Shown: one piece after another, positions 1 to 64,000 of the stretch | How the letters are laid out: each line of letters begins with the position of its first letter | How positions within the stretch are numbered: the first letter of the stretch is position 1 | Assembly: GCA_021738725.1 (NCBI GenBank) | Contig: JAIPBE010000012.1 | Coordinates: 18,994-82,993, forward strand | Direction: 5' to 3' | DNA: 64,000 nucleotides | From: Saprospiraceae bacterium | Lineage (GTDB): Bacteria; Bacteroidota; Bacteroidia; Chitinophagales; Saprospiraceae | Program-made: the position numbers and the translations under genes | Notes under the pieces: model-generated | The model's input: the letters and a program-made list of their open reading frames with translations, nothing else | What the model was told of the DNA's origin: nothing | Database searches by the model: none

Positions 1-421
1 AAATCCTGTGAATGCGAGTGCTGACAATTTTCGGCATTCGGTGTTCGGCTTTCTGGCTCCTCATGATATAGGTTGACAGCTTCACCCTCTCCCTCTGTGA
101 AATCCCGTAATCCATGCTCATCCGTGATTCTGACAATCTTCGGCTTACGCTAAGGAGCCCTGTCCTGCCCCTTGACCTTTCACCTTTTACCTTTTACCAA
201 CCAAACGGGATCTCTCACTTATACTTTTAGGGTAACCAGCGAAAAGCGAATGGCGAAAAGCTTTACTCCACCCCATCCTGTTCATCCTCAAATCGTGTGC
301 ATCCTGATGCTAACATTATTCGGCTTACAACAAGGTGGCCCTTTACCATTTACCCTTCACCTTTTACCTGCCAGTCTTTTAGAATGACCTGCGAATAGCG
401 AATGGCGAACAGCGAATGGCC

Positions 422-667
422 TTACGTCATCTCTCCTGCGATCCGATCCATCGCCACCGCCAGATCACGATCCTTTTGGGTCACAGTATTCCCGGCAGAA
501 TGGGTGCGCAGACGCACCTCCACCCGGTTGTACACATTGGTCCACTCAGGATGATGATCCATCTTTTCAGCGACCAGCGCTACTCGGGTCATAAACCCGA
601 AGGCGGCATTAAAATCAGGAAATTGAAAGGTACGTGTCAGACAATTGTCGGCTTCGATCCAGGACAT
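422..667 (-). CDS. 4a-hydroxytetrahydrobiopterin dehydratase (pterin-4-alpha-carbinolamine dehydratase, PCD/DCoH family)
   Basis: 81-aa [27 protein letters not shown] matches the PCD signature (HHPEW..VYN.V...L.TH). Confidence 0.9.
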
Positions 668-677
668 ATAATTAGAT

Positions 678-712
678 TAAAAAAAACCCTCCAAGGAATG
701 AAGGGCTTTTTA
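678..712 (-). terminator. putative intrinsic terminator
   Basis: On minus strand AAAAAGCCCTTC-attcctt-GGAGGGTTTTTTTT: imperfect stem followed by a T run, downstream of the 728-892 small ORF. Confidence 0.45.
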
Positions 713-727
713 CCTTAAATAATTAAT

Positions 728-892
728 CTAAAGAGAAAACATCTCTTTCCTTCTTTCTCGCTCGACTGAATAAGGATTTGGTTTCTCCGATTTCAATACC
801 ACTACCTTTTCAGAACCCCTAGACTTCTGTCTGCGGCTTAAATCGTAAGGGCTATGGCCCAGCTGCACATCCTTTTTCTTTTCCATCTTCAT
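728..892 (-). CDS. small basic 54-aa hypothetical protein, 7 nt downstream of the 463-aa gene
   Basis: Hand translation: MKMEKKKDVQLGHSPYDLSRRQKSRGSEKVVVLKSEKPNPYSVERERRKEMFSL*; below the ORF track cutoff; same strand, close spacing, terminator-like hairpin follows. Confidence 0.45.
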   Translation of the reverse strand: MKMEKKKDVQLGHSPYDLSRRQKSRGSEKVVVLKSEKPNPYSVERERRKEMFSL

Positions 893-899
893 GAATTAA

Positions 900-2291
900 T
901 TAGTTGATATAAAAATTCCAAAATGTATTCGAAAGAACTTGATCTTTAGTCATAACTCGAAATACACTTTTTGATATTCTTTCTTTTAACAGTATGTGAT
1001 TTTCGACTTCAATTAAATCAAATTCCAATTTACTCAATATCACAGACTCAATCAATTTTGCACATTCTTCAATATTTCGAGCTACCAGCACACCAGTTGC
1101 CACACCTACGTTAAGATTAACTTGAATGCCCAAAGGGTGAACGGATTTTAAAACATCTGCTCTTTTATTGTAAACCTCCTCAACAACAGAATACAATTTC
1201 ACCATAATTTCAGCCTCGGATGGAGCATTAGCATCTTCATCCAACCAAGCTCTGATCAATTTGTCTTTCCAAGGCAATTCGGACTTAAACGTTTGGAGTG
1301 CATAGTGAATTGCTTCACGTTTACTGACTCCCTCCATTCGCATATACTTTTTTAACAAATCATCTACATATGATTTTGATCCTTCAGGTATATAGGCAAT
1401 CACAGGTTTACCCTGTGCTAGAGTAACAGCCAATTCAGAATCTTTTCCTAAAGTGTCTGATTCTTGTGCCATATATAGTGTCAATTGCGCCCTCTTGAGC
1501 ATTAAAGCCTCAGAAAGCCCTTTATCTATTCTGTCACTACAATAAGCTTGAGTTGGATCAAACCATCTTAATTTCAATTTCTTTAAAACAGATTTTGAAA
1601 AAACCTTTGACACCAATTCATTTGTCAACAAATATTCATGCTTTTTTCGCATTGATGTTGCAACATAAACATCCAAATAATCTGAAGACAAATAGGCATA
1701 ATGATTTTTTGTACCTGCTTTAATTATTCTTTCAAGCTTTTCCTTTTCCTTTGTCAACTCTTTGCTTTCTGGACTTTCCTTTAGTCTTTTTCGCAAATCA
1801 TCTCCAGCTATATAACCTAAATAAAAAGTATCCTCACCATTTATTGGTTCAATTTTAATGAGCTGATCATGTCTAGAGGTATAATATCCTTCTTCGATTT
1901 CTCGATAAACTGAAATAACATCCTTGAGAGTAGCTATTCCAGTTCTATTGCAAATTGAAAGTTGCTTATATCCAAAACGAATATCTCCATACTCTAATAA
2001 AAACAGCTTTCGAAAAAAAAGAACTCCATCAGTTAATTTTCCAATTGTTAAAACCGAATTAGATTCGAAATCTGTGCTCCTTTCAACCAATACTTGAAAA
2101 AACTCTTCAGATACCCTGTTGAAACTAAGGTGAAGTAAAAATTCGTTGAACTGACTATAGGTCATCTCAATAGGATCAACCCTAGTTGGGAAGGAACTTT
2201 CCTCTTCCCGGTCATCTTTACCTGTAAGCTTCAGTATTTGAGCTCTAAATTGATTCCAACTACTATCGTCAAAGGAGCCCATAATTAACAA
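900..2291 (-). CDS. uncharacterised 463-aa protein with a Rossmann-like (TIR / nucleoside deoxyribosyltransferase-like) segment
   Basis: Long ORF; DVYVATSMRKKHEYL...RWFDPTQAYCSDRIDKGLSEALMLKRAQLTLYMAQESDTLGKDSELAVTLAQGKPVIAYIPE has the alternating beta/alpha pattern of such folds; family assignment tentative. Confidence 0.7.
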   Translation of the reverse strand: MLIMGSFDDSSWNQFRAQILKLTGKDDREEESSFPTRVDPIEMTYSQFNEFLLHLSFNRVSEEFFQVLVERSTDFESNSVLTIGKLTDGVLFFRKLFLLEYGDIRFGYKQLSICNRTGIATLKDVISVYREIEEGYYTSRHDQLIKIEPINGEDTFYLGYIAGDDLRKRLKESPESKELTKEKEKLERIIKAGTKNHYAYLSSDYLDVYVATSMRKKHEYLLTNELVSKVFSKSVLKKLKLRWFDPTQAYCSDRIDKGLSEALMLKRAQLTLYMAQESDTLGKDSELAVTLAQGKPVIAYIPEGSKSYVDDLLKKYMRMEGVSKREAIHYALQTFKSELPWKDKLIRAWLDEDANAPSEAEIMVKLYSVVEEVYNKRADVLKSVHPLGIQVNLNVGVATGVLVARNIEECAKLIESVILSKLEFDLIEVENHILLKERISKSVFRVMTKDQVLSNTFWNFYIN

Positions 2292-2412
2292 GATTTATTG
2301 CAAATAATGTTCGTAAACATAACATCCATATTAGAAAATTCCTAATACAATATAAATAATATATATATAGCTAATTATCAATACTTTATATAATGTTTTT
2401 CATTCTCCCATT

Positions 2413-3459
2413 CTACCGCTCCTCCCAATTGCCTTTGTCCAGGTTCAAGAGAGCCAGGGTCATCAGATCGATGGTGGCCTGCACATCTACTTTGTGGACC
2501 ATCTCGATGACCTGATGGATATGCCGTGTCGGGATAGACAGGGCACCGGCGATCGCGCCGTTCTTCCCATAGCGCTGGACAGCTGCTGTATCCGTTCCTC
2601 CAGCCGTGAGGACTTCCGACTGCCAGGTGATTTTGGCCGCATCGGCCTGATCACGGAGATAGTCCACCATCCGTGGATCACACACCGTCATCCCATCCAG
2701 AATCTTGATGGCAGTGCCCTTGCCTAGCTTGGTCACCATTTCCTGAGGCTGCGCACCGGGCACATCAAAGGCGATGGTCGTATCCAGGACGATCCCGAAG
2801 TCGGGATTGATCCGATGGGCGGCAGAGATCGCACCGCGCAGACCGATCTCCTCCTGCACAGTAAAGACCGCATGCAGGTCAAAGGGTAATTCTTTTCCTT
2901 TCAAGGCTTTCAGCACCTCGACAAGGATAAAGACCGAGATCCGGTTATCCAGGGATTTGCTGTTGATACATTCACCCATTTCGATCATCTCACGTTCCCG
3001 GGTGACCGGGTCGCCGACGCAGATCAATTTTTTAACTTTTTCGGCGGGCAGTCCCGTATCGATGAAATACTCTTCGATTTGTACCGCTTTGTTGCGCTCC
3101 TCAGTCTTCATCAGGTGGATGGGCTTGCTGCCCATCACGCCGATCACTTCTTCGCGACCATGCACGATCACTCGCTGAGCGGTGAGGGTCTTGGGGTCAA
3201 ATCCCCCCAGCGTCGAGAAACGCAGGAAGCCCTCATCGTCAATGTGGGTGACGATATAGCTGATCTCATCCATGTGTGCGGTGACCATCACGCGATTGTC
3301 CTGTCGGCCTTTGCGGAGCACCATCAGGTTGCCCATGGGGTCAACGGTCATCTCATCGGCCAGGTCGGCGACCTGCTCTTTCAGGAAAGCGCGGATGCGA
3401 TGTTCAAAACCCGGAGCACCGGGGATCTCGCAAATTTTCTTCAGGAGGGTGACATTCAT
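2413..3459 (-). CDS. M42 family metallopeptidase (aminopeptidase/endoglucanase-like)
   Basis: MNVTLLKKICEIPGAPGFEHRIR, VTAHMDEISYIVTHID, VQEEIGLRGA, LDTTIAFDVPG, TAGGTDTAAVQ motifs; start set at internal Met (ORF extends to 3486). Confidence 0.93.
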   Translation of the reverse strand: MNVTLLKKICEIPGAPGFEHRIRAFLKEQVADLADEMTVDPMGNLMVLRKGRQDNRVMVTAHMDEISYIVTHIDDEGFLRFSTLGGFDPKTLTAQRVIVHGREEVIGVMGSKPIHLMKTEERNKAVQIEEYFIDTGLPAEKVKKLICVGDPVTREREMIEMGECINSKSLDNRISVFILVEVLKALKGKELPFDLHAVFTVQEEIGLRGAISAAHRINPDFGIVLDTTIAFDVPGAQPQEMVTKLGKGTAIKILDGMTVCDPRMVDYLRDQADAAKITWQSEVLTAGGTDTAAVQRYGKNGAIAGALSIPTRHIHQVIEMVHKVDVQATIDLMTLALLNLDKGNWEER

Positions 3460-3464
3460 GTCCT

Positions 3465-4556
3465 GTGGTTTTCGGAAGGAGCGCAAAAATAGACAAAAGG
3501 CCCTTACTTTGGCAGCAAACCGCCAAACTGTCCTTATCCGTGCTGTATCAGGATACCCGCAATTTTCTTTCCAAACTCACTGCCAGCCGTCTCTGGAACG
3601 CGGGAAAGGTCCTGATTTCCTACTATCTGACCCGCCTCACCGGTCGGCCCATCCAGTGGGGATTGCCCATAACCATTTCCATGGAGCCGACCACGGCCTG
3701 CAACCTGCGTTGCCCGGAATGCCCCAGCGGATTACGAGCGTTCACCCGGGAAACCGGGAACCTCAAAACGGATTTCTTTCGGAAGACCATCGACGAACTG
3801 GCCCCGGATTTGATCTATCTGATCTTCTACTTCCAGGGCGAACCCTATATCAACCCCAATTTTCTGGATATGGTGGCCTATGCCCGTAAAAAGAGGCTGT
3901 ATACCATCACTTCCACCAACGGCCATTTTCTGGATGATGAACGGGCACGTAAGACGGTAGAAAGTGGCCTCGACCGCCTGATCATCAGCGTCGATGGCAC
4001 CACCCAGGAAACCTACGAACAGTACCGCAAAGAAGGCAACCTGGAGACTGTCCTGCAGGGAGCACGAAATGTGGTCAAATGGAAAAAGGCTTTGAACAGT
4101 GCGACCCCGCATATTGTGTTTCAGTTTCTGGTGGTTCGCCCCAACGAACACCAGATCCCGGAGATCTATCGTCTGGCGGAAGAGATCGGTGTGGATGAGG
4201 TCAAATTGAAAACTGCCCAGGTCTATGATTTCGAAAGGGGCAATCCACTGATCCCCACAGATCTGAACTACAGCCGCTACCTCCCCCAGGTGGATGGTAC
4301 CTGGCGCACCAAACATGCACTGGCCAACCATTGCTGGAAGCTTTGGCATGCCTGCGTGATCACCTGGGACGGGATGGTCGTCCCCTGCTGCTTCGACAAG
4401 GATGCCACCCACCGCCTGGGCAGCCTGAAGGAGGGCTCATTCAAGGACATTTGGCATGGAGAAGCTTATCAAAGCTTTCGAACCCAATTATTAAAAGGGC
4501 GGGATCAGATCGATATCTGCACCAATTGTACGGAGGGGTGCAAGGTGTGGGCGTAA
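3465..4556 (+). CDS. radical SAM / SPASM domain protein
   Basis: EPTTACNLRCPECPSG (CxxxCxxC) plus C-terminal SPASM cysteines (CVITWDGMVVPCCFDKD, CTNCTEGC); start codon uncertain. Confidence 0.9.
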   Translation: MVFGRSAKIDKRPLLWQQTAKLSLSVLYQDTRNFLSKLTASRLWNAGKVLISYYLTRLTGRPIQWGLPITISMEPTTACNLRCPECPSGLRAFTRETGNLKTDFFRKTIDELAPDLIYLIFYFQGEPYINPNFLDMVAYARKKRLYTITSTNGHFLDDERARKTVESGLDRLIISVDGTTQETYEQYRKEGNLETVLQGARNVVKWKKALNSATPHIVFQFLVVRPNEHQIPEIYRLAEEIGVDEVKLKTAQVYDFERGNPLIPTDLNYSRYLPQVDGTWRTKHALANHCWKLWHACVITWDGMVVPCCFDKDATHRLGSLKEGSFKDIWHGEAYQSFRTQLLKGRDQIDICTNCTEGCKVWA

Positions 4557-4724
4557 ACCATGGGGCTGAAAATTGTAATCACTTCGGCGCTTTAAAACCG
4601 GATCTAGGTTCTTTTTTTATAGAGACCAGCGGGACAAATACAGGAATTGATCCCGGGTTTTATTTAAGGTGAATCTGGATTCACGAGCATGTCCTATCCC
4701 AAAGATGTAATCCATCTGCCTTAA

Positions 4725-4765
4725 AATAAAAGCCGGAGCGATATGAGATCGCCCCGGCCATTGGT
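4725..4765 (-). terminator. putative hairpin terminator
   Basis: GCCGGagCGATatgagATCGccCCGGC stem-loop between the 4556 and 4791 gene ends, flanked by an A/T-rich stretch. Confidence 0.4.
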
Positions 4766-4790
4766 TGATTTGATTACAAGGACTATTTCA

Positions 4791-7367
4791 TCAGGGCGTC
4801 AACATCAATAATCGGGTATATGTACCTGATGACATGATCAGTTGAATGACATATTGCTGGCTAACGTTCGTTTTTCCACGAAGATCAAATTCTGCTTGAT
4901 TCTCCTGTGGGGCTAATCTGCGTTCAACCACTTTTTGACCCATCAAATCAAAGATGGTCAAAACTGCACCATACTGTAGTTGACCATTCAATATCACATT
5001 GAACAGACCATTGGTCGGATTAGGTACAATTTGCATATTGAATTCGGGTTGAGGAGATAGCCCTCCATTCCCAGGGAATCCGGGTTTATTTTCGTCGCAT
5101 GTACTGCATGGTCCGAGAAAATCACCATGGTCTAAATGGGCCTGAATAGCATTAGCAGACAAACACAGAGAAAGTCCATTATGACATACGAGTACCTTAT
5201 TACCATTATTTCCACACAGATAATGTGCTGGCAGATTTTCAAAGCCAGGAAACACTTCTACAGCACAAGGCCCATTATCATTCGCCCCTGGGCAGATATC
5301 GCAACCATTTACTACACCATCGCAGTCGTCGTCTTCTTCTGAGATATTGCAGGGAATACATTCCTCCAGATCAGGACAGTGAGCACCACCAATTTCCGGA
5401 TAGGCAAGAATCTCCCTGGTCCTGCATTTGATACCATTGCAAGGTTGGGAGCAGGGGCTGTACTCAGACCATTCGCCGACGACACAATCCGAGCAAATCT
5501 CGCCGGGCGGACAAAGGACGCAATCAACGATAATCACTTGTCCATCGATCTCTTCCGTCTTCTGATGATAACCAGGCAAACAGTCGCAATTGGTCGGATC
5601 AAAGTGATTTAAACCAGATATCGCCAGTGGGCAGTCGTCGCAGACATCGCCGACTCCGTCACCATCCATGTCTGATTGGTCCAGATTAGAGGCTGTAGTG
5701 CAATTATCAACACAATTCAATATACCATCTTCATCAGTATCAGAATCTACAATGTTGATTGTTGCATCACAGGTAGCCGTTCCTCCCTCATTGTCGGTCA
5801 CCGTCAGCACTACGTTCATAGTTCCCAGGTCTTCACAGGTAAAATACAATACGGACTCGCCATTGACATTGTAAATGAATGGTCCGCAACCCGTACTCCC
5901 TCCATCCAGATATCCAACAGTTATTTCACCGGATCCATTTCCATCCAGCTGTACAGTGATATCCTGACAAGCAGCTACAAGCGGAATAAAACAACCTCCC
6001 TGACAGCCAGCGCAGGGAAGCCCTGTACTGGTGTAGTAACTGAGAAAATAATCTTTACTGCAGGTAGAAAATACTGTTGAAGGAGCATTTTGATTCATTG
6101 AAGCACCCATGATAAAGGTGTTCGCCTGACAAGCATTGCCCTGAGCATCATGATATGCACCCATATTGTGCCCGATTTCGTGAGCGACCAGCGTAGCATT
6201 AGCCTGTAGGCTGAATCGTACTACTGACACGCCGGCATTGAAAGGCACATTGCAGGCGGATGCAGGAGGCGCCAGACCAATGGTCCCGCTGAATGGCATC
6301 CCACTAAATAAATGTCCCAGATCACTTTGCGGTAGATTGTTCGATGGATTAGAATACCAGGTCGAAAACTTATCGAACATATCTGCTATATCAGCGGGTG
6401 TCGCATAAGGATCACCTGCGGAAAAAATGATGACACTCGATAGGTTGAAGAATAATCCGATATCATTCGATGTGTATCTATCCTTGCAGAGATTGAAAAC
6501 AGACTCTACTTCATTTAATGTGTTCGCACCGTGTGTCTGGTAGAAGGCTTGGTCGGCTGCGACCAGAACGTCCATACAGAGATCAGGGAGGACCGGATTT
6601 ACGGATCGATTAACGGTTACCAAGCCGGGTCTTTCTTTCGTTTCGGTGCCACAAATTCCCGGAGAGCCCAGGACATCCTCAGGCTTGTACAACACGTACT
6701 GGTCTTCCAGGGCCTGAGGGACAAACTTGGCGAGTCTCTCGATCAAATATTCCTGATGCCGGATGACGATTCTACCGGAAAGAAAGCCTTCCTGAATGGT
6801 GAACAAGGCTTGTTGATTCTCATTGTTGTCGATTATGCCGCTTAAATGCATCGGAATTGGAAGATTGATTTCTTCCAATGTACCATTGCGCCAGGCCATC
6901 ACTTTGAAATCCTGACTTCTCACCTGACGTCTTGAGGCCGTGACCTCCCAAAGATGCTCGGAGCCAAACTTTAAACTGAATACAAGATTCTCATCTGCGG
7001 ATTGAGCCCATTGATATAACTTGCTGGTATTCAATTGATATATTGAAGATTTTCGAAACACCTTTTCTACTTCTGCCTGGGACCGCTGATCAAGTTTGAT
7101 CGCTTCGGCATGAAAAGTGGGTGGTTCATTGACAATGTGACTATTTTCTGTACCTGACAAGGTACTTGGGATAAACCAAGGAGCCAAAATCAGAATTACT
7201 ACGAGGGGGACCATCCTTGTTAGAGAAAAAGAGGTCAGAACAGAACTAAAAACTTTACGATACAAAGATTGAAAGAACAATCCTCTACGTCCATTAGCAC
7301 ACATGTCGTTTAATTTTATAGTTGATATTATGTTTAGGTTGCCAGTCCTTAGGTTTGGCCTTTGCAA
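4791..7367 (-). CDS. reprolysin-like (M12B-type) zinc metalloprotease with thrombospondin-like modules and T9SS type A sorting domain
   Basis: TLVAHEIGHNMGAYHDAQGN (HExxHxxGxxHD); DTDEDGILNCVDNC...DMDGDGVGDVCDDCP (TSP3-like); VGEWSEYSPCSQPCNGIKCRTREI (TSP1-like); C-terminal VPNPTNGLFNVIL... Confidence 0.88.
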   Translation of the reverse strand: MQRPNLRTGNLNIISTIKLNDMCANGRRGLFFQSLYRKVFSSVLTSFSLTRMVPLVVILILAPWFIPSTLSGTENSHIVNEPPTFHAEAIKLDQRSQAEVEKVFRKSSIYQLNTSKLYQWAQSADENLVFSLKFGSEHLWEVTASRRQVRSQDFKVMAWRNGTLEEINLPIPMHLSGIIDNNENQQALFTIQEGFLSGRIVIRHQEYLIERLAKFVPQALEDQYVLYKPEDVLGSPGICGTETKERPGLVTVNRSVNPVLPDLCMDVLVAADQAFYQTHGANTLNEVESVFNLCKDRYTSNDIGLFFNLSSVIIFSAGDPYATPADIADMFDKFSTWYSNPSNNLPQSDLGHLFSGMPFSGTIGLAPPASACNVPFNAGVSVVRFSLQANATLVAHEIGHNMGAYHDAQGNACQANTFIMGASMNQNAPSTVFSTCSKDYFLSYYTSTGLPCAGCQGGCFIPLVAACQDITVQLDGNGSGEITVGYLDGGSTGCGPFIYNVNGESVLYFTCEDLGTMNVVLTVTDNEGGTATCDATINIVDSDTDEDGILNCVDNCTTASNLDQSDMDGDGVGDVCDDCPLAISGLNHFDPTNCDCLPGYHQKTEEIDGQVIIVDCVLCPPGEICSDCVVGEWSEYSPCSQPCNGIKCRTREILAYPEIGGAHCPDLEECIPCNISEEDDDCDGVVNGCDICPGANDNGPCAVEVFPGFENLPAHYLCGNNGNKVLVCHNGLSLCLSANAIQAHLDHGDFLGPCSTCDENKPGFPGNGGLSPQPEFNMQIVPNPTNGLFNVILNGQLQYGAVLTIFDLMGQKVVERRLAPQENQAEFDLRGKTNVSQQYVIQLIMSSGTYTRLLMLTP

Positions 7368-8046
7368 ATTACATATTTCTAATATTTGTAATCTTTATCA
7401 TTTCAGTAGTTTCCGGTTGAACTTGATAAATAAATTTACAATCATCTGAAATTCAAATAACTAGCCTAAACTTCAACTATAACTTTGAACTGAAGAACCC
7501 TCAAAAATGAGGGTATATGAATGATGGCACTTACGTATTCGCACAGTTGATGCAGCTCATCCATCGACAAGCCTTTGCAAAGTTAGTAGATAGATATGGG
7601 GGTAACTATCGGGTTGGGACCTGCACATCCTGGCATCTGTTGCGATGCATGAGTTTTGGACAGAACCCCAATGGAAGAGCCTAAGGAATAGTATTACGTG
7701 CTTTAGAGCACCGCCATCAACCCCACTCCATGACCAAACGAAAATCATTGATATTCTTACCAAAGAATACCTTCGCAAACCTACGTTGTTTCTCAGGCCG
7801 GACGATCCGCCCGCTGGCGGATGTCTGGCACTAAGGATCACATAGCTATGGCTATTCTCCTTGCGCCACCGCTGAAGCTAAGGCGGCACACGGTCGAAAC
7901 GCCTCGTCTGCCCAGCCGGTAGCCAGGCCCCGCTTGGTCTTCTTTGGTCTAGGTCTATTTCGGAGGAATGGAAGGGCCCTTAAGTCGATTTCTCTAGTTT
8001 AGAGTGCTGCAAATAATGGGAGGACCTCCGTAGGGAGAGGCAGCGT

Positions 8047-9024
8047 TTATTTCAACAGCACACTCACCGAAAAATAATCCCGATGGTCCGTAAAATGATG
8101 GACATCACGGAAACCACCTGACTGCGCCATTTGCTCGATCTCGGATAGGCTGTATTTCTGCGAAACCTCCGTGTGGATCAATTCATTGGTCTTGAATAAA
8201 AACGTTTCTCCCAGGAGAGATACCTTCTGAGCTTGCCGGCAGACCAGATAGCTGGCCGCGATTCCCGTCACCGGATCATAGACCGGAAAATGATCAAAGT
8301 GCTCCACCTGAAAATTGGCGCCCAACTCCCGGTTGATCCGGGTCAGCAGATTCAGATTGAACCGCCGGGTCACCCCCTTTGCATCGTTGTAGGCATCCAG
8401 GATGGTTTTTGGATGCTTACGCAGATCTACACCGACCAGCAGCACATCATCAGTGGACATATGCTGGCTTAAGAACTGCAACAGTTCCACCGCTTTTTCA
8501 TTCGGGTAATTGCCAATATTACTTCCCAGAAATAACAGAACCCAATGATGGGTGGTTTGCAGGGTGGGCAGGGTCTTGAAATAATCTCCAGCGACTGGAT
8601 GGACCGGAATATCTGGAGCCACGTTCTTTAGATGCGACCTGTTTGTTTGCAATACTTCTGGGGAAATATCCAGCGGATAGTATGTCAATGACCGCCCAAG
8701 TGCCCCCAGGTTCTCCAGAAAATGCACTGTTTTGGTTCCGTCTCCGGCTCCCAGTTCGACGATATCCAGGGGTCCTGCCGGGAGGAAGGCTGCCAGATCA
8801 GAGGTCTGTTCCTGGAGGATCTCCAATTCACAACGAGGGAGGTAATATTCTTCCAGACCCATGATCTCCTGAAAGATCTTGTCGCCTGTCTCATCGTAGA
8901 AATACTTGGAAGGCAGCCTCTTGACGGGCTGCTTCAATCCGGTGAGGACATCGGTGGCAAATTGATCCAGATCTCTCATCAACTGGCTGAGGTTTGAGCC
9001 AGACGAATGCCTGAAAACATCCAA
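8047..9024 (-). CDS. egtD: L-histidine N(alpha)-methyltransferase (ergothioneine biosynthesis)
   Basis: LPSKYFYDETGDKIFQEIMGLEEYYLPRCELEIL, IVELGAGDGTKT, LFLGSNIGNY. Confidence 0.95.
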   Translation of the reverse strand: MDVFRHSSGSNLSQLMRDLDQFATDVLTGLKQPVKRLPSKYFYDETGDKIFQEIMGLEEYYLPRCELEILQEQTSDLAAFLPAGPLDIVELGAGDGTKTVHFLENLGALGRSLTYYPLDISPEVLQTNRSHLKNVAPDIPVHPVAGDYFKTLPTLQTTHHWVLLFLGSNIGNYPNEKAVELLQFLSQHMSTDDVLLVGVDLRKHPKTILDAYNDAKGVTRRFNLNLLTRINRELGANFQVEHFDHFPVYDPVTGIAASYLVCRQAQKVSLLGETFLFKTNELIHTEVSQKYSLSEIEQMAQSGGFRDVHHFTDHRDYFSVSVLLK

Positions 9025-10130
9025 CGCAAATGAGGATGAAAGAAATTTCGATAGGTCGGCCGGCTGTGCCCTTTTGGGGTCGCGAAGGATGCCCCGCGCA
9101 ACACATGCTGATTGACCATAAACTTCCCGTTGTATTCACCCAGGGCCCCCGGTGCTTTGCTGAATCCCGGATAGGGCAGATAGGCACTGCCTGTCCATTC
9201 CCATAATTTTCCCCAGTTGAACCGGTCGGCCGCCGCCTCCCATTCAAACTCTGTGGGCAGACGCATGCCTTTCCATTCCGCAAAGGCGGAGGCTTCATAA
9301 TAGCTCACATGCATCACTGGCAGGTCCGGGTCGACAGGTGTAAATCCAGTATAGCTATACGCATGCCACCTGCCATCCACCAGGTGCCAGTAGTGTGGAG
9401 CACTGATCCCCTGATCGCGGATATGGTTCCAGCCGTCGGCATGCCACAATTCAAATCGCTGATACCCACCGTCGGCGATAAAGTCCAGGTATTCGGCGTT
9501 GGTCACCAGGCGATCCGCGATCGCATAGGGCTCGAGAAACACCCGATGTGGCGCCAGTTCATTGTCGAAACAAAATCCCGTTCTCTGATGACCGATGGTT
9601 CGGATACCGTCCTCGATGGGGATGAAGGACATCTCGCTTTTTTCCGGGGTCAGATGGAGACTCGTCTCAAAGCTCGGAAAGGTGGGTTGATGTCCCAGGA
9701 TGTATTTGATATCGTAGGCCAGAAGTTCCTGATGCTGCTGTTCGTGATGGAACCCGATCTCAATCAGATCGAGAACTTCCTGTTTCGGATCATTCCGGAG
9801 CAGGTCTGCCACATGGTCCGTTACATACTTCCGATAAACTATGACCTGTTCGACTGTCGGGCGGGTCATGAGGCCGCGGTTCGGGCGAAGGACCCGATCA
9901 CCGGCATGATTATAATAGCTGTTGAACAGGAAGGCAAAATCAGGATCAAAACAGGTGTAGTCTGGTTTGTAGGGTACGAGGACAAACTGTTCAAAAAACC
10001 AGGTGGTGTGGGCCAGATGCCACTTGGGAGGAGAGACATCCACGATGGGCTGCACGGAATAGTCCTCTGTGGCCAAGGGGGCACAGAGAGATTCGGTTTG
10101 TTGACGGACGCGGAGAAAGAAGGATAACAA
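8979..10130 (-). CDS. egtB: ergothioneine biosynthesis protein EgtB (sulfoxide synthase)
   Basis: DinB-like N-terminus (PPKWHLAHTTWFFEQF, HHEQQHQELL) plus FGE-sulfatase domain (RLPTEFEWEAAA, WEWTGSAYLPYPGF, RGASFATP); overlaps egtD start by about 46 bp. Confidence 0.95.
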   Translation of the reverse strand: MLSFFLRVRQQTESLCAPLATEDYSVQPIVDVSPPKWHLAHTTWFFEQFVLVPYKPDYTCFDPDFAFLFNSYYNHAGDRVLRPNRGLMTRPTVEQVIVYRKYVTDHVADLLRNDPKQEVLDLIEIGFHHEQQHQELLAYDIKYILGHQPTFPSFETSLHLTPEKSEMSFIPIEDGIRTIGHQRTGFCFDNELAPHRVFLEPYAIADRLVTNAEYLDFIADGGYQRFELWHADGWNHIRDQGISAPHYWHLVDGRWHAYSYTGFTPVDPDLPVMHVSYYEASAFAEWKGMRLPTEFEWEAAADRFNWGKLWEWTGSAYLPYPGFSKAPGALGEYNGKFMVNQHVLRGASFATPKGHSRPTYRNFFHPHLRWMFSGIRLAQTSAS

Positions 10131-10255
10131 ATCGACGATCTAGGGTAGGTCTTTGGCTGGAAGCCAATTCAGTTTAATCAAAAGTACTGCTTGTTTTCCA
10201 ACCTGAAAAAAAGTGAGTTGTTCATCAAGAAGGACATCCTCCCTACCTTTACGGG

Positions 10256-11530
10256 ATGAGTACGTATCAGGCCACCCTCGACTTTTCCCGCCAGCTGGAT
10301 CAACAGGATCCCTTGTATGCCTTTCGGGATCGATTTCATATCCCCCCGGCCCCAGATGGCAGTCCCGCGGTTTACTTGTGCGGGAACAGTCTCGGACTCC
10401 AGCCAAAGGCCACCCGAGAATATGTTAATGCGGAGCTGGATGATTGGGCCAAACTGGGGGTGGAAGGGCATGTGCATGCCCGTCATGCCTGGATGCCTTA
10501 CCATGAGTTTCTGACCGAAAAGATGGCTCGAGTGGTCGGTGCCAAGCCGGGAGAAGTGGTGGTGATGAACAGTCTGACGGTGAACCTGCACCTGATGATG
10601 GTTTCCTTCTACTTGCCTACCTCCAAACGGCGAAAGGTGGTGATCGAGTACAGCCCGTTCCCCTCAGACCGATATGCCGTTGCGTCTCAACTGCGCTATC
10701 ATGGCTTCGACCCCGCCGATGCCCTCATCGAGCTCCAGCCCCGCCCGGGTACGGATCAGATTCATTATGAAGACCTGGAGGCATTAATGGCCGAAGAAGG
10801 CGATCAGATCGCCCTGCTCCTGATCGGTGGGGTCAACTATTATACGGGTCAGGCCTATGACATCAAACGGATCACTGCACTGGGACATCAATATGGATGT
10901 ATGGTCGGGTTCGATCTGGCCCATGCTGCGGGTAATCTGAAATTGAATCTGCACGAGGATGGTCCGGATTTCGCCGCCTGGTGTTCTTACAAATACCTGA
11001 ATTCTGGTCCCGGATCATTGAGTGGTGTTTTTGTCCATGAACGGCATGCGACGAACCAACGGTTACCCCGTTTTTCCGGTTGGTGGGGTCACGATAAGGA
11101 AACCCGTTTTCTGATGCCGGATGTTTTCAAGCCCATCCCCGGTGCAGAGGGATGGCAATTGTCCAATCCACCCATCCTCCCCATGGCCGCTATGCGGGCC
11201 TCTCTCGACCTCTTCGATGAGGCGGGGATGGATTGGCTCGTCGACAAAACACAACAGCTCACCGGGTATCTGGAATGGCTGCTGAAGCAGTTGAACAATC
11301 CCCGCTTGTCGCTGATCACCCCTTCAGATCCACAGCAACGCGGATGTCAACTTTCCATTCGGGTAGAAGGTGCGGACAAGTCCATCTTCAATCGCTTATC
11401 TGCTCGGGGCATCATCGCGGACTGGCGTGAGCCTGATGTGATCCGGGTTGCTCCGGTACCGCTGTACAACAGCTTTGAAGATGTCTTCTTGTTTGTAGAA
11501 CGACTGGGGGAAGAAGTGGGGCGGAGTTGA
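10256..11530 (+). CDS. kynU: kynureninase
   Basis: YLCGNSLGLQPK, HARHAWMPYHEFLTEKMARVVGA, GFDLAHAAGNLKLNLHEDGPDFAAWCSYKYLNSGPGSLSGVFVHERH. Confidence 0.96.
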   Translation: MSTYQATLDFSRQLDQQDPLYAFRDRFHIPPAPDGSPAVYLCGNSLGLQPKATREYVNAELDDWAKLGVEGHVHARHAWMPYHEFLTEKMARVVGAKPGEVVVMNSLTVNLHLMMVSFYLPTSKRRKVVIEYSPFPSDRYAVASQLRYHGFDPADALIELQPRPGTDQIHYEDLEALMAEEGDQIALLLIGGVNYYTGQAYDIKRITALGHQYGCMVGFDLAHAAGNLKLNLHEDGPDFAAWCSYKYLNSGPGSLSGVFVHERHATNQRLPRFSGWWGHDKETRFLMPDVFKPIPGAEGWQLSNPPILPMAAMRASLDLFDEAGMDWLVDKTQQLTGYLEWLLKQLNNPRLSLITPSDPQQRGCQLSIRVEGADKSIFNRLSARGIIADWREPDVIRVAPVPLYNSFEDVFLFVERLGEEVGRS

Positions 11531-11533
11531 GGA

Positions 11534-11930
11534 GGTTATGAGGTTATGAGGGAAGTTATTGGGTTATTTCGATATTTCGAACTCATGCACCCTTCTTAGG
11601 AAGGGACGAAATAGTGGTAGAGTTAAGAAAGTTTTGAGTGGAGCCGTTAAGAAAAATAATGGATGTGAATTTATATTAGGCATGCTCCGCGAATAGCCCC
11701 AAGGCCTCAGGGCGAATAGCGAAAAATCATTCGTGATAACCTCCCTCCTTCGCTCAAGCTTCGGCAGGCAGGCACCCCTCTCCTTTCCAAGGAGAAGGGA
11801 GCCATACGTTTGGCCCATTACCTTTTACCCTTTACCTATTACCGGCCCACATAAAGCTTGCTGCCCGAGTGGCGACAGCCACTGACGTTCCGAAGCGAAG
11901 GGCGAACGGCGAATGGCGAATGGCGAAAAA
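11534..11930. repeat. intergenic repeat island between convergent kynU and the CHU_C gene
   Basis: gaggttatgaggttatgag after the kynU stop; ccttttaccctttacctattacc and gcgaacggcgaatggcgaatggcgaaaa abutting the opposite stop. Confidence 0.75.
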
Positions 11931-14657
11931 TCATCGCACCAACTCCACCTCCCCGCTGATCTGCTTCGAACTGCCATCTGGCAATACCAGCACCATCTCG
12001 TAGACATAAACCCCTGGATCACACAGCCGACCGCGGAAGGTGCCATCCCATCCCGTTTCATTAGTAAGGCCTGGTGTGGATAGTAGAAGATTGCCCCAGC
12101 GGTCCCATATGGTCAGACGGTCGATAGGATAGGTATGATCCGATGGACTGACCGCCCGCCACACATCATTGATGCCGTCGCCATTCGGACTGAAGGCCGT
12201 AGGGACAAAAACCTGCAACGGATAAATGACCCGGACAACCAGCTCATCAGTGGCAGTACAGCCATTGGCATCCGTCAGGGTGATCTGGTAGACAACGGTG
12301 CTCAAGCCTTCTGCCTCCAGGGTTTCCTGACCAGCCTGATTCAGGCCCTGAGGCGGTGTCCAACTCAGGGTATAAGTTCCTGCATTGCTTTGTATGGTGC
12401 GGGACCCTTTGGCCCCCTCATTGAGGATGAGTTCCGGACCAGCTTCCAACCATACGGCTGGAGGATCTGTGAGCGACCATGTAGCAGTAGCTGTACATCC
12501 GTCCGCATCGATGATGGTATAGGTGTAGGTACCGGCTCCAAGATCCGACAGGGTAAATCCCGGACTGAGGAGGTCCCCTCCCGGCTGGAGCACATAATTC
12601 CCCGCCCCGCCCTGGATGGCTGTGAGGAGTATTTCGCCATCCTGATCCTCTACACAGGACGGGTCAGTGATATCCCACTCTGTTGTGATGGGCGGCAGGA
12701 CAGTGACAAAAATCGTATCGGAGGCTACGCACCCTTCATTGGCTGTCACAGTGACGGCATACGGACCGGTGGCAGTGACGGGAATGGAAGGACCTGTGGC
12801 CCCGGTACTCCACTTGATCTGCGGGTAGGAAGCAATGGTCAGACTACCCGCTTCACCTGCACACAGCACAGTATCTCCAGTGATCTGGAGGAGCGGATTA
12901 GGCAGGACGGTGAGGTCCAGGATATGGACCGTATCACACAGCCCTGCTCCTGGCACCGTGTAGATCCCAGTGGATTGATAGTTCGTACCGTGAAAGAGAA
13001 AACTGGCTCCGGTACAGATCTCGGCAGTTGTATGCAAGGTATCGCCAGCAGTTGTGAAACTGACCTGAATCGTGTCCGAACCTGCACAACCATCCGCATT
13101 GGTGACTTCTACAATGACCTGACCGCTGGTGTTGACATCCCATGTCGATCCACCAGGTGTGCCATTCCAGGCATAGGTGGTATAGATGGCCGGCACGGAG
13201 AGGGTGACGATCTCGCCCTGACAGGCCGTCTGATCGGGCCCTAGATCGGGTGAAGGAAGAGAAAGCAGAGTGATGCTTATGCTAGCGGTATCTGCTGGGC
13301 ATTCAGGAGAGTTCTGGATGACATACTGCCATACACCCGGGCCGTCCAGCACCGGATTGTAGGTGGAACCGCCCTGGGTCAGGCTTGGAGACCAGGTGCC
13401 ACCGGGCTGGGCATCGGGTCCGAGGAAATTATTCAGGTTGATGAGTTTATCTTCAGCACAGAAGATGAGAGAGGTATCCCGACCGGCCTCATTCATTTTG
13501 GGGTCCAGCAACAGGAAGGCTGTGGCGGTATCGCTGCGTTCTTCACCGGCATAGGCGACCACATGGATGGTGCGTACACCGGGAGTGGGGTTGATCAGAT
13601 CATTCTGCCAGAATGCACCCAAAAGTGCCTGAGCAAAGGCGGTATCTGTCGGACTACCCAGAATGGGGGTAAAGGTCAGTCGCTGAGATCCCGATCCTGC
13701 GACACCAATACTATCCGTATCTGAAGCCGTCAAATAATCGCCGGGGCCATCCGGAGGATTCTCCAGCCAGACCACCAGACTGTCCAGTGCATAATCACTA
13801 TATACATTCAGATCGGTATCTCCCACTGCTGCAAAAGCCGGAAGGCAATAGATGGTATCCCGCCAGTCGAGGGGAGGAGCTTGAGCGGAGTCGTTGGTGT
13901 CGAGGTCAATTTCAAGCTGACACGTATAAGTAAGAAATTCGGAAGGAGAAGTAGCTCCTATTTTTCCAAAATCGACTGGACAAACCATACTGTATGTAAA
14001 GTCCTCCATATTCAATTCATAAACACCGCGAGGTGTATAGGAGCCACACAATAGAAAATGCTCATTCTGACAATCATCAACTATTGTTGTTAAGGCTTGT
14101 GTTGTTCCCTTCAAGTCCAAAACAGCGACGATCTTGTTATTTGCTGGATTGTTCAGGTCAATTTCATAGATGATATTCTTGTCAAGTGTATTTAAGTCTC
14201 CCCCTGACAAGTACAGCTTTCCTTTATAAAAAGTAAGATCATGCGTCGGAGAAATATTTGCAGGCAATGGCATCACTTCCGTATGTTGTCCGGTCGTTTT
14301 ATCAAACACGCCCAGAGATCCTGGACGGGCCGAATATAACGTTCCATTTTTATCAGAAACCAATGATGATTGATTTGTTGTCAATATATAGGGCGGAAGT
14401 TTAATATAGGTCTTTGTTCCAACATCATACTTCACAAGGTTGAACGCACATATCAAATACAATTCACCATCAGGAGTAACCGCAACGTCATTAATACCAA
14501 TCAATTCAGGCAGACTATCGATGATTACTGAATCACACCCATTAGATAAGTCAAATACACCTAGCCGTTCACCAGAATCGCAATAGTATATTTGCTGACA
14601 AATGGTTGATTCTACATTAATCAGAAAAATAAAAATTAATATTAAAAATACTCTCAT
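11931..14657 (-). CDS. secreted protein with gliding motility-associated C-terminal (CHU_C, T9SS type B) domain
   Basis: Signal peptide MRVFLILIFIFLINVESTICQ; PKD/Ig-like segments; C-term VFVPTAFSPNGDGINDVWRAV...LTIWDRWGNLLLS...GWDGTFRG...GVYVYEMVLVLPDG. Confidence 0.92.
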   Translation of the reverse strand: MRVFLILIFIFLINVESTICQQIYYCDSGERLGVFDLSNGCDSVIIDSLPELIGINDVAVTPDGELYLICAFNLVKYDVGTKTYIKLPPYILTTNQSSLVSDKNGTLYSARPGSLGVFDKTTGQHTEVMPLPANISPTHDLTFYKGKLYLSGGDLNTLDKNIIYEIDLNNPANNKIVAVLDLKGTTQALTTIVDDCQNEHFLLCGSYTPRGVYELNMEDFTYSMVCPVDFGKIGATSPSEFLTYTCQLEIDLDTNDSAQAPPLDWRDTIYCLPAFAAVGDTDLNVYSDYALDSLVVWLENPPDGPGDYLTASDTDSIGVAGSGSQRLTFTPILGSPTDTAFAQALLGAFWQNDLINPTPGVRTIHVVAYAGEERSDTATAFLLLDPKMNEAGRDTSLIFCAEDKLINLNNFLGPDAQPGGTWSPSLTQGGSTYNPVLDGPGVWQYVIQNSPECPADTASISITLLSLPSPDLGPDQTACQGEIVTLSVPAIYTTYAWNGTPGGSTWDVNTSGQVIVEVTNADGCAGSDTIQVSFTTAGDTLHTTAEICTGASFLFHGTNYQSTGIYTVPGAGLCDTVHILDLTVLPNPLLQITGDTVLCAGEAGSLTIASYPQIKWSTGATGPSIPVTATGPYAVTVTANEGCVASDTIFVTVLPPITTEWDITDPSCVEDQDGEILLTAIQGGAGNYVLQPGGDLLSPGFTLSDLGAGTYTYTIIDADGCTATATWSLTDPPAVWLEAGPELILNEGAKGSRTIQSNAGTYTLSWTPPQGLNQAGQETLEAEGLSTVVYQITLTDANGCTATDELVVRVIYPLQVFVPTAFSPNGDGINDVWRAVSPSDHTYPIDRLTIWDRWGNLLLSTPGLTNETGWDGTFRGRLCDPGVYVYEMVLVLPDGSSKQISGEVELVR

Positions 14658-14665
14658 ACAATTAT

Positions 14666-14704
14666 AATTAAAGGGGAGAGTATATAGAAATACTCTCCCC
14701 CCAT
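14666..14704 (-). terminator. putative hairpin terminator
   Basis: GGGGAGAGTATatagaAATACTCTCCCC stem-loop 3' of the 14707 gene, followed on minus strand by TTTAATTAT. Confidence 0.5.
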
Positions 14705-14706
14705 AA

Positions 14707-16528
14707 TCATCGCAGATTCAACAACAAAGTTTCAGCCATAACTGAAGTCCGAATTTCACACAAATACATTCCTTTGGACAAAAAAGTCAGATCCAACTCC
14801 TCATTAAGCCTCGAATCGCCAGCAAGTTGGTGGATATATACACTGCGTCCATGTATATCCCGTATGGTGAGGATACCTGATCCTAATGGCTGATCAGAAT
14901 TAATCCAAACCACACCATCGGTCGGATTTGGCCAGATCTGAATTTGTTGCTCGCGTGAAAGATCAGTTTTAATAATAGATTTCCAAGTATAATAGCCTCC
15001 ATTTCGATAGGCACCTGGGGCACCTGGATGCTTGTTTAGGCCAAAGACAACCGGTTGCGCTGCTTCATATACAAGATCGAACTCAAGCCCTTCAATATTC
15101 TGAACTTTGTCAGCACTTCCTTGGTCTAACCACCACAAACCGACCATTTGATCTGAAGTCTGAATGATATTTGTCAGCTCAGTATCATGATGTTGAGTCG
15201 AACGAAACTCCTTCACCCGAAATGGCATTTCAGATTCTAACGCCAGGAAGAACAATTCCAGATCCTCGCCATTTGGCATGTAGATGCGTTGACGGTATTC
15301 ACCTGGAAATATTTCCTGATTATCAGCAAATGTCACTATTTCGTCACCAACGGACGTCGCTGACCTTGATTCCACCTGTGGGTCCCCTGGTGCAAATTGG
15401 TCACTGCATTCGGTACATGTCCCATCCACATCACCCACTTTTATTCCCCAGAAATCTGCCTGGTTGTAATACCCTGGCTCCACGTCTAACCATTCATTGA
15501 AACTTGGAGCATCAATATGACAACCCGGATTTTCATATCCCGAATAAGTCCCAGTTGAGACAAAACGCCAATAGTAAATTGTCCAGGATGGTATGGTTTG
15601 ATTCGCCAATTGTTGTGCAGCAAGGACATCTGAAATGGTCAAATTCCCATCAGGAACCACATCCGCCGCGATAGCTTTCCAAGGTTCAGTCCAGCATCCA
15701 CCTACACCTAAGTCCTTATTAAAAATGTCATAGACATCAGCACTGGTCACCCCGCAAAAGGGGTAATCCCACTTGGATGGCACCACCCGATATTCTTCCT
15801 CTGGTGTAACTGGCCCAGATACATAATTGCCTTTGTCATCTGTTAATGTACTCGAAAGTAAGGGAGTAAGACCAGGTAGGGGATACACCTCCATGGCAGC
15901 ATCAGGCAATCCACTGTTTATGGAATTAATACAGGAAGATCCATGCTTTTGGACCACTCCGGTAATATATGCTGCCGGGAAACAGGCTTCCAGATCTTGA
16001 CACCCTGTTCCAACATCTGCCATACATGGTGGACCGGTCTGGTCTACATAGCGATACTCGCCACTAATGGTATGGGTCAAACAGCTTCCTGCTGATGCAG
16101 TATAATAAACCTTGATCAAGTAGGTAAGGCCAGAAAGATCGGCAGGGCTTGTGGTTGTGAAGCCCTGAATCGAGATAGTGTTTGAGCCAAATACAACTTC
16201 GACCCAAGGGATAAGTTCCAGGATTGGATTAAGGGTTGCCTTGGTCTTGGCCTGGTTAAAAGTAACTAAAGGTGGGTTTGGGTTGAGTTGGATCTTAAAG
16301 TTGATGGCCCGAATATTTTCCATCTCTTCAACATCAACGACTCCAAATACAAGGACCATTTCATGGTCATCATTGACAAAATCATCGTTATCATTTGGAT
16401 TGCTGTCCTCGTCAAGACCGGTCAGGCAAATAGTGGCTGGGGCGTAAGGACACTGTGCCCTTAGCTCAGAGAGAGAGAGAGAGAGAGAAAGCACACAGAA
16501 CAGGCATAAGTAACGTTAAACGTTTCAT
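14707..16528 (-). CDS. T9SS type A sorting-domain protein with cohesin-like and dockerin-like segments; signal peptide out of frame across a (CT)10 tract
   Basis: ATG at 16528 gives MKRLTLLMPVLCAFSLSLSL* and stops at the tract; mature protein SELRAQCPYAP... continues in another frame (ORF 14707..16494). WPNPTDGVVWINSDQPLGSGILTIRDIHGR C-term; GDVDGTC, NLTISDVLAAQQLAN dockerin-like. Confidence 0.85.
16468..16488. repeat. (AG)10 / (CT)10 dinucleotide microsatellite in the signal-peptide coding region
   Basis: Directly read: ctcAGAGAGAGAGAGAGAGAGAGaaagc. Confidence 0.97.
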
Positions 16529-16611
16529 CGGTTTTGGGTTTTTGAGATGAGAAAACTTACAGCCTACAAAATAGGCTACACTATGTTCATTGTCAATAGG
16601 TAGTGTGTTAA

Positions 16612-17066
16612 ATGTTGGTATTGGCGGGCTCAGGCTCAGGCAAACAAGCACCAAAATACAAGCATCAAATTCCAAATAAGCACCAAATTGGAAATTCGAA
16701 TGACCCAAACATGAAATCCGTGCAAAACCGTGATTCTGATAATAAGCAGTGTTCGGCGTTCGGATTTCGGTACATATGTGGCGACAGCCACTCATGTGCT
16801 CAAGCGAAAGGCGAAAAGCCCCGAGGCCTCGGGGGCGAATGGCGATCTGAGTGGAGGAGTCGAGAAGTTGAGAAGTCGAGGAGAAAGGAAAAGAGGTAAA
16901 CGCGCATGCCATTCCAGGCAAGGTCAGTTTGACCCATTACCTTTTACCCTTTACCCTTTACCGGCCCACATAAAGCCTGCTGCCAGAGTGGCACCAGCCA
17001 CTGACGTGCTCAGGCGAAGTGCGAACAGCGAATAGCGAATAGCGAATAGCGAATAGCGAATAGCGA
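16612..17066. repeat. intergenic heptamer-rich repeat island
   Basis: ccttttaccctttaccctttacc; gcgaacagcgaatagcgaatagcgaatagcgaatagcgaatagcgaaaa; CCCCGAGGCCTCGGGG palindrome at 16819-16834. Confidence 0.8.
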
Positions 17067-17098
17067 AAAAAAAGCCCGAACCAATGGTTCGGGGCTTA
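17065..17098 (-). terminator. intrinsic terminator of the T9SS OmpA-like gene
   Basis: Minus strand AAGCCCCGAACCATTGGTTCGGGCTTTTTTTT: near-perfect stem plus T8. Confidence 0.85.
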
Positions 17099-17120
17099 TT
17101 CGTGTATCGGTTTAAGGAAT

Positions 17121-19184
17121 TTATTTATCCTCTTCATAGCGGATCTCCACCGGCTCATCGAGGGTGGTGATGAGGATCTCGGTGCGGCGATTGTACTGGT
17201 GCTGTTCTTCCGTACAATTGACCCCTTCCGTACACTGGTTGCGCAACATGGTCTCGCCATATCCAACAGCCGTGATCCGCGCCGGTTGAATGCCCCGGCT
17301 GACCAGGTAGTTCTTCGCGGCAGCAGCGCGGGATTCGGAGAGACGCTGATTAAACTTGTCACTTCCCCGACAATCGGTGTGCGCACCCAGTTCGATCTCC
17401 ATGGAGGGATATTTCTTGAGCAGATCGTAAACCACATCCAATTCATTGGCCGCACCTGGTCGCAGTGAGGATTTATTATAATCGTAATAGAGATTTTCCA
17501 AAACGATCACAGATCCTTCACCGATCGGCTTGGCAACAGCTGTCTCAACAGGTGTTCCTGAAAACGGCAGGAGGAGCAATTCGGTCTTCCGTGTTTCTGC
17601 ATAATTCCCATTAGAGGTGGACACGCGGGATCGGCCCGGGATATACCCTTCCTTATTTGCAGACAGGGAATAATCTGCAGCCTCGGATAAACAATAGCTG
17701 AACGTCCCATTGATATCGGACTCTAAATAGACGGGAGTCCCATCTGGCATTTCGATCATGACAGGGACATGCGCCATCAGGACACCAGTCTTCTGGTTTT
17801 TCACCCGACCTTCCAGCAGGAAGCAATCCTGAGGCCGTACGCGGATGACGATCTCGTCAGCCGTCGGCTCGGGAGGAGATGTATAGCTGAATTCTTTCGT
17901 GATATATCCAGGCTTGGAAACCAGGATCAAATAATTCTGGTCGATCTTCATCTGGCTCAGGGCCATCCCACTTGCATCGGAACGGGTATCCGGGGCATTG
18001 AGGTCCAGCGTTTTCTTTCGCACCAGATTCAGGGTCAATTTGTCGGGTGCGGATGCTTCTGGCGCAAGCGCCATATCAAAGATGGTCTCACCGCTGACAA
18101 AACCATAGGCATCCTTTTCCAGGATGAAAATACTGGCATCGGGAATGGGTTGACCTGTCGTTTCATCGACGATCTCCACCATGGTCCTGGCGACGAAGTT
18201 GTCCAGGTCACCGGCAAGAGAATAGGCGGATTCAAATTGATAGATATCATCCTTACCAACCCCACCGGGGCGATCGGAGGAAAAGAAGCCGTGCAGGCCA
18301 TCATCTTCCAGGACAAAGCCCAGATCATCAAATGGTGTATTGAACGGAGCGCTGAAGATCTGCGGATGTGCGTCCGGCAGGTTTCGCGTATTCACAGAGA
18401 AAATGTCCAGTCCGCCCAAACCTTCATAGCTGCCATCGCTGGAATAGAAGAGATAGCCACTGTAATGAATGAACGGGAATACTTCATTGCCCTTGCTATT
18501 GATGGCCGGACCCAGGTTGACCGGATCGCTCCAACCCCCTGTGGTCCGATCGACAAACCAGATATCATATCCGCCATATCCACCCGGCCGATCTGATGCA
18601 AAGAAAAGTCGTTTGCCGTCTCTGGATAAGGATGGATGTTGGCTGGAATATTCGTCCGCATTGAAGGGCAGTTCTGTGACATTCTCCCAATCCTGATTGC
18701 CCCGTTGAGCGGTGTAGATCTTCAACCGTACCCGGCCCTGATCATCTGCCCGCTGCAAACCATGCTTTTGATTGTTGGAGGTGAAAAATATCTGATCACC
18801 ATTCCGGGAAAAAGCCACCGGGCCCTCATGCAGTTGAGAATTCAACTGACCTGAAAAGATCTCCGGTTCTACAGGCGTGCCATTCGGGTCTACGCGGGTA
18901 TAGTATAGCTCAAAGTAGGTCTCGCCGATCTTGGAGTCCAGAAATCCGCCCTTTTTCCGCGAGGAAACGAAGACCAGACCGTTGTTATAAAACACCGGGG
19001 AAAAATCCAGATGCTCGGTGTTGATGGCGGTGGCATTGGTGATGACAATCCCTTTGCCTCCGGTCTTTTCATAGAACTTATTGGTCCCCTTTGTCTTGGA
19101 GGATCCAGATTGTTGACCGATCAGGCTAAAGGGCATGACCGCAAGGGCCATGAGGAGGAGGAGGTTGGAGAAGGTGTTTCGCAT
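17121..19184 (-). CDS. OmpA family protein with PD40 beta-propeller and carboxypeptidase-regulatory-like domain (PorE-like T9SS-associated)
   Basis: Signal peptide MRNTFSNLLLLMALAVMPFSLIGQQ; PSLSRDGKRLFFASDRPGGYGGYDIW repeats; C-term LYYDYNKSSLRPGAANELDVVYDLLKKYPSMEIELGAHTDCRGSDKFNQRLSESRA. Confidence 0.92.
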   Translation of the reverse strand: MRNTFSNLLLLMALAVMPFSLIGQQSGSSKTKGTNKFYEKTGGKGIVITNATAINTEHLDFSPVFYNNGLVFVSSRKKGGFLDSKIGETYFELYYTRVDPNGTPVEPEIFSGQLNSQLHEGPVAFSRNGDQIFFTSNNQKHGLQRADDQGRVRLKIYTAQRGNQDWENVTELPFNADEYSSQHPSLSRDGKRLFFASDRPGGYGGYDIWFVDRTTGGWSDPVNLGPAINSKGNEVFPFIHYSGYLFYSSDGSYEGLGGLDIFSVNTRNLPDAHPQIFSAPFNTPFDDLGFVLEDDGLHGFFSSDRPGGVGKDDIYQFESAYSLAGDLDNFVARTMVEIVDETTGQPIPDASIFILEKDAYGFVSGETIFDMALAPEASAPDKLTLNLVRKKTLDLNAPDTRSDASGMALSQMKIDQNYLILVSKPGYITKEFSYTSPPEPTADEIVIRVRPQDCFLLEGRVKNQKTGVLMAHVPVMIEMPDGTPVYLESDINGTFSYCLSEAADYSLSANKEGYIPGRSRVSTSNGNYAETRKTELLLLPFSGTPVETAVAKPIGEGSVIVLENLYYDYNKSSLRPGAANELDVVYDLLKKYPSMEIELGAHTDCRGSDKFNQRLSESRAAAAKNYLVSRGIQPARITAVGYGETMLRNQCTEGVNCTEEQHQYNRRTEILITTLDEPVEIRYEEDK

Positions 19185-19254
19185 GCTATAGGGAAGATTG
19201 AGTGCGCGAGCAAAAGTTACCGATGAAAACGAATTCTTTGGCTCTATTAGTACA

Positions 19255-20229
19255 TTATTGGAAAAAACGAGGGTTATCGATCTCGGATGCCTCATCTTTT
19301 CCAAAGCAGAAGCGGAGCAATGCTTCAAAGGTACCATTTTGATAATCGCGGATATCGGAGAGGGCAATATCATACCCGACACTCAATAAAAAGTGCTGGC
19401 GGATACGGAAACCCAGAATGAGATCGATGGATTCTCCAAGACCAGGATCACGGTCCCCGCCGAACCGGTAGGTCAAGCCTGCATGGAACTGGTCCTTCAT
19501 CTCCAATGCCACATGCAGATCCGCATCGAAGGGAGCATTCTCCACGTATTTCAGCAAGAGTTGTGGATGGAGCGCCAGGAAATTATTGAGGGTGATGCGG
19601 TAGCCTCCCAGGGCGTAATAATGACGCAGCTCGGTAGAAGGTCGGTCGGCACCATTTCCAAAATCAATATTGCCTGCGACCAGTCGGGGCACCCCGGCAC
19701 CGGCGTACCAATCCTCACCCTGGTAATAGATTCCGGCACCGAAGTTGGGCAGGTATTTGGTCTGCAATCCCAGGGGAACGCCTGGATCCAGACTGATATC
19801 CTGAGTGCCTTTGATCCGTTCATCTCCATAGTCTTCGGCAAAGTATCGCACGGAGCCGGACAGTCCGACGCCGAGATATCCACGACCGAGAGGTATGCGA
19901 TAGCTGTAGGCCATTTCGGCAGTCACATTGCGTGTGATCCCGATAGCGGTCCGGTAGAAGTTGATCCCCATGCCGACCCGCTGTTGGAATAATGGCGTAT
20001 TGAAACTGACCATCTGCGCCTCCGGAGCACCTTCCAGGCCGATCCATTGTTTGCGATAGATGAGAGAGAGACAAGGGCCGCCTTCACTACCGGCAAAACC
20101 AGGGGTGTAAAACAGGCGGTTGAACATAAACTGGGTGAATTGCCCGTCTTGCTGCCCCGATACAGCAGTCATCAAAACAAAAGAGCTGATAAAGCCAAGC
20201 AGGAAAAGTCTGATCCGTTTCTGTTGCAT
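19255..20229 (-). CDS. type IX secretion system membrane protein, PorP/SprF family
   Basis: QDGQFTQFMFNRLFYTPGFAGSEGGPCLSLIYRKQWIGLEGAPEAQMVSFNTPLF: classical PorP/SprF N-terminus. Confidence 0.95.
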   Translation of the reverse strand: MQQKRIRLFLLGFISSFVLMTAVSGQQDGQFTQFMFNRLFYTPGFAGSEGGPCLSLIYRKQWIGLEGAPEAQMVSFNTPLFQQRVGMGINFYRTAIGITRNVTAEMAYSYRIPLGRGYLGVGLSGSVRYFAEDYGDERIKGTQDISLDPGVPLGLQTKYLPNFGAGIYYQGEDWYAGAGVPRLVAGNIDFGNGADRPSTELRHYYALGGYRITLNNFLALHPQLLLKYVENAPFDADLHVALEMKDQFHAGLTYRFGGDRDPGLGESIDLILGFRIRQHFLLSVGYDIALSDIRDYQNGTFEALLRFCFGKDEASEIDNPRFFQ

Positions 20230-20234
20230 GGCTA

Positions 20235-23200
20235 TTAGTATTTTATGAGGAGGAAACCGGACTCCGGCAATTCGCCGTTCTGAAGATCCAGGATGTAGAA
20301 ATAAGTTCCTGGCGGCAGGATCTGACCGCCGTAGGTCCCGGCCCAACTGTTCAGGTAGGGTGATGCCGCATAAACTTCATCCCCCCACTGATTGAAAATA
20401 GAAAGCCGGTTGTCTGGATATTCATCTGTCAACACCAGACAGGGGATCACCAGGATATCGTTGACCCCATCATTGTTCGGGGTGATAATGGTGGGCATTT
20501 CACACCGGGGTTCCAGTCCGATCTTCAGCACGACAATGGCCTCGGCACAGACGCCGGGGCATTTTTCGCTGCACACCTGATATCGGAAAGTAACCGTCCC
20601 GGAATAGTTGGCCGGTGCTGTGTAGCGGTAGATCCCGTCTGCCACCTTCTCGATCTGACCGACCAACGGTTGTGTCAGCAACTGGGTAGTCACCGGCCCG
20701 AAAATGGCATCATTTGTCAGCACCTGGATCAAGGATTGACCTGCAAACGGGATGGCCATCGTGTCGTTCGCTGCCGATGGTCCGTATTCGTAATTCACCA
20801 CTACGGTATCCCGTGATGAGGCGCCACAGATCCCGTGATTCAACTCCCAAATAAAGGCATTGAAACCAGGCTGCAGATTGCAGGCACCTGCACTGGTTTC
20901 GCCGAGGCTGTCGATCAGTACACCTGGAACCAGGGAGGACCATCGGCCTGAGCCGAGTTCTGTAAAGTCGGCGGTCAGGGGCATGGACAAACATCCGTAC
21001 CCGCAATCCTGTCGGTCCACACCTGCATATGCATGATCATCAAAGTTGAAGACCTCTACAGAGGCAGAGGTAGGCGGGCAGGCGCCATTATCGACCGTCC
21101 AGGTGAAGAAATACGCATTTCCAGGTTCGATATCGGTGATGGCCGTGGTGACCTGGGATGGACTCAGAATCGTCACGCCGAGTCCGGCCTGGCCCATTGT
21201 CTGGCTCCACATGCCGGAGTTGGGGGCCGGGTTGATCGCAGTGATCGAAGTCCCTTTTGCCCGGCAGAGTTCAAGGGGAGAATCGACCATTGCTTGCACA
21301 GTTACGGAGATAGCGGCCGTGGCGAAGTCCGTGCTGTAATTCTTGCAAGCCCCGTTGGAGAGCGTCCATGAAAAGATCAACTGATCTCCGGGCAAATACC
21401 CGTTCACCTTGGTGCAATTGGCATCCGGCGTGAGGAGGGTAACCGGGGTTCCAGCCGTCTGCTGCCATTGTCCGGTCCCGATGGTTGGAGACTGGCCGCA
21501 CAGCTCCAGGACCTGACCATTACAGATCGTCACATCCGGACCCGCATTGGCTATCTGATTGGGGATGGTATTGATTTGGATCGTGTGGATCACAGAAGGC
21601 ACGGACCGGCAACCATCTACCGTCGTAATGGCGTAAAAGTCATACTTCCCTTCCTTGTATTGGCCCGGCAGATCGAGGGGAAGGAATGGTTGAATACCCG
21701 AATTGCCGATCAAGGTATCCGTATTGCCGTCATACCAGCCATAGGTCCCTCCCGGCAGCCCGCCGGTGAGGGTCAACTGGCAGTTGCCCGGTGTCTGCGC
21801 ACAGATCAGTCCACCACAATCATCTGAGACGACCGGAGGCAGGGGGTTGGATTTGACTTGCTGGAAAAACTCTTCCGACAAGGGAGAGTAACAGCCATTC
21901 ATCAGAATGCGCACCTGGTAACTGCCGGTGAGATTCGTCGTTGCATTCGGAAGGACCAGGCAATTTCCTCCGGTTTGATTGGTAATGGGGCCTTGCCATT
22001 CATAAACGGCTCCGGCCACAAAAGTCGCACAGGCAATGAGCGTATCCCCTGCACAAACCGGTGAATTAGTTGTGATGGCAGGTGGAAAAGGGATCGGATG
22101 CACGATGACCGTGATCTCGTTGGACTGGTTGGATATGCAGCCATCCACGATCACTTTCAACTTGTATTTGCCTCCCTGATTAATGGTGATCCCCGGGATG
22201 GTCAAGGTCGGGAACAGGGTCGTATCCTGTTTGAGCGGACCCATCCAGATATACTTGACATCTCCACCATAGGGATCATTCGGAACATGGATAACCAGTG
22301 TCTCGCCGGCGCAGATCTCGTATGGATCTTTGGGGGCAGGGTCATCCACCATAATGACCGGCGTGACCGGTGTATCATCCATGGCAATAAAGATGGTGGC
22401 AGGGACGGACGTGCAGGTATTATCCACCTTTTTCACTTTGAGGCTGTACAAGCCAGACTGGGCACCCGTGACATTCAGGAGCTGGGCCACGCTATCCAGT
22501 GAAAAGATCATCCCATTGGGTCCGGTCCAAAAATACTGGTAGGATCCGCCTGCTTCGGGTGGAAAAACGGTGGGCAGGATCTGGCAATCCTCAAACCCGC
22601 TCACACAGGTAGGGCAGGAACTGGAAAGGGCTGTGATCTTGGGACGTTCGGTCAGGACGATCCGAAGAGAATCCCGGGTGGTACACCCCTGGGGATTCTC
22701 GGCCACCAGATAGTAGGTACCTGGAATCGCCGGGACTTTGGGCGTAGATCCTATATAGGTCTTTCCATTGGGGGCAGTCCAGGTGAATTTCACCACATTC
22801 ACTCCGTTGACTGGCAGGATGAGGGTATCGCCATCACAGGCCAGAAGGCTATCCGGCAACTGGACATTGATCGGGTGGATGATCACCGGCAGGGGCAGGG
22901 ATACATCGGATGGGCAGTTGGGTGTTTGAAATACCTGGAGCGTCCAGGTGCCGGCATTCATCAACAAGGCAGGGGCGAACAGTTCCGGAGTGGTGGTGGT
23001 AAACACCTGACCCGTTTGCTGGTGGGTCCACTGATAGGTCATGGCTTGTTGCCATTCGGTGGTGATATGGATGGTATCGCCCTGGCAGACCGGACTATTG
23101 CTATGGATGGAAGGCCGGAAAGCTCCGTTTGGACCGATATCGATCTGGACAGAGCCCGTCGCCATACAGCCGGTCAGCCCCTGAATGGTCAGGACGTACG

Positions 23201-26200
23201 TCCCGGAATTACTTTCCTTGGGGTTATCGATGATCGGACTGGCCTGATTGCTGAAAAATCCGTTTGAAGAGGTCCAGGTATAGACATAAAAGTCTCCCTG
23301 TCCGGGTGTCGGAATGGTAAAGGTGGTATCCGGGATGAGGCGGAGACTACCCCCACAGGTATCCAGGGTAAAGCTCGGGGTCAACTCTTCATTCTGGATG
23401 GCGATCAGCGTGGAGCAGGTATCGCTGTTGCCGGCCAGATCAAAGGCAACGACCTGGACATTATAATTCGATCCGGCATTATTGCAGGTGAACGTATTGG
23501 GGGTCACCTGGTATTGGGTGATCCCGCAATTGTCCGTCCCGGGGACGGTCAGCAGGTCGGTATGTGATAGCGTCAGGTTGACCAGACCGGATGGATTGGT
23601 CTTTCGGAACAGGCCCGGTTTGCAAATGATGGTGGGCGGGGTGCGGTCTTCCACATAGATGGGATACGAACAGGTGGAGCTGTTGCCATCGGCATCGGTC
23701 AGGGTATAGTTCGCAGTATAACTGCCGGCATTCAGGTTGAGTAAATTGGCAGTCGACGGGTATTTCAGGATGCCTGCCCCTACCTGCTGGTTGGTGGCAT
23801 TGTTGACAACCGTATAGTCCGTCTCAATGGAGGAATAGATCAATTCCAACCAGGCGTGGCTGAGTCCATCGGTGGAATTGGGTTGCAAGGGTCCACAGGG
23901 ATTGATAAAGTCAGAGTAATTGAGGATGTCCTTGTTGGAAACCAGGCGAAAGTCGACCTGTCCATTGGCGGTCCATGCCTTCAACAACGGCTCTGGAATG
24001 GTAAAGGTAAAGATGGCCTCTGAGGCACATTCCTGCGGGATGGTGACCGGTCCGGTGATCCCCAGAAATGTGTTGTTCTCACCATAGATCTCAAAAAACT
24101 CACCCGGATTGGCCATATCCCCCTGGACGTGCAATCGGAGCAGGCCGTCACCCGGGCCAGAAGGGGAAGCAATGGAGAACAGGAAGTTGAGATCGGCCGG
24201 GACCATACCAGCATTCGGATCTTCGAAAAAGACGAATGGTTTGGGTGAGACACTGCCATCGAAGGTGGTGGGGAATCCGCAATTATCCCAGGCATTGACC
24301 GGAAAAGGCAGATTGACGAGCGCGGCGCAGTTGGCGGTACTGGTCGGAACATGCAGGGTGTCCGGGCACACCAGAAGGGGCGCTTCCCGATCGACCACGA
24401 TCAGGGGATAGGTGCAGACGCCGATATTGCCACTGCAGTCTGTTGCGCTGACCTGGACGGAATAATTCCCCGGGGATAGGGATTCGTTGGTTCCAATATT
24501 CTGGAGCGGTCCGTTGTCGATCCGGTACTGGACCTGTATCGGTGCCGGTGATGCGACCACATGATCAAAGGAAAGGGTCAGGCTGACCCGGCCATTTGGG
24601 CAGACCTGATTGATGGCCTCTACCCCGCTTCCATTGGGAATGAGGATAAACCGGATCACATCATCCTGGGACCAGGCATTTATCTGATCTGGTGTGAGCA
24701 AGGTGTAGTTGGTCTCTCCATTTGCACATTGGACTGGTACTGGATTGGTCTGGGTCAGAAGGGTATTTCCTTCGGCATAAATCCGGTAGTACTCGCCTGG
24801 CTCCTCCGCATCCGCATTGTACAGATTGATGCGCAGGTTGATATTCCCCGTCACATATTGATCGGGCACACCGGCAAATGAAAAATCAAAGAAAACGGTA
24901 TCCACGACCCCGCTGAGCAGGGGTGAGCCTGAGGTATTGAGGATGGGCATGGTATCGGTCAGGATCGAGGCTCCACCACCATCGCAGTTGTCACTGATGA
25001 ATTTTGATCGGACCAACGGTCCCTCCGCCAGACAGGTGCCAGTGCTGACGACAAAGGTGTCGACAGCGGGACAAAACAACAGGGGTGCTTCGGTGTCACG
25101 AACGGCCAGAGTCTGTGATCCGGTCCGGACATTTCCGCAATCATCGGTGGCGATCCATGTTCGGGTGATCTCGTAGTTACGGTGCCCACATTGGGTAGGG
25201 TCCGGATCCTGATTATCTGATTGGACCCGGAGCAGGTCGGGAGTTGAATCGCAGTTGTCGACCGCCGTCACACCACCCGGGCCGTTGATCGGAGGAGCCG
25301 GGATGTTGTCGCAGGCTACTGTCATATCTGCCGGAATACCAAAGAGCACCGGCGGCAGTGAATCGATGACGGTGATCGTCTGAGAGTCGGCTACCGCGTT
25401 TCCACAATCATCGCTGGCCGTCCAGGTCCGGATGATGGCATAGCTATTGGCACATTCGCCGGTATTGTTCTGGGTTGTCAGGACGATGGTGACGTTGTTG
25501 TCGCAGAGATCTACGGCTGTGATATCCATACCGATGATCGGCGGTGCGGGAATATCGTTGCAATTGACGGTGATGTCGGCAGGGACCCCGTTGAGCGCGG
25601 GAGGGCTGTTGTCATTGACGGTTATGACCTGTTGGTGGGACAGGGAATTGCCGGCATCATCGGTCGCTGTCCATGTCCGGGTGATAGTATAAGAACCTGC
25701 GCACGAGGACAGGGTATTGGTTTCGGTAAATGCCAGGATGGGTTGATCGTCACAATTGTCGACAATCGTCACCGCCGGCAGATTGGGGATATTCGGGCAG
25801 GTGACGGTCACATCCGGAGGCAGGGCTACGCTGAATGCAGGTGGTGTGCCATCGATCACGGTGATGGTAAATACAAAGGTGGAGTCATTCCCGAGATCGT
25901 CAGTGGCCATCCAGGTGAAGGTCACCACTGTGCCGGGAGTAAGGGTATCGCCCAGTTGAAAACCTCCCAGGATGGTCAGGACCGTATCTGTGACAGAAGC
26001 ACCGACCAGCGCCTCAACGGTTAGAGAGTCGGGATGCAGGGTGAGGATGGCTTCGCAGATCGGATCGGCCAGGAGGGTGTCGGGACCTTTGAAGTCGAAT
26101 GCAAAATTCTGGGACTGTCCGGAATGGAGGACCGAAAACAGGAGGACCAGGCACGAAGAAAACTGTAGAAGGCGTCGGTACATACCGGAGAGGGGTCTAA

Positions 26201-26294
26201 TTCGTGAGCGAACCGAACCGTCCGGAGTCGTTGGGATAAGGGCGAATAGCCAGGATGGACCGCCTGGGCGGAACGAGAGGGAGGATCGGTTCAT
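20235..26294 (-). CDS. giant (about 2,000 aa) secreted adhesin-like protein with HYR/Ig-like repeats and CHU_C (T9SS type B) C-terminus
   Basis: Signal peptide region MYRRLLQFSSCLVLLFSVLHSGQSQ (alternative start 26183); repeated DNCD...TITRTWTATDDAGN; C-term CEMPTIITPNNDGVNDILVIPC...RLSIFNQWGDEVY..GTYFYILDLQNG. Confidence 0.93.
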   Translation of the reverse strand: MNRSSLSFRPGGPSWLFALIPTTPDGSVRSRIRPLSGMYRRLLQFSSCLVLLFSVLHSGQSQNFAFDFKGPDTLLADPICEAILTLHPDSLTVEALVGASVTDTVLTILGGFQLGDTLTPGTVVTFTWMATDDLGNDSTFVFTITVIDGTPPAFSVALPPDVTVTCPNIPNLPAVTIVDNCDDQPILAFTETNTLSSCAGSYTITRTWTATDDAGNSLSHQQVITVNDNSPPALNGVPADITVNCNDIPAPPIIGMDITAVDLCDNNVTIVLTTQNNTGECANSYAIIRTWTASDDCGNAVADSQTITVIDSLPPVLFGIPADMTVACDNIPAPPINGPGGVTAVDNCDSTPDLLRVQSDNQDPDPTQCGHRNYEITRTWIATDDCGNVRTGSQTLAVRDTEAPLLFCPAVDTFVVSTGTCLAEGPLVRSKFISDNCDGGGASILTDTMPILNTSGSPLLSGVVDTVFFDFSFAGVPDQYVTGNINLRINLYNADAEEPGEYYRIYAEGNTLLTQTNPVPVQCANGETNYTLLTPDQINAWSQDDVIRFILIPNGSGVEAINQVCPNGRVSLTLSFDHVVASPAPIQVQYRIDNGPLQNIGTNESLSPGNYSVQVSATDCSGNIGVCTYPLIVVDREAPLLVCPDTLHVPTSTANCAALVNLPFPVNAWDNCGFPTTFDGSVSPKPFVFFEDPNAGMVPADLNFLFSIASPSGPGDGLLRLHVQGDMANPGEFFEIYGENNTFLGITGPVTIPQECASEAIFTFTIPEPLLKAWTANGQVDFRLVSNKDILNYSDFINPCGPLQPNSTDGLSHAWLELIYSSIETDYTVVNNATNQQVGAGILKYPSTANLLNLNAGSYTANYTLTDADGNSSTCSYPIYVEDRTPPTIICKPGLFRKTNPSGLVNLTLSHTDLLTVPGTDNCGITQYQVTPNTFTCNNAGSNYNVQVVAFDLAGNSDTCSTLIAIQNEELTPSFTLDTCGGSLRLIPDTTFTIPTPGQGDFYVYTWTSSNGFFSNQASPIIDNPKESNSGTYVLTIQGLTGCMATGSVQIDIGPNGAFRPSIHSNSPVCQGDTIHITTEWQQAMTYQWTHQQTGQVFTTTTPELFAPALLMNAGTWTLQVFQTPNCPSDVSLPLPVIIHPINVQLPDSLLACDGDTLILPVNGVNVVKFTWTAPNGKTYIGSTPKVPAIPGTYYLVAENPQGCTTRDSLRIVLTERPKITALSSSCPTCVSGFEDCQILPTVFPPEAGGSYQYFWTGPNGMIFSLDSVAQLLNVTGAQSGLYSLKVKKVDNTCTSVPATIFIAMDDTPVTPVIMVDDPAPKDPYEICAGETLVIHVPNDPYGGDVKYIWMGPLKQDTTLFPTLTIPGITINQGGKYKLKVIVDGCISNQSNEITVIVHPIPFPPAITTNSPVCAGDTLIACATFVAGAVYEWQGPITNQTGGNCLVLPNATTNLTGSYQVRILMNGCYSPLSEEFFQQVKSNPLPPVVSDDCGGLICAQTPGNCQLTLTGGLPGGTYGWYDGNTDTLIGNSGIQPFLPLDLPGQYKEGKYDFYAITTVDGCRSVPSVIHTIQINTIPNQIANAGPDVTICNGQVLELCGQSPTIGTGQWQQTAGTPVTLLTPDANCTKVNGYLPGDQLIFSWTLSNGACKNYSTDFATAAISVTVQAMVDSPLELCRAKGTSITAINPAPNSGMWSQTMGQAGLGVTILSPSQVTTAITDIEPGNAYFFTWTVDNGACPPTSASVEVFNFDDHAYAGVDRQDCGYGCLSMPLTADFTELGSGRWSSLVPGVLIDSLGETSAGACNLQPGFNAFIWELNHGICGASSRDTVVVNYEYGPSAANDTMAIPFAGQSLIQVLTNDAIFGPVTTQLLTQPLVGQIEKVADGIYRYTAPANYSGTVTFRYQVCSEKCPGVCAEAIVVLKIGLEPRCEMPTIITPNNDGVNDILVIPCLVLTDEYPDNRLSIFNQWGDEVYAASPYLNSWAGTYGGQILPPGTYFYILDLQNGELPESGFLLIKY

Positions 26295-26421
26295 AGGGAT
26301 ACCTCCGTGGGGGGAGGATTCAATAACAAAAGTAAAAAAATGCCAGGGAACATTTTACCTTTTTCTCAATATAAACCTTTTGGGGTAGACGGTCGAGTTG
26401 AACCAGCCAAAGAGCTGGTTC

Positions 26422-26622
26422 TTATTCCTCTTCTCCTTGAGCAGGAGGCTTGTCGGAATGGGGTTCCAGATTCTCGGGCGGCATATGGGTTTTGAGGAAT
26501 TGGCTGATCTCCTCCAGGCTGCGATTCATCCGGATCTCCCCCAACGCATCGACATCGATGGAAAATCCTTTCAGGTCGGGATGAACTCGGGTGCCTTCTG
26601 ACTTCTTGCGTTTCTTAGCCAT
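26422..26622 (-). CDS. small hypothetical protein (66 aa)
   Basis: ORF MAKKRKKSEGTRVHPDLKGFSIDVDALGEIRMNRSLEEISQFLKTHMPPENLE...; coherent lysine-rich N-term and acidic tail. Confidence 0.6.
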   Translation of the reverse strand: MAKKRKKSEGTRVHPDLKGFSIDVDALGEIRMNRSLEEISQFLKTHMPPENLEPHSDKPPAQGEEE

Positions 26623-26639
26623 GAGGTGAAGGTAAGGCT

Positions 26640-26830
26640 TAGTCGGTTGTCAGTTGTCGGTTGGCAGTGGAGAGTTGGGAGTGGAGGAGTCGAAGAGAAA
26701 GGTTATTGCGTGATTTCGTTATTGCGTGATTTCGAAAATCAAGGCGGTATCAACACGAATCAGGCAAGTACACGGGGTGAAATCGGAAATCGGAAGTGCG
26801 TAGGCGGAACCTGAATGGACGTAGCCACTT
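26640..26830. repeat. intergenic repeat island
   Basis: gttgtcagttgtcggttggcagtggagagttgggagtgg followed by an 81-bp module shared with 32772-32852. Confidence 0.7.
26702..26782. repeat. 81-bp dispersed repeat, copy 1
   Basis: gttattgcgtgatttcgttattgcgtgatttcgaaaatcaaggcggtatcaacacgaatcaggcaagtacacggggtgaaa; near-identical to 32772-32852. Confidence 0.93.
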
Positions 26831-27063
26831 TGACACGGTTGGTTCGCTTCAGGTTTTGGTCATTCGAATTTCGGGTCTGAGATTTATTTGAGATTTGCTT
26901 TTTGTGCTTTGGAATTTTCTCTCCCGCTTTTGGCCGATCCATCTTGATATGACCTTTCTCAAAAACCAATGTTGATTCGAGTGTCTCGCTCGAACCCGCT
27001 ATTGCGTGTGTCTCACAGCAACTCTAAGGATGATATTTTCTTATGGAGGCTGTAATTAATTAT

Positions 27064-28605
27064 TCACTCATGTATCACTACTACCCGGCTCGTTGCCACC
27101 GGCTGCTGATCGGAGAACAGCTGCAAGATATAGGTGCCATTGGGGACCTGCGATGTATCCCAGGTATGTAGGTAGGCATAAGGTGTATAGCGATGCCGGT
27201 GTACTTCCCTGCCCAGAGCATCAACAATGATCAATTCGGTATCCTGCCGACCGTATTCTGACAGAGTAATTTCGATCTGAACGGGGCCACTGGCCGGATT
27301 AGGGTAAATCTTCAGTTCACCTTGCGGGCCAGGCTCGGCCACAGACGTGCTCAGCGTATCGCAGGGGCTGCCCTCCATGGCACCGAGGCGGTAGTTGGGG
27401 TAGTGAACCAGGGAGTTGTGTGTGTACACAGGTAGATCGATCTCGTTGATGGTCAATTCGCATTCATTACCTGGTAACTCGGGGTATTTGAGGACATGCA
27501 GACACAGGCCAGAACCCGTTGGTGCAATGTAAATCCTCCCGTCCGGACCCAGTTGAGCCAGCCCCCGGCCAATATTGCATTTGAATTTTGTTTCACCAAG
27601 CAACTCAAGAGGCGTCAACTTCAGCGTGTCGGCCCAGAGGTCTACCTGGTAGCATGGAGCATTGTTGAGGATATACAGATACCTCCCGGATGGAGAAAAC
27701 TCCATATCCCCGATAGTCCCTGCTCCAGCCACCACAATGGGCTCATCAAAGGCCAGAGTGCGGTAGCTGGTGAAGGTGCCTGAGCAGCGGTCAAAATCAT
27801 ACACCGTCAACGCTGTATCTGTATTGATCCGGGCCATCTGGGTGCCCTGTTGATTCATGACCAGGAATCCAAAGGATCCCGCTGCTGGGATATCTGCCTT
27901 ATATCCCTTTCCCAGAAATTGAATAAATGGTCCTTGAATTCCTTTGTCTGTCAACAAAAAAGAAAAGAACTTATTGGTGTACAATTGCGCCCCGATGATC
28001 CACCAGTCACGCCCATTGGCGTGTTGCGCCACTTCCATATTCTCAAAAGTGTCTTTGACCAGTACCACATTCTTTTCCAATACCTCCCCCAATCCATCCA
28101 TGCCGCCATCGGTCTTGATCTTGCTATATCTTATATCACCTATAAAGGTGGAATACCCCTCAATAAAACTTTCGCCATGTACCAACTCACCATGAATAAG
28201 ATATGACAAATTTAAATTTCCTCCAGGATCTGGCAATGGCACAATAGCATTGGAGGCTGCATAGGACTGAGATTGCTTTTCCCAAATTTCCCCATAATTG
28301 AGGCTGTCTCCGTTCTCCATGATCACACCGGCGGTGTTAAACACGGCCTTACCATTTGAGTAATATTTCAGGTTTCCTTCAGCATCCGACCAGGTAGTGG
28401 AGCCCGTGTTCAGACGGTAACGGCCATGCATAGGAATGGTGTCGAAATCCAAACCAGACTCAGCATGAATAACAGAAATAATTTCAAATAAAGGAAAGGT
28501 ATCGACAATGGTCGCTGCACCCATCACCCAATTGTGATCGTATTTCTGGGCATGAACAGAAATGGCAAATCCTATAAAACCGCATAAGAAGACAATCTTT
28601 TTCAT
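27064..28605 (-). CDS. T9SS type A sorting-domain-containing protein
   Basis: Signal peptide MKKIVFLCGFIGFAISVHAQ; C-term LKIYPNPASGPVQIEITLSEYGRQDTELIIVDALGREVHRHRY...GTYILQL. Confidence 0.92.
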   Translation of the reverse strand: MKKIVFLCGFIGFAISVHAQKYDHNWVMGAATIVDTFPLFEIISVIHAESGLDFDTIPMHGRYRLNTGSTTWSDAEGNLKYYSNGKAVFNTAGVIMENGDSLNYGEIWEKQSQSYAASNAIVPLPDPGGNLNLSYLIHGELVHGESFIEGYSTFIGDIRYSKIKTDGGMDGLGEVLEKNVVLVKDTFENMEVAQHANGRDWWIIGAQLYTNKFFSFLLTDKGIQGPFIQFLGKGYKADIPAAGSFGFLVMNQQGTQMARINTDTALTVYDFDRCSGTFTSYRTLAFDEPIVVAGAGTIGDMEFSPSGRYLYILNNAPCYQVDLWADTLKLTPLELLGETKFKCNIGRGLAQLGPDGRIYIAPTGSGLCLHVLKYPELPGNECELTINEIDLPVYTHNSLVHYPNYRLGAMEGSPCDTLSTSVAEPGPQGELKIYPNPASGPVQIEITLSEYGRQDTELIIVDALGREVHRHRYTPYAYLHTWDTSQVPNGTYILQLFSDQQPVATSRVVVIHE

Positions 28606-28618
28606 ACTCAGAAATTTA

Positions 28619-28650
28619 GAAAAAAGGAGGGGGCGAATTGCCCCCTCCCA
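28619..28650 (-). terminator. intrinsic terminator of the 28662..31817 gene
   Basis: Minus strand GGAGGGGGCAATTCGCCCCCTCCTTTTTT: perfect stem plus T6. Confidence 0.85.
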
Positions 28651-28661
28651 ATAACTGGATT

Positions 28662-31817
<3,156 letters not shown>

Positions 31818-32186
31818 ATATTTAACATTCCAGGGCTATTTCCTATCCTCATTATTGAGGACCAAAAATGAAAAAATCAAACCTGATTTTCAAAGAGTCC
31901 AATTTTTTAGTCCTTCGGCACAAAATTTATAAAGAAATATCACATTCGAAAGATGAAAAACAAGCAAGGAGAATAGTTTCCCCACATCATTCATTTTTAG
32001 GAACCAGGAACCAGGGACCAGGGCCGAGAAAGGTGTTGGGCGTTGGGTATTGGGCGTTGGCTTTACCCCGGGCTCGAAAACGGGGTTATTTCGTTAAGGC
32101 GTTATTGCGTTATTTCGAGGAATGAGGAACCAGGAATGAGGAACCAGGAATGAGGGCCGAGGGATGAGGACCGAGAAAGGTGTTGG

Positions 32187-32665
32187 GCGTTGGGAATTGG
32201 GCGTTGGCTTTACCCCGGCTTCGAAAACGGGGTTATTTCGTTAAGGCGTTATTTCGAGGAATGCTTGCCCGCCGGGACGGGAGGAACCAGGTCCCGGGAG
32301 GAAATATCACGTTGAACTTTAAACTGGCTCCCCGAGACTTCGGGGACGCCTTGAACGTTAAACATTCAAGCTACGAACAGGGGTGCCCAGCAACAGGCTA
32401 GGACAAACCAGGAACTAGGAATGCCTACCCGCGTTGGGAATTGGGCGTTGGCTTTACCCCGGCTTCGAAAACGGGGTTATTTCGTTAAGGCGTTATTTCG
32501 AGGAATGCTTGCCCGCCGGGGCGGGAGGAACCAGGTCCCGGGAGGAAATATCACGTTGAACTTTAAACTGGCTCCCCGAGACTTCGGGGACGCCTTGAAC
32601 GTTAAACATTCAAGCCACGAACAGGGGTGCCCAGCAACAGGCTAGGACAAACCAGGAACTAGGAA
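32187..32665. repeat. two tandem copies (32187-32421 and 32431-32665) of a 235-bp unit
   Basis: gcgttgggaattgggcgttggctttaccccggcttcg...caacaggctaggacaaaccaggaactaggaa repeated with very few substitutions. Confidence 0.95.
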
Positions 32666-32771
32666 CGCAGGAACAAGGAACAAAGGAATGGCAGCTCGCT
32701 GAGGCGGAATGAGTCAAGGGGTCGAGGCTTGCCCGCCGAAGCTTTAGCGTAGGAGGGAGTGGAGGAGAAAA

Positions 32772-32852
32772 GTTATTGCGTGATTTCGTTATTGCGTGAT
32801 TTCGAAAATCAAGGCGATATCAACACGAATTAGGCAAGTACACGGGGCGAAA
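32772..32852. repeat. 81-bp dispersed repeat, copy 2
   Basis: Same module as 26702-26782 with about 3 differences by eye. Confidence 0.93.
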
Positions 32853-32873
32853 GGCGAATAGCGAAAAGCGGCT

Positions 32874-34418
32874 CTACCCGCAAATCCGATCAAAATCCCC
32901 CATCGCCTTCTTCAGTCGGGCCAGACTGCGTTCCTTACCCAGCACTTCCATCATTTCAAAGACACCGGGGCCCTTCATGGTGCCAGCCAGGGCCAGGCGG
33001 AAGAGGGGCAGAACGGCACCGAAGCCGATCTGGTTTTCTTCCAGATATTGTTTGACCAGGTTTTCCAGCTCTTCGGTGGAGAAATCGTCCCGCGATGTCA
33101 ATTGGGTCATGATGGCTTCCAGGTGGGTGCGCGATTCCGGTTTCCAGCGCTTGCGCACCATAGCTTCATCATATGCCTCCACATCGGTGAAGAAGTAAGA
33201 TCCCTGTGTCGGGATCTCCAAAGTATAGCTGACTCGTTCCTTCATCAGGTCGCACACCTTTGCCAGGAAGGTGAGGTCACTCTGCCAACCATTGGCTTCC
33301 ACCAACGGGGTGATCTGCTTCGCCAGCTCATGAGAAGGGGTGGATTGCAGGTATTGCTGGTTATACCATTGGGCCTTGTCGAAATCGAAGCGTGCTCCGC
33401 TTTTGTGGATGCGGTCGATAGAGAACGCTTTGATCAATTCCTCTATGCTGAAGATCTCCTGTTCTGTACCCGGGTTCCACCCCAGAAAGGCGAGGAAGTT
33501 GACCACTGCGCGTGGATCGAAACCGGTCTCCCGAAAGCCGACGAAGGAATCCTCTTCAGATTCTCCCTGCCAGGAAAGTGGGAACACGGGCATGCCGAAT
33601 CGGGCGCCGTCCCGCTTGCTGAGTTTACCCTTTCCATCCGGTTTCATGATCAGCGGCAGATGGGCAAAAGCGGGCATGGTGTCCTCCCATCCCAATCCGC
33701 GGTAGAGTAAGACATGGTGTGCGGTACTGGGTAGCCATTCCTCACCCCGGATCACATGGGTGATACCCATCAGGTGGTCATCAACGATATTGGCGAGGTG
33801 GTAGGTGGGCATGCCGTCGGTTTTGAGCAGCACTTTATCGTCCAGTTCATCTGATCGGAAAACGACATCACCGCGGATCTCATCCTGGACATGGATCTCC
33901 TGTCCCGGATCAATTTTCAGGCGGATGATAAAGTCTTCTCCTTCATTCATCCGGTAAGTCACATCTTCCGGGTCCATGCTCAGGCTGTTGCGCATATCCA
34001 TCCGGATCCGGTGATCATATTGGGGCGCCTGATTGCCCGCCTGCTTCAATCGCTCGCGCATGGCATCCAGGTCCTGTTCCCGATCAAAGGCGTAGTAGGC
34101 TTGCCCGCTGGCGACCAGCTGCTCGGCATACTGCCGGTAAAGGTCCTTGCGCTCTGACTGCCGGTAGGGGCCTACTTCTCCCCCATGGTTGGGTCCCTCA
34201 TCCGGGACGATTCCGCACCAGGCCAGTGCCTCGAGGATGTAGGCTTCAGCACCCGGGACGTACCGGTTCTGATCGGTATCCTCAATGCGAAGGATAAAGG
34301 TGCCGCCTTGCTGGCGGGCAAACAACATATTGTATAGTGCGGTGCGCACACCGCCTATGTGGAGAGCGCCGGTTGGGCTGGGAGCGAATCGTACACGAAC
34401 GGGTTTGTTCTGGGTCAT
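32874..34418 (-). CDS. gltX: glutamate--tRNA ligase
   Basis: RVRFAPSPTGALHIGGVRTALYNMLFARQQGGTFILRIEDTDQNR and KLSKRDGA (KMSKS-like). Confidence 0.97.
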   Translation of the reverse strand: MTQNKPVRVRFAPSPTGALHIGGVRTALYNMLFARQQGGTFILRIEDTDQNRYVPGAEAYILEALAWCGIVPDEGPNHGGEVGPYRQSERKDLYRQYAEQLVASGQAYYAFDREQDLDAMRERLKQAGNQAPQYDHRIRMDMRNSLSMDPEDVTYRMNEGEDFIIRLKIDPGQEIHVQDEIRGDVVFRSDELDDKVLLKTDGMPTYHLANIVDDHLMGITHVIRGEEWLPSTAHHVLLYRGLGWEDTMPAFAHLPLIMKPDGKGKLSKRDGARFGMPVFPLSWQGESEEDSFVGFRETGFDPRAVVNFLAFLGWNPGTEQEIFSIEELIKAFSIDRIHKSGARFDFDKAQWYNQQYLQSTPSHELAKQITPLVEANGWQSDLTFLAKVCDLMKERVSYTLEIPTQGSYFFTDVEAYDEAMVRKRWKPESRTHLEAIMTQLTSRDDFSTEELENLVKQYLEENQIGFGAVLPLFRLALAGTMKGPGVFEMMEVLGKERSLARLKKAMGDFDRICG

Positions 34419-34616
34419 AACCTGGATTGAGGCTCAAAAAAGGCGGATTTTCCGCAATTTGAACGAAAATGTAAAAAAAAGAGAGCGCCCTGGCAGCGCT
34501 TCGGATCACCCTGACGTTTCCTTGCCGTAGGCACAGGATCGCCCGGGTTTCCGCTCGCAAAGGTAAACATTCGCAAACGGAGATATTCACGTGAACCTTC
34601 TGAGCTGATAAACCTT

Positions 34617-35303
34617 TTGTTGAGCACTGTCACTATGTATCTCGTTCGTACTCCCCGCATCATCCAATCCCTCTTTCCGAGGTTTACCTGGCGTCTTCCT
34701 GAAAATGACAAGGTCATTCATCTCACCTTTGATGATGGTCCTATTCCGGAAGTCACACCCTGGGTCCTTGAACAGCTGGAGCGCTACGATGCCCGCGCCA
34801 CATTTTTCTGTGTGGGTCACAACGTGGAAAAGCATCCTGACATTTATCAGCAGGTCGTTGAGGCCGGTCATCTGACCGGCAACCACACGTACAATCATCT
34901 CGATGGCTGGACGACAGACAATATGACCTACCTCCGCAATGTGCGGAAGGCAGCCCGGATGGTCAATTCCAATCTTTTTCGTCCACCGTATGGCCGGATC
35001 CTGCCCAGTCAGGCACATTTTCTGCAGCGCCACTATCAGGTGGTGATGTGGGATGTTCTCAGTGGCGATTTTGATCCAGATCTCTCACCCGCATCTTGTT
35101 TGGCCAATGTGCTGGATAATGTCCGGCCCGGTTCCATCGTTGTGATGCACGACAGTCTCAAATCCTTCGAAACCCTGAAGTTTGTCCTCCCTCGCCTCCT
35201 GGCCGAGCTGGATGCGCAGGGGTATCGATTTGAGGTGGTCCCGCAAGCTGTGGAGGCAGAGGAACTGGTGCCACAAGGCATGCCCGCTTTGCAGACGGCC
35301 TGA
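34617..35303 (+). CDS. polysaccharide deacetylase (NodB homology) family protein
   Basis: VIHLTFDDGPIPEVTPWVLEQLERYDARATFFCVGHNVEKHP, TGNHTYNH, RPPYGRI, WDVLSGDFDPD, GSIVVMHDS. Confidence 0.95.
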   Translation: MLSTVTMYLVRTPRIIQSLFPRFTWRLPENDKVIHLTFDDGPIPEVTPWVLEQLERYDARATFFCVGHNVEKHPDIYQQVVEAGHLTGNHTYNHLDGWTTDNMTYLRNVRKAARMVNSNLFRPPYGRILPSQAHFLQRHYQVVMWDVLSGDFDPDLSPASCLANVLDNVRPGSIVVMHDSLKSFETLKFVLPRLLAELDAQGYRFEVVPQAVEAEELVPQGMPALQTA

Positions 35304-35409
35304 TTTCCCTTTTCAATTAATCCATCTTATTCTCTGGCCGAATTGTGATTGTACAATTCGTCTGAACACCCTCGTGCTTCCTGATTTCAGAATGGCATAC
35401 CTTCTCTGA

Positions 35410-36000
35410 ATGGTATGGAGGGAGGTTATGAGGTTATGAGTTTATGAGAAAACAAGTGACTGGCGTCAAATAGGGTATTCGGAATTCGCTGGGTATGGTA
35501 AACTTGGAGGGACGTATCCTGATGAGCTGGTAAAGGGTTATGGGTAAAAGGTAAAGGGCCCTGAATTCCAATGTAGAATCTTATTGTAGCAGCGCACCTT
35601 TCCCCCGAGGAATCGGGGCTGAGCACTTCAGTGGCTTCACCACTTGGCATTAGCTTTCCTTCATATGAGACGGTGTTCTGCTTTCGGTAATCGGTATTCG
35701 CTGAGTACGGTAAACTTGGAGGGACGTATCCTGATGAGCCGGTAATGGGTAATGGGTAAAAGGTAAAGACCAAAACCGGCTGACAGGAAGGGGTTATACC
35801 CAGACATCCGCCAATTGGCGGTTCGTCCAGGCACAAAGGAACTCAAGCAAGTCTTCGTCAAAATAAAGTATTCAATCCAAAACAATTGGCTACCAGCCTG
35901 GTGTACACATAGCTCAACATTCAACTTGAGCACACGTTGAACATTGAACTGGTGCCCCGATCCATCGGGGCCACCTTGAACTTTGAACCCAGACTACCAC
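35410..36000. repeat. intergenic repeat island after the deacetylase gene
   Basis: ggttatgaggttatgagtttatgag; two copies of a 73-bp module (35484-35556, 35696-35768); CCCCGA-N4-TCGGGG hairpins; ttgaacattgaact / ttgaactttgaacc heptamers. Confidence 0.8.
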
Positions 36001-36138
36001 AAAAAGTGGTACGTCCGGACATCCAAAGGTTTGGTTCAGATCCCAAATCCAGAATCTGCAAATAAGAATGAAAGCAGCCCCCACACAAAAGAGCTCGAGA
36101 CAACGTTGATAGAAAAGAACACTAGAACTACTCGACCC

Positions 36139-37350
36139 ATGAGACCTCTCTTTCTATGCTTGCTCCTCTCTCTTTTTGCTTGCCAAAAGGACAATTTGCC
36201 TGTCGATCAAACGCCCATATCTGTCACAGACGTAGCGGGGGTGGCACAAATGAACCAGATCCTGGCCTGGAAGATCTTCACTCAGGAAAAATCGGCCAAA
36301 CCGGCAGAAAATGTGTTGCTTTCACCATTCAGTATTCAAACGGCCATGCTGATGGCCATCAATGGCGCCCATGGAAAGACCTCTGATGAGCTGTTGAGTG
36401 TGATGAATTGTTCCGGTTGTGATATCCAGGAGATCAACCCGCTTCATCAGGATCTAACGACTCTGCTTACCCAACAAAGTGGACAACCTCAGGTCACGGT
36501 AGCCAATCACTATTTCTATGACGCCGACCGCATCGCTGTCAAATCGCCCTTCCTGGAGGCCATTAATACCTATTATAATTGCGATGCGTCCAATCTTTCT
36601 TTTCAGAATGAAGTCCTCGCCCTGAACCAGATCAACGGTTGGGTGAAATCCAATACACAACAGAAGATCGACGCCATTCTCGATCGGATCACGAGTGACG
36701 ATGTAGCCTTTCTGATCAATGCCCTCCATTTCAAAGCGGATTGGGCGATCGGATTTGATGAAGAACTCACTGCTTCCCTCCCCTTTACAAAGGAGGATGG
36801 ACAGCAGGTGACCGTTGATTTTGTGAACGCAGATCGCGATTTTGCCTTCGTTCAGAATCAGGTGCACAACATGGTTGACATCCCCTTCCAGGACTCGACC
36901 TATAGCCTCAGTTTCATCCAGCCCGCAGCGACGAATAAAGATGTCGATTGGGCATTGACCATGGACGATGTGATTTATAAATCCCTTCTCGACCAACTGA
37001 CCGTAGATCGCGCCATGGTTTTCTTCCCCCGATTGAAATTGGCCTATGAAAATGACCTGATCCAAAGTTTGAAAAACCTGGGCGTCCAGGATGCTTTTTC
37101 AGACAGAGACGCCGACTTCACCCTCATGGGGACTGCCAATCAAAATATCTTCATCAACCAGATCAAACACAAAGCCATCCTGGAGGTCGACGAACATGGG
37201 GCGGAGGGAGCGGCGGTCACATCCATCGGTTTTGGGATCACATCCGCTCCCCCTACGATCAAATTTGATCGCCCGTTCATCCTGGTGTTACGACATATTG
37301 CTACACAGACACCGTTGTTTATTGGGTATGTGGCGGATCCGGCGTTCTAA
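36139..37350 (+). CDS. serpin family protein (probable lipoprotein)
   Basis: Lipobox-like LLSLFACQ; NVLLSPFSIQTAMLMAINGAHGKTSDEL; NHYFYDADRI; reactive-loop region KAILEVDEHGAEGAAVTSIGFGITSAPPTIKFDRPFILVLRH. Confidence 0.94.
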   Translation: MRPLFLCLLLSLFACQKDNLPVDQTPISVTDVAGVAQMNQILAWKIFTQEKSAKPAENVLLSPFSIQTAMLMAINGAHGKTSDELLSVMNCSGCDIQEINPLHQDLTTLLTQQSGQPQVTVANHYFYDADRIAVKSPFLEAINTYYNCDASNLSFQNEVLALNQINGWVKSNTQQKIDAILDRITSDDVAFLINALHFKADWAIGFDEELTASLPFTKEDGQQVTVDFVNADRDFAFVQNQVHNMVDIPFQDSTYSLSFIQPAATNKDVDWALTMDDVIYKSLLDQLTVDRAMVFFPRLKLAYENDLIQSLKNLGVQDAFSDRDADFTLMGTANQNIFINQIKHKAILEVDEHGAEGAAVTSIGFGITSAPPTIKFDRPFILVLRHIATQTPLFIGYVADPAF

Positions 37351-37551
37351 TTTTTCTGGTTGATTCCCTGCATTTCTGATCTTCTCTAATTGGATTTTAT
37401 GTGTCTCAGATACAAGCTTGAATACAAGTAGCCTGTCCCGGCTATTATAATCGAGATAAAGTGCCTGATTCCCGGCCTATTTGGTTCAATCGGAAGAAAA
37501 GGTCGTCCAGTAATGAAACCTTATCTTTGGCGCAAAATCTACTCGTTTATG

Positions 37552-39210
37552 ATGCGCATAATGACCTTTATCCTCCTGGGATCCATGATCTACGCCCTGG
37601 GCTCATGTTCTGCTGATGCAGAATCCTCGGATGAAATGGAGACACAGGACTCCACAGCCCTCGCCATGCAGGCACTTCTGGGAAAATACACGTCCGTGAA
37701 ACTGACCACGGATATGGCGGCTCTCTCCGCCTCCGAGCGGCAGATGATCCCCCTGCTGATCGAGGTGGCCAAGATCATGGATAGCCTCTTTTGGCAAGAG
37801 GCATATGGCGATCGCGATGAATTGCTCGCATCGATCGAAAACGAGGATATGGGACGATTTGCTGTCATCAACTACGGCCCCTGGGACCGCCTGGGTGGCA
37901 ATGCCCCGTTTGTACCTGGTGTGGGAGAAAAACCTGCCGGCGCCCGCTACTATCCGGAGGATATGACCAAAGAAGAGTTTGAAGCAGCTGAGTTGCCCGG
38001 AAAGGCTGACTTGTACACGTTCATACGCCGGAACGAAAACGGAGATCTGATGACCATCCACTATCATGAGATGTTCGCCGATCAGATCGGCCGCGCCGCT
38101 GCATTGCTGGATCAGGCGGCCGAACTGGCCGAGGATGCCGGTTTGAAGAAATACCTCACCATGCGCGCAGAGGCCCTTCGGACAGATAACTACCAGCCCA
38201 GCGATCTGGCCTGGATGGACATGAAAGACAATCACATCGATTTTGTGGTGGGTCCGATCGAGACTTATGAAGACCAACTGTTCGGCTACAAAGCCTCCCA
38301 TGAAGCCTATGTCCTGGTAAAGGATATGGAATGGAGCCAGCGGCTGGAAAAGTATGCAGCGTTTATGCCTGAATTGCAAAAAGGACTTCCTTGTGCGGAT
38401 AAATACAAAAAAGAAAAGCCCGGAGGCGATGCACAGTTGAACGCCTATGATGTCATCTATTATTCTGGTGACTGCAATGCGGGAAGTAAGACCATTGCCA
38501 TCAACCTCCCGAACGATGAAGAGGTGCAGCTGAAAAAAGGAACGCGCCGCTTGCAATTGAAAAATGCCATGCGGGCTAAATTCGACAAGATCCTGATCCC
38601 CATTGCGCAGGAGCTGATCGATCCTTCCCAACAAAAGCATGTCATTTTTGACGCCTTTTTTGCGAATACGATGTTCCATGAGGTCGCTCATGGGCTGGGC
38701 ATTAAAAATACCATTAACGGCAAGGGCAGTGTCCGTGAAGCCATCAAGGAGCACTCTTCTGCATTGGAAGAAGGCAAAGCAGATATTCTCGGATTATACA
38801 TGGTCAACCAACTCTTCAAAAAGGGGGAATTGACAGGTGCGACCATGGAAGATTACTACGTGACCTTCATGGCCAGCATTTTCCGCTCTGTACGTTTTGG
38901 TGCATCCAGTGCCCATGGCAAAGCGAATATGATCCGCTTCAATTTCTTTCAGGAATATGGCGCTTTTGTGCGCGATGATGCGACTGGCACCTATAAGATC
39001 AATTTCGAAAATCTGCAAAAGGCCACCGATGCACTTGGTGCCTTGATCCTCCAGATCCAGGGAGATGGCGCTTACCAGCAAGCGGCTGACCTGGTCGCCC
39101 AAAAAGGACAGATCACACCACAGCTTCAGGCCGACCTGGATCGCCTTTCAGAAAAGGGCATCCCTGTCGATGTCGTTTATGAACAAGGGGTCGAAGCACT
39201 CGGCCTCTAA
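37552..39210 (+). CDS. M49-like (dipeptidyl peptidase III-like) zinc hydrolase, probable lipoprotein
   Basis: MRIMTFILLGSMIYALGSCSA lipobox; MFHEVAHGLGI (HExxH) and EHSSALEEGKADILGLYMV; -7-like TATCTTTG lies inside the longer ORF, favouring the 37552 start. Confidence 0.8.
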   Translation: MRIMTFILLGSMIYALGSCSADAESSDEMETQDSTALAMQALLGKYTSVKLTTDMAALSASERQMIPLLIEVAKIMDSLFWQEAYGDRDELLASIENEDMGRFAVINYGPWDRLGGNAPFVPGVGEKPAGARYYPEDMTKEEFEAAELPGKADLYTFIRRNENGDLMTIHYHEMFADQIGRAAALLDQAAELAEDAGLKKYLTMRAEALRTDNYQPSDLAWMDMKDNHIDFVVGPIETYEDQLFGYKASHEAYVLVKDMEWSQRLEKYAAFMPELQKGLPCADKYKKEKPGGDAQLNAYDVIYYSGDCNAGSKTIAINLPNDEEVQLKKGTRRLQLKNAMRAKFDKILIPIAQELIDPSQQKHVIFDAFFANTMFHEVAHGLGIKNTINGKGSVREAIKEHSSALEEGKADILGLYMVNQLFKKGELTGATMEDYYVTFMASIFRSVRFGASSAHGKANMIRFNFFQEYGAFVRDDATGTYKINFENLQKATDALGALILQIQGDGAYQQAADLVAQKGQITPQLQADLDRLSEKGIPVDVVYEQGVEALGL

Positions 39211-39234
39211 TCCAATCTGCACAAGCATTATATT

Positions 39235-39266
39235 CAAGAGGCCTTCTCCGGAGGGCCTCTTGTTTC
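39235..39266 (+). terminator. intrinsic terminator
   Basis: CAAGAGGCCTTCTCCGGAGGGCCTCTTGTTTCTT stem-loop after the 39210 stop. Confidence 0.75.
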
Positions 39267-39309
39267 TTACACAGAACCGCTCACGATCTTTGACCTATTC
39301 CGCTCGTTT

Positions 39310-41739
39310 ATGTTTCGATTTCTTTTTGTCTTGATCTACCTCCTTTGTGTATCCGCTGCCCTGCATGCGCAAGCATCTCTTCAAGGGGTGATCCATGACG
39401 ACATGGACGAACCGTTGGCCTATTCGACCATTGCACTACTGGACAGCACCCAACATCTGGTAAAAGGCTCGGTCAGTGATGAATTCGGTCATTTTTCATT
39501 TACAGGACTCTCCCCGGGGGTGTATGCATTATCCATCAGCTATATCGGCTATTCTCCATTTAGTCCTGACCCCGTCACACTGACAAAAAACCAGGCACTC
39601 GATCTGGGAACGGTCACCTTCCGATCCTCTGCCATTGATCTGAAAGAGGTGGAGGTCACCACCAAACGGGCTCTGATCGAAGTCTACGCCGACAAAATGG
39701 TGTTCAATGTAGATGGCAGCGCCAATGCTTCCGGAAACAACGGTCTCGAACTACTGGGCAAGGCCCCTGGTGTCGCCATTGATCCGGATGGAAATATCAT
39801 TGTACTGGGCAAAGGAGGTGTCCGGGTCTATATCAACGGGCGGCCATCCAATCTCTCCGGCACAGATCTGACGTCCATGCTACAGAGTATGCAGTCGGAT
39901 AATATTCTGTCTATAGAGATCATCACCAATCCGTCTGCAAAATATGAGGCAGAAGGAAATGCGGGCATCATCAATATAGTCCTCAAGAAAAATGTGAATC
40001 TCGGGCTCAACGGTTCCTATATCGGCAGTTATTCCAGGGGGGATCTGCGCCGATACAGCAACAGCCTGTCCATGAATTATCGCAATGGGCCGGTCAATGC
40101 CTATGGTACGATCAGCCAGACGGACAATCATTTTCAGGAAGATTTTATCGATACCAAGTTATTGAGCAATGGTCTTTTTCTGGATCAACGCACTTTAGGG
40201 GTCAACCGGAGAGCGTCCTATGCGATGGCCGGTGGTATAGACGTCCTTGTCCATCCCAAACATACCGTTGGATTGACGGCCAATCTCTTGCGTAACGTGC
40301 AGCGGAATACACAGGACGGTCCGACCCTGGTATTCCAAACGAATCCGGACACGTTGATCGAGACACTAGTCTCCAACAGCGAGGATAATATCCTTTCGTT
40401 CAATGGAAATTACAACCTGAATTACCAGGCCACATTCAGTGATAAAACGATCCTGAATACGGATCTCAGTCTGGGTCATTTTGACAGCGAAGGAGAAGTT
40501 GACCAACCCAATCGATATCTGGATCCGAATGGTCAATTGAACAGAGAGGTCAAGAATAAATTCAATACCCGGACCGGTATTCGTATCCTGGGTGCACAGA
40601 CCGATCTGGAAACCGAGCTGTTCCAGATCGACCTGTTGACGGGAGTTCGTGCCACGCAGATCGAAACCGAAAATGAATTCAAATTCTACCAATCACCCAA
40701 TGGGGCTTATGAATTGGATATCCTTCGCAGCAACGATTTTTCTTACAGTGAAAAGGTGCTTGCCGGATATCTGATCTTGAAGAAATCGCTGGGGCAGCAT
40801 GTGGATGTCAACGCCGGAATTCGGGTGGAACATACGTCTTCAGTCGGTCAGCTGGTAAGCCAGGTGCCCACTGAAAATGCCTATGTCAAACGGAGCTATA
40901 CCAATTACTTTCCCAACGTCAGTGTATCTTACAAACCGTCGCCCGGTCATGCGGTCAGTTTGAGTGTCGGTCGGCGGATCACCCGTCCTAGTTACCAGGA
41001 TCTAAACCCCTTTGAAAAAAAGGTGAGTGAGATCACCACATTTAAAGGGAACCCGTTTCTCCAACCCCAATACATCACCAATTATCAACTCACAGTAGAT
41101 CACCGACTTGGCAAAGAGCGCCTGGTGGCTACACTGCTTTTCAGTCAGAATACAGGTTATTTTGCCAAGATCCTGGAGATCCAGAATGAGCGGGAAACGT
41201 TTATTATTCCCCGGAATATGGAGGTGAACAATACCTATTCGGCGACCTTCAATTATCCGGTGCACTTCACTTCATGGTGGGAGGCTGTCAGTTTTGCCAG
41301 CTTGAATTATATTACGTATAAAGGTCAATTCGGTACCGCTGATATCGGGATCAACACCTTTGTTTATGATGCCAGGATCCAGAACAATATCCAATTGCCT
41401 GCCGGATTCTTTCTGGATGTGACCGCCAGTTATCAAAGTCCCTGGATCTGGAGAGGTACGATCGAGATCGAAGCGAACAGCGAACTGAATATGGGTATCC
41501 GGAAAGACTTTTTCAATAAGCAGTTGCAAGTTCGACTGACGGCAACAGACATCTTTAATTCCGCCAGTGACTATCCCTATTATGGCAATTATGGCGGACT
41601 GGAGATCGATGGCGAATACCGGTCGGACAATAGCCGATATGGCGCTTCTCTGACCTGGAAGTTTGGCAATCAGCAGCTCAAGTCATCGAAAAAAAGAAAA
41701 TCGGGATTAAACGAAGAATTAAAACGGATATCCGACTAA
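39310..41739 (+). CDS. TonB-dependent receptor / outer membrane beta-barrel family protein with carboxypeptidase-regulatory-like N-domain
   Basis: SLQGVIHDDMDEPLAYSTIALLDS, plug GVRVYINGRPSNLSGTDLTSMLQSMQSDNILSIEIITNPSAKYEAEGNAGIINIVLKK, barrel segments. Confidence 0.95.
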   Translation: MFRFLFVLIYLLCVSAALHAQASLQGVIHDDMDEPLAYSTIALLDSTQHLVKGSVSDEFGHFSFTGLSPGVYALSISYIGYSPFSPDPVTLTKNQALDLGTVTFRSSAIDLKEVEVTTKRALIEVYADKMVFNVDGSANASGNNGLELLGKAPGVAIDPDGNIIVLGKGGVRVYINGRPSNLSGTDLTSMLQSMQSDNILSIEIITNPSAKYEAEGNAGIINIVLKKNVNLGLNGSYIGSYSRGDLRRYSNSLSMNYRNGPVNAYGTISQTDNHFQEDFIDTKLLSNGLFLDQRTLGVNRRASYAMAGGIDVLVHPKHTVGLTANLLRNVQRNTQDGPTLVFQTNPDTLIETLVSNSEDNILSFNGNYNLNYQATFSDKTILNTDLSLGHFDSEGEVDQPNRYLDPNGQLNREVKNKFNTRTGIRILGAQTDLETELFQIDLLTGVRATQIETENEFKFYQSPNGAYELDILRSNDFSYSEKVLAGYLILKKSLGQHVDVNAGIRVEHTSSVGQLVSQVPTENAYVKRSYTNYFPNVSVSYKPSPGHAVSLSVGRRITRPSYQDLNPFEKKVSEITTFKGNPFLQPQYITNYQLTVDHRLGKERLVATLLFSQNTGYFAKILEIQNERETFIIPRNMEVNNTYSATFNYPVHFTSWWEAVSFASLNYITYKGQFGTADIGINTFVYDARIQNNIQLPAGFFLDVTASYQSPWIWRGTIEIEANSELNMGIRKDFFNKQLQVRLTATDIFNSASDYPYYGNYGGLEIDGEYRSDNSRYGASLTWKFGNQQLKSSKKRKSGLNEELKRISD

Positions 41740-41759
41740 TCCCGGTGGGCAGGAATTAT

Positions 41760-42290
41760 TCAATGGGTCAGGATCAACTCCCAATAGCCCACATCCACCC
41801 ATTGCCCAAACTTATATCCGACCTCTTTGAAATGGGCTACTTTCTGATAGCCCAGTCGTTCGTGCAACCGGATACTGGCCGGGTTGGGCAGGGCAATACC
41901 TCCGATCGCCACATGCCGGCCCTGGTGTTTCAAGACCTGGAGGAGCTGCTGATACAATTGATATCCCGTCCCCCGATTCAGGTGTGCCGGATCTAGATAG
42001 ATCGTTGTTTCCACCGTATGCTGATAGGCAGCACGCGCTTTCCAGGCGCTGGCATATGCGTAACCGATGATCTCTTCGTTTCGCTCGGCAACAAGCCATG
42101 GATGCCCCTGTTGAACCTGCATGATCCGACTTTTCATTTCTTCGGCTGACACCGGATCCAATTCAAATGTGGCGACAGAATGCGCTATATATGCATTGTA
42201 AATGTTTGCCACAGGACCCGCATCTTCTGGTGAGGCATTGCGTATCCATACACTGTCAGGAGGAATTCCGGGATCCGTTTGGAAGGCCAT
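41760..42290 (-). CDS. GNAT family N-acetyltransferase (phosphinothricin acetyltransferase-like)
   Basis: IRNASPEDAGPVANIYNAYIAHSVATFE, GYAYASAWKARAAYQHTVETTIYLDPAHLNRGTGYQLYQQLL, LHERLGYQKVAHFKEVGYKFGQWVDVGYWEL. Confidence 0.93.
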   Translation of the reverse strand: MAFQTDPGIPPDSVWIRNASPEDAGPVANIYNAYIAHSVATFELDPVSAEEMKSRIMQVQQGHPWLVAERNEEIIGYAYASAWKARAAYQHTVETTIYLDPAHLNRGTGYQLYQQLLQVLKHQGRHVAIGGIALPNPASIRLHERLGYQKVAHFKEVGYKFGQWVDVGYWELILTH

Positions 42291-42310
42291 GAAGCACCTT
42301 TTTGGATGTC

Positions 42311-42700
42311 TTAGGAACTGAAATAGGCACGCATCGGAGCAAAGTAATGTTCTTCCCATCCCTGCTCATAATCGGGTTGACCATCGGGAATATCACTGTG
42401 GAGGAGGGTCAAATCACATCCTTCACCGGATGCTTTGAATTGGATCTCAATGCGGGATGGTCCATCCTCTGGCTGAAAATCCTGGGTCCTCCAGGATTGA
42501 ACGATCAGTTCATGTTGTTCGAGTCGAAGATTCCGACCCGTGATATACCCATCCCAGGCGGAAAAATCGTCACCCATGTTCTGGCCACAGGTCGCTTCGC
42601 CGCCAGTCATCGCTGCATGCTCATGACTGTCCAACCACGCATTATACAGGCTCTTCGGTGAGACGGGAAACGATACGGTTACTGAAAAGGAATGAGGCAT
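42311..42700 (-). CDS. SRPBCC (AHSA1-like) domain protein
   Basis: FPVSPKSLYNAWLDSHEHAAMTGGEA...ITGRNLRLEQHELIVQSWRTQDF...GWEEHYFAPMRAYF. Confidence 0.88.
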   Translation of the reverse strand: MPHSFSVTVSFPVSPKSLYNAWLDSHEHAAMTGGEATCGQNMGDDFSAWDGYITGRNLRLEQHELIVQSWRTQDFQPEDGPSRIEIQFKASGEGCDLTLLHSDIPDGQPDYEQGWEEHYFAPMRAYFSS

Positions 42701-42822
42701 AATTGGGCAATTTGAAGTTCACAATACAGCCATTGACCAGAGATCAGTGTTTCGATGAATAACCTGACATCCAGTTTGTTTCAAGAATGAAAGCTTTTAT
42801 CCAATGCCGGAATCACAGTCGC

Positions 42823-45075
42823 CTATTCCTCCGGGTTCAGGATCAACTCGTTGAGCACCTTCACCATTCGATTGGAGAAGAGGGCGAGGTTTCTGAATTC
42901 GGCCAGATAATTCAAATAAAGGACGCTGTTACGCGTACCGATCTCATGGTTCTTGATGCGTTTGATCTGATTTTTTCGGAAACTCCGGATCAGCTTGACA
43001 TATTGATCAAACTCAATTTGTAATTCAGTAAGGTTCAGTGACTCAGGATGTAAAAAGGCCTGAATGGTTCCTTCCATTTGTCCTTTCAATTGCTCCTGAA
43101 TAGCGGCCAGTTCTTCGACCTGAACGGAAGTCAATGGCTTATGGTTATTGTCCACATGGTCGAGGTTGGGCTTGATGATATGACTCACATTGGTGGTCAT
43201 TTCATTGAGGTAGTCGGCCACCAGGATGTACAAATGGGCTGCTTCGATATGGTCGTCTTCGACTTTGTCGATCGCTTTATTAGCCCGGCGCTTTATTTTT
43301 TGTGAGCGCTTGTGGATTTCCTGAAATTCTGCATATGCCGCTTTCAGTTTGGGGATATCTTCCAAGGCTAATCCTTCCAGGGAGTTATCCAGTGCAACAC
43401 CAATCGCATTCAGGATTTTGGAAATATTGGTTCCGGCCAATTGGATGATCTGCTCCTTGGTCATCCCCTCTTCTTCGAGTCCTTTTTCAAAAGCCATTTG
43501 CTCTTCCAGACGCTCCCCATGATACCGGTGAGAGCGATATACCACGATGATGGCAATAATCAGGACAACCAGAATGGCAATGATTCCACCGAAGTAAAAG
43601 ATATTAGCAAGGATAAATGCGATCACAAATGCCGATAAGGCCGTAAAGAACCATCCACCAATCACTGAAAGGACGCCAGAAACCCGATAAACGGCACTTT
43701 CCCGACCCCATGCTCCATCCGCCAGTGAAGCCCCCATAAAGACCATAAACGTCACGTATGTGGTCGAAAGGGGCAATTTGAGATTGGTCCCGATGGTGAT
43801 CAGGATACTGGCGACAACCAGGGTTACGGAGGCTCGGATCAGATCAAAAGATGGCGCATCATCCCCTAAATGGGCCTGCTTTTCAGAAAAGGGTCGCTCA
43901 TCAAATTGCTTTTGCATCGTCTTCATAAACCCGGCTGGCAGGGCCCGCGAGATAGAGGCACTCATCTTTGAGAAGTTTCTGACCAGCCGACGGGAAACCG
44001 TATAGGAGGTAAATCGCTCCGTCCCCTCATATTGGCGGCCCAGATCCAGTGAAGTCTGCACTACAGATCTGGCCTTTTTGGAAAACCAAAGGGTGAAGGT
44101 CATGATCACCCCGGCAAATAACAAGAGTATAGTTGGTGTTGGCACTTTGCCCGCAAGGCCATCCATCAACAGGCTATCTGGAGAAACGCCTCCTGAAGCC
44201 ACCCAGATCCCATAGGCATTATACCCGGCCAGAGGAACACCGATAAAATTGACCAGGTCATTCCCAGCAAAGGCCATTGACAAAGCAAATGTGCCGATGA
44301 GCACGATCAGTTTCAGGATATCGACTTTGGTAAACATGGTGAGCAACTGGAGGATAGCGGTCCAGGCCACAAAGCTGATCGACAAGATGGCCCAGGTATT
44401 GGCCACGATCCAATCGATCGTTTCGTCACTCATCCAGGAAGCACCCTTCGCACCTTTGATGAGCAGGAAATAGGTGATGGAGGCAATGGCCAGACCACCC
44501 CACATCGAACCAAAATACTTGAGCCGATGACTATAATCAAAGGAGAAGAGCAGTCGGGTGAGATACTGGATCAATATACCTGCGGTGAAGGCGATCACCA
44601 CGGATAACAGGATACCGGAAATGATGGCCAGGGCCTTCCCCGAATTGATATATTCGCCCAGGTCCAACCCGTTTGGCGAAGTATAGATCTTAATGATCGA
44701 AATGGCCACTGCTGCCCCCAACAGTTCAAAGACAATAGACACCGTTGTCGAAGTTGGCATCCCATAGGTATTGAAGGCATCCAGCAGAATCACGTCGGTG
44801 ACCATCACGGCCAGGAACAGCAGGATCAGTTCTGAAAAGTAGAAGTGCTCCGGATGGAAAATGCCCTTTCTGGCGACTTCCATCATCCCGCTCGAAAAGG
44901 TGCAACCCACGATGATCCCCAGTGCTGCCACTGCCAGGATAGTTTTGAAATGGGTGGCCTTTGAACCGACGGCGGAGTTGAGAAAATTGACAGCATCATT
45001 GCTCACACCCACGATGAGGTCAGATATGGCCAATATAAAAAGGACGCCAAGAATGACCAGGTAAAATATTTCCAT
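42823..45075 (-). CDS. inorganic phosphate transporter, PiT family, with C-terminal PhoU-like region
   Basis: GVSNDAVNFLNSAVGSKA, AFNTYGMPTSTTVSIVFELLGAAVA, LSMAFAGNDLVNFIGVPLAG, LPLSTTYVTFMVFMGASLADGAWG. Confidence 0.93.
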   Translation of the reverse strand: MEIFYLVILGVLFILAISDLIVGVSNDAVNFLNSAVGSKATHFKTILAVAALGIIVGCTFSSGMMEVARKGIFHPEHFYFSELILLFLAVMVTDVILLDAFNTYGMPTSTTVSIVFELLGAAVAISIIKIYTSPNGLDLGEYINSGKALAIISGILLSVVIAFTAGILIQYLTRLLFSFDYSHRLKYFGSMWGGLAIASITYFLLIKGAKGASWMSDETIDWIVANTWAILSISFVAWTAILQLLTMFTKVDILKLIVLIGTFALSMAFAGNDLVNFIGVPLAGYNAYGIWVASGGVSPDSLLMDGLAGKVPTPTILLLFAGVIMTFTLWFSKKARSVVQTSLDLGRQYEGTERFTSYTVSRRLVRNFSKMSASISRALPAGFMKTMQKQFDERPFSEKQAHLGDDAPSFDLIRASVTLVVASILITIGTNLKLPLSTTYVTFMVFMGASLADGAWGRESAVYRVSGVLSVIGGWFFTALSAFVIAFILANIFYFGGIIAILVVLIIAIIVVYRSHRYHGERLEEQMAFEKGLEEEGMTKEQIIQLAGTNISKILNAIGVALDNSLEGLALEDIPKLKAAYAEFQEIHKRSQKIKRRANKAIDKVEDDHIEAAHLYILVADYLNEMTTNVSHIIKPNLDHVDNNHKPLTSVQVEELAAIQEQLKGQMEGTIQAFLHPESLNLTELQIEFDQYVKLIRSFRKNQIKRIKNHEIGTRNSVLYLNYLAEFRNLALFSNRMVKVLNELILNPEE

Positions 45076-45559
45076 AAACCTACATCAATGAATTCTGAAT
45101 CTATTGCTGCTTATCATGCCCATACAAAGAAACGTTTTCTCTTCTTTTCGAGTAGAATTCCTTCAAATGAGCGGCTCTTCCGGTGCCTCAATCAAAGACG
45201 CCGATTTGTGGATGGCAATATAGGGCAAGAATCACACTCCAGACCTTCATTATCATGATGTTTCATTGGTTCTTTGCTCCCAGATCCGGTGATCATTCAA
45301 GCCCTGAACCACCTGATCAGCTTCAAGCCTTCCATGTGTTCATGCTTCCATGGATCATTACTTATCAATTTAAATATTTAAACCATTGAATACCAAATAC
45401 ATGCATATTCAATATTCTAATTTGATTAATTTTCCGTTCACCAATCCCAATCGGGAAGAAGCAGAAGGTACCAGGACATGCAAGTGTGCATGCCTGTGTA
45501 GGATCATGGCCGGAATGAAAACTATTGCAGCTATCTGGATCTTTGGTTACAACCAATAA

Positions 45560-45600
45560 AGAAGGGAATGAGAAAAATCTTCCTCATTCCCTTCTTCATT
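45560..45600 (-). terminator. hairpin terminator after the 45620 gene
   Basis: GAAGGGAATGAG-aaaaatctt-CTCATTCCCTTC stem-loop. Confidence 0.65.
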
Positions 45601-45619
45601 CCAGCATCATGAAGCCGGT

Positions 45620-48600
45620 CTATTCCTTTTGCCATTCCGGAAAACGTCCCGGTGTATAGGGTGCTCCTGCCTGTTCGAGCATTTGTTCCAATGATTTGAT
45701 CCAGGTGTCCACCTCCCGGATGTCGGCCAGCACGGCTTCAAAATCATTGTTGGCATCTGCATAGGCCCGCTCAAAGGTGCCGGTCGTCGCTGAGGTGGTA
45801 GACCATAAGGAATAGATGATCAGATCCACTTTCCCCTTGAGGGAGGTCCGGGACTGGCCTTCATATCGCACCAGCAGACCATCGCCATTGAGATCTTCGT
45901 TGATGTCTTCCAGACGTAATTTGATGGCCTGCAGATCGGTCATCCACTCCGGCCGCAAAACGGGAACACTCATCATGGCTTGTTCCAGATAGGGAAGGTC
46001 TGATTCAAGGTGACTGCGATGCGCATCTGCCGCTGAGATGGCTCTGGAAAGCTTGGCCACCTCCTTATTGAATCGATCCAGCTCTACTTGTTCCGATGCG
46101 GAATGCCCGCTCTGATGCAAGGGGCGACACGTCACCGATTGCGGAACACCTAACGGGGTCAGTTCACCATTTTCAAATTTAAACATGGTGACCAGATAAT
46201 TTCCGGGCGCAACCATATAGCCCAATTCCGGAGAATTCCAGGGAATGGAATTGTCGTATGGGGTCAGTGAAACCGGACCCACCGGTCTGGTGCGGAAATC
46301 CCAGACGACCCGCTGTACACCTGCAGTCAAAGGCTGTTTGATCTTTCGGATCACCTGGCCTTCCAAATCCGAAATGGTAAACAACAGGAATGGATCCTCT
46401 TCCCTTGCTTCCTTTTTCAATGTCTCATAACTCGGATGCTTCACATCACTGCCGGCTTCCTGCAGTTTTTTCTCGGCATCATTGCGTTGATCCTTCATTG
46501 ATTTTGGAGCCTCTTTGATATAATAAGTGATGACTGCACCCACCTTCGGATTGGGTGTGGTGAAGTAACTGGCCCCTTGAAAACCAACACCCGGGAAACC
46601 CAGTGGATCTGCCTCGATAAACATCAAACCGTCTTCAATCGGAAAGAGGACTGCGTCATTCGATAAATTTTCTGTCGTCAATTGACGAAATGGCGAATAA
46701 TTATCCAGGATAAACACCCCGCGACCGAAGGAAGAGACCACCAGATCGTTCTCGTCCCGCTGGATATCCAGGTCCATCACACACATGGAGGCTGGAAGTC
46801 CGGCCGTCATTTTCACCCAGTGAATCGCTGGCGTATTGGAGACAAAGACTCCATACATCGTCCCGACAAACAAGAGATTCGGATCGACATGATCCTCTCC
46901 GATCGTGTAGGTCACCCCTTTTACGGGCAGGTTGGCATTGATCTGCTTCCAGGTCTCCCCACCATTGGTGGTCTTGTAGAGATAGGGTTTGAAGTTGCCG
47001 GCGAAAAAATCGTGACAGGCGGCATAAGCGACAGCGGTGTCATGAGCAGAGGCAATGATCTGATGGATGCGCGCAAATTCAGGCAATCCGTCCAGACGCG
47101 CCCGCTTCCAATTCTTCCCACCATCATGCGTATAATGGAGCAATCCATCTCCGGATCCGGCATACAGAATATTTTCATTCAGCGGTGATTCGGCAATGGT
47201 CACCACATGGGCAAAAGACGACTTCGCTATCATTTCGTCGATGCTCCAGCTACGACCCATCAAATGATGAAGTTCCTTGGGAACACCGCGCGTGAGATCC
47301 GGACTGATCTCTCTCCAGCTTTCGCCGCGATCATCCGAGCGCAACACTTTGTTGCCGCCGTGATACAGTCGCTTGTGATCATGCCGGGAGATCAGCAAGG
47401 CAGCATCCCAGTCGAACCGATAGGCTTCTTCCCCCTTGCTTTCAAAGCTTCTCAGATAGAGTCGCTCACCGGTCCGCTTGTCATACCGTGTGAGATTACC
47501 GAACTGCGATTGAGAATACACGATGTTCGGGTCCATCCAGTCGACCTGGGTTTCGAAGCCATCACCACCCAGCGTAAAATACCAGTCGGCGTTGCTGATC
47601 CCGCCTGAATTGATCGTCCGGGAAGGACCGCCCAGACTGTTGTTGTCCTGGGTGCCGATGTAGACATTATAGAATGGTTTGGCATTATCTGCGGTCACTT
47701 TGTAGCATTCGGCTATGGGCAGATTGGCTTTGAAGTCCCAGGCCTTCCCCCGGTCGAACGTCTCATAGACGCCGCCATCGCATCCGGACAACATGTGCCG
47801 GGCATCCGCAGGGTCTATCCAGAGGGCATGATTGTCCACATGCTTTTTATCCTCGCCAAAACGCTTCCAGGTGACGCCACCATCGATACTGACCTGGTTG
47901 AATATATCCATTCCATATACGCGGTTGATATCTACCGGATCACAGACCAGTTTCTGGCAGTAAAACGCATAGGAGGTGGTATAGTCGCTGACCTTGGTCC
48001 AGCTGGCTCCGGCATTCGTGCTTTTATAGGTACCCTTGTTTTCTTTGGCATCGACGACAGCAAACAGGACATCCGGGTTTACCGGAGAGATATCCATACC
48101 GATCCGGCCGACCATCGTTTGCGGCAACCCGCCTTTGAGGCGGTTCCAGGTCTCCCCGCCATCGGTGGATTTGTAGATCCCGCTCTCGTCGCCTCCAGTG
48201 ACTATGGTGGTCAGGTACCGCTGTCTTTGATGCGCAACCGTATAGAGGACATCCGGATTGCGCGGGTCCATGTGCAATTCCCAACAGCCGGTATAGTCAC
48301 TGGGGTGCAGGACATTCTTCCAGGTTTCGCCACCGTCAGTGGTCTTGAATACACCACGTTCACCTCCAGACTGGCGATGGGGGCCATAGGATGCTACCCA
48401 GACTGTCTTCGAGTCAGTGGGATGGACGACAATCTCCCCGATCTGTTGAGATTCTTTCAAGCCCTTGTTGACCCAGGTCTTGCCACCATCTTCGCTTTTG
48501 AAGACGCCTTCACCGGGAATGACGTACGAGTGGGCATTGTTCTCTCCGGTTCCGACCCAGACCACATGCGGATTCGATGGGTCGAGGGTAACGGCACCCA

Positions 48601-48928
48601 TCGGGAAGGTTGCCTGCCCGTCAAAAATGGGCGAGAAGGTAACTCCGGCATTAGTGGTCTTCCAGAGCGATCCATGGGCAGAAGCGACATACCACTCCCG
48701 TGGGTCGCTGGGATTGACGTCGATATCAATGACCCGACCGCTGGTGACAGCGGGGCCGATGGAGCGAAACGACAAGCCACTCAGGCTTGTCTTTTCCAGG
48801 GAAAATGTATCCTGTTTTTCAGCGACGAATGCCCCCTTTTGTTCGAAAGGGGTAGCTGTCTGTGCACCCATGAAAAACGGGGTGGCAAAGAGGAATATCA
48901 TCGAAAATAAACGTACCATATACATCAT
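45620..48928 (-). CDS. large secreted BNR/VPS10-like beta-propeller (sialidase-like fold) protein
   Basis: Repeated FKSEDGGKTW, FKTTDGGETW, YKSTDGGETW, LYKTTNGGETW (Asp-box/BNR) motifs; signal peptide MVRLFSMIFLFATPFFMGAQ. Confidence 0.9.
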   Translation of the reverse strand: MMYMVRLFSMIFLFATPFFMGAQTATPFEQKGAFVAEKQDTFSLEKTSLSGLSFRSIGPAVTSGRVIDIDVNPSDPREWYVASAHGSLWKTTNAGVTFSPIFDGQATFPMGAVTLDPSNPHVVWVGTGENNAHSYVIPGEGVFKSEDGGKTWVNKGLKESQQIGEIVVHPTDSKTVWVASYGPHRQSGGERGVFKTTDGGETWKNVLHPSDYTGCWELHMDPRNPDVLYTVAHQRQRYLTTIVTGGDESGIYKSTDGGETWNRLKGGLPQTMVGRIGMDISPVNPDVLFAVVDAKENKGTYKSTNAGASWTKVSDYTTSYAFYCQKLVCDPVDINRVYGMDIFNQVSIDGGVTWKRFGEDKKHVDNHALWIDPADARHMLSGCDGGVYETFDRGKAWDFKANLPIAECYKVTADNAKPFYNVYIGTQDNNSLGGPSRTINSGGISNADWYFTLGGDGFETQVDWMDPNIVYSQSQFGNLTRYDKRTGERLYLRSFESKGEEAYRFDWDAALLISRHDHKRLYHGGNKVLRSDDRGESWREISPDLTRGVPKELHHLMGRSWSIDEMIAKSSFAHVVTIAESPLNENILYAGSGDGLLHYTHDGGKNWKRARLDGLPEFARIHQIIASAHDTAVAYAACHDFFAGNFKPYLYKTTNGGETWKQINANLPVKGVTYTIGEDHVDPNLLFVGTMYGVFVSNTPAIHWVKMTAGLPASMCVMDLDIQRDENDLVVSSFGRGVFILDNYSPFRQLTTENLSNDAVLFPIEDGLMFIEADPLGFPGVGFQGASYFTTPNPKVGAVITYYIKEAPKSMKDQRNDAEKKLQEAGSDVKHPSYETLKKEAREEDPFLLFTISDLEGQVIRKIKQPLTAGVQRVVWDFRTRPVGPVSLTPYDNSIPWNSPELGYMVAPGNYLVTMFKFENGELTPLGVPQSVTCRPLHQSGHSASEQVELDRFNKEVAKLSRAISAADAHRSHLESDLPYLEQAMMSVPVLRPEWMTDLQAIKLRLEDINEDLNGDGLLVRYEGQSRTSLKGKVDLIIYSLWSTTSATTGTFERAYADANNDFEAVLADIREVDTWIKSLEQMLEQAGAPYTPGRFPEWQKE

Positions 48929-49061
48929 GTAAAGGAGGCTTATGCAGATTGGAAATAGTGGATTCTGGAAAGCAAAGGCCTGAAGATACGGTGCGCAACT
49001 ACAATGACATGGAAGAATGCGACAAGAAATCTGTCGAAAACGAAATCACAATGCCAGAAAC

Positions 49062-50375
49062 TTATTGCCTGATCTGCGCTGCCTCAAGGGTCAGTTCGTC
49101 GAGGGCATCCTGCTGAATCGTGGTAAGCGTGCCGCTCATCAGATTGTCCTGTTCGTAGGGATCCAGGTCCAGATCATACAGCTCCTGTTTTCCATTGTCA
49201 AACTGGATGAGCTTGAAACGGTCATTCCGGATGGCATATCCCGATTTGTTCGGCGTGTTGTTCAGAACTTCTGAATAATTGTAGACTCTGTCAGAGGCCA
49301 CGGATTGTGACAACAGATCCTTGAAACTGTAACTGTCATCTGAAACAGGCAACGTTGCCCCGGTGATCTCGGCAATGGTGGCAAACAGATCAGAAGTGTT
49401 GATCAGGCTCTCGTCCCGGGTATTCTTTCGAGTCACTCCTTTCCCAGCAATGATCATGGGCACATGGATGCCGCCCTGGTAGAGACTGCCCTTTCCCTGT
49501 CCGGCGGTATAGGGTGCTTGCAGCACCATTTGATGCGCGCCATTATCACCGATAAAGATGATCAGGGTATTTTCTCGCTCTTCAGTGGTGAGGTGATCTA
49601 ACAGCCGGCCCATTTCTGCATCCACACTTTCGGTCATGGCGATGAAATAGGGCAAGGGGTTGGCATCGATGCTGGCTTGATCCGTCGGCAGGTTTCCCTG
49701 ACTGTGAAGTGAATCCGGCGGCAGATGGAACGGCACGTGAGGTGCTGTGTAGGCCAGCCAGCAAAACCACGGTTGGGTCTGCTGGTCGATCCAGTCGATG
49801 GCCAGGTCGGTGATCTTGGTGGTGATATATCCGGAATATTGGGATGTTTGACCATTCTGGGTGAGGGGCCAGCTGAAATAATCCTGGACGGCGCCGCCGA
49901 GCAGGCCCGCATAATAGCCGACACCCATATCCGTGGGGCGGGACGGTTCCATATTAGACAAATGCCATTTGCCAATGATGGCGTGACTGTACGCCTGGTT
50001 GGTGGCTTCGTCCATCCTGGTTTGCAGTGTCGTTTCGGTGATGGGAATGGTGGATGCGCCTTCCGCGTTCAACACGCCTGTGCGATAGCCGTAGCGACCG
50101 GTGAGAATGGATGCCCGGGTCGGGGAACATACAGGAAAAGACCAGACCTGATCGAAGGTGATCCCTTCCAGTGCCATGGCTTCCAGATGGGGCATGTTGG
50201 CTTTCATAGCGCCGATGGGGTACCCCGGAGTGCCGTCAATACCCAGGTCATCTGCGATGACCAGAAGGATATTGGGACGCGTATTGCTGGAAGGGTCGCC
50301 TATGATGACTTTATCCTTCGAGCAACCAGCTGCAATTAGCATGAACAAGAGAAAAATGGGGCTGAACCGACGCAT
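49062..50375 (-). CDS. sulfatase (arylsulfatase family), lipoprotein
   Basis: RPNILLVIADDLGIDGTPGYP, VCSPTRASILTGRYGYRTG (C-x-P-x-R formylglycine site), GKWHLSNM; lipobox LIAAGCSK. Confidence 0.94.
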   Translation of the reverse strand: MRRFSPIFLLFMLIAAGCSKDKVIIGDPSSNTRPNILLVIADDLGIDGTPGYPIGAMKANMPHLEAMALEGITFDQVWSFPVCSPTRASILTGRYGYRTGVLNAEGASTIPITETTLQTRMDEATNQAYSHAIIGKWHLSNMEPSRPTDMGVGYYAGLLGGAVQDYFSWPLTQNGQTSQYSGYITTKITDLAIDWIDQQTQPWFCWLAYTAPHVPFHLPPDSLHSQGNLPTDQASIDANPLPYFIAMTESVDAEMGRLLDHLTTEERENTLIIFIGDNGAHQMVLQAPYTAGQGKGSLYQGGIHVPMIIAGKGVTRKNTRDESLINTSDLFATIAEITGATLPVSDDSYSFKDLLSQSVASDRVYNYSEVLNNTPNKSGYAIRNDRFKLIQFDNGKQELYDLDLDPYEQDNLMSGTLTTIQQDALDELTLEAAQIRQ

Positions 50376-50565
50376 ATCCCTTGGATAGATTTGGATGGGT
50401 CAGGTTTAATTCAGAAAAACCCTGGGAAAATAAAAGGCTCCTACTGGTGACCAAGGTACCATATCCTCATCTTCCAACTGGATCCAATTGTCAGATAGGG
50501 ATAATTTGATGATTCGAATTAGATGGGCTTGTATAAAGCCCTGTACAGTAAACCGTAGATCGAGT

Positions 50566-51042
50566 TTACCCTCTTAGAGCCGACCAAACGACCAACGCAA
50601 ATCCACAAAAGGTGGTGATGGTCCGTACAATATGGAACGACCACCATTGATCCCTCAGGGCTGTCCAGTCCGCTGGCGCTGCGGCTTTATCCCAGGTCAT
50701 GACAATGGCGTTGATCGGTTGGTTGCCAAATCGGGTTGTTAAACCACTAGCGATCATGAAACCTGCAGCGATGAAAAGGGTGATCAACACTGGTCGGTCC
50801 CTTTTCTGTTGGACGGCCGAGATGATGGTCAAAACCAACGTGAGCATTCCCAACAGTGGCATTAGCGTGTTGAGAGCAGTGATCGCCGCCTGTTGCTGTT
50901 CGATATAGGTCTCGGAAGAATACCCTTGCGGATTGTATCCTATCCAGATCACAAAAACGGCCCCGGCCATGATACCGGCTAGGATGATATTGAGAAATCG
51001 GACCAGATTGAGTGTCATATCAAATGAGTTGAAGGGTGACAA
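50566..51042 (-). CDS. DUF1772-like (anthrone oxygenase-like) membrane protein
   Basis: Four hydrophobic segments; NIILAGIMAGAVFVIW..., TTRFGNQPINAIVMTW, LRDQWWSFHIVRTITTFCGFALVV. Confidence 0.85.
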   Translation of the reverse strand: MSPFNSFDMTLNLVRFLNIILAGIMAGAVFVIWIGYNPQGYSSETYIEQQQAAITALNTLMPLLGMLTLVLTIISAVQQKRDRPVLITLFIAAGFMIASGLTTRFGNQPINAIVMTWDKAAAPADWTALRDQWWSFHIVRTITTFCGFALVVWSALRG

Positions 51043-51328
51043 TGAACAGAGATGGCCGCTTGATTACAGTACTTCGGTTTCAGACTGCGAATCCTCATCA
51101 GCATATATCTATGCGACTGAGCGAACCTGCTGGTCAGTCATAAATACTACCTGAAAGGAAATAGGATCAAAACACCAATTGAAAAAGTGCCTCTCTCTAA
51201 ACAAGTAAATTATCCACTAAATATAATGCACCCCATCCATATGGATTTCTTTATTTTCAGGATCAACAAGCTTGCAAAACATCTGGAGATATGACCTGGC
51301 CCCTGGATCCATTTGCAGGGACATCATG

Positions 51329-51374
51329 AAAAAAAAGTACGCCCCGATCCAGGGACCGGAGCGTACTTTTTTGT
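51329..51374. terminator. bidirectional intrinsic terminator
   Basis: AAAAAAAAGTACGCCCCGATCCAGGGACCGGAGCGTACTTTTTT: long stem with A/T runs on both sides. Confidence 0.85.
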
Positions 51375-51482
51375 GACAAACTGGAATCCTCACAATTCTT
51401 TATGACCGATGACAAATGTCATCGTATTCCTGCAGAATTGCATGTTCGCGATCAGATTGTGATCAAGATAACCACCATCTGG

Positions 51483-52664
51483 TCAATTTGATCCCTGGAT
51501 CTGCACAAGCTGAGATGCCCGAATATTTCCTGAATCGTCCTTGACCCGGATAATATATGTACCTGACGGGGTCGTCGCCGGCAACTCTAAACTGACCGAC
51601 TCTGTTCCGTCTGTCAGTGTTTTTTTGAAGAAAGCCCTGCCCAATACGTCACAGAGCTCAACCTGTCCGGTCAGTCGATCTCCAGCTAATTGCAAGGTAA
51701 ATGTCTGACCGGCGCTGACCGGATTGGGGAAGCCGCTCAGTTCAACCAATGGCAGATCTTGAACAGAGGTTGTATTCTTGGCTGCAGCAGGCCGATAGAC
51801 TGGATTCGTTCCGTATACACCTTCGATATCCAGGGAATAAACTGGACTTCCATACCCGGGGGTATAGAAAACATAAAAGCTGTCGGCGGACATCATTCCC
51901 TGGCTGATGCCAAATGCTCCGAGCAGGAATGACGGAGCTGGTGCTCCACCAAGGAAAAAGCTGTCAATGGCGCTGCGGTAGTCTTTCACCAACAAGACAT
52001 CCATCGGTGAGGATGAATCACCATTTTCCAGAGGAATGGTCAGTTTTCCATAACCCACTACTTCTCTGTCTTCTGTCAGAATACGTTTCTGATAGCCTGG
52101 TGTCTTGTTCAATCCATACGCGGTAACCGTCAGCTGAAAATTGGTGGTTTCCACATGGCTTTCTACCCAATGGTCCTGGTATGCCGTCGGGAATTTGACC
52201 TTGTCGATCCGACCGCCAAACACATCGGCACCGCCCACGAATACCAGCGAATCGTCGGGAGATCCGCTGATCGGCTGAATGGAATATGACACAGTGGAAG
52301 ACCGTTTGCCCATATCATACCAACCCATGTCATCAAGCGCCTCAAAACCTGTACTGGGTAGAAAAAATTGTAGAAAGAGCAGATCTCGCTGGCGCTTGTT
52401 CAACGCTGTCATGAATGCCGGGTCATTCCCTGGTTCGGAATATACATTGACATTGAACTCATCGGCAACCAAATTGCTATAATCCCAATTCTGACCTGGT
52501 CCTTCAGCAGGCAGGCCAACCACCTGCGAACTGAGATAGAATGTATCTGAGAAATTGGCCTGACGGGGAAAATCATCCTTGGTCAGGATGACCTGGGCTT
52601 GCGTCACCTCAACGGACATGATCAGGATGACGATAAATAGAATGAGTTTGTTATTGTTTTTCAT
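51483..52664 (-). CDS. T9SS type A sorting-domain-containing protein
   Basis: Signal peptide MKNNNKLILFIVILIMSVEVTQAQ; C-term LSGFPNPVSAGQTFTLQLAGDRLTGQVELCDVLGRAFFKKTL...SGTYIIRVKDD. Confidence 0.92.
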   Translation of the reverse strand: MKNNNKLILFIVILIMSVEVTQAQVILTKDDFPRQANFSDTFYLSSQVVGLPAEGPGQNWDYSNLVADEFNVNVYSEPGNDPAFMTALNKRQRDLLFLQFFLPSTGFEALDDMGWYDMGKRSSTVSYSIQPISGSPDDSLVFVGGADVFGGRIDKVKFPTAYQDHWVESHVETTNFQLTVTAYGLNKTPGYQKRILTEDREVVGYGKLTIPLENGDSSSPMDVLLVKDYRSAIDSFFLGGAPAPSFLLGAFGISQGMMSADSFYVFYTPGYGSPVYSLDIEGVYGTNPVYRPAAAKNTTSVQDLPLVELSGFPNPVSAGQTFTLQLAGDRLTGQVELCDVLGRAFFKKTLTDGTESVSLELPATTPSGTYIIRVKDDSGNIRASQLVQIQGSN

Positions 52665-52847
52665 CATACAAAGGGTTTGAACGAAATTTAGTGAATTTTT
52701 AGAAATCAATATCCCGATCTATCTCTTTATCTTTTATTGCGGAAGGACCACTGCACTGAATAAATGCAGAGATTCCAACAAACGAACAGCCATCCTTCGA
52801 CCGATCCCAATGTAGCGATGTAAGCTCTGAGTGTGTAATTTCACCCC

Positions 52848-55043
52848 ATGGGTCCGCTCTACCTGATCACGCCTCCATTCACCCAGCTGAATACACCCTA
52901 TCCGGCGACGGCTTACCTGAAAGGATTTCTGAACACCCGCGGCATCCCCGCTCGCCAGGATGATCTGGGGATCGAGGTGATCCTCCACCTGTTCAGCCAA
53001 CAGGGTCTGACCGATCTTTTTGATCGCATTGACCAAGCTGATCATCCGACCTCTGACAATGCCCGACGCATCATCGCTTTGCGCGCAAACTACATTCACA
53101 GCATTGATGCGGTCATCGCCTTTCTTCAGGGAAAGAACCCGACCCTCGCCCATCGCATCTGCCAGGATCGCTTCCTACCGGAAGGATCACGCTTTGCCCA
53201 ATTGGACGACCTGGAATGGGCCTTCGGTGCCCTGGGCATCCAGGACCAGGCCAAACATCTGGCTACCCTCTACCTCGAAGATCTGTCCGACCTCATCCAG
53301 GAATGTATGGACCCGCATTTCGGTTTCAGCCGATATGCTGAACGACTGGGACGATGTGCTTCCACTTTTGATGAGATCTATGATTCTCTGCAGACACCGT
53401 ACACCTTTATAGACACCCTGTTGATCGACCTCCTGGAAGAACGCATGGCCGACATCCAACCTGGCTTGGTGGCCATCTCCGTTCCCTTTCCGGGGAATCT
53501 TTATGCCGGATTTCGTTGTGCTCAATGGATCAAAAAAAACTACCCCGATGTGCCGGTGGCCATGGGCGGTGGTTTCGCCAATACGGAGTTGCGGTCACTT
53601 TCCGATCCACGGGTGTTCGACTTCTTCGATTTTATCACCCTGGATGATGGCGAAGCGCCCCTCGAACACCTGGTCGAACATATCACCGGAAAACGACTTC
53701 AAGCGTTGCTAAAACGGACGTTTGCGCTGGTAGACGGCAAGGTGGACTACCTCAATTTTTCCCTGGACAAGGACTACAAACAGGCGGACTGTGGCACACC
53801 GGATTACAGCGACCTGCCTCTGGATCGCTATATCTCCGTCCTCGAAGTGGCCAACCCCATGCACCGGATGTGGAGCGATGGTCGCTGGAACAAGCTGACC
53901 ATGGCCCACGGCTGCTACTGGGGCAAATGCACCTTTTGCGATATCTCCCTGGACTATATCCAGAAATACGAACCCCTCACCGCGCAGTTGCTCTGTGATC
54001 GGATGGAAGAGATGATCGCTGCCACTGGTGAGACCGGCTTTCACTTTGTGGATGAGGCGGCCCCACCAGCCCTGATGCGCGAACTGGCTATGGAGATCCT
54101 CCGGCGCAACCTCACTGTCACCTGGTGGACCAATATCCGGTTTGAAAAAAGCTTTTCCAAAGATCTATGCATGCTCCTTCGTGCCTCCGGATGTATCGCC
54201 GTGTCAGGTGGACTGGAAGTGGCTTCGGACAGACTGTTAGATCTCATCCAGAAAGGGGTCAGCGTGGCGCAAGTCGCACAAGTGACCCGCAACTTCACGG
54301 AGCAGGGGATCATGGTGCATGCCTATCTGATGTATGCCTTCCCGACCCAGACCGTGCAGGAGACTGTCGACTCACTGGAGATGGTCCGGCAGTTGTTTGA
54401 GGCAGGCGTGATGCAGTCGGGATTCTGGCATCAATTTGCCATGACAGCGCATAGTCCGGTGGGACTGGAACCGGCAGCATTCGGCGTGGAAGCCACCAAC
54501 ACTACTCTGGGTACGTTTGCCAATAATGACATGAACTACGTGGATGCCACGGGCATCGATCACGACCAGTTCAGCTTCGGATTAAAAAAGTCCCTGCTGA
54601 ATTTCATGCATGGTATCGGTTTTGAATTTCCATTGCAAGAATGGTTTGATTTCCCCATTCCTGAAACGACTATCGAAGAAAACTATATCGATTCTGCATT
54701 ACAGGAACCGGAGACTGAAAAATGGAAACCCAATGCCAAAGTGGTCTGGCTGGGAGGGCCGGTGACGGGCAGGTCGATTGCCCGTCTATCCAAAAAAGAT
54801 GACCAGCCGGGAATAGCATTGAAGATCGTAGATCTGCACGAATCGGTCACCATCAAATTGCCACAAAAAGAAGGGGAGTGGATGCTGGGAATTCTTCCTC
54901 AACTTTCAGTGGCCGCCGAGGACCGTGTAAACCTGGGCTACCTTCAAGAAAACTACACATCCGCTGGTTTGACAGCATTTGACATGTTCTGGGAAGGCAG
55001 AGGGATGAAGAACGTGAGGGAGAGGGGGTTGGTGGTGGTGTGA
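52848..55043 (+). CDS. B12-binding-type radical SAM protein
   Basis: MGPLYLITPPFTQLNTPYPATAYLKGFL; VAMGGGFANTELRSL; HGCYWGKCTFCD (CxxxCxxC); GLEVASDRLLDLIQKGVS. Confidence 0.9.
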   Translation: MGPLYLITPPFTQLNTPYPATAYLKGFLNTRGIPARQDDLGIEVILHLFSQQGLTDLFDRIDQADHPTSDNARRIIALRANYIHSIDAVIAFLQGKNPTLAHRICQDRFLPEGSRFAQLDDLEWAFGALGIQDQAKHLATLYLEDLSDLIQECMDPHFGFSRYAERLGRCASTFDEIYDSLQTPYTFIDTLLIDLLEERMADIQPGLVAISVPFPGNLYAGFRCAQWIKKNYPDVPVAMGGGFANTELRSLSDPRVFDFFDFITLDDGEAPLEHLVEHITGKRLQALLKRTFALVDGKVDYLNFSLDKDYKQADCGTPDYSDLPLDRYISVLEVANPMHRMWSDGRWNKLTMAHGCYWGKCTFCDISLDYIQKYEPLTAQLLCDRMEEMIAATGETGFHFVDEAAPPALMRELAMEILRRNLTVTWWTNIRFEKSFSKDLCMLLRASGCIAVSGGLEVASDRLLDLIQKGVSVAQVAQVTRNFTEQGIMVHAYLMYAFPTQTVQETVDSLEMVRQLFEAGVMQSGFWHQFAMTAHSPVGLEPAAFGVEATNTTLGTFANNDMNYVDATGIDHDQFSFGLKKSLLNFMHGIGFEFPLQEWFDFPIPETTIEENYIDSALQEPETEKWKPNAKVVWLGGPVTGRSIARLSKKDDQPGIALKIVDLHESVTIKLPQKEGEWMLGILPQLSVAAEDRVNLGYLQENYTSAGLTAFDMFWEGRGMKNVRERGLVVV

Positions 55044-55525
55044 CAGCCTCCCACAAACACAATACCCTGTATGGGCCAAAGGGGAGAACATCATCTTATG
55101 TTCTGATCAGGCTGGAGCGGAACATTATATACTAGCTCTCATTGCTGTCCAAAAAGTTTAAAATGAAGATTATGGGCATTGATATTCAATACAATATCTA
55201 TCTTCAGTGCTCAATATTCAGATCAGCCCTTGTCTTAAAATTGTCGCCAAACCAGGGCCTCCTAATCACATCAGGGACCCGTCCGTTTTCAGTTATTCGA
55301 ACACTGATCTTATAGCTTGAATCCATGCCTGATGAATGCCGCATTATTTGGTCGGAAAATGGATCCAACATCTATTCAGAAACGAAATCCGCAGAAGTTT
55401 ATCTAATCTTAGATTGGAATACCAGGCTCCGATCAAATACGAGCGGCCGGGGCCTGATGTAGCCGAAACCACGATCAATAAATGAAATGAGTGAGATTTC
55501 TGTCATGATTATGAAGGCCCATTTT

Positions 55526-55606
55526 GGCGGCAAGCGGTTTTTGGTGACTTTTTGACGCAACAAAAAGTCACTGCCTCGCCGGCAAGAGGCGGGCCAAAAG
55601 CAGTCT
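55526..55606. repeat. REP-like double hairpin
   Basis: GTGACTTTTTG-acgcaa-CAAAAAGTCAC perfect 11-bp inverted repeat (55544-55571) followed by GCCTC..GAGGC hairpin, enclosed by attttggc...gccaaaag. Confidence 0.7.
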
Positions 55607-55729
55607 TCATATCTTAAGAAATGAGAAACAATTGCTAAGAATGGAACCCGGACTCCTTCCACAGTAAATGAATTAGAATTATTTTGAACAGATGTGACTA
55701 GCTCTGCAGGAATAGAACAATTGTGATTG

Positions 55730-56161
55730 CTACTCTATATCCAATTTATCCAAAACCAGCTTTTCAATCTCCTTTGCTTTAAAGTCAAACCATTCTTGCC
55801 GATATTTGGAATCATCGATCAGGCGCTTGAAGTGCTTAAAGGGTTTTCGTGCATTCAACACCTCTAGAAGTTTTCTTTGAAAATATGCGTCCTGTAGTTG
55901 GTCAACAAATGCTTCCATTATTTTAAAGCCTTCATGGCTTGAAGGCGGCTCTATCCGAAAATAATCAGATTCATTCTTTGTGACTTCGTCGATATCATGT
56001 TGAAATACATCCAGATATTCCTGTTCATCGTGATGACTCAAAGCCTCCGGAATGTCAATTACCTCTAAGGTCAATTTATTCACATAACATACGTATCCAG
56101 CCTCAAGGCTTTGCACAATACCTTTTAATATGGGCATTAATTTATCCAAAGAAACAGCCAT
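55730..56161 (-). CDS. UPF0158 family protein
   Basis: GYVCYVNKLTLEVIDIP...FRIEPPSSHEGFKIMEAFVDQL...LLEVLNARKPFKHFKRLIDDSKYRQEWFDFK. Confidence 0.88.
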   Translation of the reverse strand: MAVSLDKLMPILKGIVQSLEAGYVCYVNKLTLEVIDIPEALSHHDEQEYLDVFQHDIDEVTKNESDYFRIEPPSSHEGFKIMEAFVDQLQDAYFQRKLLEVLNARKPFKHFKRLIDDSKYRQEWFDFKAKEIEKLVLDKLDIE

Positions 56162-56483
56162 AGGAATCCTCTTTAATAGTTAACAACAGATCCTGGAGCC
56201 TGGGTGAATCCGGAAAAGGTTCGTATGCATTCCACTTCAAACTGGCTCTCATCCAGAAAAGCTTCCAAATCCTTCTGGATTGAATGTATCTGATCTTCGC
56301 AAATGGTTCTTTACGAAACACTTGAGGATCATTCCATGCGGGCCGGATCGAATATAGCTCTATGGTATGGTTGGCATAATCATATCCAAAGTCAATCTGT
56401 TTCCTTATGTCAGGATCATCCGGCCGCAGAGACTCAATAAAAGTCGCTATTTCCTTTTCGTGGAGGTCAATTATTTTTCCCAT
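56142..56483 (-). CDS. DUF3024-like protein, overlapping the UPF0158 gene
   Basis: QIDFGYDYANHTIELYSIRPAWNDPQVFRKEPFAKIRYIQSRRIWKLFWMRASLKWNAYEP. Confidence 0.85.
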   Translation of the reverse strand: MGKIIDLHEKEIATFIESLRPDDPDIRKQIDFGYDYANHTIELYSIRPAWNDPQVFRKEPFAKIRYIQSRRIWKLFWMRASLKWNAYEPFPDSPRLQDLLLTIKEDSYGCFFG

Positions 56484-56619
56484 GGGGTAAAGAGATCTAT
56501 TCTCTTTCAATGGCTCTGGCAAATAAATTTTGGGGGCATTAAAACTTCATCATTCTCCGACGACACCGAGCATAAACGAAAGTACGCAATGTCTCTCAAA
56601 CAGAATCGACCCCTTGTTT

Positions 56620-56943
56620 TCAAAGCCGTTGTTTTGTAAAGTCCTTTCCAATTTCCTCTTTGATCTTTACTTGGTCTTGTCTCGTGTCGATAATGGTTAG
56701 CACAAAAATCCCTTTGGATTGAATTTCGTAAAGGAGAGAAGTCTGCTTCGTCACAACGCACTTCCGCAGTCCTGGCTGTAGTTCGCTTTCAGGAAAACTT
56801 TTGGGGTTCTTTCGGATTAATTGAAGTTTTAAATCAAGTCGTTTTAGAAAATTGAGATTCGACTTTACTGACCATTCTTCACTCAGATATTCCGAAAGTC
56901 TTTCGAGCTTGTCGATTGCAAGTCTGGAAAAACGGACGTTCAT
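56620..56943 (-). CDS. RelE/ParE family toxin
   Basis: MNVRFSRLAIDKLERLSEYLSEEWSVKSNLNFLKRLDLKLQLIRKNPKSFPESELQPGLRKCVVTKQTSLLYEIQSKGIFVLTIIDTRQD. Confidence 0.9.
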   Translation of the reverse strand: MNVRFSRLAIDKLERLSEYLSEEWSVKSNLNFLKRLDLKLQLIRKNPKSFPESELQPGLRKCVVTKQTSLLYEIQSKGIFVLTIIDTRQDQVKIKEEIGKDFTKQRL

Positions 56944-57170
56944 AAAGACTTTTTCGATAGCCGATCTCGAACAACTTCCCATTCTTCTGTTTCACCATTT
57001 CGTACTTGCTTCCTTCCAATTTCAACTTCTTCTTTTTGGTCAGCTGTCAGTTCGGTCCAAAAATCTTTATCCTCTTGTTTAAGAGTAGCGTAAATCTTGT
57101 CTAAAAGCTCTTTGCTTTCAGATTCAAGTATCTGCTTCACAAGTTCAATTTTCAGGGCTCGAATGTCCAT
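56940..57170 (-). CDS. antitoxin partner of the RelE/ParE toxin
   Basis: Small ORF MDIRALKIELVKQILESESKELLDKIYATLKQEDKDFWTELTADQKEEVEIGRKQVRNGETEEWEVVRDRL; overlaps toxin start by 4 bp. Confidence 0.85.
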   Translation of the reverse strand: MDIRALKIELVKQILESESKELLDKIYATLKQEDKDFWTELTADQKEEVEIGRKQVRNGETEEWEVVRDRLSKKSL

Positions 57171-57826
57171 TTCAAGTCGTTTACTCAAAAATAGTGAAAA
57201 TCAGTCAATCCATGTTCGGGGTCTTTTCGCATTTTGCAAAACGTAAGTACACCCTCAACTCCAATAGCATCATACATATTACATCCGCAAGAAATCTTCG
57301 GATACAAGCTGTATATCTGGTGTATACGTCATTCGCGGTTCAGGTTTTCCTGAAGAACAGGAGGCTGTGTCCTTCGAGTATCTAGTTGAACAATTGCATG
57401 GGCGTGGTATAGCAGGTTCGTGGCCTATCGTGGTGCAGAAGATGTTAGTTCCTTCTACCATAAAACGTGTGCCGGAATGATCTGCGAACAGATACCCTGT
57501 GATTTCATGAAAGAGAGCCAGTCCGGCAACCTGTTTCCCAACCCATTTTCACGAAGATAATCGGAACCCGTGAAACACGCAAGCAGCACTGGCTACCTCC
57601 ATCCATCCCGTTTATTCGATGGACACCTTCCTGCTGGGACTTCTTCCACACCACCCACCTTGAATATCTCCCTGGAAGAAATCAAATGAACAATCTCCTA
57701 CGCGCCCGATCCAACGACGGCTACCGGGTCCTCCACCCGCTCTGGGGTTGCTCTTTAGTGGCGGAATCGGTTCAGGATCAAACTAATGATCACAAAGAGG
57801 GAAGGAGAAAAGGAGGGGGAGGATCA

Positions 57827-58966
57827 TCAATCAAACTCCCGCAGATACTCTTCAAACACAAAGACGCGGTTTCGATCATATCCAGTCATCTCTTTCAAAT
57901 ATCCGGCCTGTACAAACTCCTGAACCAGCGAATTGGCAGCGTTATAGCTCAACCCGGTCATGTCCTTCACCTGATTGACACTGACTATGGGTTTCTCGAA
58001 CAGACCTCGAAGGAGGACCAGGCCTTGTTGGCTTCTGCGGCCAAACTCCTGATGGATGCTGGTTTCAAGTCTCTTTTGCAAGTCCAATATCCGAATCAAG
58101 ATCTGGGAAGATTTCTCTGCTGTTTCAACAATGCCTTCCAGGAAATAGATCAGCCATTGTTTCATGTCATGCCTGGTCCGGACTGCGGTCAGGTTGTCAT
58201 AGTACAACCCTTTATTGTGCTCAAAATAGGAGGAGAGATACAGCAACGGACTGGTCAAAATCTTCTTCTCCACCAGGAACAGGGTGATCAGCAATCGCCC
58301 GATCCGGCCATTCCCATCCAGAAATGGATGGATGGTTTCGAACTGATAGTGCGCAATGGCAATCTTAACCAGGTCAGACATCTGGATCTCCTCGTTGTGG
58401 ATAAAATTCTCCAGATCACCCATCAAGTCCTGGACATGGTCCGGATGAGGCGGAATAAATGTGGCATTTGCAAGGCTATTACCACCGATCCAATTCTGAC
58501 TGGTGCGAAACTGCCCAGGCAGTTTATGCTCGCCTCTGGCTCCTTCCATCAACAATTCATCCGTATGTCTGAGCAACCTGGAAGAAAGTGGCAATTGATC
58601 AAGATGGGTGATCGCATGTTGCAACGCCAGGATATAGTTGTTGACTTCCTTCCAGTCATTCCTCCGTTCGGGAGAGATATCTTCAACATCCATCAATGCC
58701 TCATCCATCTGGGTGCGCGTCCCTTCGATCCTACTTGAGATGACGGCTTCCTTCGTGACATACAGTTGGATGAAGAGCCTCAAATCAGGCACTAACCGAG
58801 AATAGGCATTCAACTCACCAAGTTTGATGGCTGCCTGTTCGATCGATACATTGATCTCCTGATCCTCCCAGATCCACTGGTCATTGACCTTTGTGGGCAA
58901 GAAGTAGGCGTACCCTGACGGGCTCTTCAGAATCTGACCTGATCGGTAGGATTCCAATGTAATCAA
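57827..58966 (-). CDS. Fic family protein with N-terminal inhibitory motif and C-terminal winged-helix
   Basis: IHPFLDGNGRIGRLLITLFL (HPFxDGNGRxGR); SSRIEGT inhibitory-helix motif; C-term VSVNQVKDMTGLSYNAANSLVQEFVQAGYLKEMTGYDRNRVFVF. Confidence 0.95.
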   Translation of the reverse strand: MITLESYRSGQILKSPSGYAYFLPTKVNDQWIWEDQEINVSIEQAAIKLGELNAYSRLVPDLRLFIQLYVTKEAVISSRIEGTRTQMDEALMDVEDISPERRNDWKEVNNYILALQHAITHLDQLPLSSRLLRHTDELLMEGARGEHKLPGQFRTSQNWIGGNSLANATFIPPHPDHVQDLMGDLENFIHNEEIQMSDLVKIAIAHYQFETIHPFLDGNGRIGRLLITLFLVEKKILTSPLLYLSSYFEHNKGLYYDNLTAVRTRHDMKQWLIYFLEGIVETAEKSSQILIRILDLQKRLETSIHQEFGRRSQQGLVLLRGLFEKPIVSVNQVKDMTGLSYNAANSLVQEFVQAGYLKEMTGYDRNRVFVFEEYLREFD

Positions 58967-59011
58967 CGTACAGATTTCAATAGAAGGCTCATCTTATTTC
59001 ACTTTAGCCAG

Positions 59012-59045
59012 TAAAGATACAATATAGATATCTTTATCTCAAGTT
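59012..59045 (-). promoter_or_regulatory. predicted Bacteroidota-type promoter of fic (-33 TTG inside operator copy 1, -7 TATCTTTA)
   Basis: Minus strand aacTTGagataaagatatctatattgTATCTTTA: 20-nt spacer between TTG and TATCTTTA. Confidence 0.5.
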
Positions 59046-59085
59046 CAGGCATCAACTTGAGATAAGAAAATCCTTATCTCAAGTT
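59034..59085. promoter_or_regulatory. putative fic operator: three 12-bp TTATCTCAAGTT sites (+,-,+) with 20-bp centre spacing
   Basis: TTATCTCAAGTT at 59034-59045, AACTTGAGATAA at 59054-59065, TTATCTCAAGTT at 59074-59085. Confidence 0.8.
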
Positions 59086-59263
59086 GCAGGAACAAGGGAA
59101 CCGGATGATGTATTGGAGGTCCAGGTCGGACAAACAGCGGTAAAAGGGCCAGTCCAGGATATTTCATTGAACCCTGATTGGCTCAAACTTGGCTTATCGG
59201 GATATCTCATAAGCACTGAATCATCTGGACGCCTGAATGACACCTTCAGCCTTCTCCAGATGA

Positions 59264-59976
59264 TCAACTTTTCCCTTCACTCGATTTTGCATTCGATTTG
59301 GAGAGCTCTTCCAAATAGTCCAATTGCAATTCCTGAATATCCAGCATGCGCTTATTCTGGTGGATGATCAGGTGGTCCAGTTTCTCGTGCAAGAGCCTGA
59401 TCTCCAGCTCAGCCTTCAGGTTGACCTTGTAGTCGTTCTCACTTCTCGATCTATCCTTCTGTTCTTTCCGATTCTGGCTCATCATAATGATCGCCGCTTG
59501 AATGGCAGCCAGACAGGACAAGATCAGATTCAACAGAATAAACGGAAATGGATCAAATGGCTTGGTTGCCAGCACCCATATATTAATACTCATCCAAATC
59601 AGAAAAAAGAGAAAAAGAGAATAATAAAGGTCCAGCTCCCACCGAACGTAGCGATCTGATGAGCCAATCGCTGCCCGGTAGTCAATTCGGCTTGAATCTC
59701 TGGCTCAATATTTTCAGATAATAAATGGTTGGTGTGTATGGCTTTTACAACTTCATTTTCCAATGCACTGAGCTCCCGACCTTCCTTCTTGATCATGGTC
59801 TCCAGATACATTTTCCGTTATGTATTCAAGATGTCCAGTGAAATGAATTTATCCGATGAAAATTCCGGATAATCCTTTTGGATCAATGACACCAGTTGCG
59901 GTTTCAACGACAGGCCCTGGACGAGATCATCCAGTGGATACTCCTTGTTGGTCAGAAAACAGATTCCCTTTTCCAT
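59264..59976 (-). pseudogene. DUF1003 family membrane protein, disrupted by an in-frame TAA and a frameshift
   Basis: ATG at 59976: MEKGICFLTNKEYPLDDLVQGLSLKPQLVSLIQKDYPEFSSDKFISLDILNT[TAA]RKMYLETMIKKEGRELSALENEVV...GQRLAHQIATFGGSWTFIILFFSFF[fs]LIWMSINIWVLATKPFDPFPFILLNLILSCLAAIQAAIIMMSQNR... Confidence 0.82.
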
Positions 59977-59985
59977 AAAAATGGT

Positions 59986-60702
59986 TTATCCAATATTGAC
60001 ATCAAATAGATACCCTGCCAATGCGGTCAGGCCCATGGCGATCGTACCCCAAAATGTAATTCTGAATATGGCTTTGGAGACATTTGAACCTCCCGTCCTG
60101 GCCGCCGTTCCTCCCAATATGATCAGAAAGAAAATGGCAAAACCATAGAGATAAAATTCAATATTTTTCAGGGGGAGAAAAAGAACGACCAAAAGTGGAA
60201 GTATGCCTCCAACCGAAAAGGCACTCCCCGATGCAAAAGCCGCTTGCATCGGTTTCGCCTGACTGATTTCATTTAAACCCAGTTCATCTCTCACATGGGC
60301 TTTTAATGCATCGGTCTCCGATAATTCTTTTGCAACCGTTAGCGCAGTTTCCCTCTTCAGCCCTCTTTTTTCATAAATTTCAGCCAGCCGCAGCAATTCG
60401 ATCTCGGGCATTTCATTCAGCTCAATTCTTTCCCTCTCAATATCTGCTTCCTCCACATCCGTTTGAGAACTGACAGATACATATTCACCGGCTGCCATGG
60501 ACAACGCTCCTGCTACCAAACCAGCGACAGTTGCCAAAACGATGGGTTCTCGGATATCACTCGCGGCAGCCACACCGATCGCAAGACTCGAAGTCGAAAT
60601 AATACCGTCATTTGCCCCCAGGACAGCCGCCCGTAACCAATTGCTCCGGTGTATAAAGTGATTGGCTAAATAATTGTCGGTTCCTCCCTTTTTAATTGTC
60701 AT
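59986..60702 (-). CDS. VIT1/CCC1 family transporter
   Basis: NWLRAAVLGANDGIISTSSLAIGVAAA, AGALSMAAGEYVSVSSQTDVEEADIERE, ALKAHVRDELGL, AFASGSAFSVGGILPLL. Confidence 0.95.
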   Translation of the reverse strand: MTIKKGGTDNYLANHFIHRSNWLRAAVLGANDGIISTSSLAIGVAAASDIREPIVLATVAGLVAGALSMAAGEYVSVSSQTDVEEADIERERIELNEMPEIELLRLAEIYEKRGLKRETALTVAKELSETDALKAHVRDELGLNEISQAKPMQAAFASGSAFSVGGILPLLVVLFLPLKNIEFYLYGFAIFFLIILGGTAARTGGSNVSKAIFRITFWGTIAMGLTALAGYLFDVNIG

Positions 60703-61223
60703 CTGTATTGTTTGTATTCCTTCCCACAATGTCATGGTGGCTGGCAACAAATCCACCCGGTATCCGCGATCAAGCAATGGTCCATGTCAAGAATTTCACT
60801 CCCTATGGATCGATCTTTCATGTTCCATCAGGACTGTTGCCTCCTGTTCATAATACCATTCCAAGACATCGTCTCTTTGTGAATAGATAGAATGTGACTC
60901 CATCCTTCAGCAACGATACTCTATACATCAGGAAGAAGAAACAGCAAATCATGAGGCCTAAACTACTGCTTTCTTGTACGCCCCAGCCAATTAGATCATC
61001 ACATGAGCAAAATACAGGCTCCCCCTCCGTTTGGTACAAGCACTTGTGTTAGAGCGACCCTCATCTCCGGTTGATCGAAGATGAACAGAGTTTCATTGTA
61101 CATGATCAGAAGATTATACTGAGCACACTCATTAAACATAGGCAATCCAGGCCTACGCTTATCTGGAAACCAGCTACTGATCTGTTAAAACCAGAATAGC
61201 AGGACCTTTTGTCACGCTGCAAC

Positions 61224-61862
61224 TCAATCATTAGAAAAGAGTTTCTTTTCTCTTTTTTCCATCTCCGCTGCGATCACGCGGCCATCTTCATCCTGCGCCT
61301 TCAGCTTTTCGATGATGTTTCGGTAGCTTTCAGCATCCCGGTCCTGGCTCAACTTGAACACAGTATCCATCTCCTGTACTTCGATCTCAAAAGCGACGAT
61401 AGCACCCATGACTTGTTGCTTGAACGCATCAGGCAAATTATCGAAAACAGTGGTGGACTGATGGTCCTGGTTTTCGAAATGCAGTGTGGTCATCCGCAGT
61501 ACATCCTCCAGCGCCTGATCGTCCAGAAAGCGGATGATCCCCCTGATATGTACACTCATATAGTTCCAGGTGGAGGCGGTATGTGGATCGCTGTACCATG
61601 TGGCACTGACATAGGTGTTCCTTCCTGTAAAAACGGCCAGCACATGTTCATTCTGTAGAAAAGCTCTGTGGTGATCCGTATGTTTCATCATATGGCCCCG
61701 CAGGATCTTTCTTCCATTCTTCTCTTCAATAAAAACGGGAATTTGTGTGGCTACAGGTTTACAGTCCGCATCACATCCAGTTAAAAAAGCAAATGGGTAT
61801 TGACCCACAAATGCAAGGATGACCTGTTCGTCTTGTTCTTTATGATAGGGCAGATTGTACAT
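61224..61862 (-). CDS. FMN-binding negative transcriptional regulator (PaiB family)
   Basis: MYNLPYHKEQDEQVILAFVGQYPFAFL, GHMMKHTDHHRAF, VLAVFTGRNTYVSATWYSDPHTASTWNYMSVHIRG. Confidence 0.93.
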   Translation of the reverse strand: MYNLPYHKEQDEQVILAFVGQYPFAFLTGCDADCKPVATQIPVFIEEKNGRKILRGHMMKHTDHHRAFLQNEHVLAVFTGRNTYVSATWYSDPHTASTWNYMSVHIRGIIRFLDDQALEDVLRMTTLHFENQDHQSTTVFDNLPDAFKQQVMGAIVAFEIEVQEMDTVFKLSQDRDAESYRNIIEKLKAQDEDGRVIAAEMEKREKKLFSND

Positions 61863-61947
61863 CAGGCTCTAATTTCTCGGAAAGGATAAGTCAGGCATTA
61901 CCGGTCATGAATAATACGTACAAAATCTGGAATCGAGAATACCTTGT

Positions 61948-62424
61948 TCAACTATCCCCTTCCAGTACCAGCTTCCGGATCAGCGATACCTGACCCAGAT
62001 GATAGTAACTGTGCTCGATGATGCCTTCGATATTTCTGCGCCAGGTGCCGTATTTCGCATCCATGAAGACGGATTCCAATTTCTCGTCCGTCATCTCCTG
62101 CACATGGTCAGCAAACTGCTCAGCATCGGTGACCAGCTTGTGCCGGAGGACATCCCAGTCCTCCCTGCTGTGTATTGGGGAAAGGTCAAAACTGTACTTA
62201 TCCCGAATCACCAGATCTCCACCTGTGAAGACATTCAGAACACCAGCGATATAATAGTGGATATGGAAGGTCAGCATCGCGATGCTGTTCAAGGTTCCGA
62301 TCCTGCGGGAGGCCTGGTCCCAGGGGACAGCCGACAGCTGGTCCTGAAAATTGGTATTGGCGATCCAGGTTCCATTCAGGATCACTTCTCGGAAACGGGT
62401 GGCGAGTTGTTGGGCAGGGGTCAT
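61948..62424 (-). CDS. DinB/DUF1572-like protein
   Basis: LNSIAMLTFHIHYYIAGVLNVFTGG and C-terminal NIEGIIEHSYYHLGQVSLIRKL (DinB-type histidines). Confidence 0.85.
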   Translation of the reverse strand: MTPAQQLATRFREVILNGTWIANTNFQDQLSAVPWDQASRRIGTLNSIAMLTFHIHYYIAGVLNVFTGGDLVIRDKYSFDLSPIHSREDWDVLRHKLVTDAEQFADHVQEMTDEKLESVFMDAKYGTWRRNIEGIIEHSYYHLGQVSLIRKLVLEGDS

Positions 62425-62619
62425 ATGATTGCCGTTCGCATTTTTGTTAACGATGGTGCGCGTGGCGATACTACAGATCCATCATCTAATAGTTCCAGGG
62501 AATTTCAAATGTACAAACTAATAATAATATTCCTTTGATATACCTCAGCCACCATATTGCCAAATTGATGCTACGTGCTGTGCTTATTTATTTGCTTTAT
62601 TAAGATTTTCCCGAAATTG

Positions 62620-63078
62620 TTATTTTTCACAAAGTTCCTTCAACTTTTCAAGTGCCATTGGGTAGGTTTGATTCATATAATCTAATAAATCATCTGTAGC
62701 GTCTAAGTCAACAATAACGGTTGTTACCCCATTGTCTTCCTCGAAGGTATAGTTTTCAAATCCATTTGCCCATTGTTCCACCTCCGGCCCCTCCGTAATT
62801 TCCTTGTCATCTTTTAATAGCCCATAGTGTTGGATTGAAACAAATTGATTGGGAATGTTCTCGGCAATTTTGGAAACCATACCACCCTTTTCTCCTTTCT
62901 CATTAAAGCCCACAAATAGAATTTTATTTCCTTGGGTCCAATTTCCTTCATAGGTAGATGTTGGGTTAAACAATGCTGTCCATTGCTCATACGTTGATTT
63001 AGTCTCCAAGCCAGGCATAAAAGCGTATACCTTGTTTACATGTGCTTTGATGCGTACTTTGAATTGCAATTTTTTCAT
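62620..63078 (-). CDS. SRPBCC domain protein
   Basis: MKKLQFKVRIKAHVNKVYAFMPGLETKSTYEQWTALFNPTSTYEGNWTQGNKILFVG... Confidence 0.88.
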   Translation of the reverse strand: MKKLQFKVRIKAHVNKVYAFMPGLETKSTYEQWTALFNPTSTYEGNWTQGNKILFVGFNEKGEKGGMVSKIAENIPNQFVSIQHYGLLKDDKEITEGPEVEQWANGFENYTFEEDNGVTTVIVDLDATDDLLDYMNQTYPMALEKLKELCEK

Positions 63079-63401
63079 AATACTCGTATTTATTTAAATT
63101 AATCCTTCGTGTTATGATTTTCAGACATCACTATCAGCCGTTTAAAAATAGCTTATAACGAAATTAAATACGCAACAAATCCATCCCCCTGATTTTCAGT
63201 TCTACTTGCTTAATGCGGGTATCAACCAATAATTCACTACTTTTTCAAAACATATCAACCCTATCGGTCTTTTATAACCGATTGTAAAAACATGATCTCA
63301 AATTGGCTCTTTCCCAACGACCCGTGGTTTTCCTTCCCTAAGATAGTCGCATCGGCTGAATTGAACAAATGGACCCAATCCCTTCTCTTTTTAGCCACCT
63401 C

Positions 63402-63755
63402 TTACGCCTTTGGCAATTCCTCCTGAAAGGCCTTCAGCTTCCGCTCCACCCGCACGATCATCACGACTACTGAACCGATCAAAATTCCCACTGCAAGTAG
63501 AACATATAGATCGCCATTCAACGGAAACCATAAGCTGGGGATCGCGCATAAAGTTTGAACCACACCTACCTTGATCACTTTCTGTGAAGAAATTTTTTGG
63601 GCCACATCCCAGCTGGCCTGATCTTTCATGGACCGGCGAGTCCGGTATCCAATAAGGGGATTGATCTTCTTGATCGGGAATCTGTAAAAGATCCAACCCA
63701 GAAGGATAAAAAGAGGACCGGTAATGAAGAGGATAACAGAATAAGGAGTCATCAT
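63402..63755 (-). CDS. SdpI family protein
   Basis: LFILLGWIFYRFPIKKINPLIGYRTRRSMKDQASWDVAQKISSQ: SdpI signature (IGYRTxxSxxxxxxWxxAn). Confidence 0.93.
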   Translation of the reverse strand: MMTPYSVILFITGPLFILLGWIFYRFPIKKINPLIGYRTRRSMKDQASWDVAQKISSQKVIKVGVVQTLCAIPSLWFPLNGDLYVLLAVGILIGSVVVMIVRVERKLKAFQEELPKA

Positions 63756-64000
63756 ATCCAGTGTTTAGGAGGCATATAAAACAGCCGTGTTCAGATCCAA
63801 TTCAAAATGGGTAGTTGTTTGCAGCCACTTCAGAAAAAAATACCGGAGAGGAATTCTGCCATACTTAGGGTCTGCTGAATAACCCATAATTACTTGAAGT
63901 CCAACAAAATAAGTGTAAAAAGTGGATGAACAAATACAGAGAAATGCTTATATTGAAGCAAATTCTCTGCACATGTTTCGGTACACAAGTCAACGACAAT

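Follow-up and report, generated by a model that had tools for sequence, protein, structure and literature searches.

A (CT)10 tract within the signal-peptide codons of a secreted-protein gene from a Saprospiraceae bacterium is very probably a simple-sequence contingency locus, and one of a genomic set of such loci. The contingency-locus interpretation had been proposed in a sequence-only reading and is supported by homologues that are in phase (ON) with 8 and 12 units, by dN/dS values of 0.14-0.16 and by further tracts in the genome and the genus. The window, by which we mean the whole stretch of 64,000 nucleotides that was analysed, contains the following elements of the locus.

14707-16467, minus strand: frame of the secreted protein (ELRAQC...), with 586 codons and a stop codon; it is not in phase with the ATG in the assembly.
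14743-14937, minus strand: T9SS C-terminal sorting domain Por_Secre_tail (PF18962), E-value 1.2e-7, 32.3 bits against a cut-off of 27.
16466-16528, minus strand: short OFF-state frame from the ATG, with the n-region and hydrophobic core of a signal peptide, then TGA.
16468-16488, minus strand: (TC)10T tract, the proposed slippage switch, a perfect repeat of 21 nt; OFF with 10 CT units, ON with 8 or 11.
16568-16596, minus strand: candidate promoter TTGACA-N17-TATTTT.

On the minus strand, the ATG at 16528 opens MKRLTLLMPVLCAFSLSLSL and reaches a TGA ending at 16466 after 20 codons; this stop is located at the end of the (TC)10T run, which sits within the signal-peptide codons. The tract is a perfect short tandem repeat close to the start of the coding region, and its unit is not a multiple of three. 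When tract lengths of 6-13 units were simulated, changes in unit count shifted the downstream frame into and out of phase, and the long protein was obtained with 8 (605 aa) and 11 units (607 aa) only. The frame logic of the sequence-only reading, in which ten units split the signal peptide from the mature frame and 8 or 11 units would restore the fusion, is exact. With 11 units, the ATG at 16528 opens MKRLTLLMPVLCAFSLSLSLSELRAQC..., a signal peptide fused to the mature protein. At the assembled length, the mature frame offers one start only, the GTG at 16494, and the resulting MLSLSLSLSELRAQ lacks a charged n-region. Signal peptides were assigned here from hydropathy and charge and not by SignalP. 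The candidate promoter is found at the matching position in all three copies of the cargo gene, the one in the window and the two homologues in G002, a genome of the same genus.

The protein behind the tract displays the features of a T9SS cargo, with a signal peptide (in the ON frame only, by hydropathy and charge), the PF18962 tail and a genome that encodes the T9SS component SprA. The tail is the only domain of this protein to score over a curated cut-off, and the match to TIGR04183 (22.9 against a cut-off of 23) falls 0.1 bit short. The T9SS part of the earlier description, a T9SS-exported cohesin/dockerin-like protein, therefore holds, but searches of Pfam, NCBIfam and PDB sequences gave no match to support the cohesin/dockerin label; the short motifs DVxPDGxLTxxDV and GDVDG were spotted by eye only. 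A profile search of the PDB returned nothing useful for this protein and its AlphaFold model, with a pLDDT of 34, was unusable.

A (CT)10 run was found in none of 100 dinucleotide shuffles of the window. The repeat census consisted of a genome sample of ∼424 kb together with pattern searches of the genome. In the sample, CT runs of 4 units occurred nine times and of 5 units twice, followed only by runs of 10.5, 15.5 and 17 units, the stretches with the last two having been put into the sample on purpose as tract holders. Across the whole genome (4.18 Mb, 109 contigs), CT runs of at least 8 units are present in three places, and all three fall within signal peptides, in genes that also encode a T9SS tail. 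Not every such leader here has this design: the T9SS or secreted genes at 11931-14657 and 27064-28665, among others in the window, have ordinary signal peptides with no tract. Most poly-C/G tracts of 9-10 nt have no relation to signal peptides, and for this reason chiefly the longer ones were counted as switches. The window also contains intergenic arrays of 7-nt units (GCGAATA, ACCCTTT and GAGGAAT types) and a 244-bp tandem duplication (11895-11927, 16932-17067 and 32117-32688), and similar 7-mer arrays occur elsewhere in the genome.

Seven loci make up the set in this genome, three with (CT)n and one each with (ACAG)n, (TTTTGTTC)n, poly-C and poly-G, and each of them opens a secreted-protein or lipoprotein gene. 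The ACAG locus is also located in the window.

28662-31724, minus strand: 1020-aa T9SS cargo behind the ACAG tract, related to G004:C114, whose tract is poly-C.
31612-31658, minus strand: second switch-like tract, which reads (CTGT)11.75 on the plus strand and (ACAG)11 in the coding direction and lies between the start codon and the signal peptide; it is ON with its 11 units, as it would be with 8 or 14.

The two remaining CT loci are C20, with 17 units (OFF, ON at 15 or 18) ahead of a 1104-aa subtilase with a beta-helix and a T9SS tail, and C50, with 15 units (OFF, ON at 14 or 17) ahead of a protein of 872-874 aa with a T9SS tail. C108, a paralogue of the ACAG-tract gene, has four copies of the octamer within its signal peptide (OFF, ON at 3 or 6), C18 has a poly-C17 at the same position in a secreted-protein gene (OFF) and C48 a poly-G12 in a lipoprotein leader (OFF). 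As assembled, only the ACAG locus is ON and the other six are OFF. Leaders similar to the ACAG one (window 31612-31724; L269 and L270; GCGAGCxC followed by CAGA repeats) are found ahead of different secreted proteins in G000, G001 and G002; from these sequences it looks as if a 5' switch may move between genes. A hairpin, CCTCATTnTTnAGGAC, lies near some of the loci and was dropped as a candidate element, since most of its copies across the genus lie elsewhere, and CTATTGACA, found upstream of several of them, shows no genome-wide enrichment (4 observed against 3.2 expected).

Comparison with relatives revealed that tract length varies among homologues while the frame is conserved. The two homologues of the window cargo in G002 are 87% and 81% identical to it, and their tracts occupy the same site but have 8 and 12 CT units. 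These two copies are ON, whereas the window copy, with 10, is OFF. Relatives all fixed at one length, which the sequence-only reading had named as evidence against itself, are thus not what was found. G004 has two near-identical paralogous leaders, one with C12 and ON, the other with C13 and OFF, the poly-G tract of the lipoprotein is G12 in this genome and G16 in the G002 orthologue, and the orthologues in G097 and G187 have 13 and 19 CT units. The type of repeat differs as well. The G004:C114 gene is 24% identical to the ACAG gene of the window across 858 aa, most of its length, and given this relationship a single position has poly-C in one species, ACAG in another and the octamer in a paralogue. 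That a switch should be renewed again and again at one site is difficult to account for unless it is selected for.

CT tracts of at least 8 units were found in 11 of 199 genomes of the family. Fourteen of the 19 tracts are sense-oriented, at the signal-peptide position and ahead of long frames; low-complexity or unrelated sequence holds the other five, which come from three genomes. By our own estimate, random placement would put roughly 3-6% of tracts at signal peptides, corresponding to a P of about 1e-13 or less. In a scan of the phylum the CT design was found in 2 of 398 genomes; within the phylum it is sporadic and not general.

The OFF genes do not seem to be dead, and their frames appear to be under purifying selection. 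The dN/dS of the window cargo is 0.14 against G002:C29 and 0.16 against G002:C211, and pairs in which both members are OFF give similar values, with the G097 and G187 genes (13 and 19 units) at 0.19 and the two poly-G lipoprotein genes at 0.20. The combination of a gene that is OFF in the assembly with purifying selection on its frame is what is expected of a contingency locus. It also bears on the possibility that the frameshift in the tract is a single permanent lesion in genes that are being lost, with slippage being non-adaptive. Six of the seven loci being OFF fits such decay, but the frames behind the tracts, of 285 to 1072 codons, have no further lesion, their dN/dS is 0.14-0.20 even between OFF copies, in-phase homologues exist and the tracts are concentrated at signal peptides instead of being scattered over the genes; we consider decay very unlikely. 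Length errors are a more serious concern, as the gene could always be ON, with 8 or 11 units, and the assembled 10 be the product of stutter in a repeat that encodes Leu-Ser, a composition suited to the core of a signal peptide. The genomes analysed are apparently metagenome drafts (109 contigs in this case), a kind of assembly in which repeats can be miscounted, library amplification can slip repeat counts, and the record that is apparently G002:C211 is labelled with a coverage of 1.05. Yet the tract, at 21 nt, is much below read length and the homologues are apart by several units rather than one (8, 10 and 12; 13 and 19). Coding for Leu-Ser does not need perfect repeats of 10-17 units, and it does not account for tracts of the ACAG, octamer or poly-C/G type in the same position. 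Stutter is, in our assessment, an unlikely source of the pattern.

The OFF state could also be leaky, with the GTG at 16494 or ribosomal frameshifting on the tract still yielding protein, in which case its level would be tuned and not switched. The GTG is available in the mature frame, and leakiness would make an excess of OFF lengths tolerable. Such an excess is seen more widely, in that 7 of 47 signal-peptide-like CT loci from many phyla (L036-L176) are ON, which is below one third (P 0.004), in a set whose loci are not all independent and which was not designed for a test of the ON fraction. This deficit of ON phases is not predicted by simple random switching. However, the GTG product has no charged n-region, other CT loci have no in-frame start or merely a weak one and, to our knowledge, CT runs are not classical frameshift sites. 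Leaky expression is thus the least likely of the alternatives and, in our view, extremely improbable.

We propose that the tract acts as a contingency locus in which replication slippage would add or remove CT units. Only lengths of 2 modulo 3 (8, 11, 14) would bring the secreted protein into frame with the start codon and charged n-region, and the remaining two phases would terminate after ∼20 codons with no exported protein. MutS-family proteins are present in the genome, hence a repair defect is not the explanation for tract instability. Slippage, its reversibility and the loss of secretion in the OFF state are read across from two known systems. The CT-repeat on/off switch in the signal-peptide codons of Helicobacter pylori oipA (PMC10564699) resembles the window locus in dinucleotide, signal-peptide position, frame logic and outer-surface protein; it belongs to another phylum and to a pathogen, with no T9SS, and switching is documented there but inferred here. 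No gene homology between the two was seen or is claimed. Neisseria opa genes carry CTCTT repeats in their leader-peptide codons (PMC3960869), and are alike in being a multi-gene surface-protein family with a coding repeat of its own in each leader, whereas in opa a pentamer is the single repeat type throughout and related genes here have mono-, di-, tetra- or octanucleotide tracts. The phase variation described for Bacteroidales, in the same phylum and likewise giving heterogeneous surfaces within a clonal population, relies on invertible promoters and segments (PMC12632263); this is site-specific DNA inversion, unlike slippage in coding repeats, and the word 'slipped' is absent from that review.

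The type of switch is therefore known, as slipped-strand contingency loci, and oipA is almost identical in design. What is new, as far as we have found, is the setting, namely T9SS cargo, an apparently environmental Bacteroidota lineage and several repeat chemistries on related genes. A literature search that reached a minority of subscription journals, and so is weak evidence, found no paper combining Saprospiraceae and phase variation; within the same coverage and judged by title and abstract, none of the papers retrieved on T9SS together with phase variation appears to describe such a switch.

To judge from signal-peptide CT tracts in Verrucomicrobia and further phyla, switches of this kind may be more widespread than the literature on pathogens would indicate. 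Recurrent secreted-protein families of Verrucomicrobia/Kiritimatiellae (L095, L096, L108, L120, L143) have 13-34 CT units in the signal peptide. In G602, three leaders starting with MKTKT (L174, L176, L177) have CT tracts ahead of lipoprotein-like sequences, and a fourth of this kind, L083, is in a record titled Cryomorphaceae. At L053, L067 and L153, one of them in a record titled Saccharibacteria, 11-14 CT units lie just upstream of type IV prepilin-like sequences (GFTIVELLVVIVVIGILAAITIV), which are possible phase-variable pilins. One small conserved protein (SILxxIKEGYLxWMxIxPHIPK...) is opened by 10-13 CT units in three genomes, two of them titled Daviesbacteria (L054, L107, L112); it is in phase in one (11 units) and out of phase in the other two.

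The products behind the tracts include subtilases, at C20 and in another genus at G097:C72 (CT tract; 28% identical over 407 aa), reprolysin-like or other metzincin-type proteases in G083, G187, G192 and two genes of G002:C7, beta-propeller and beta-helix proteins and lipoproteins. Such secreted proteases and surface fibres suggest that exoenzyme production may be randomly shared, or that the cells may escape from phages or grazers. Together, the seven loci would give a clonal population with varied combinations of surface and secreted proteins, and we infer that the benefit would be escape from phages or grazers, or the shedding of costly exoenzymes. Switched genes appear truncated in assemblies, and gene callers and proteomics searches can miss them as a result. 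A survey found that Bacteroidetes strongly avoid simple repeats and cites long repeats as correlating with dependence on a eukaryotic host (PMC4060949). Against this background, one would not expect T9SS cargo of an apparently environmental lineage to be under several slippage switches. We are evenly divided on the broadest reading, in which an environmental Bacteroidota lineage carries slippage switches at multiple loci, placed at the signal peptides of proteases, beta-helix proteins and lipoproteins that the T9SS exports, with different repeat chemistries renewing the same site and most loci OFF at any time, and in which the secretion of whole enzymes, and not of antigens only, would be randomly shared out in the population. 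With this finding it becomes testable whether phages, grazers or the expense of exoenzymes that benefit all cells, and not an immune system, can be the force behind surface switching.
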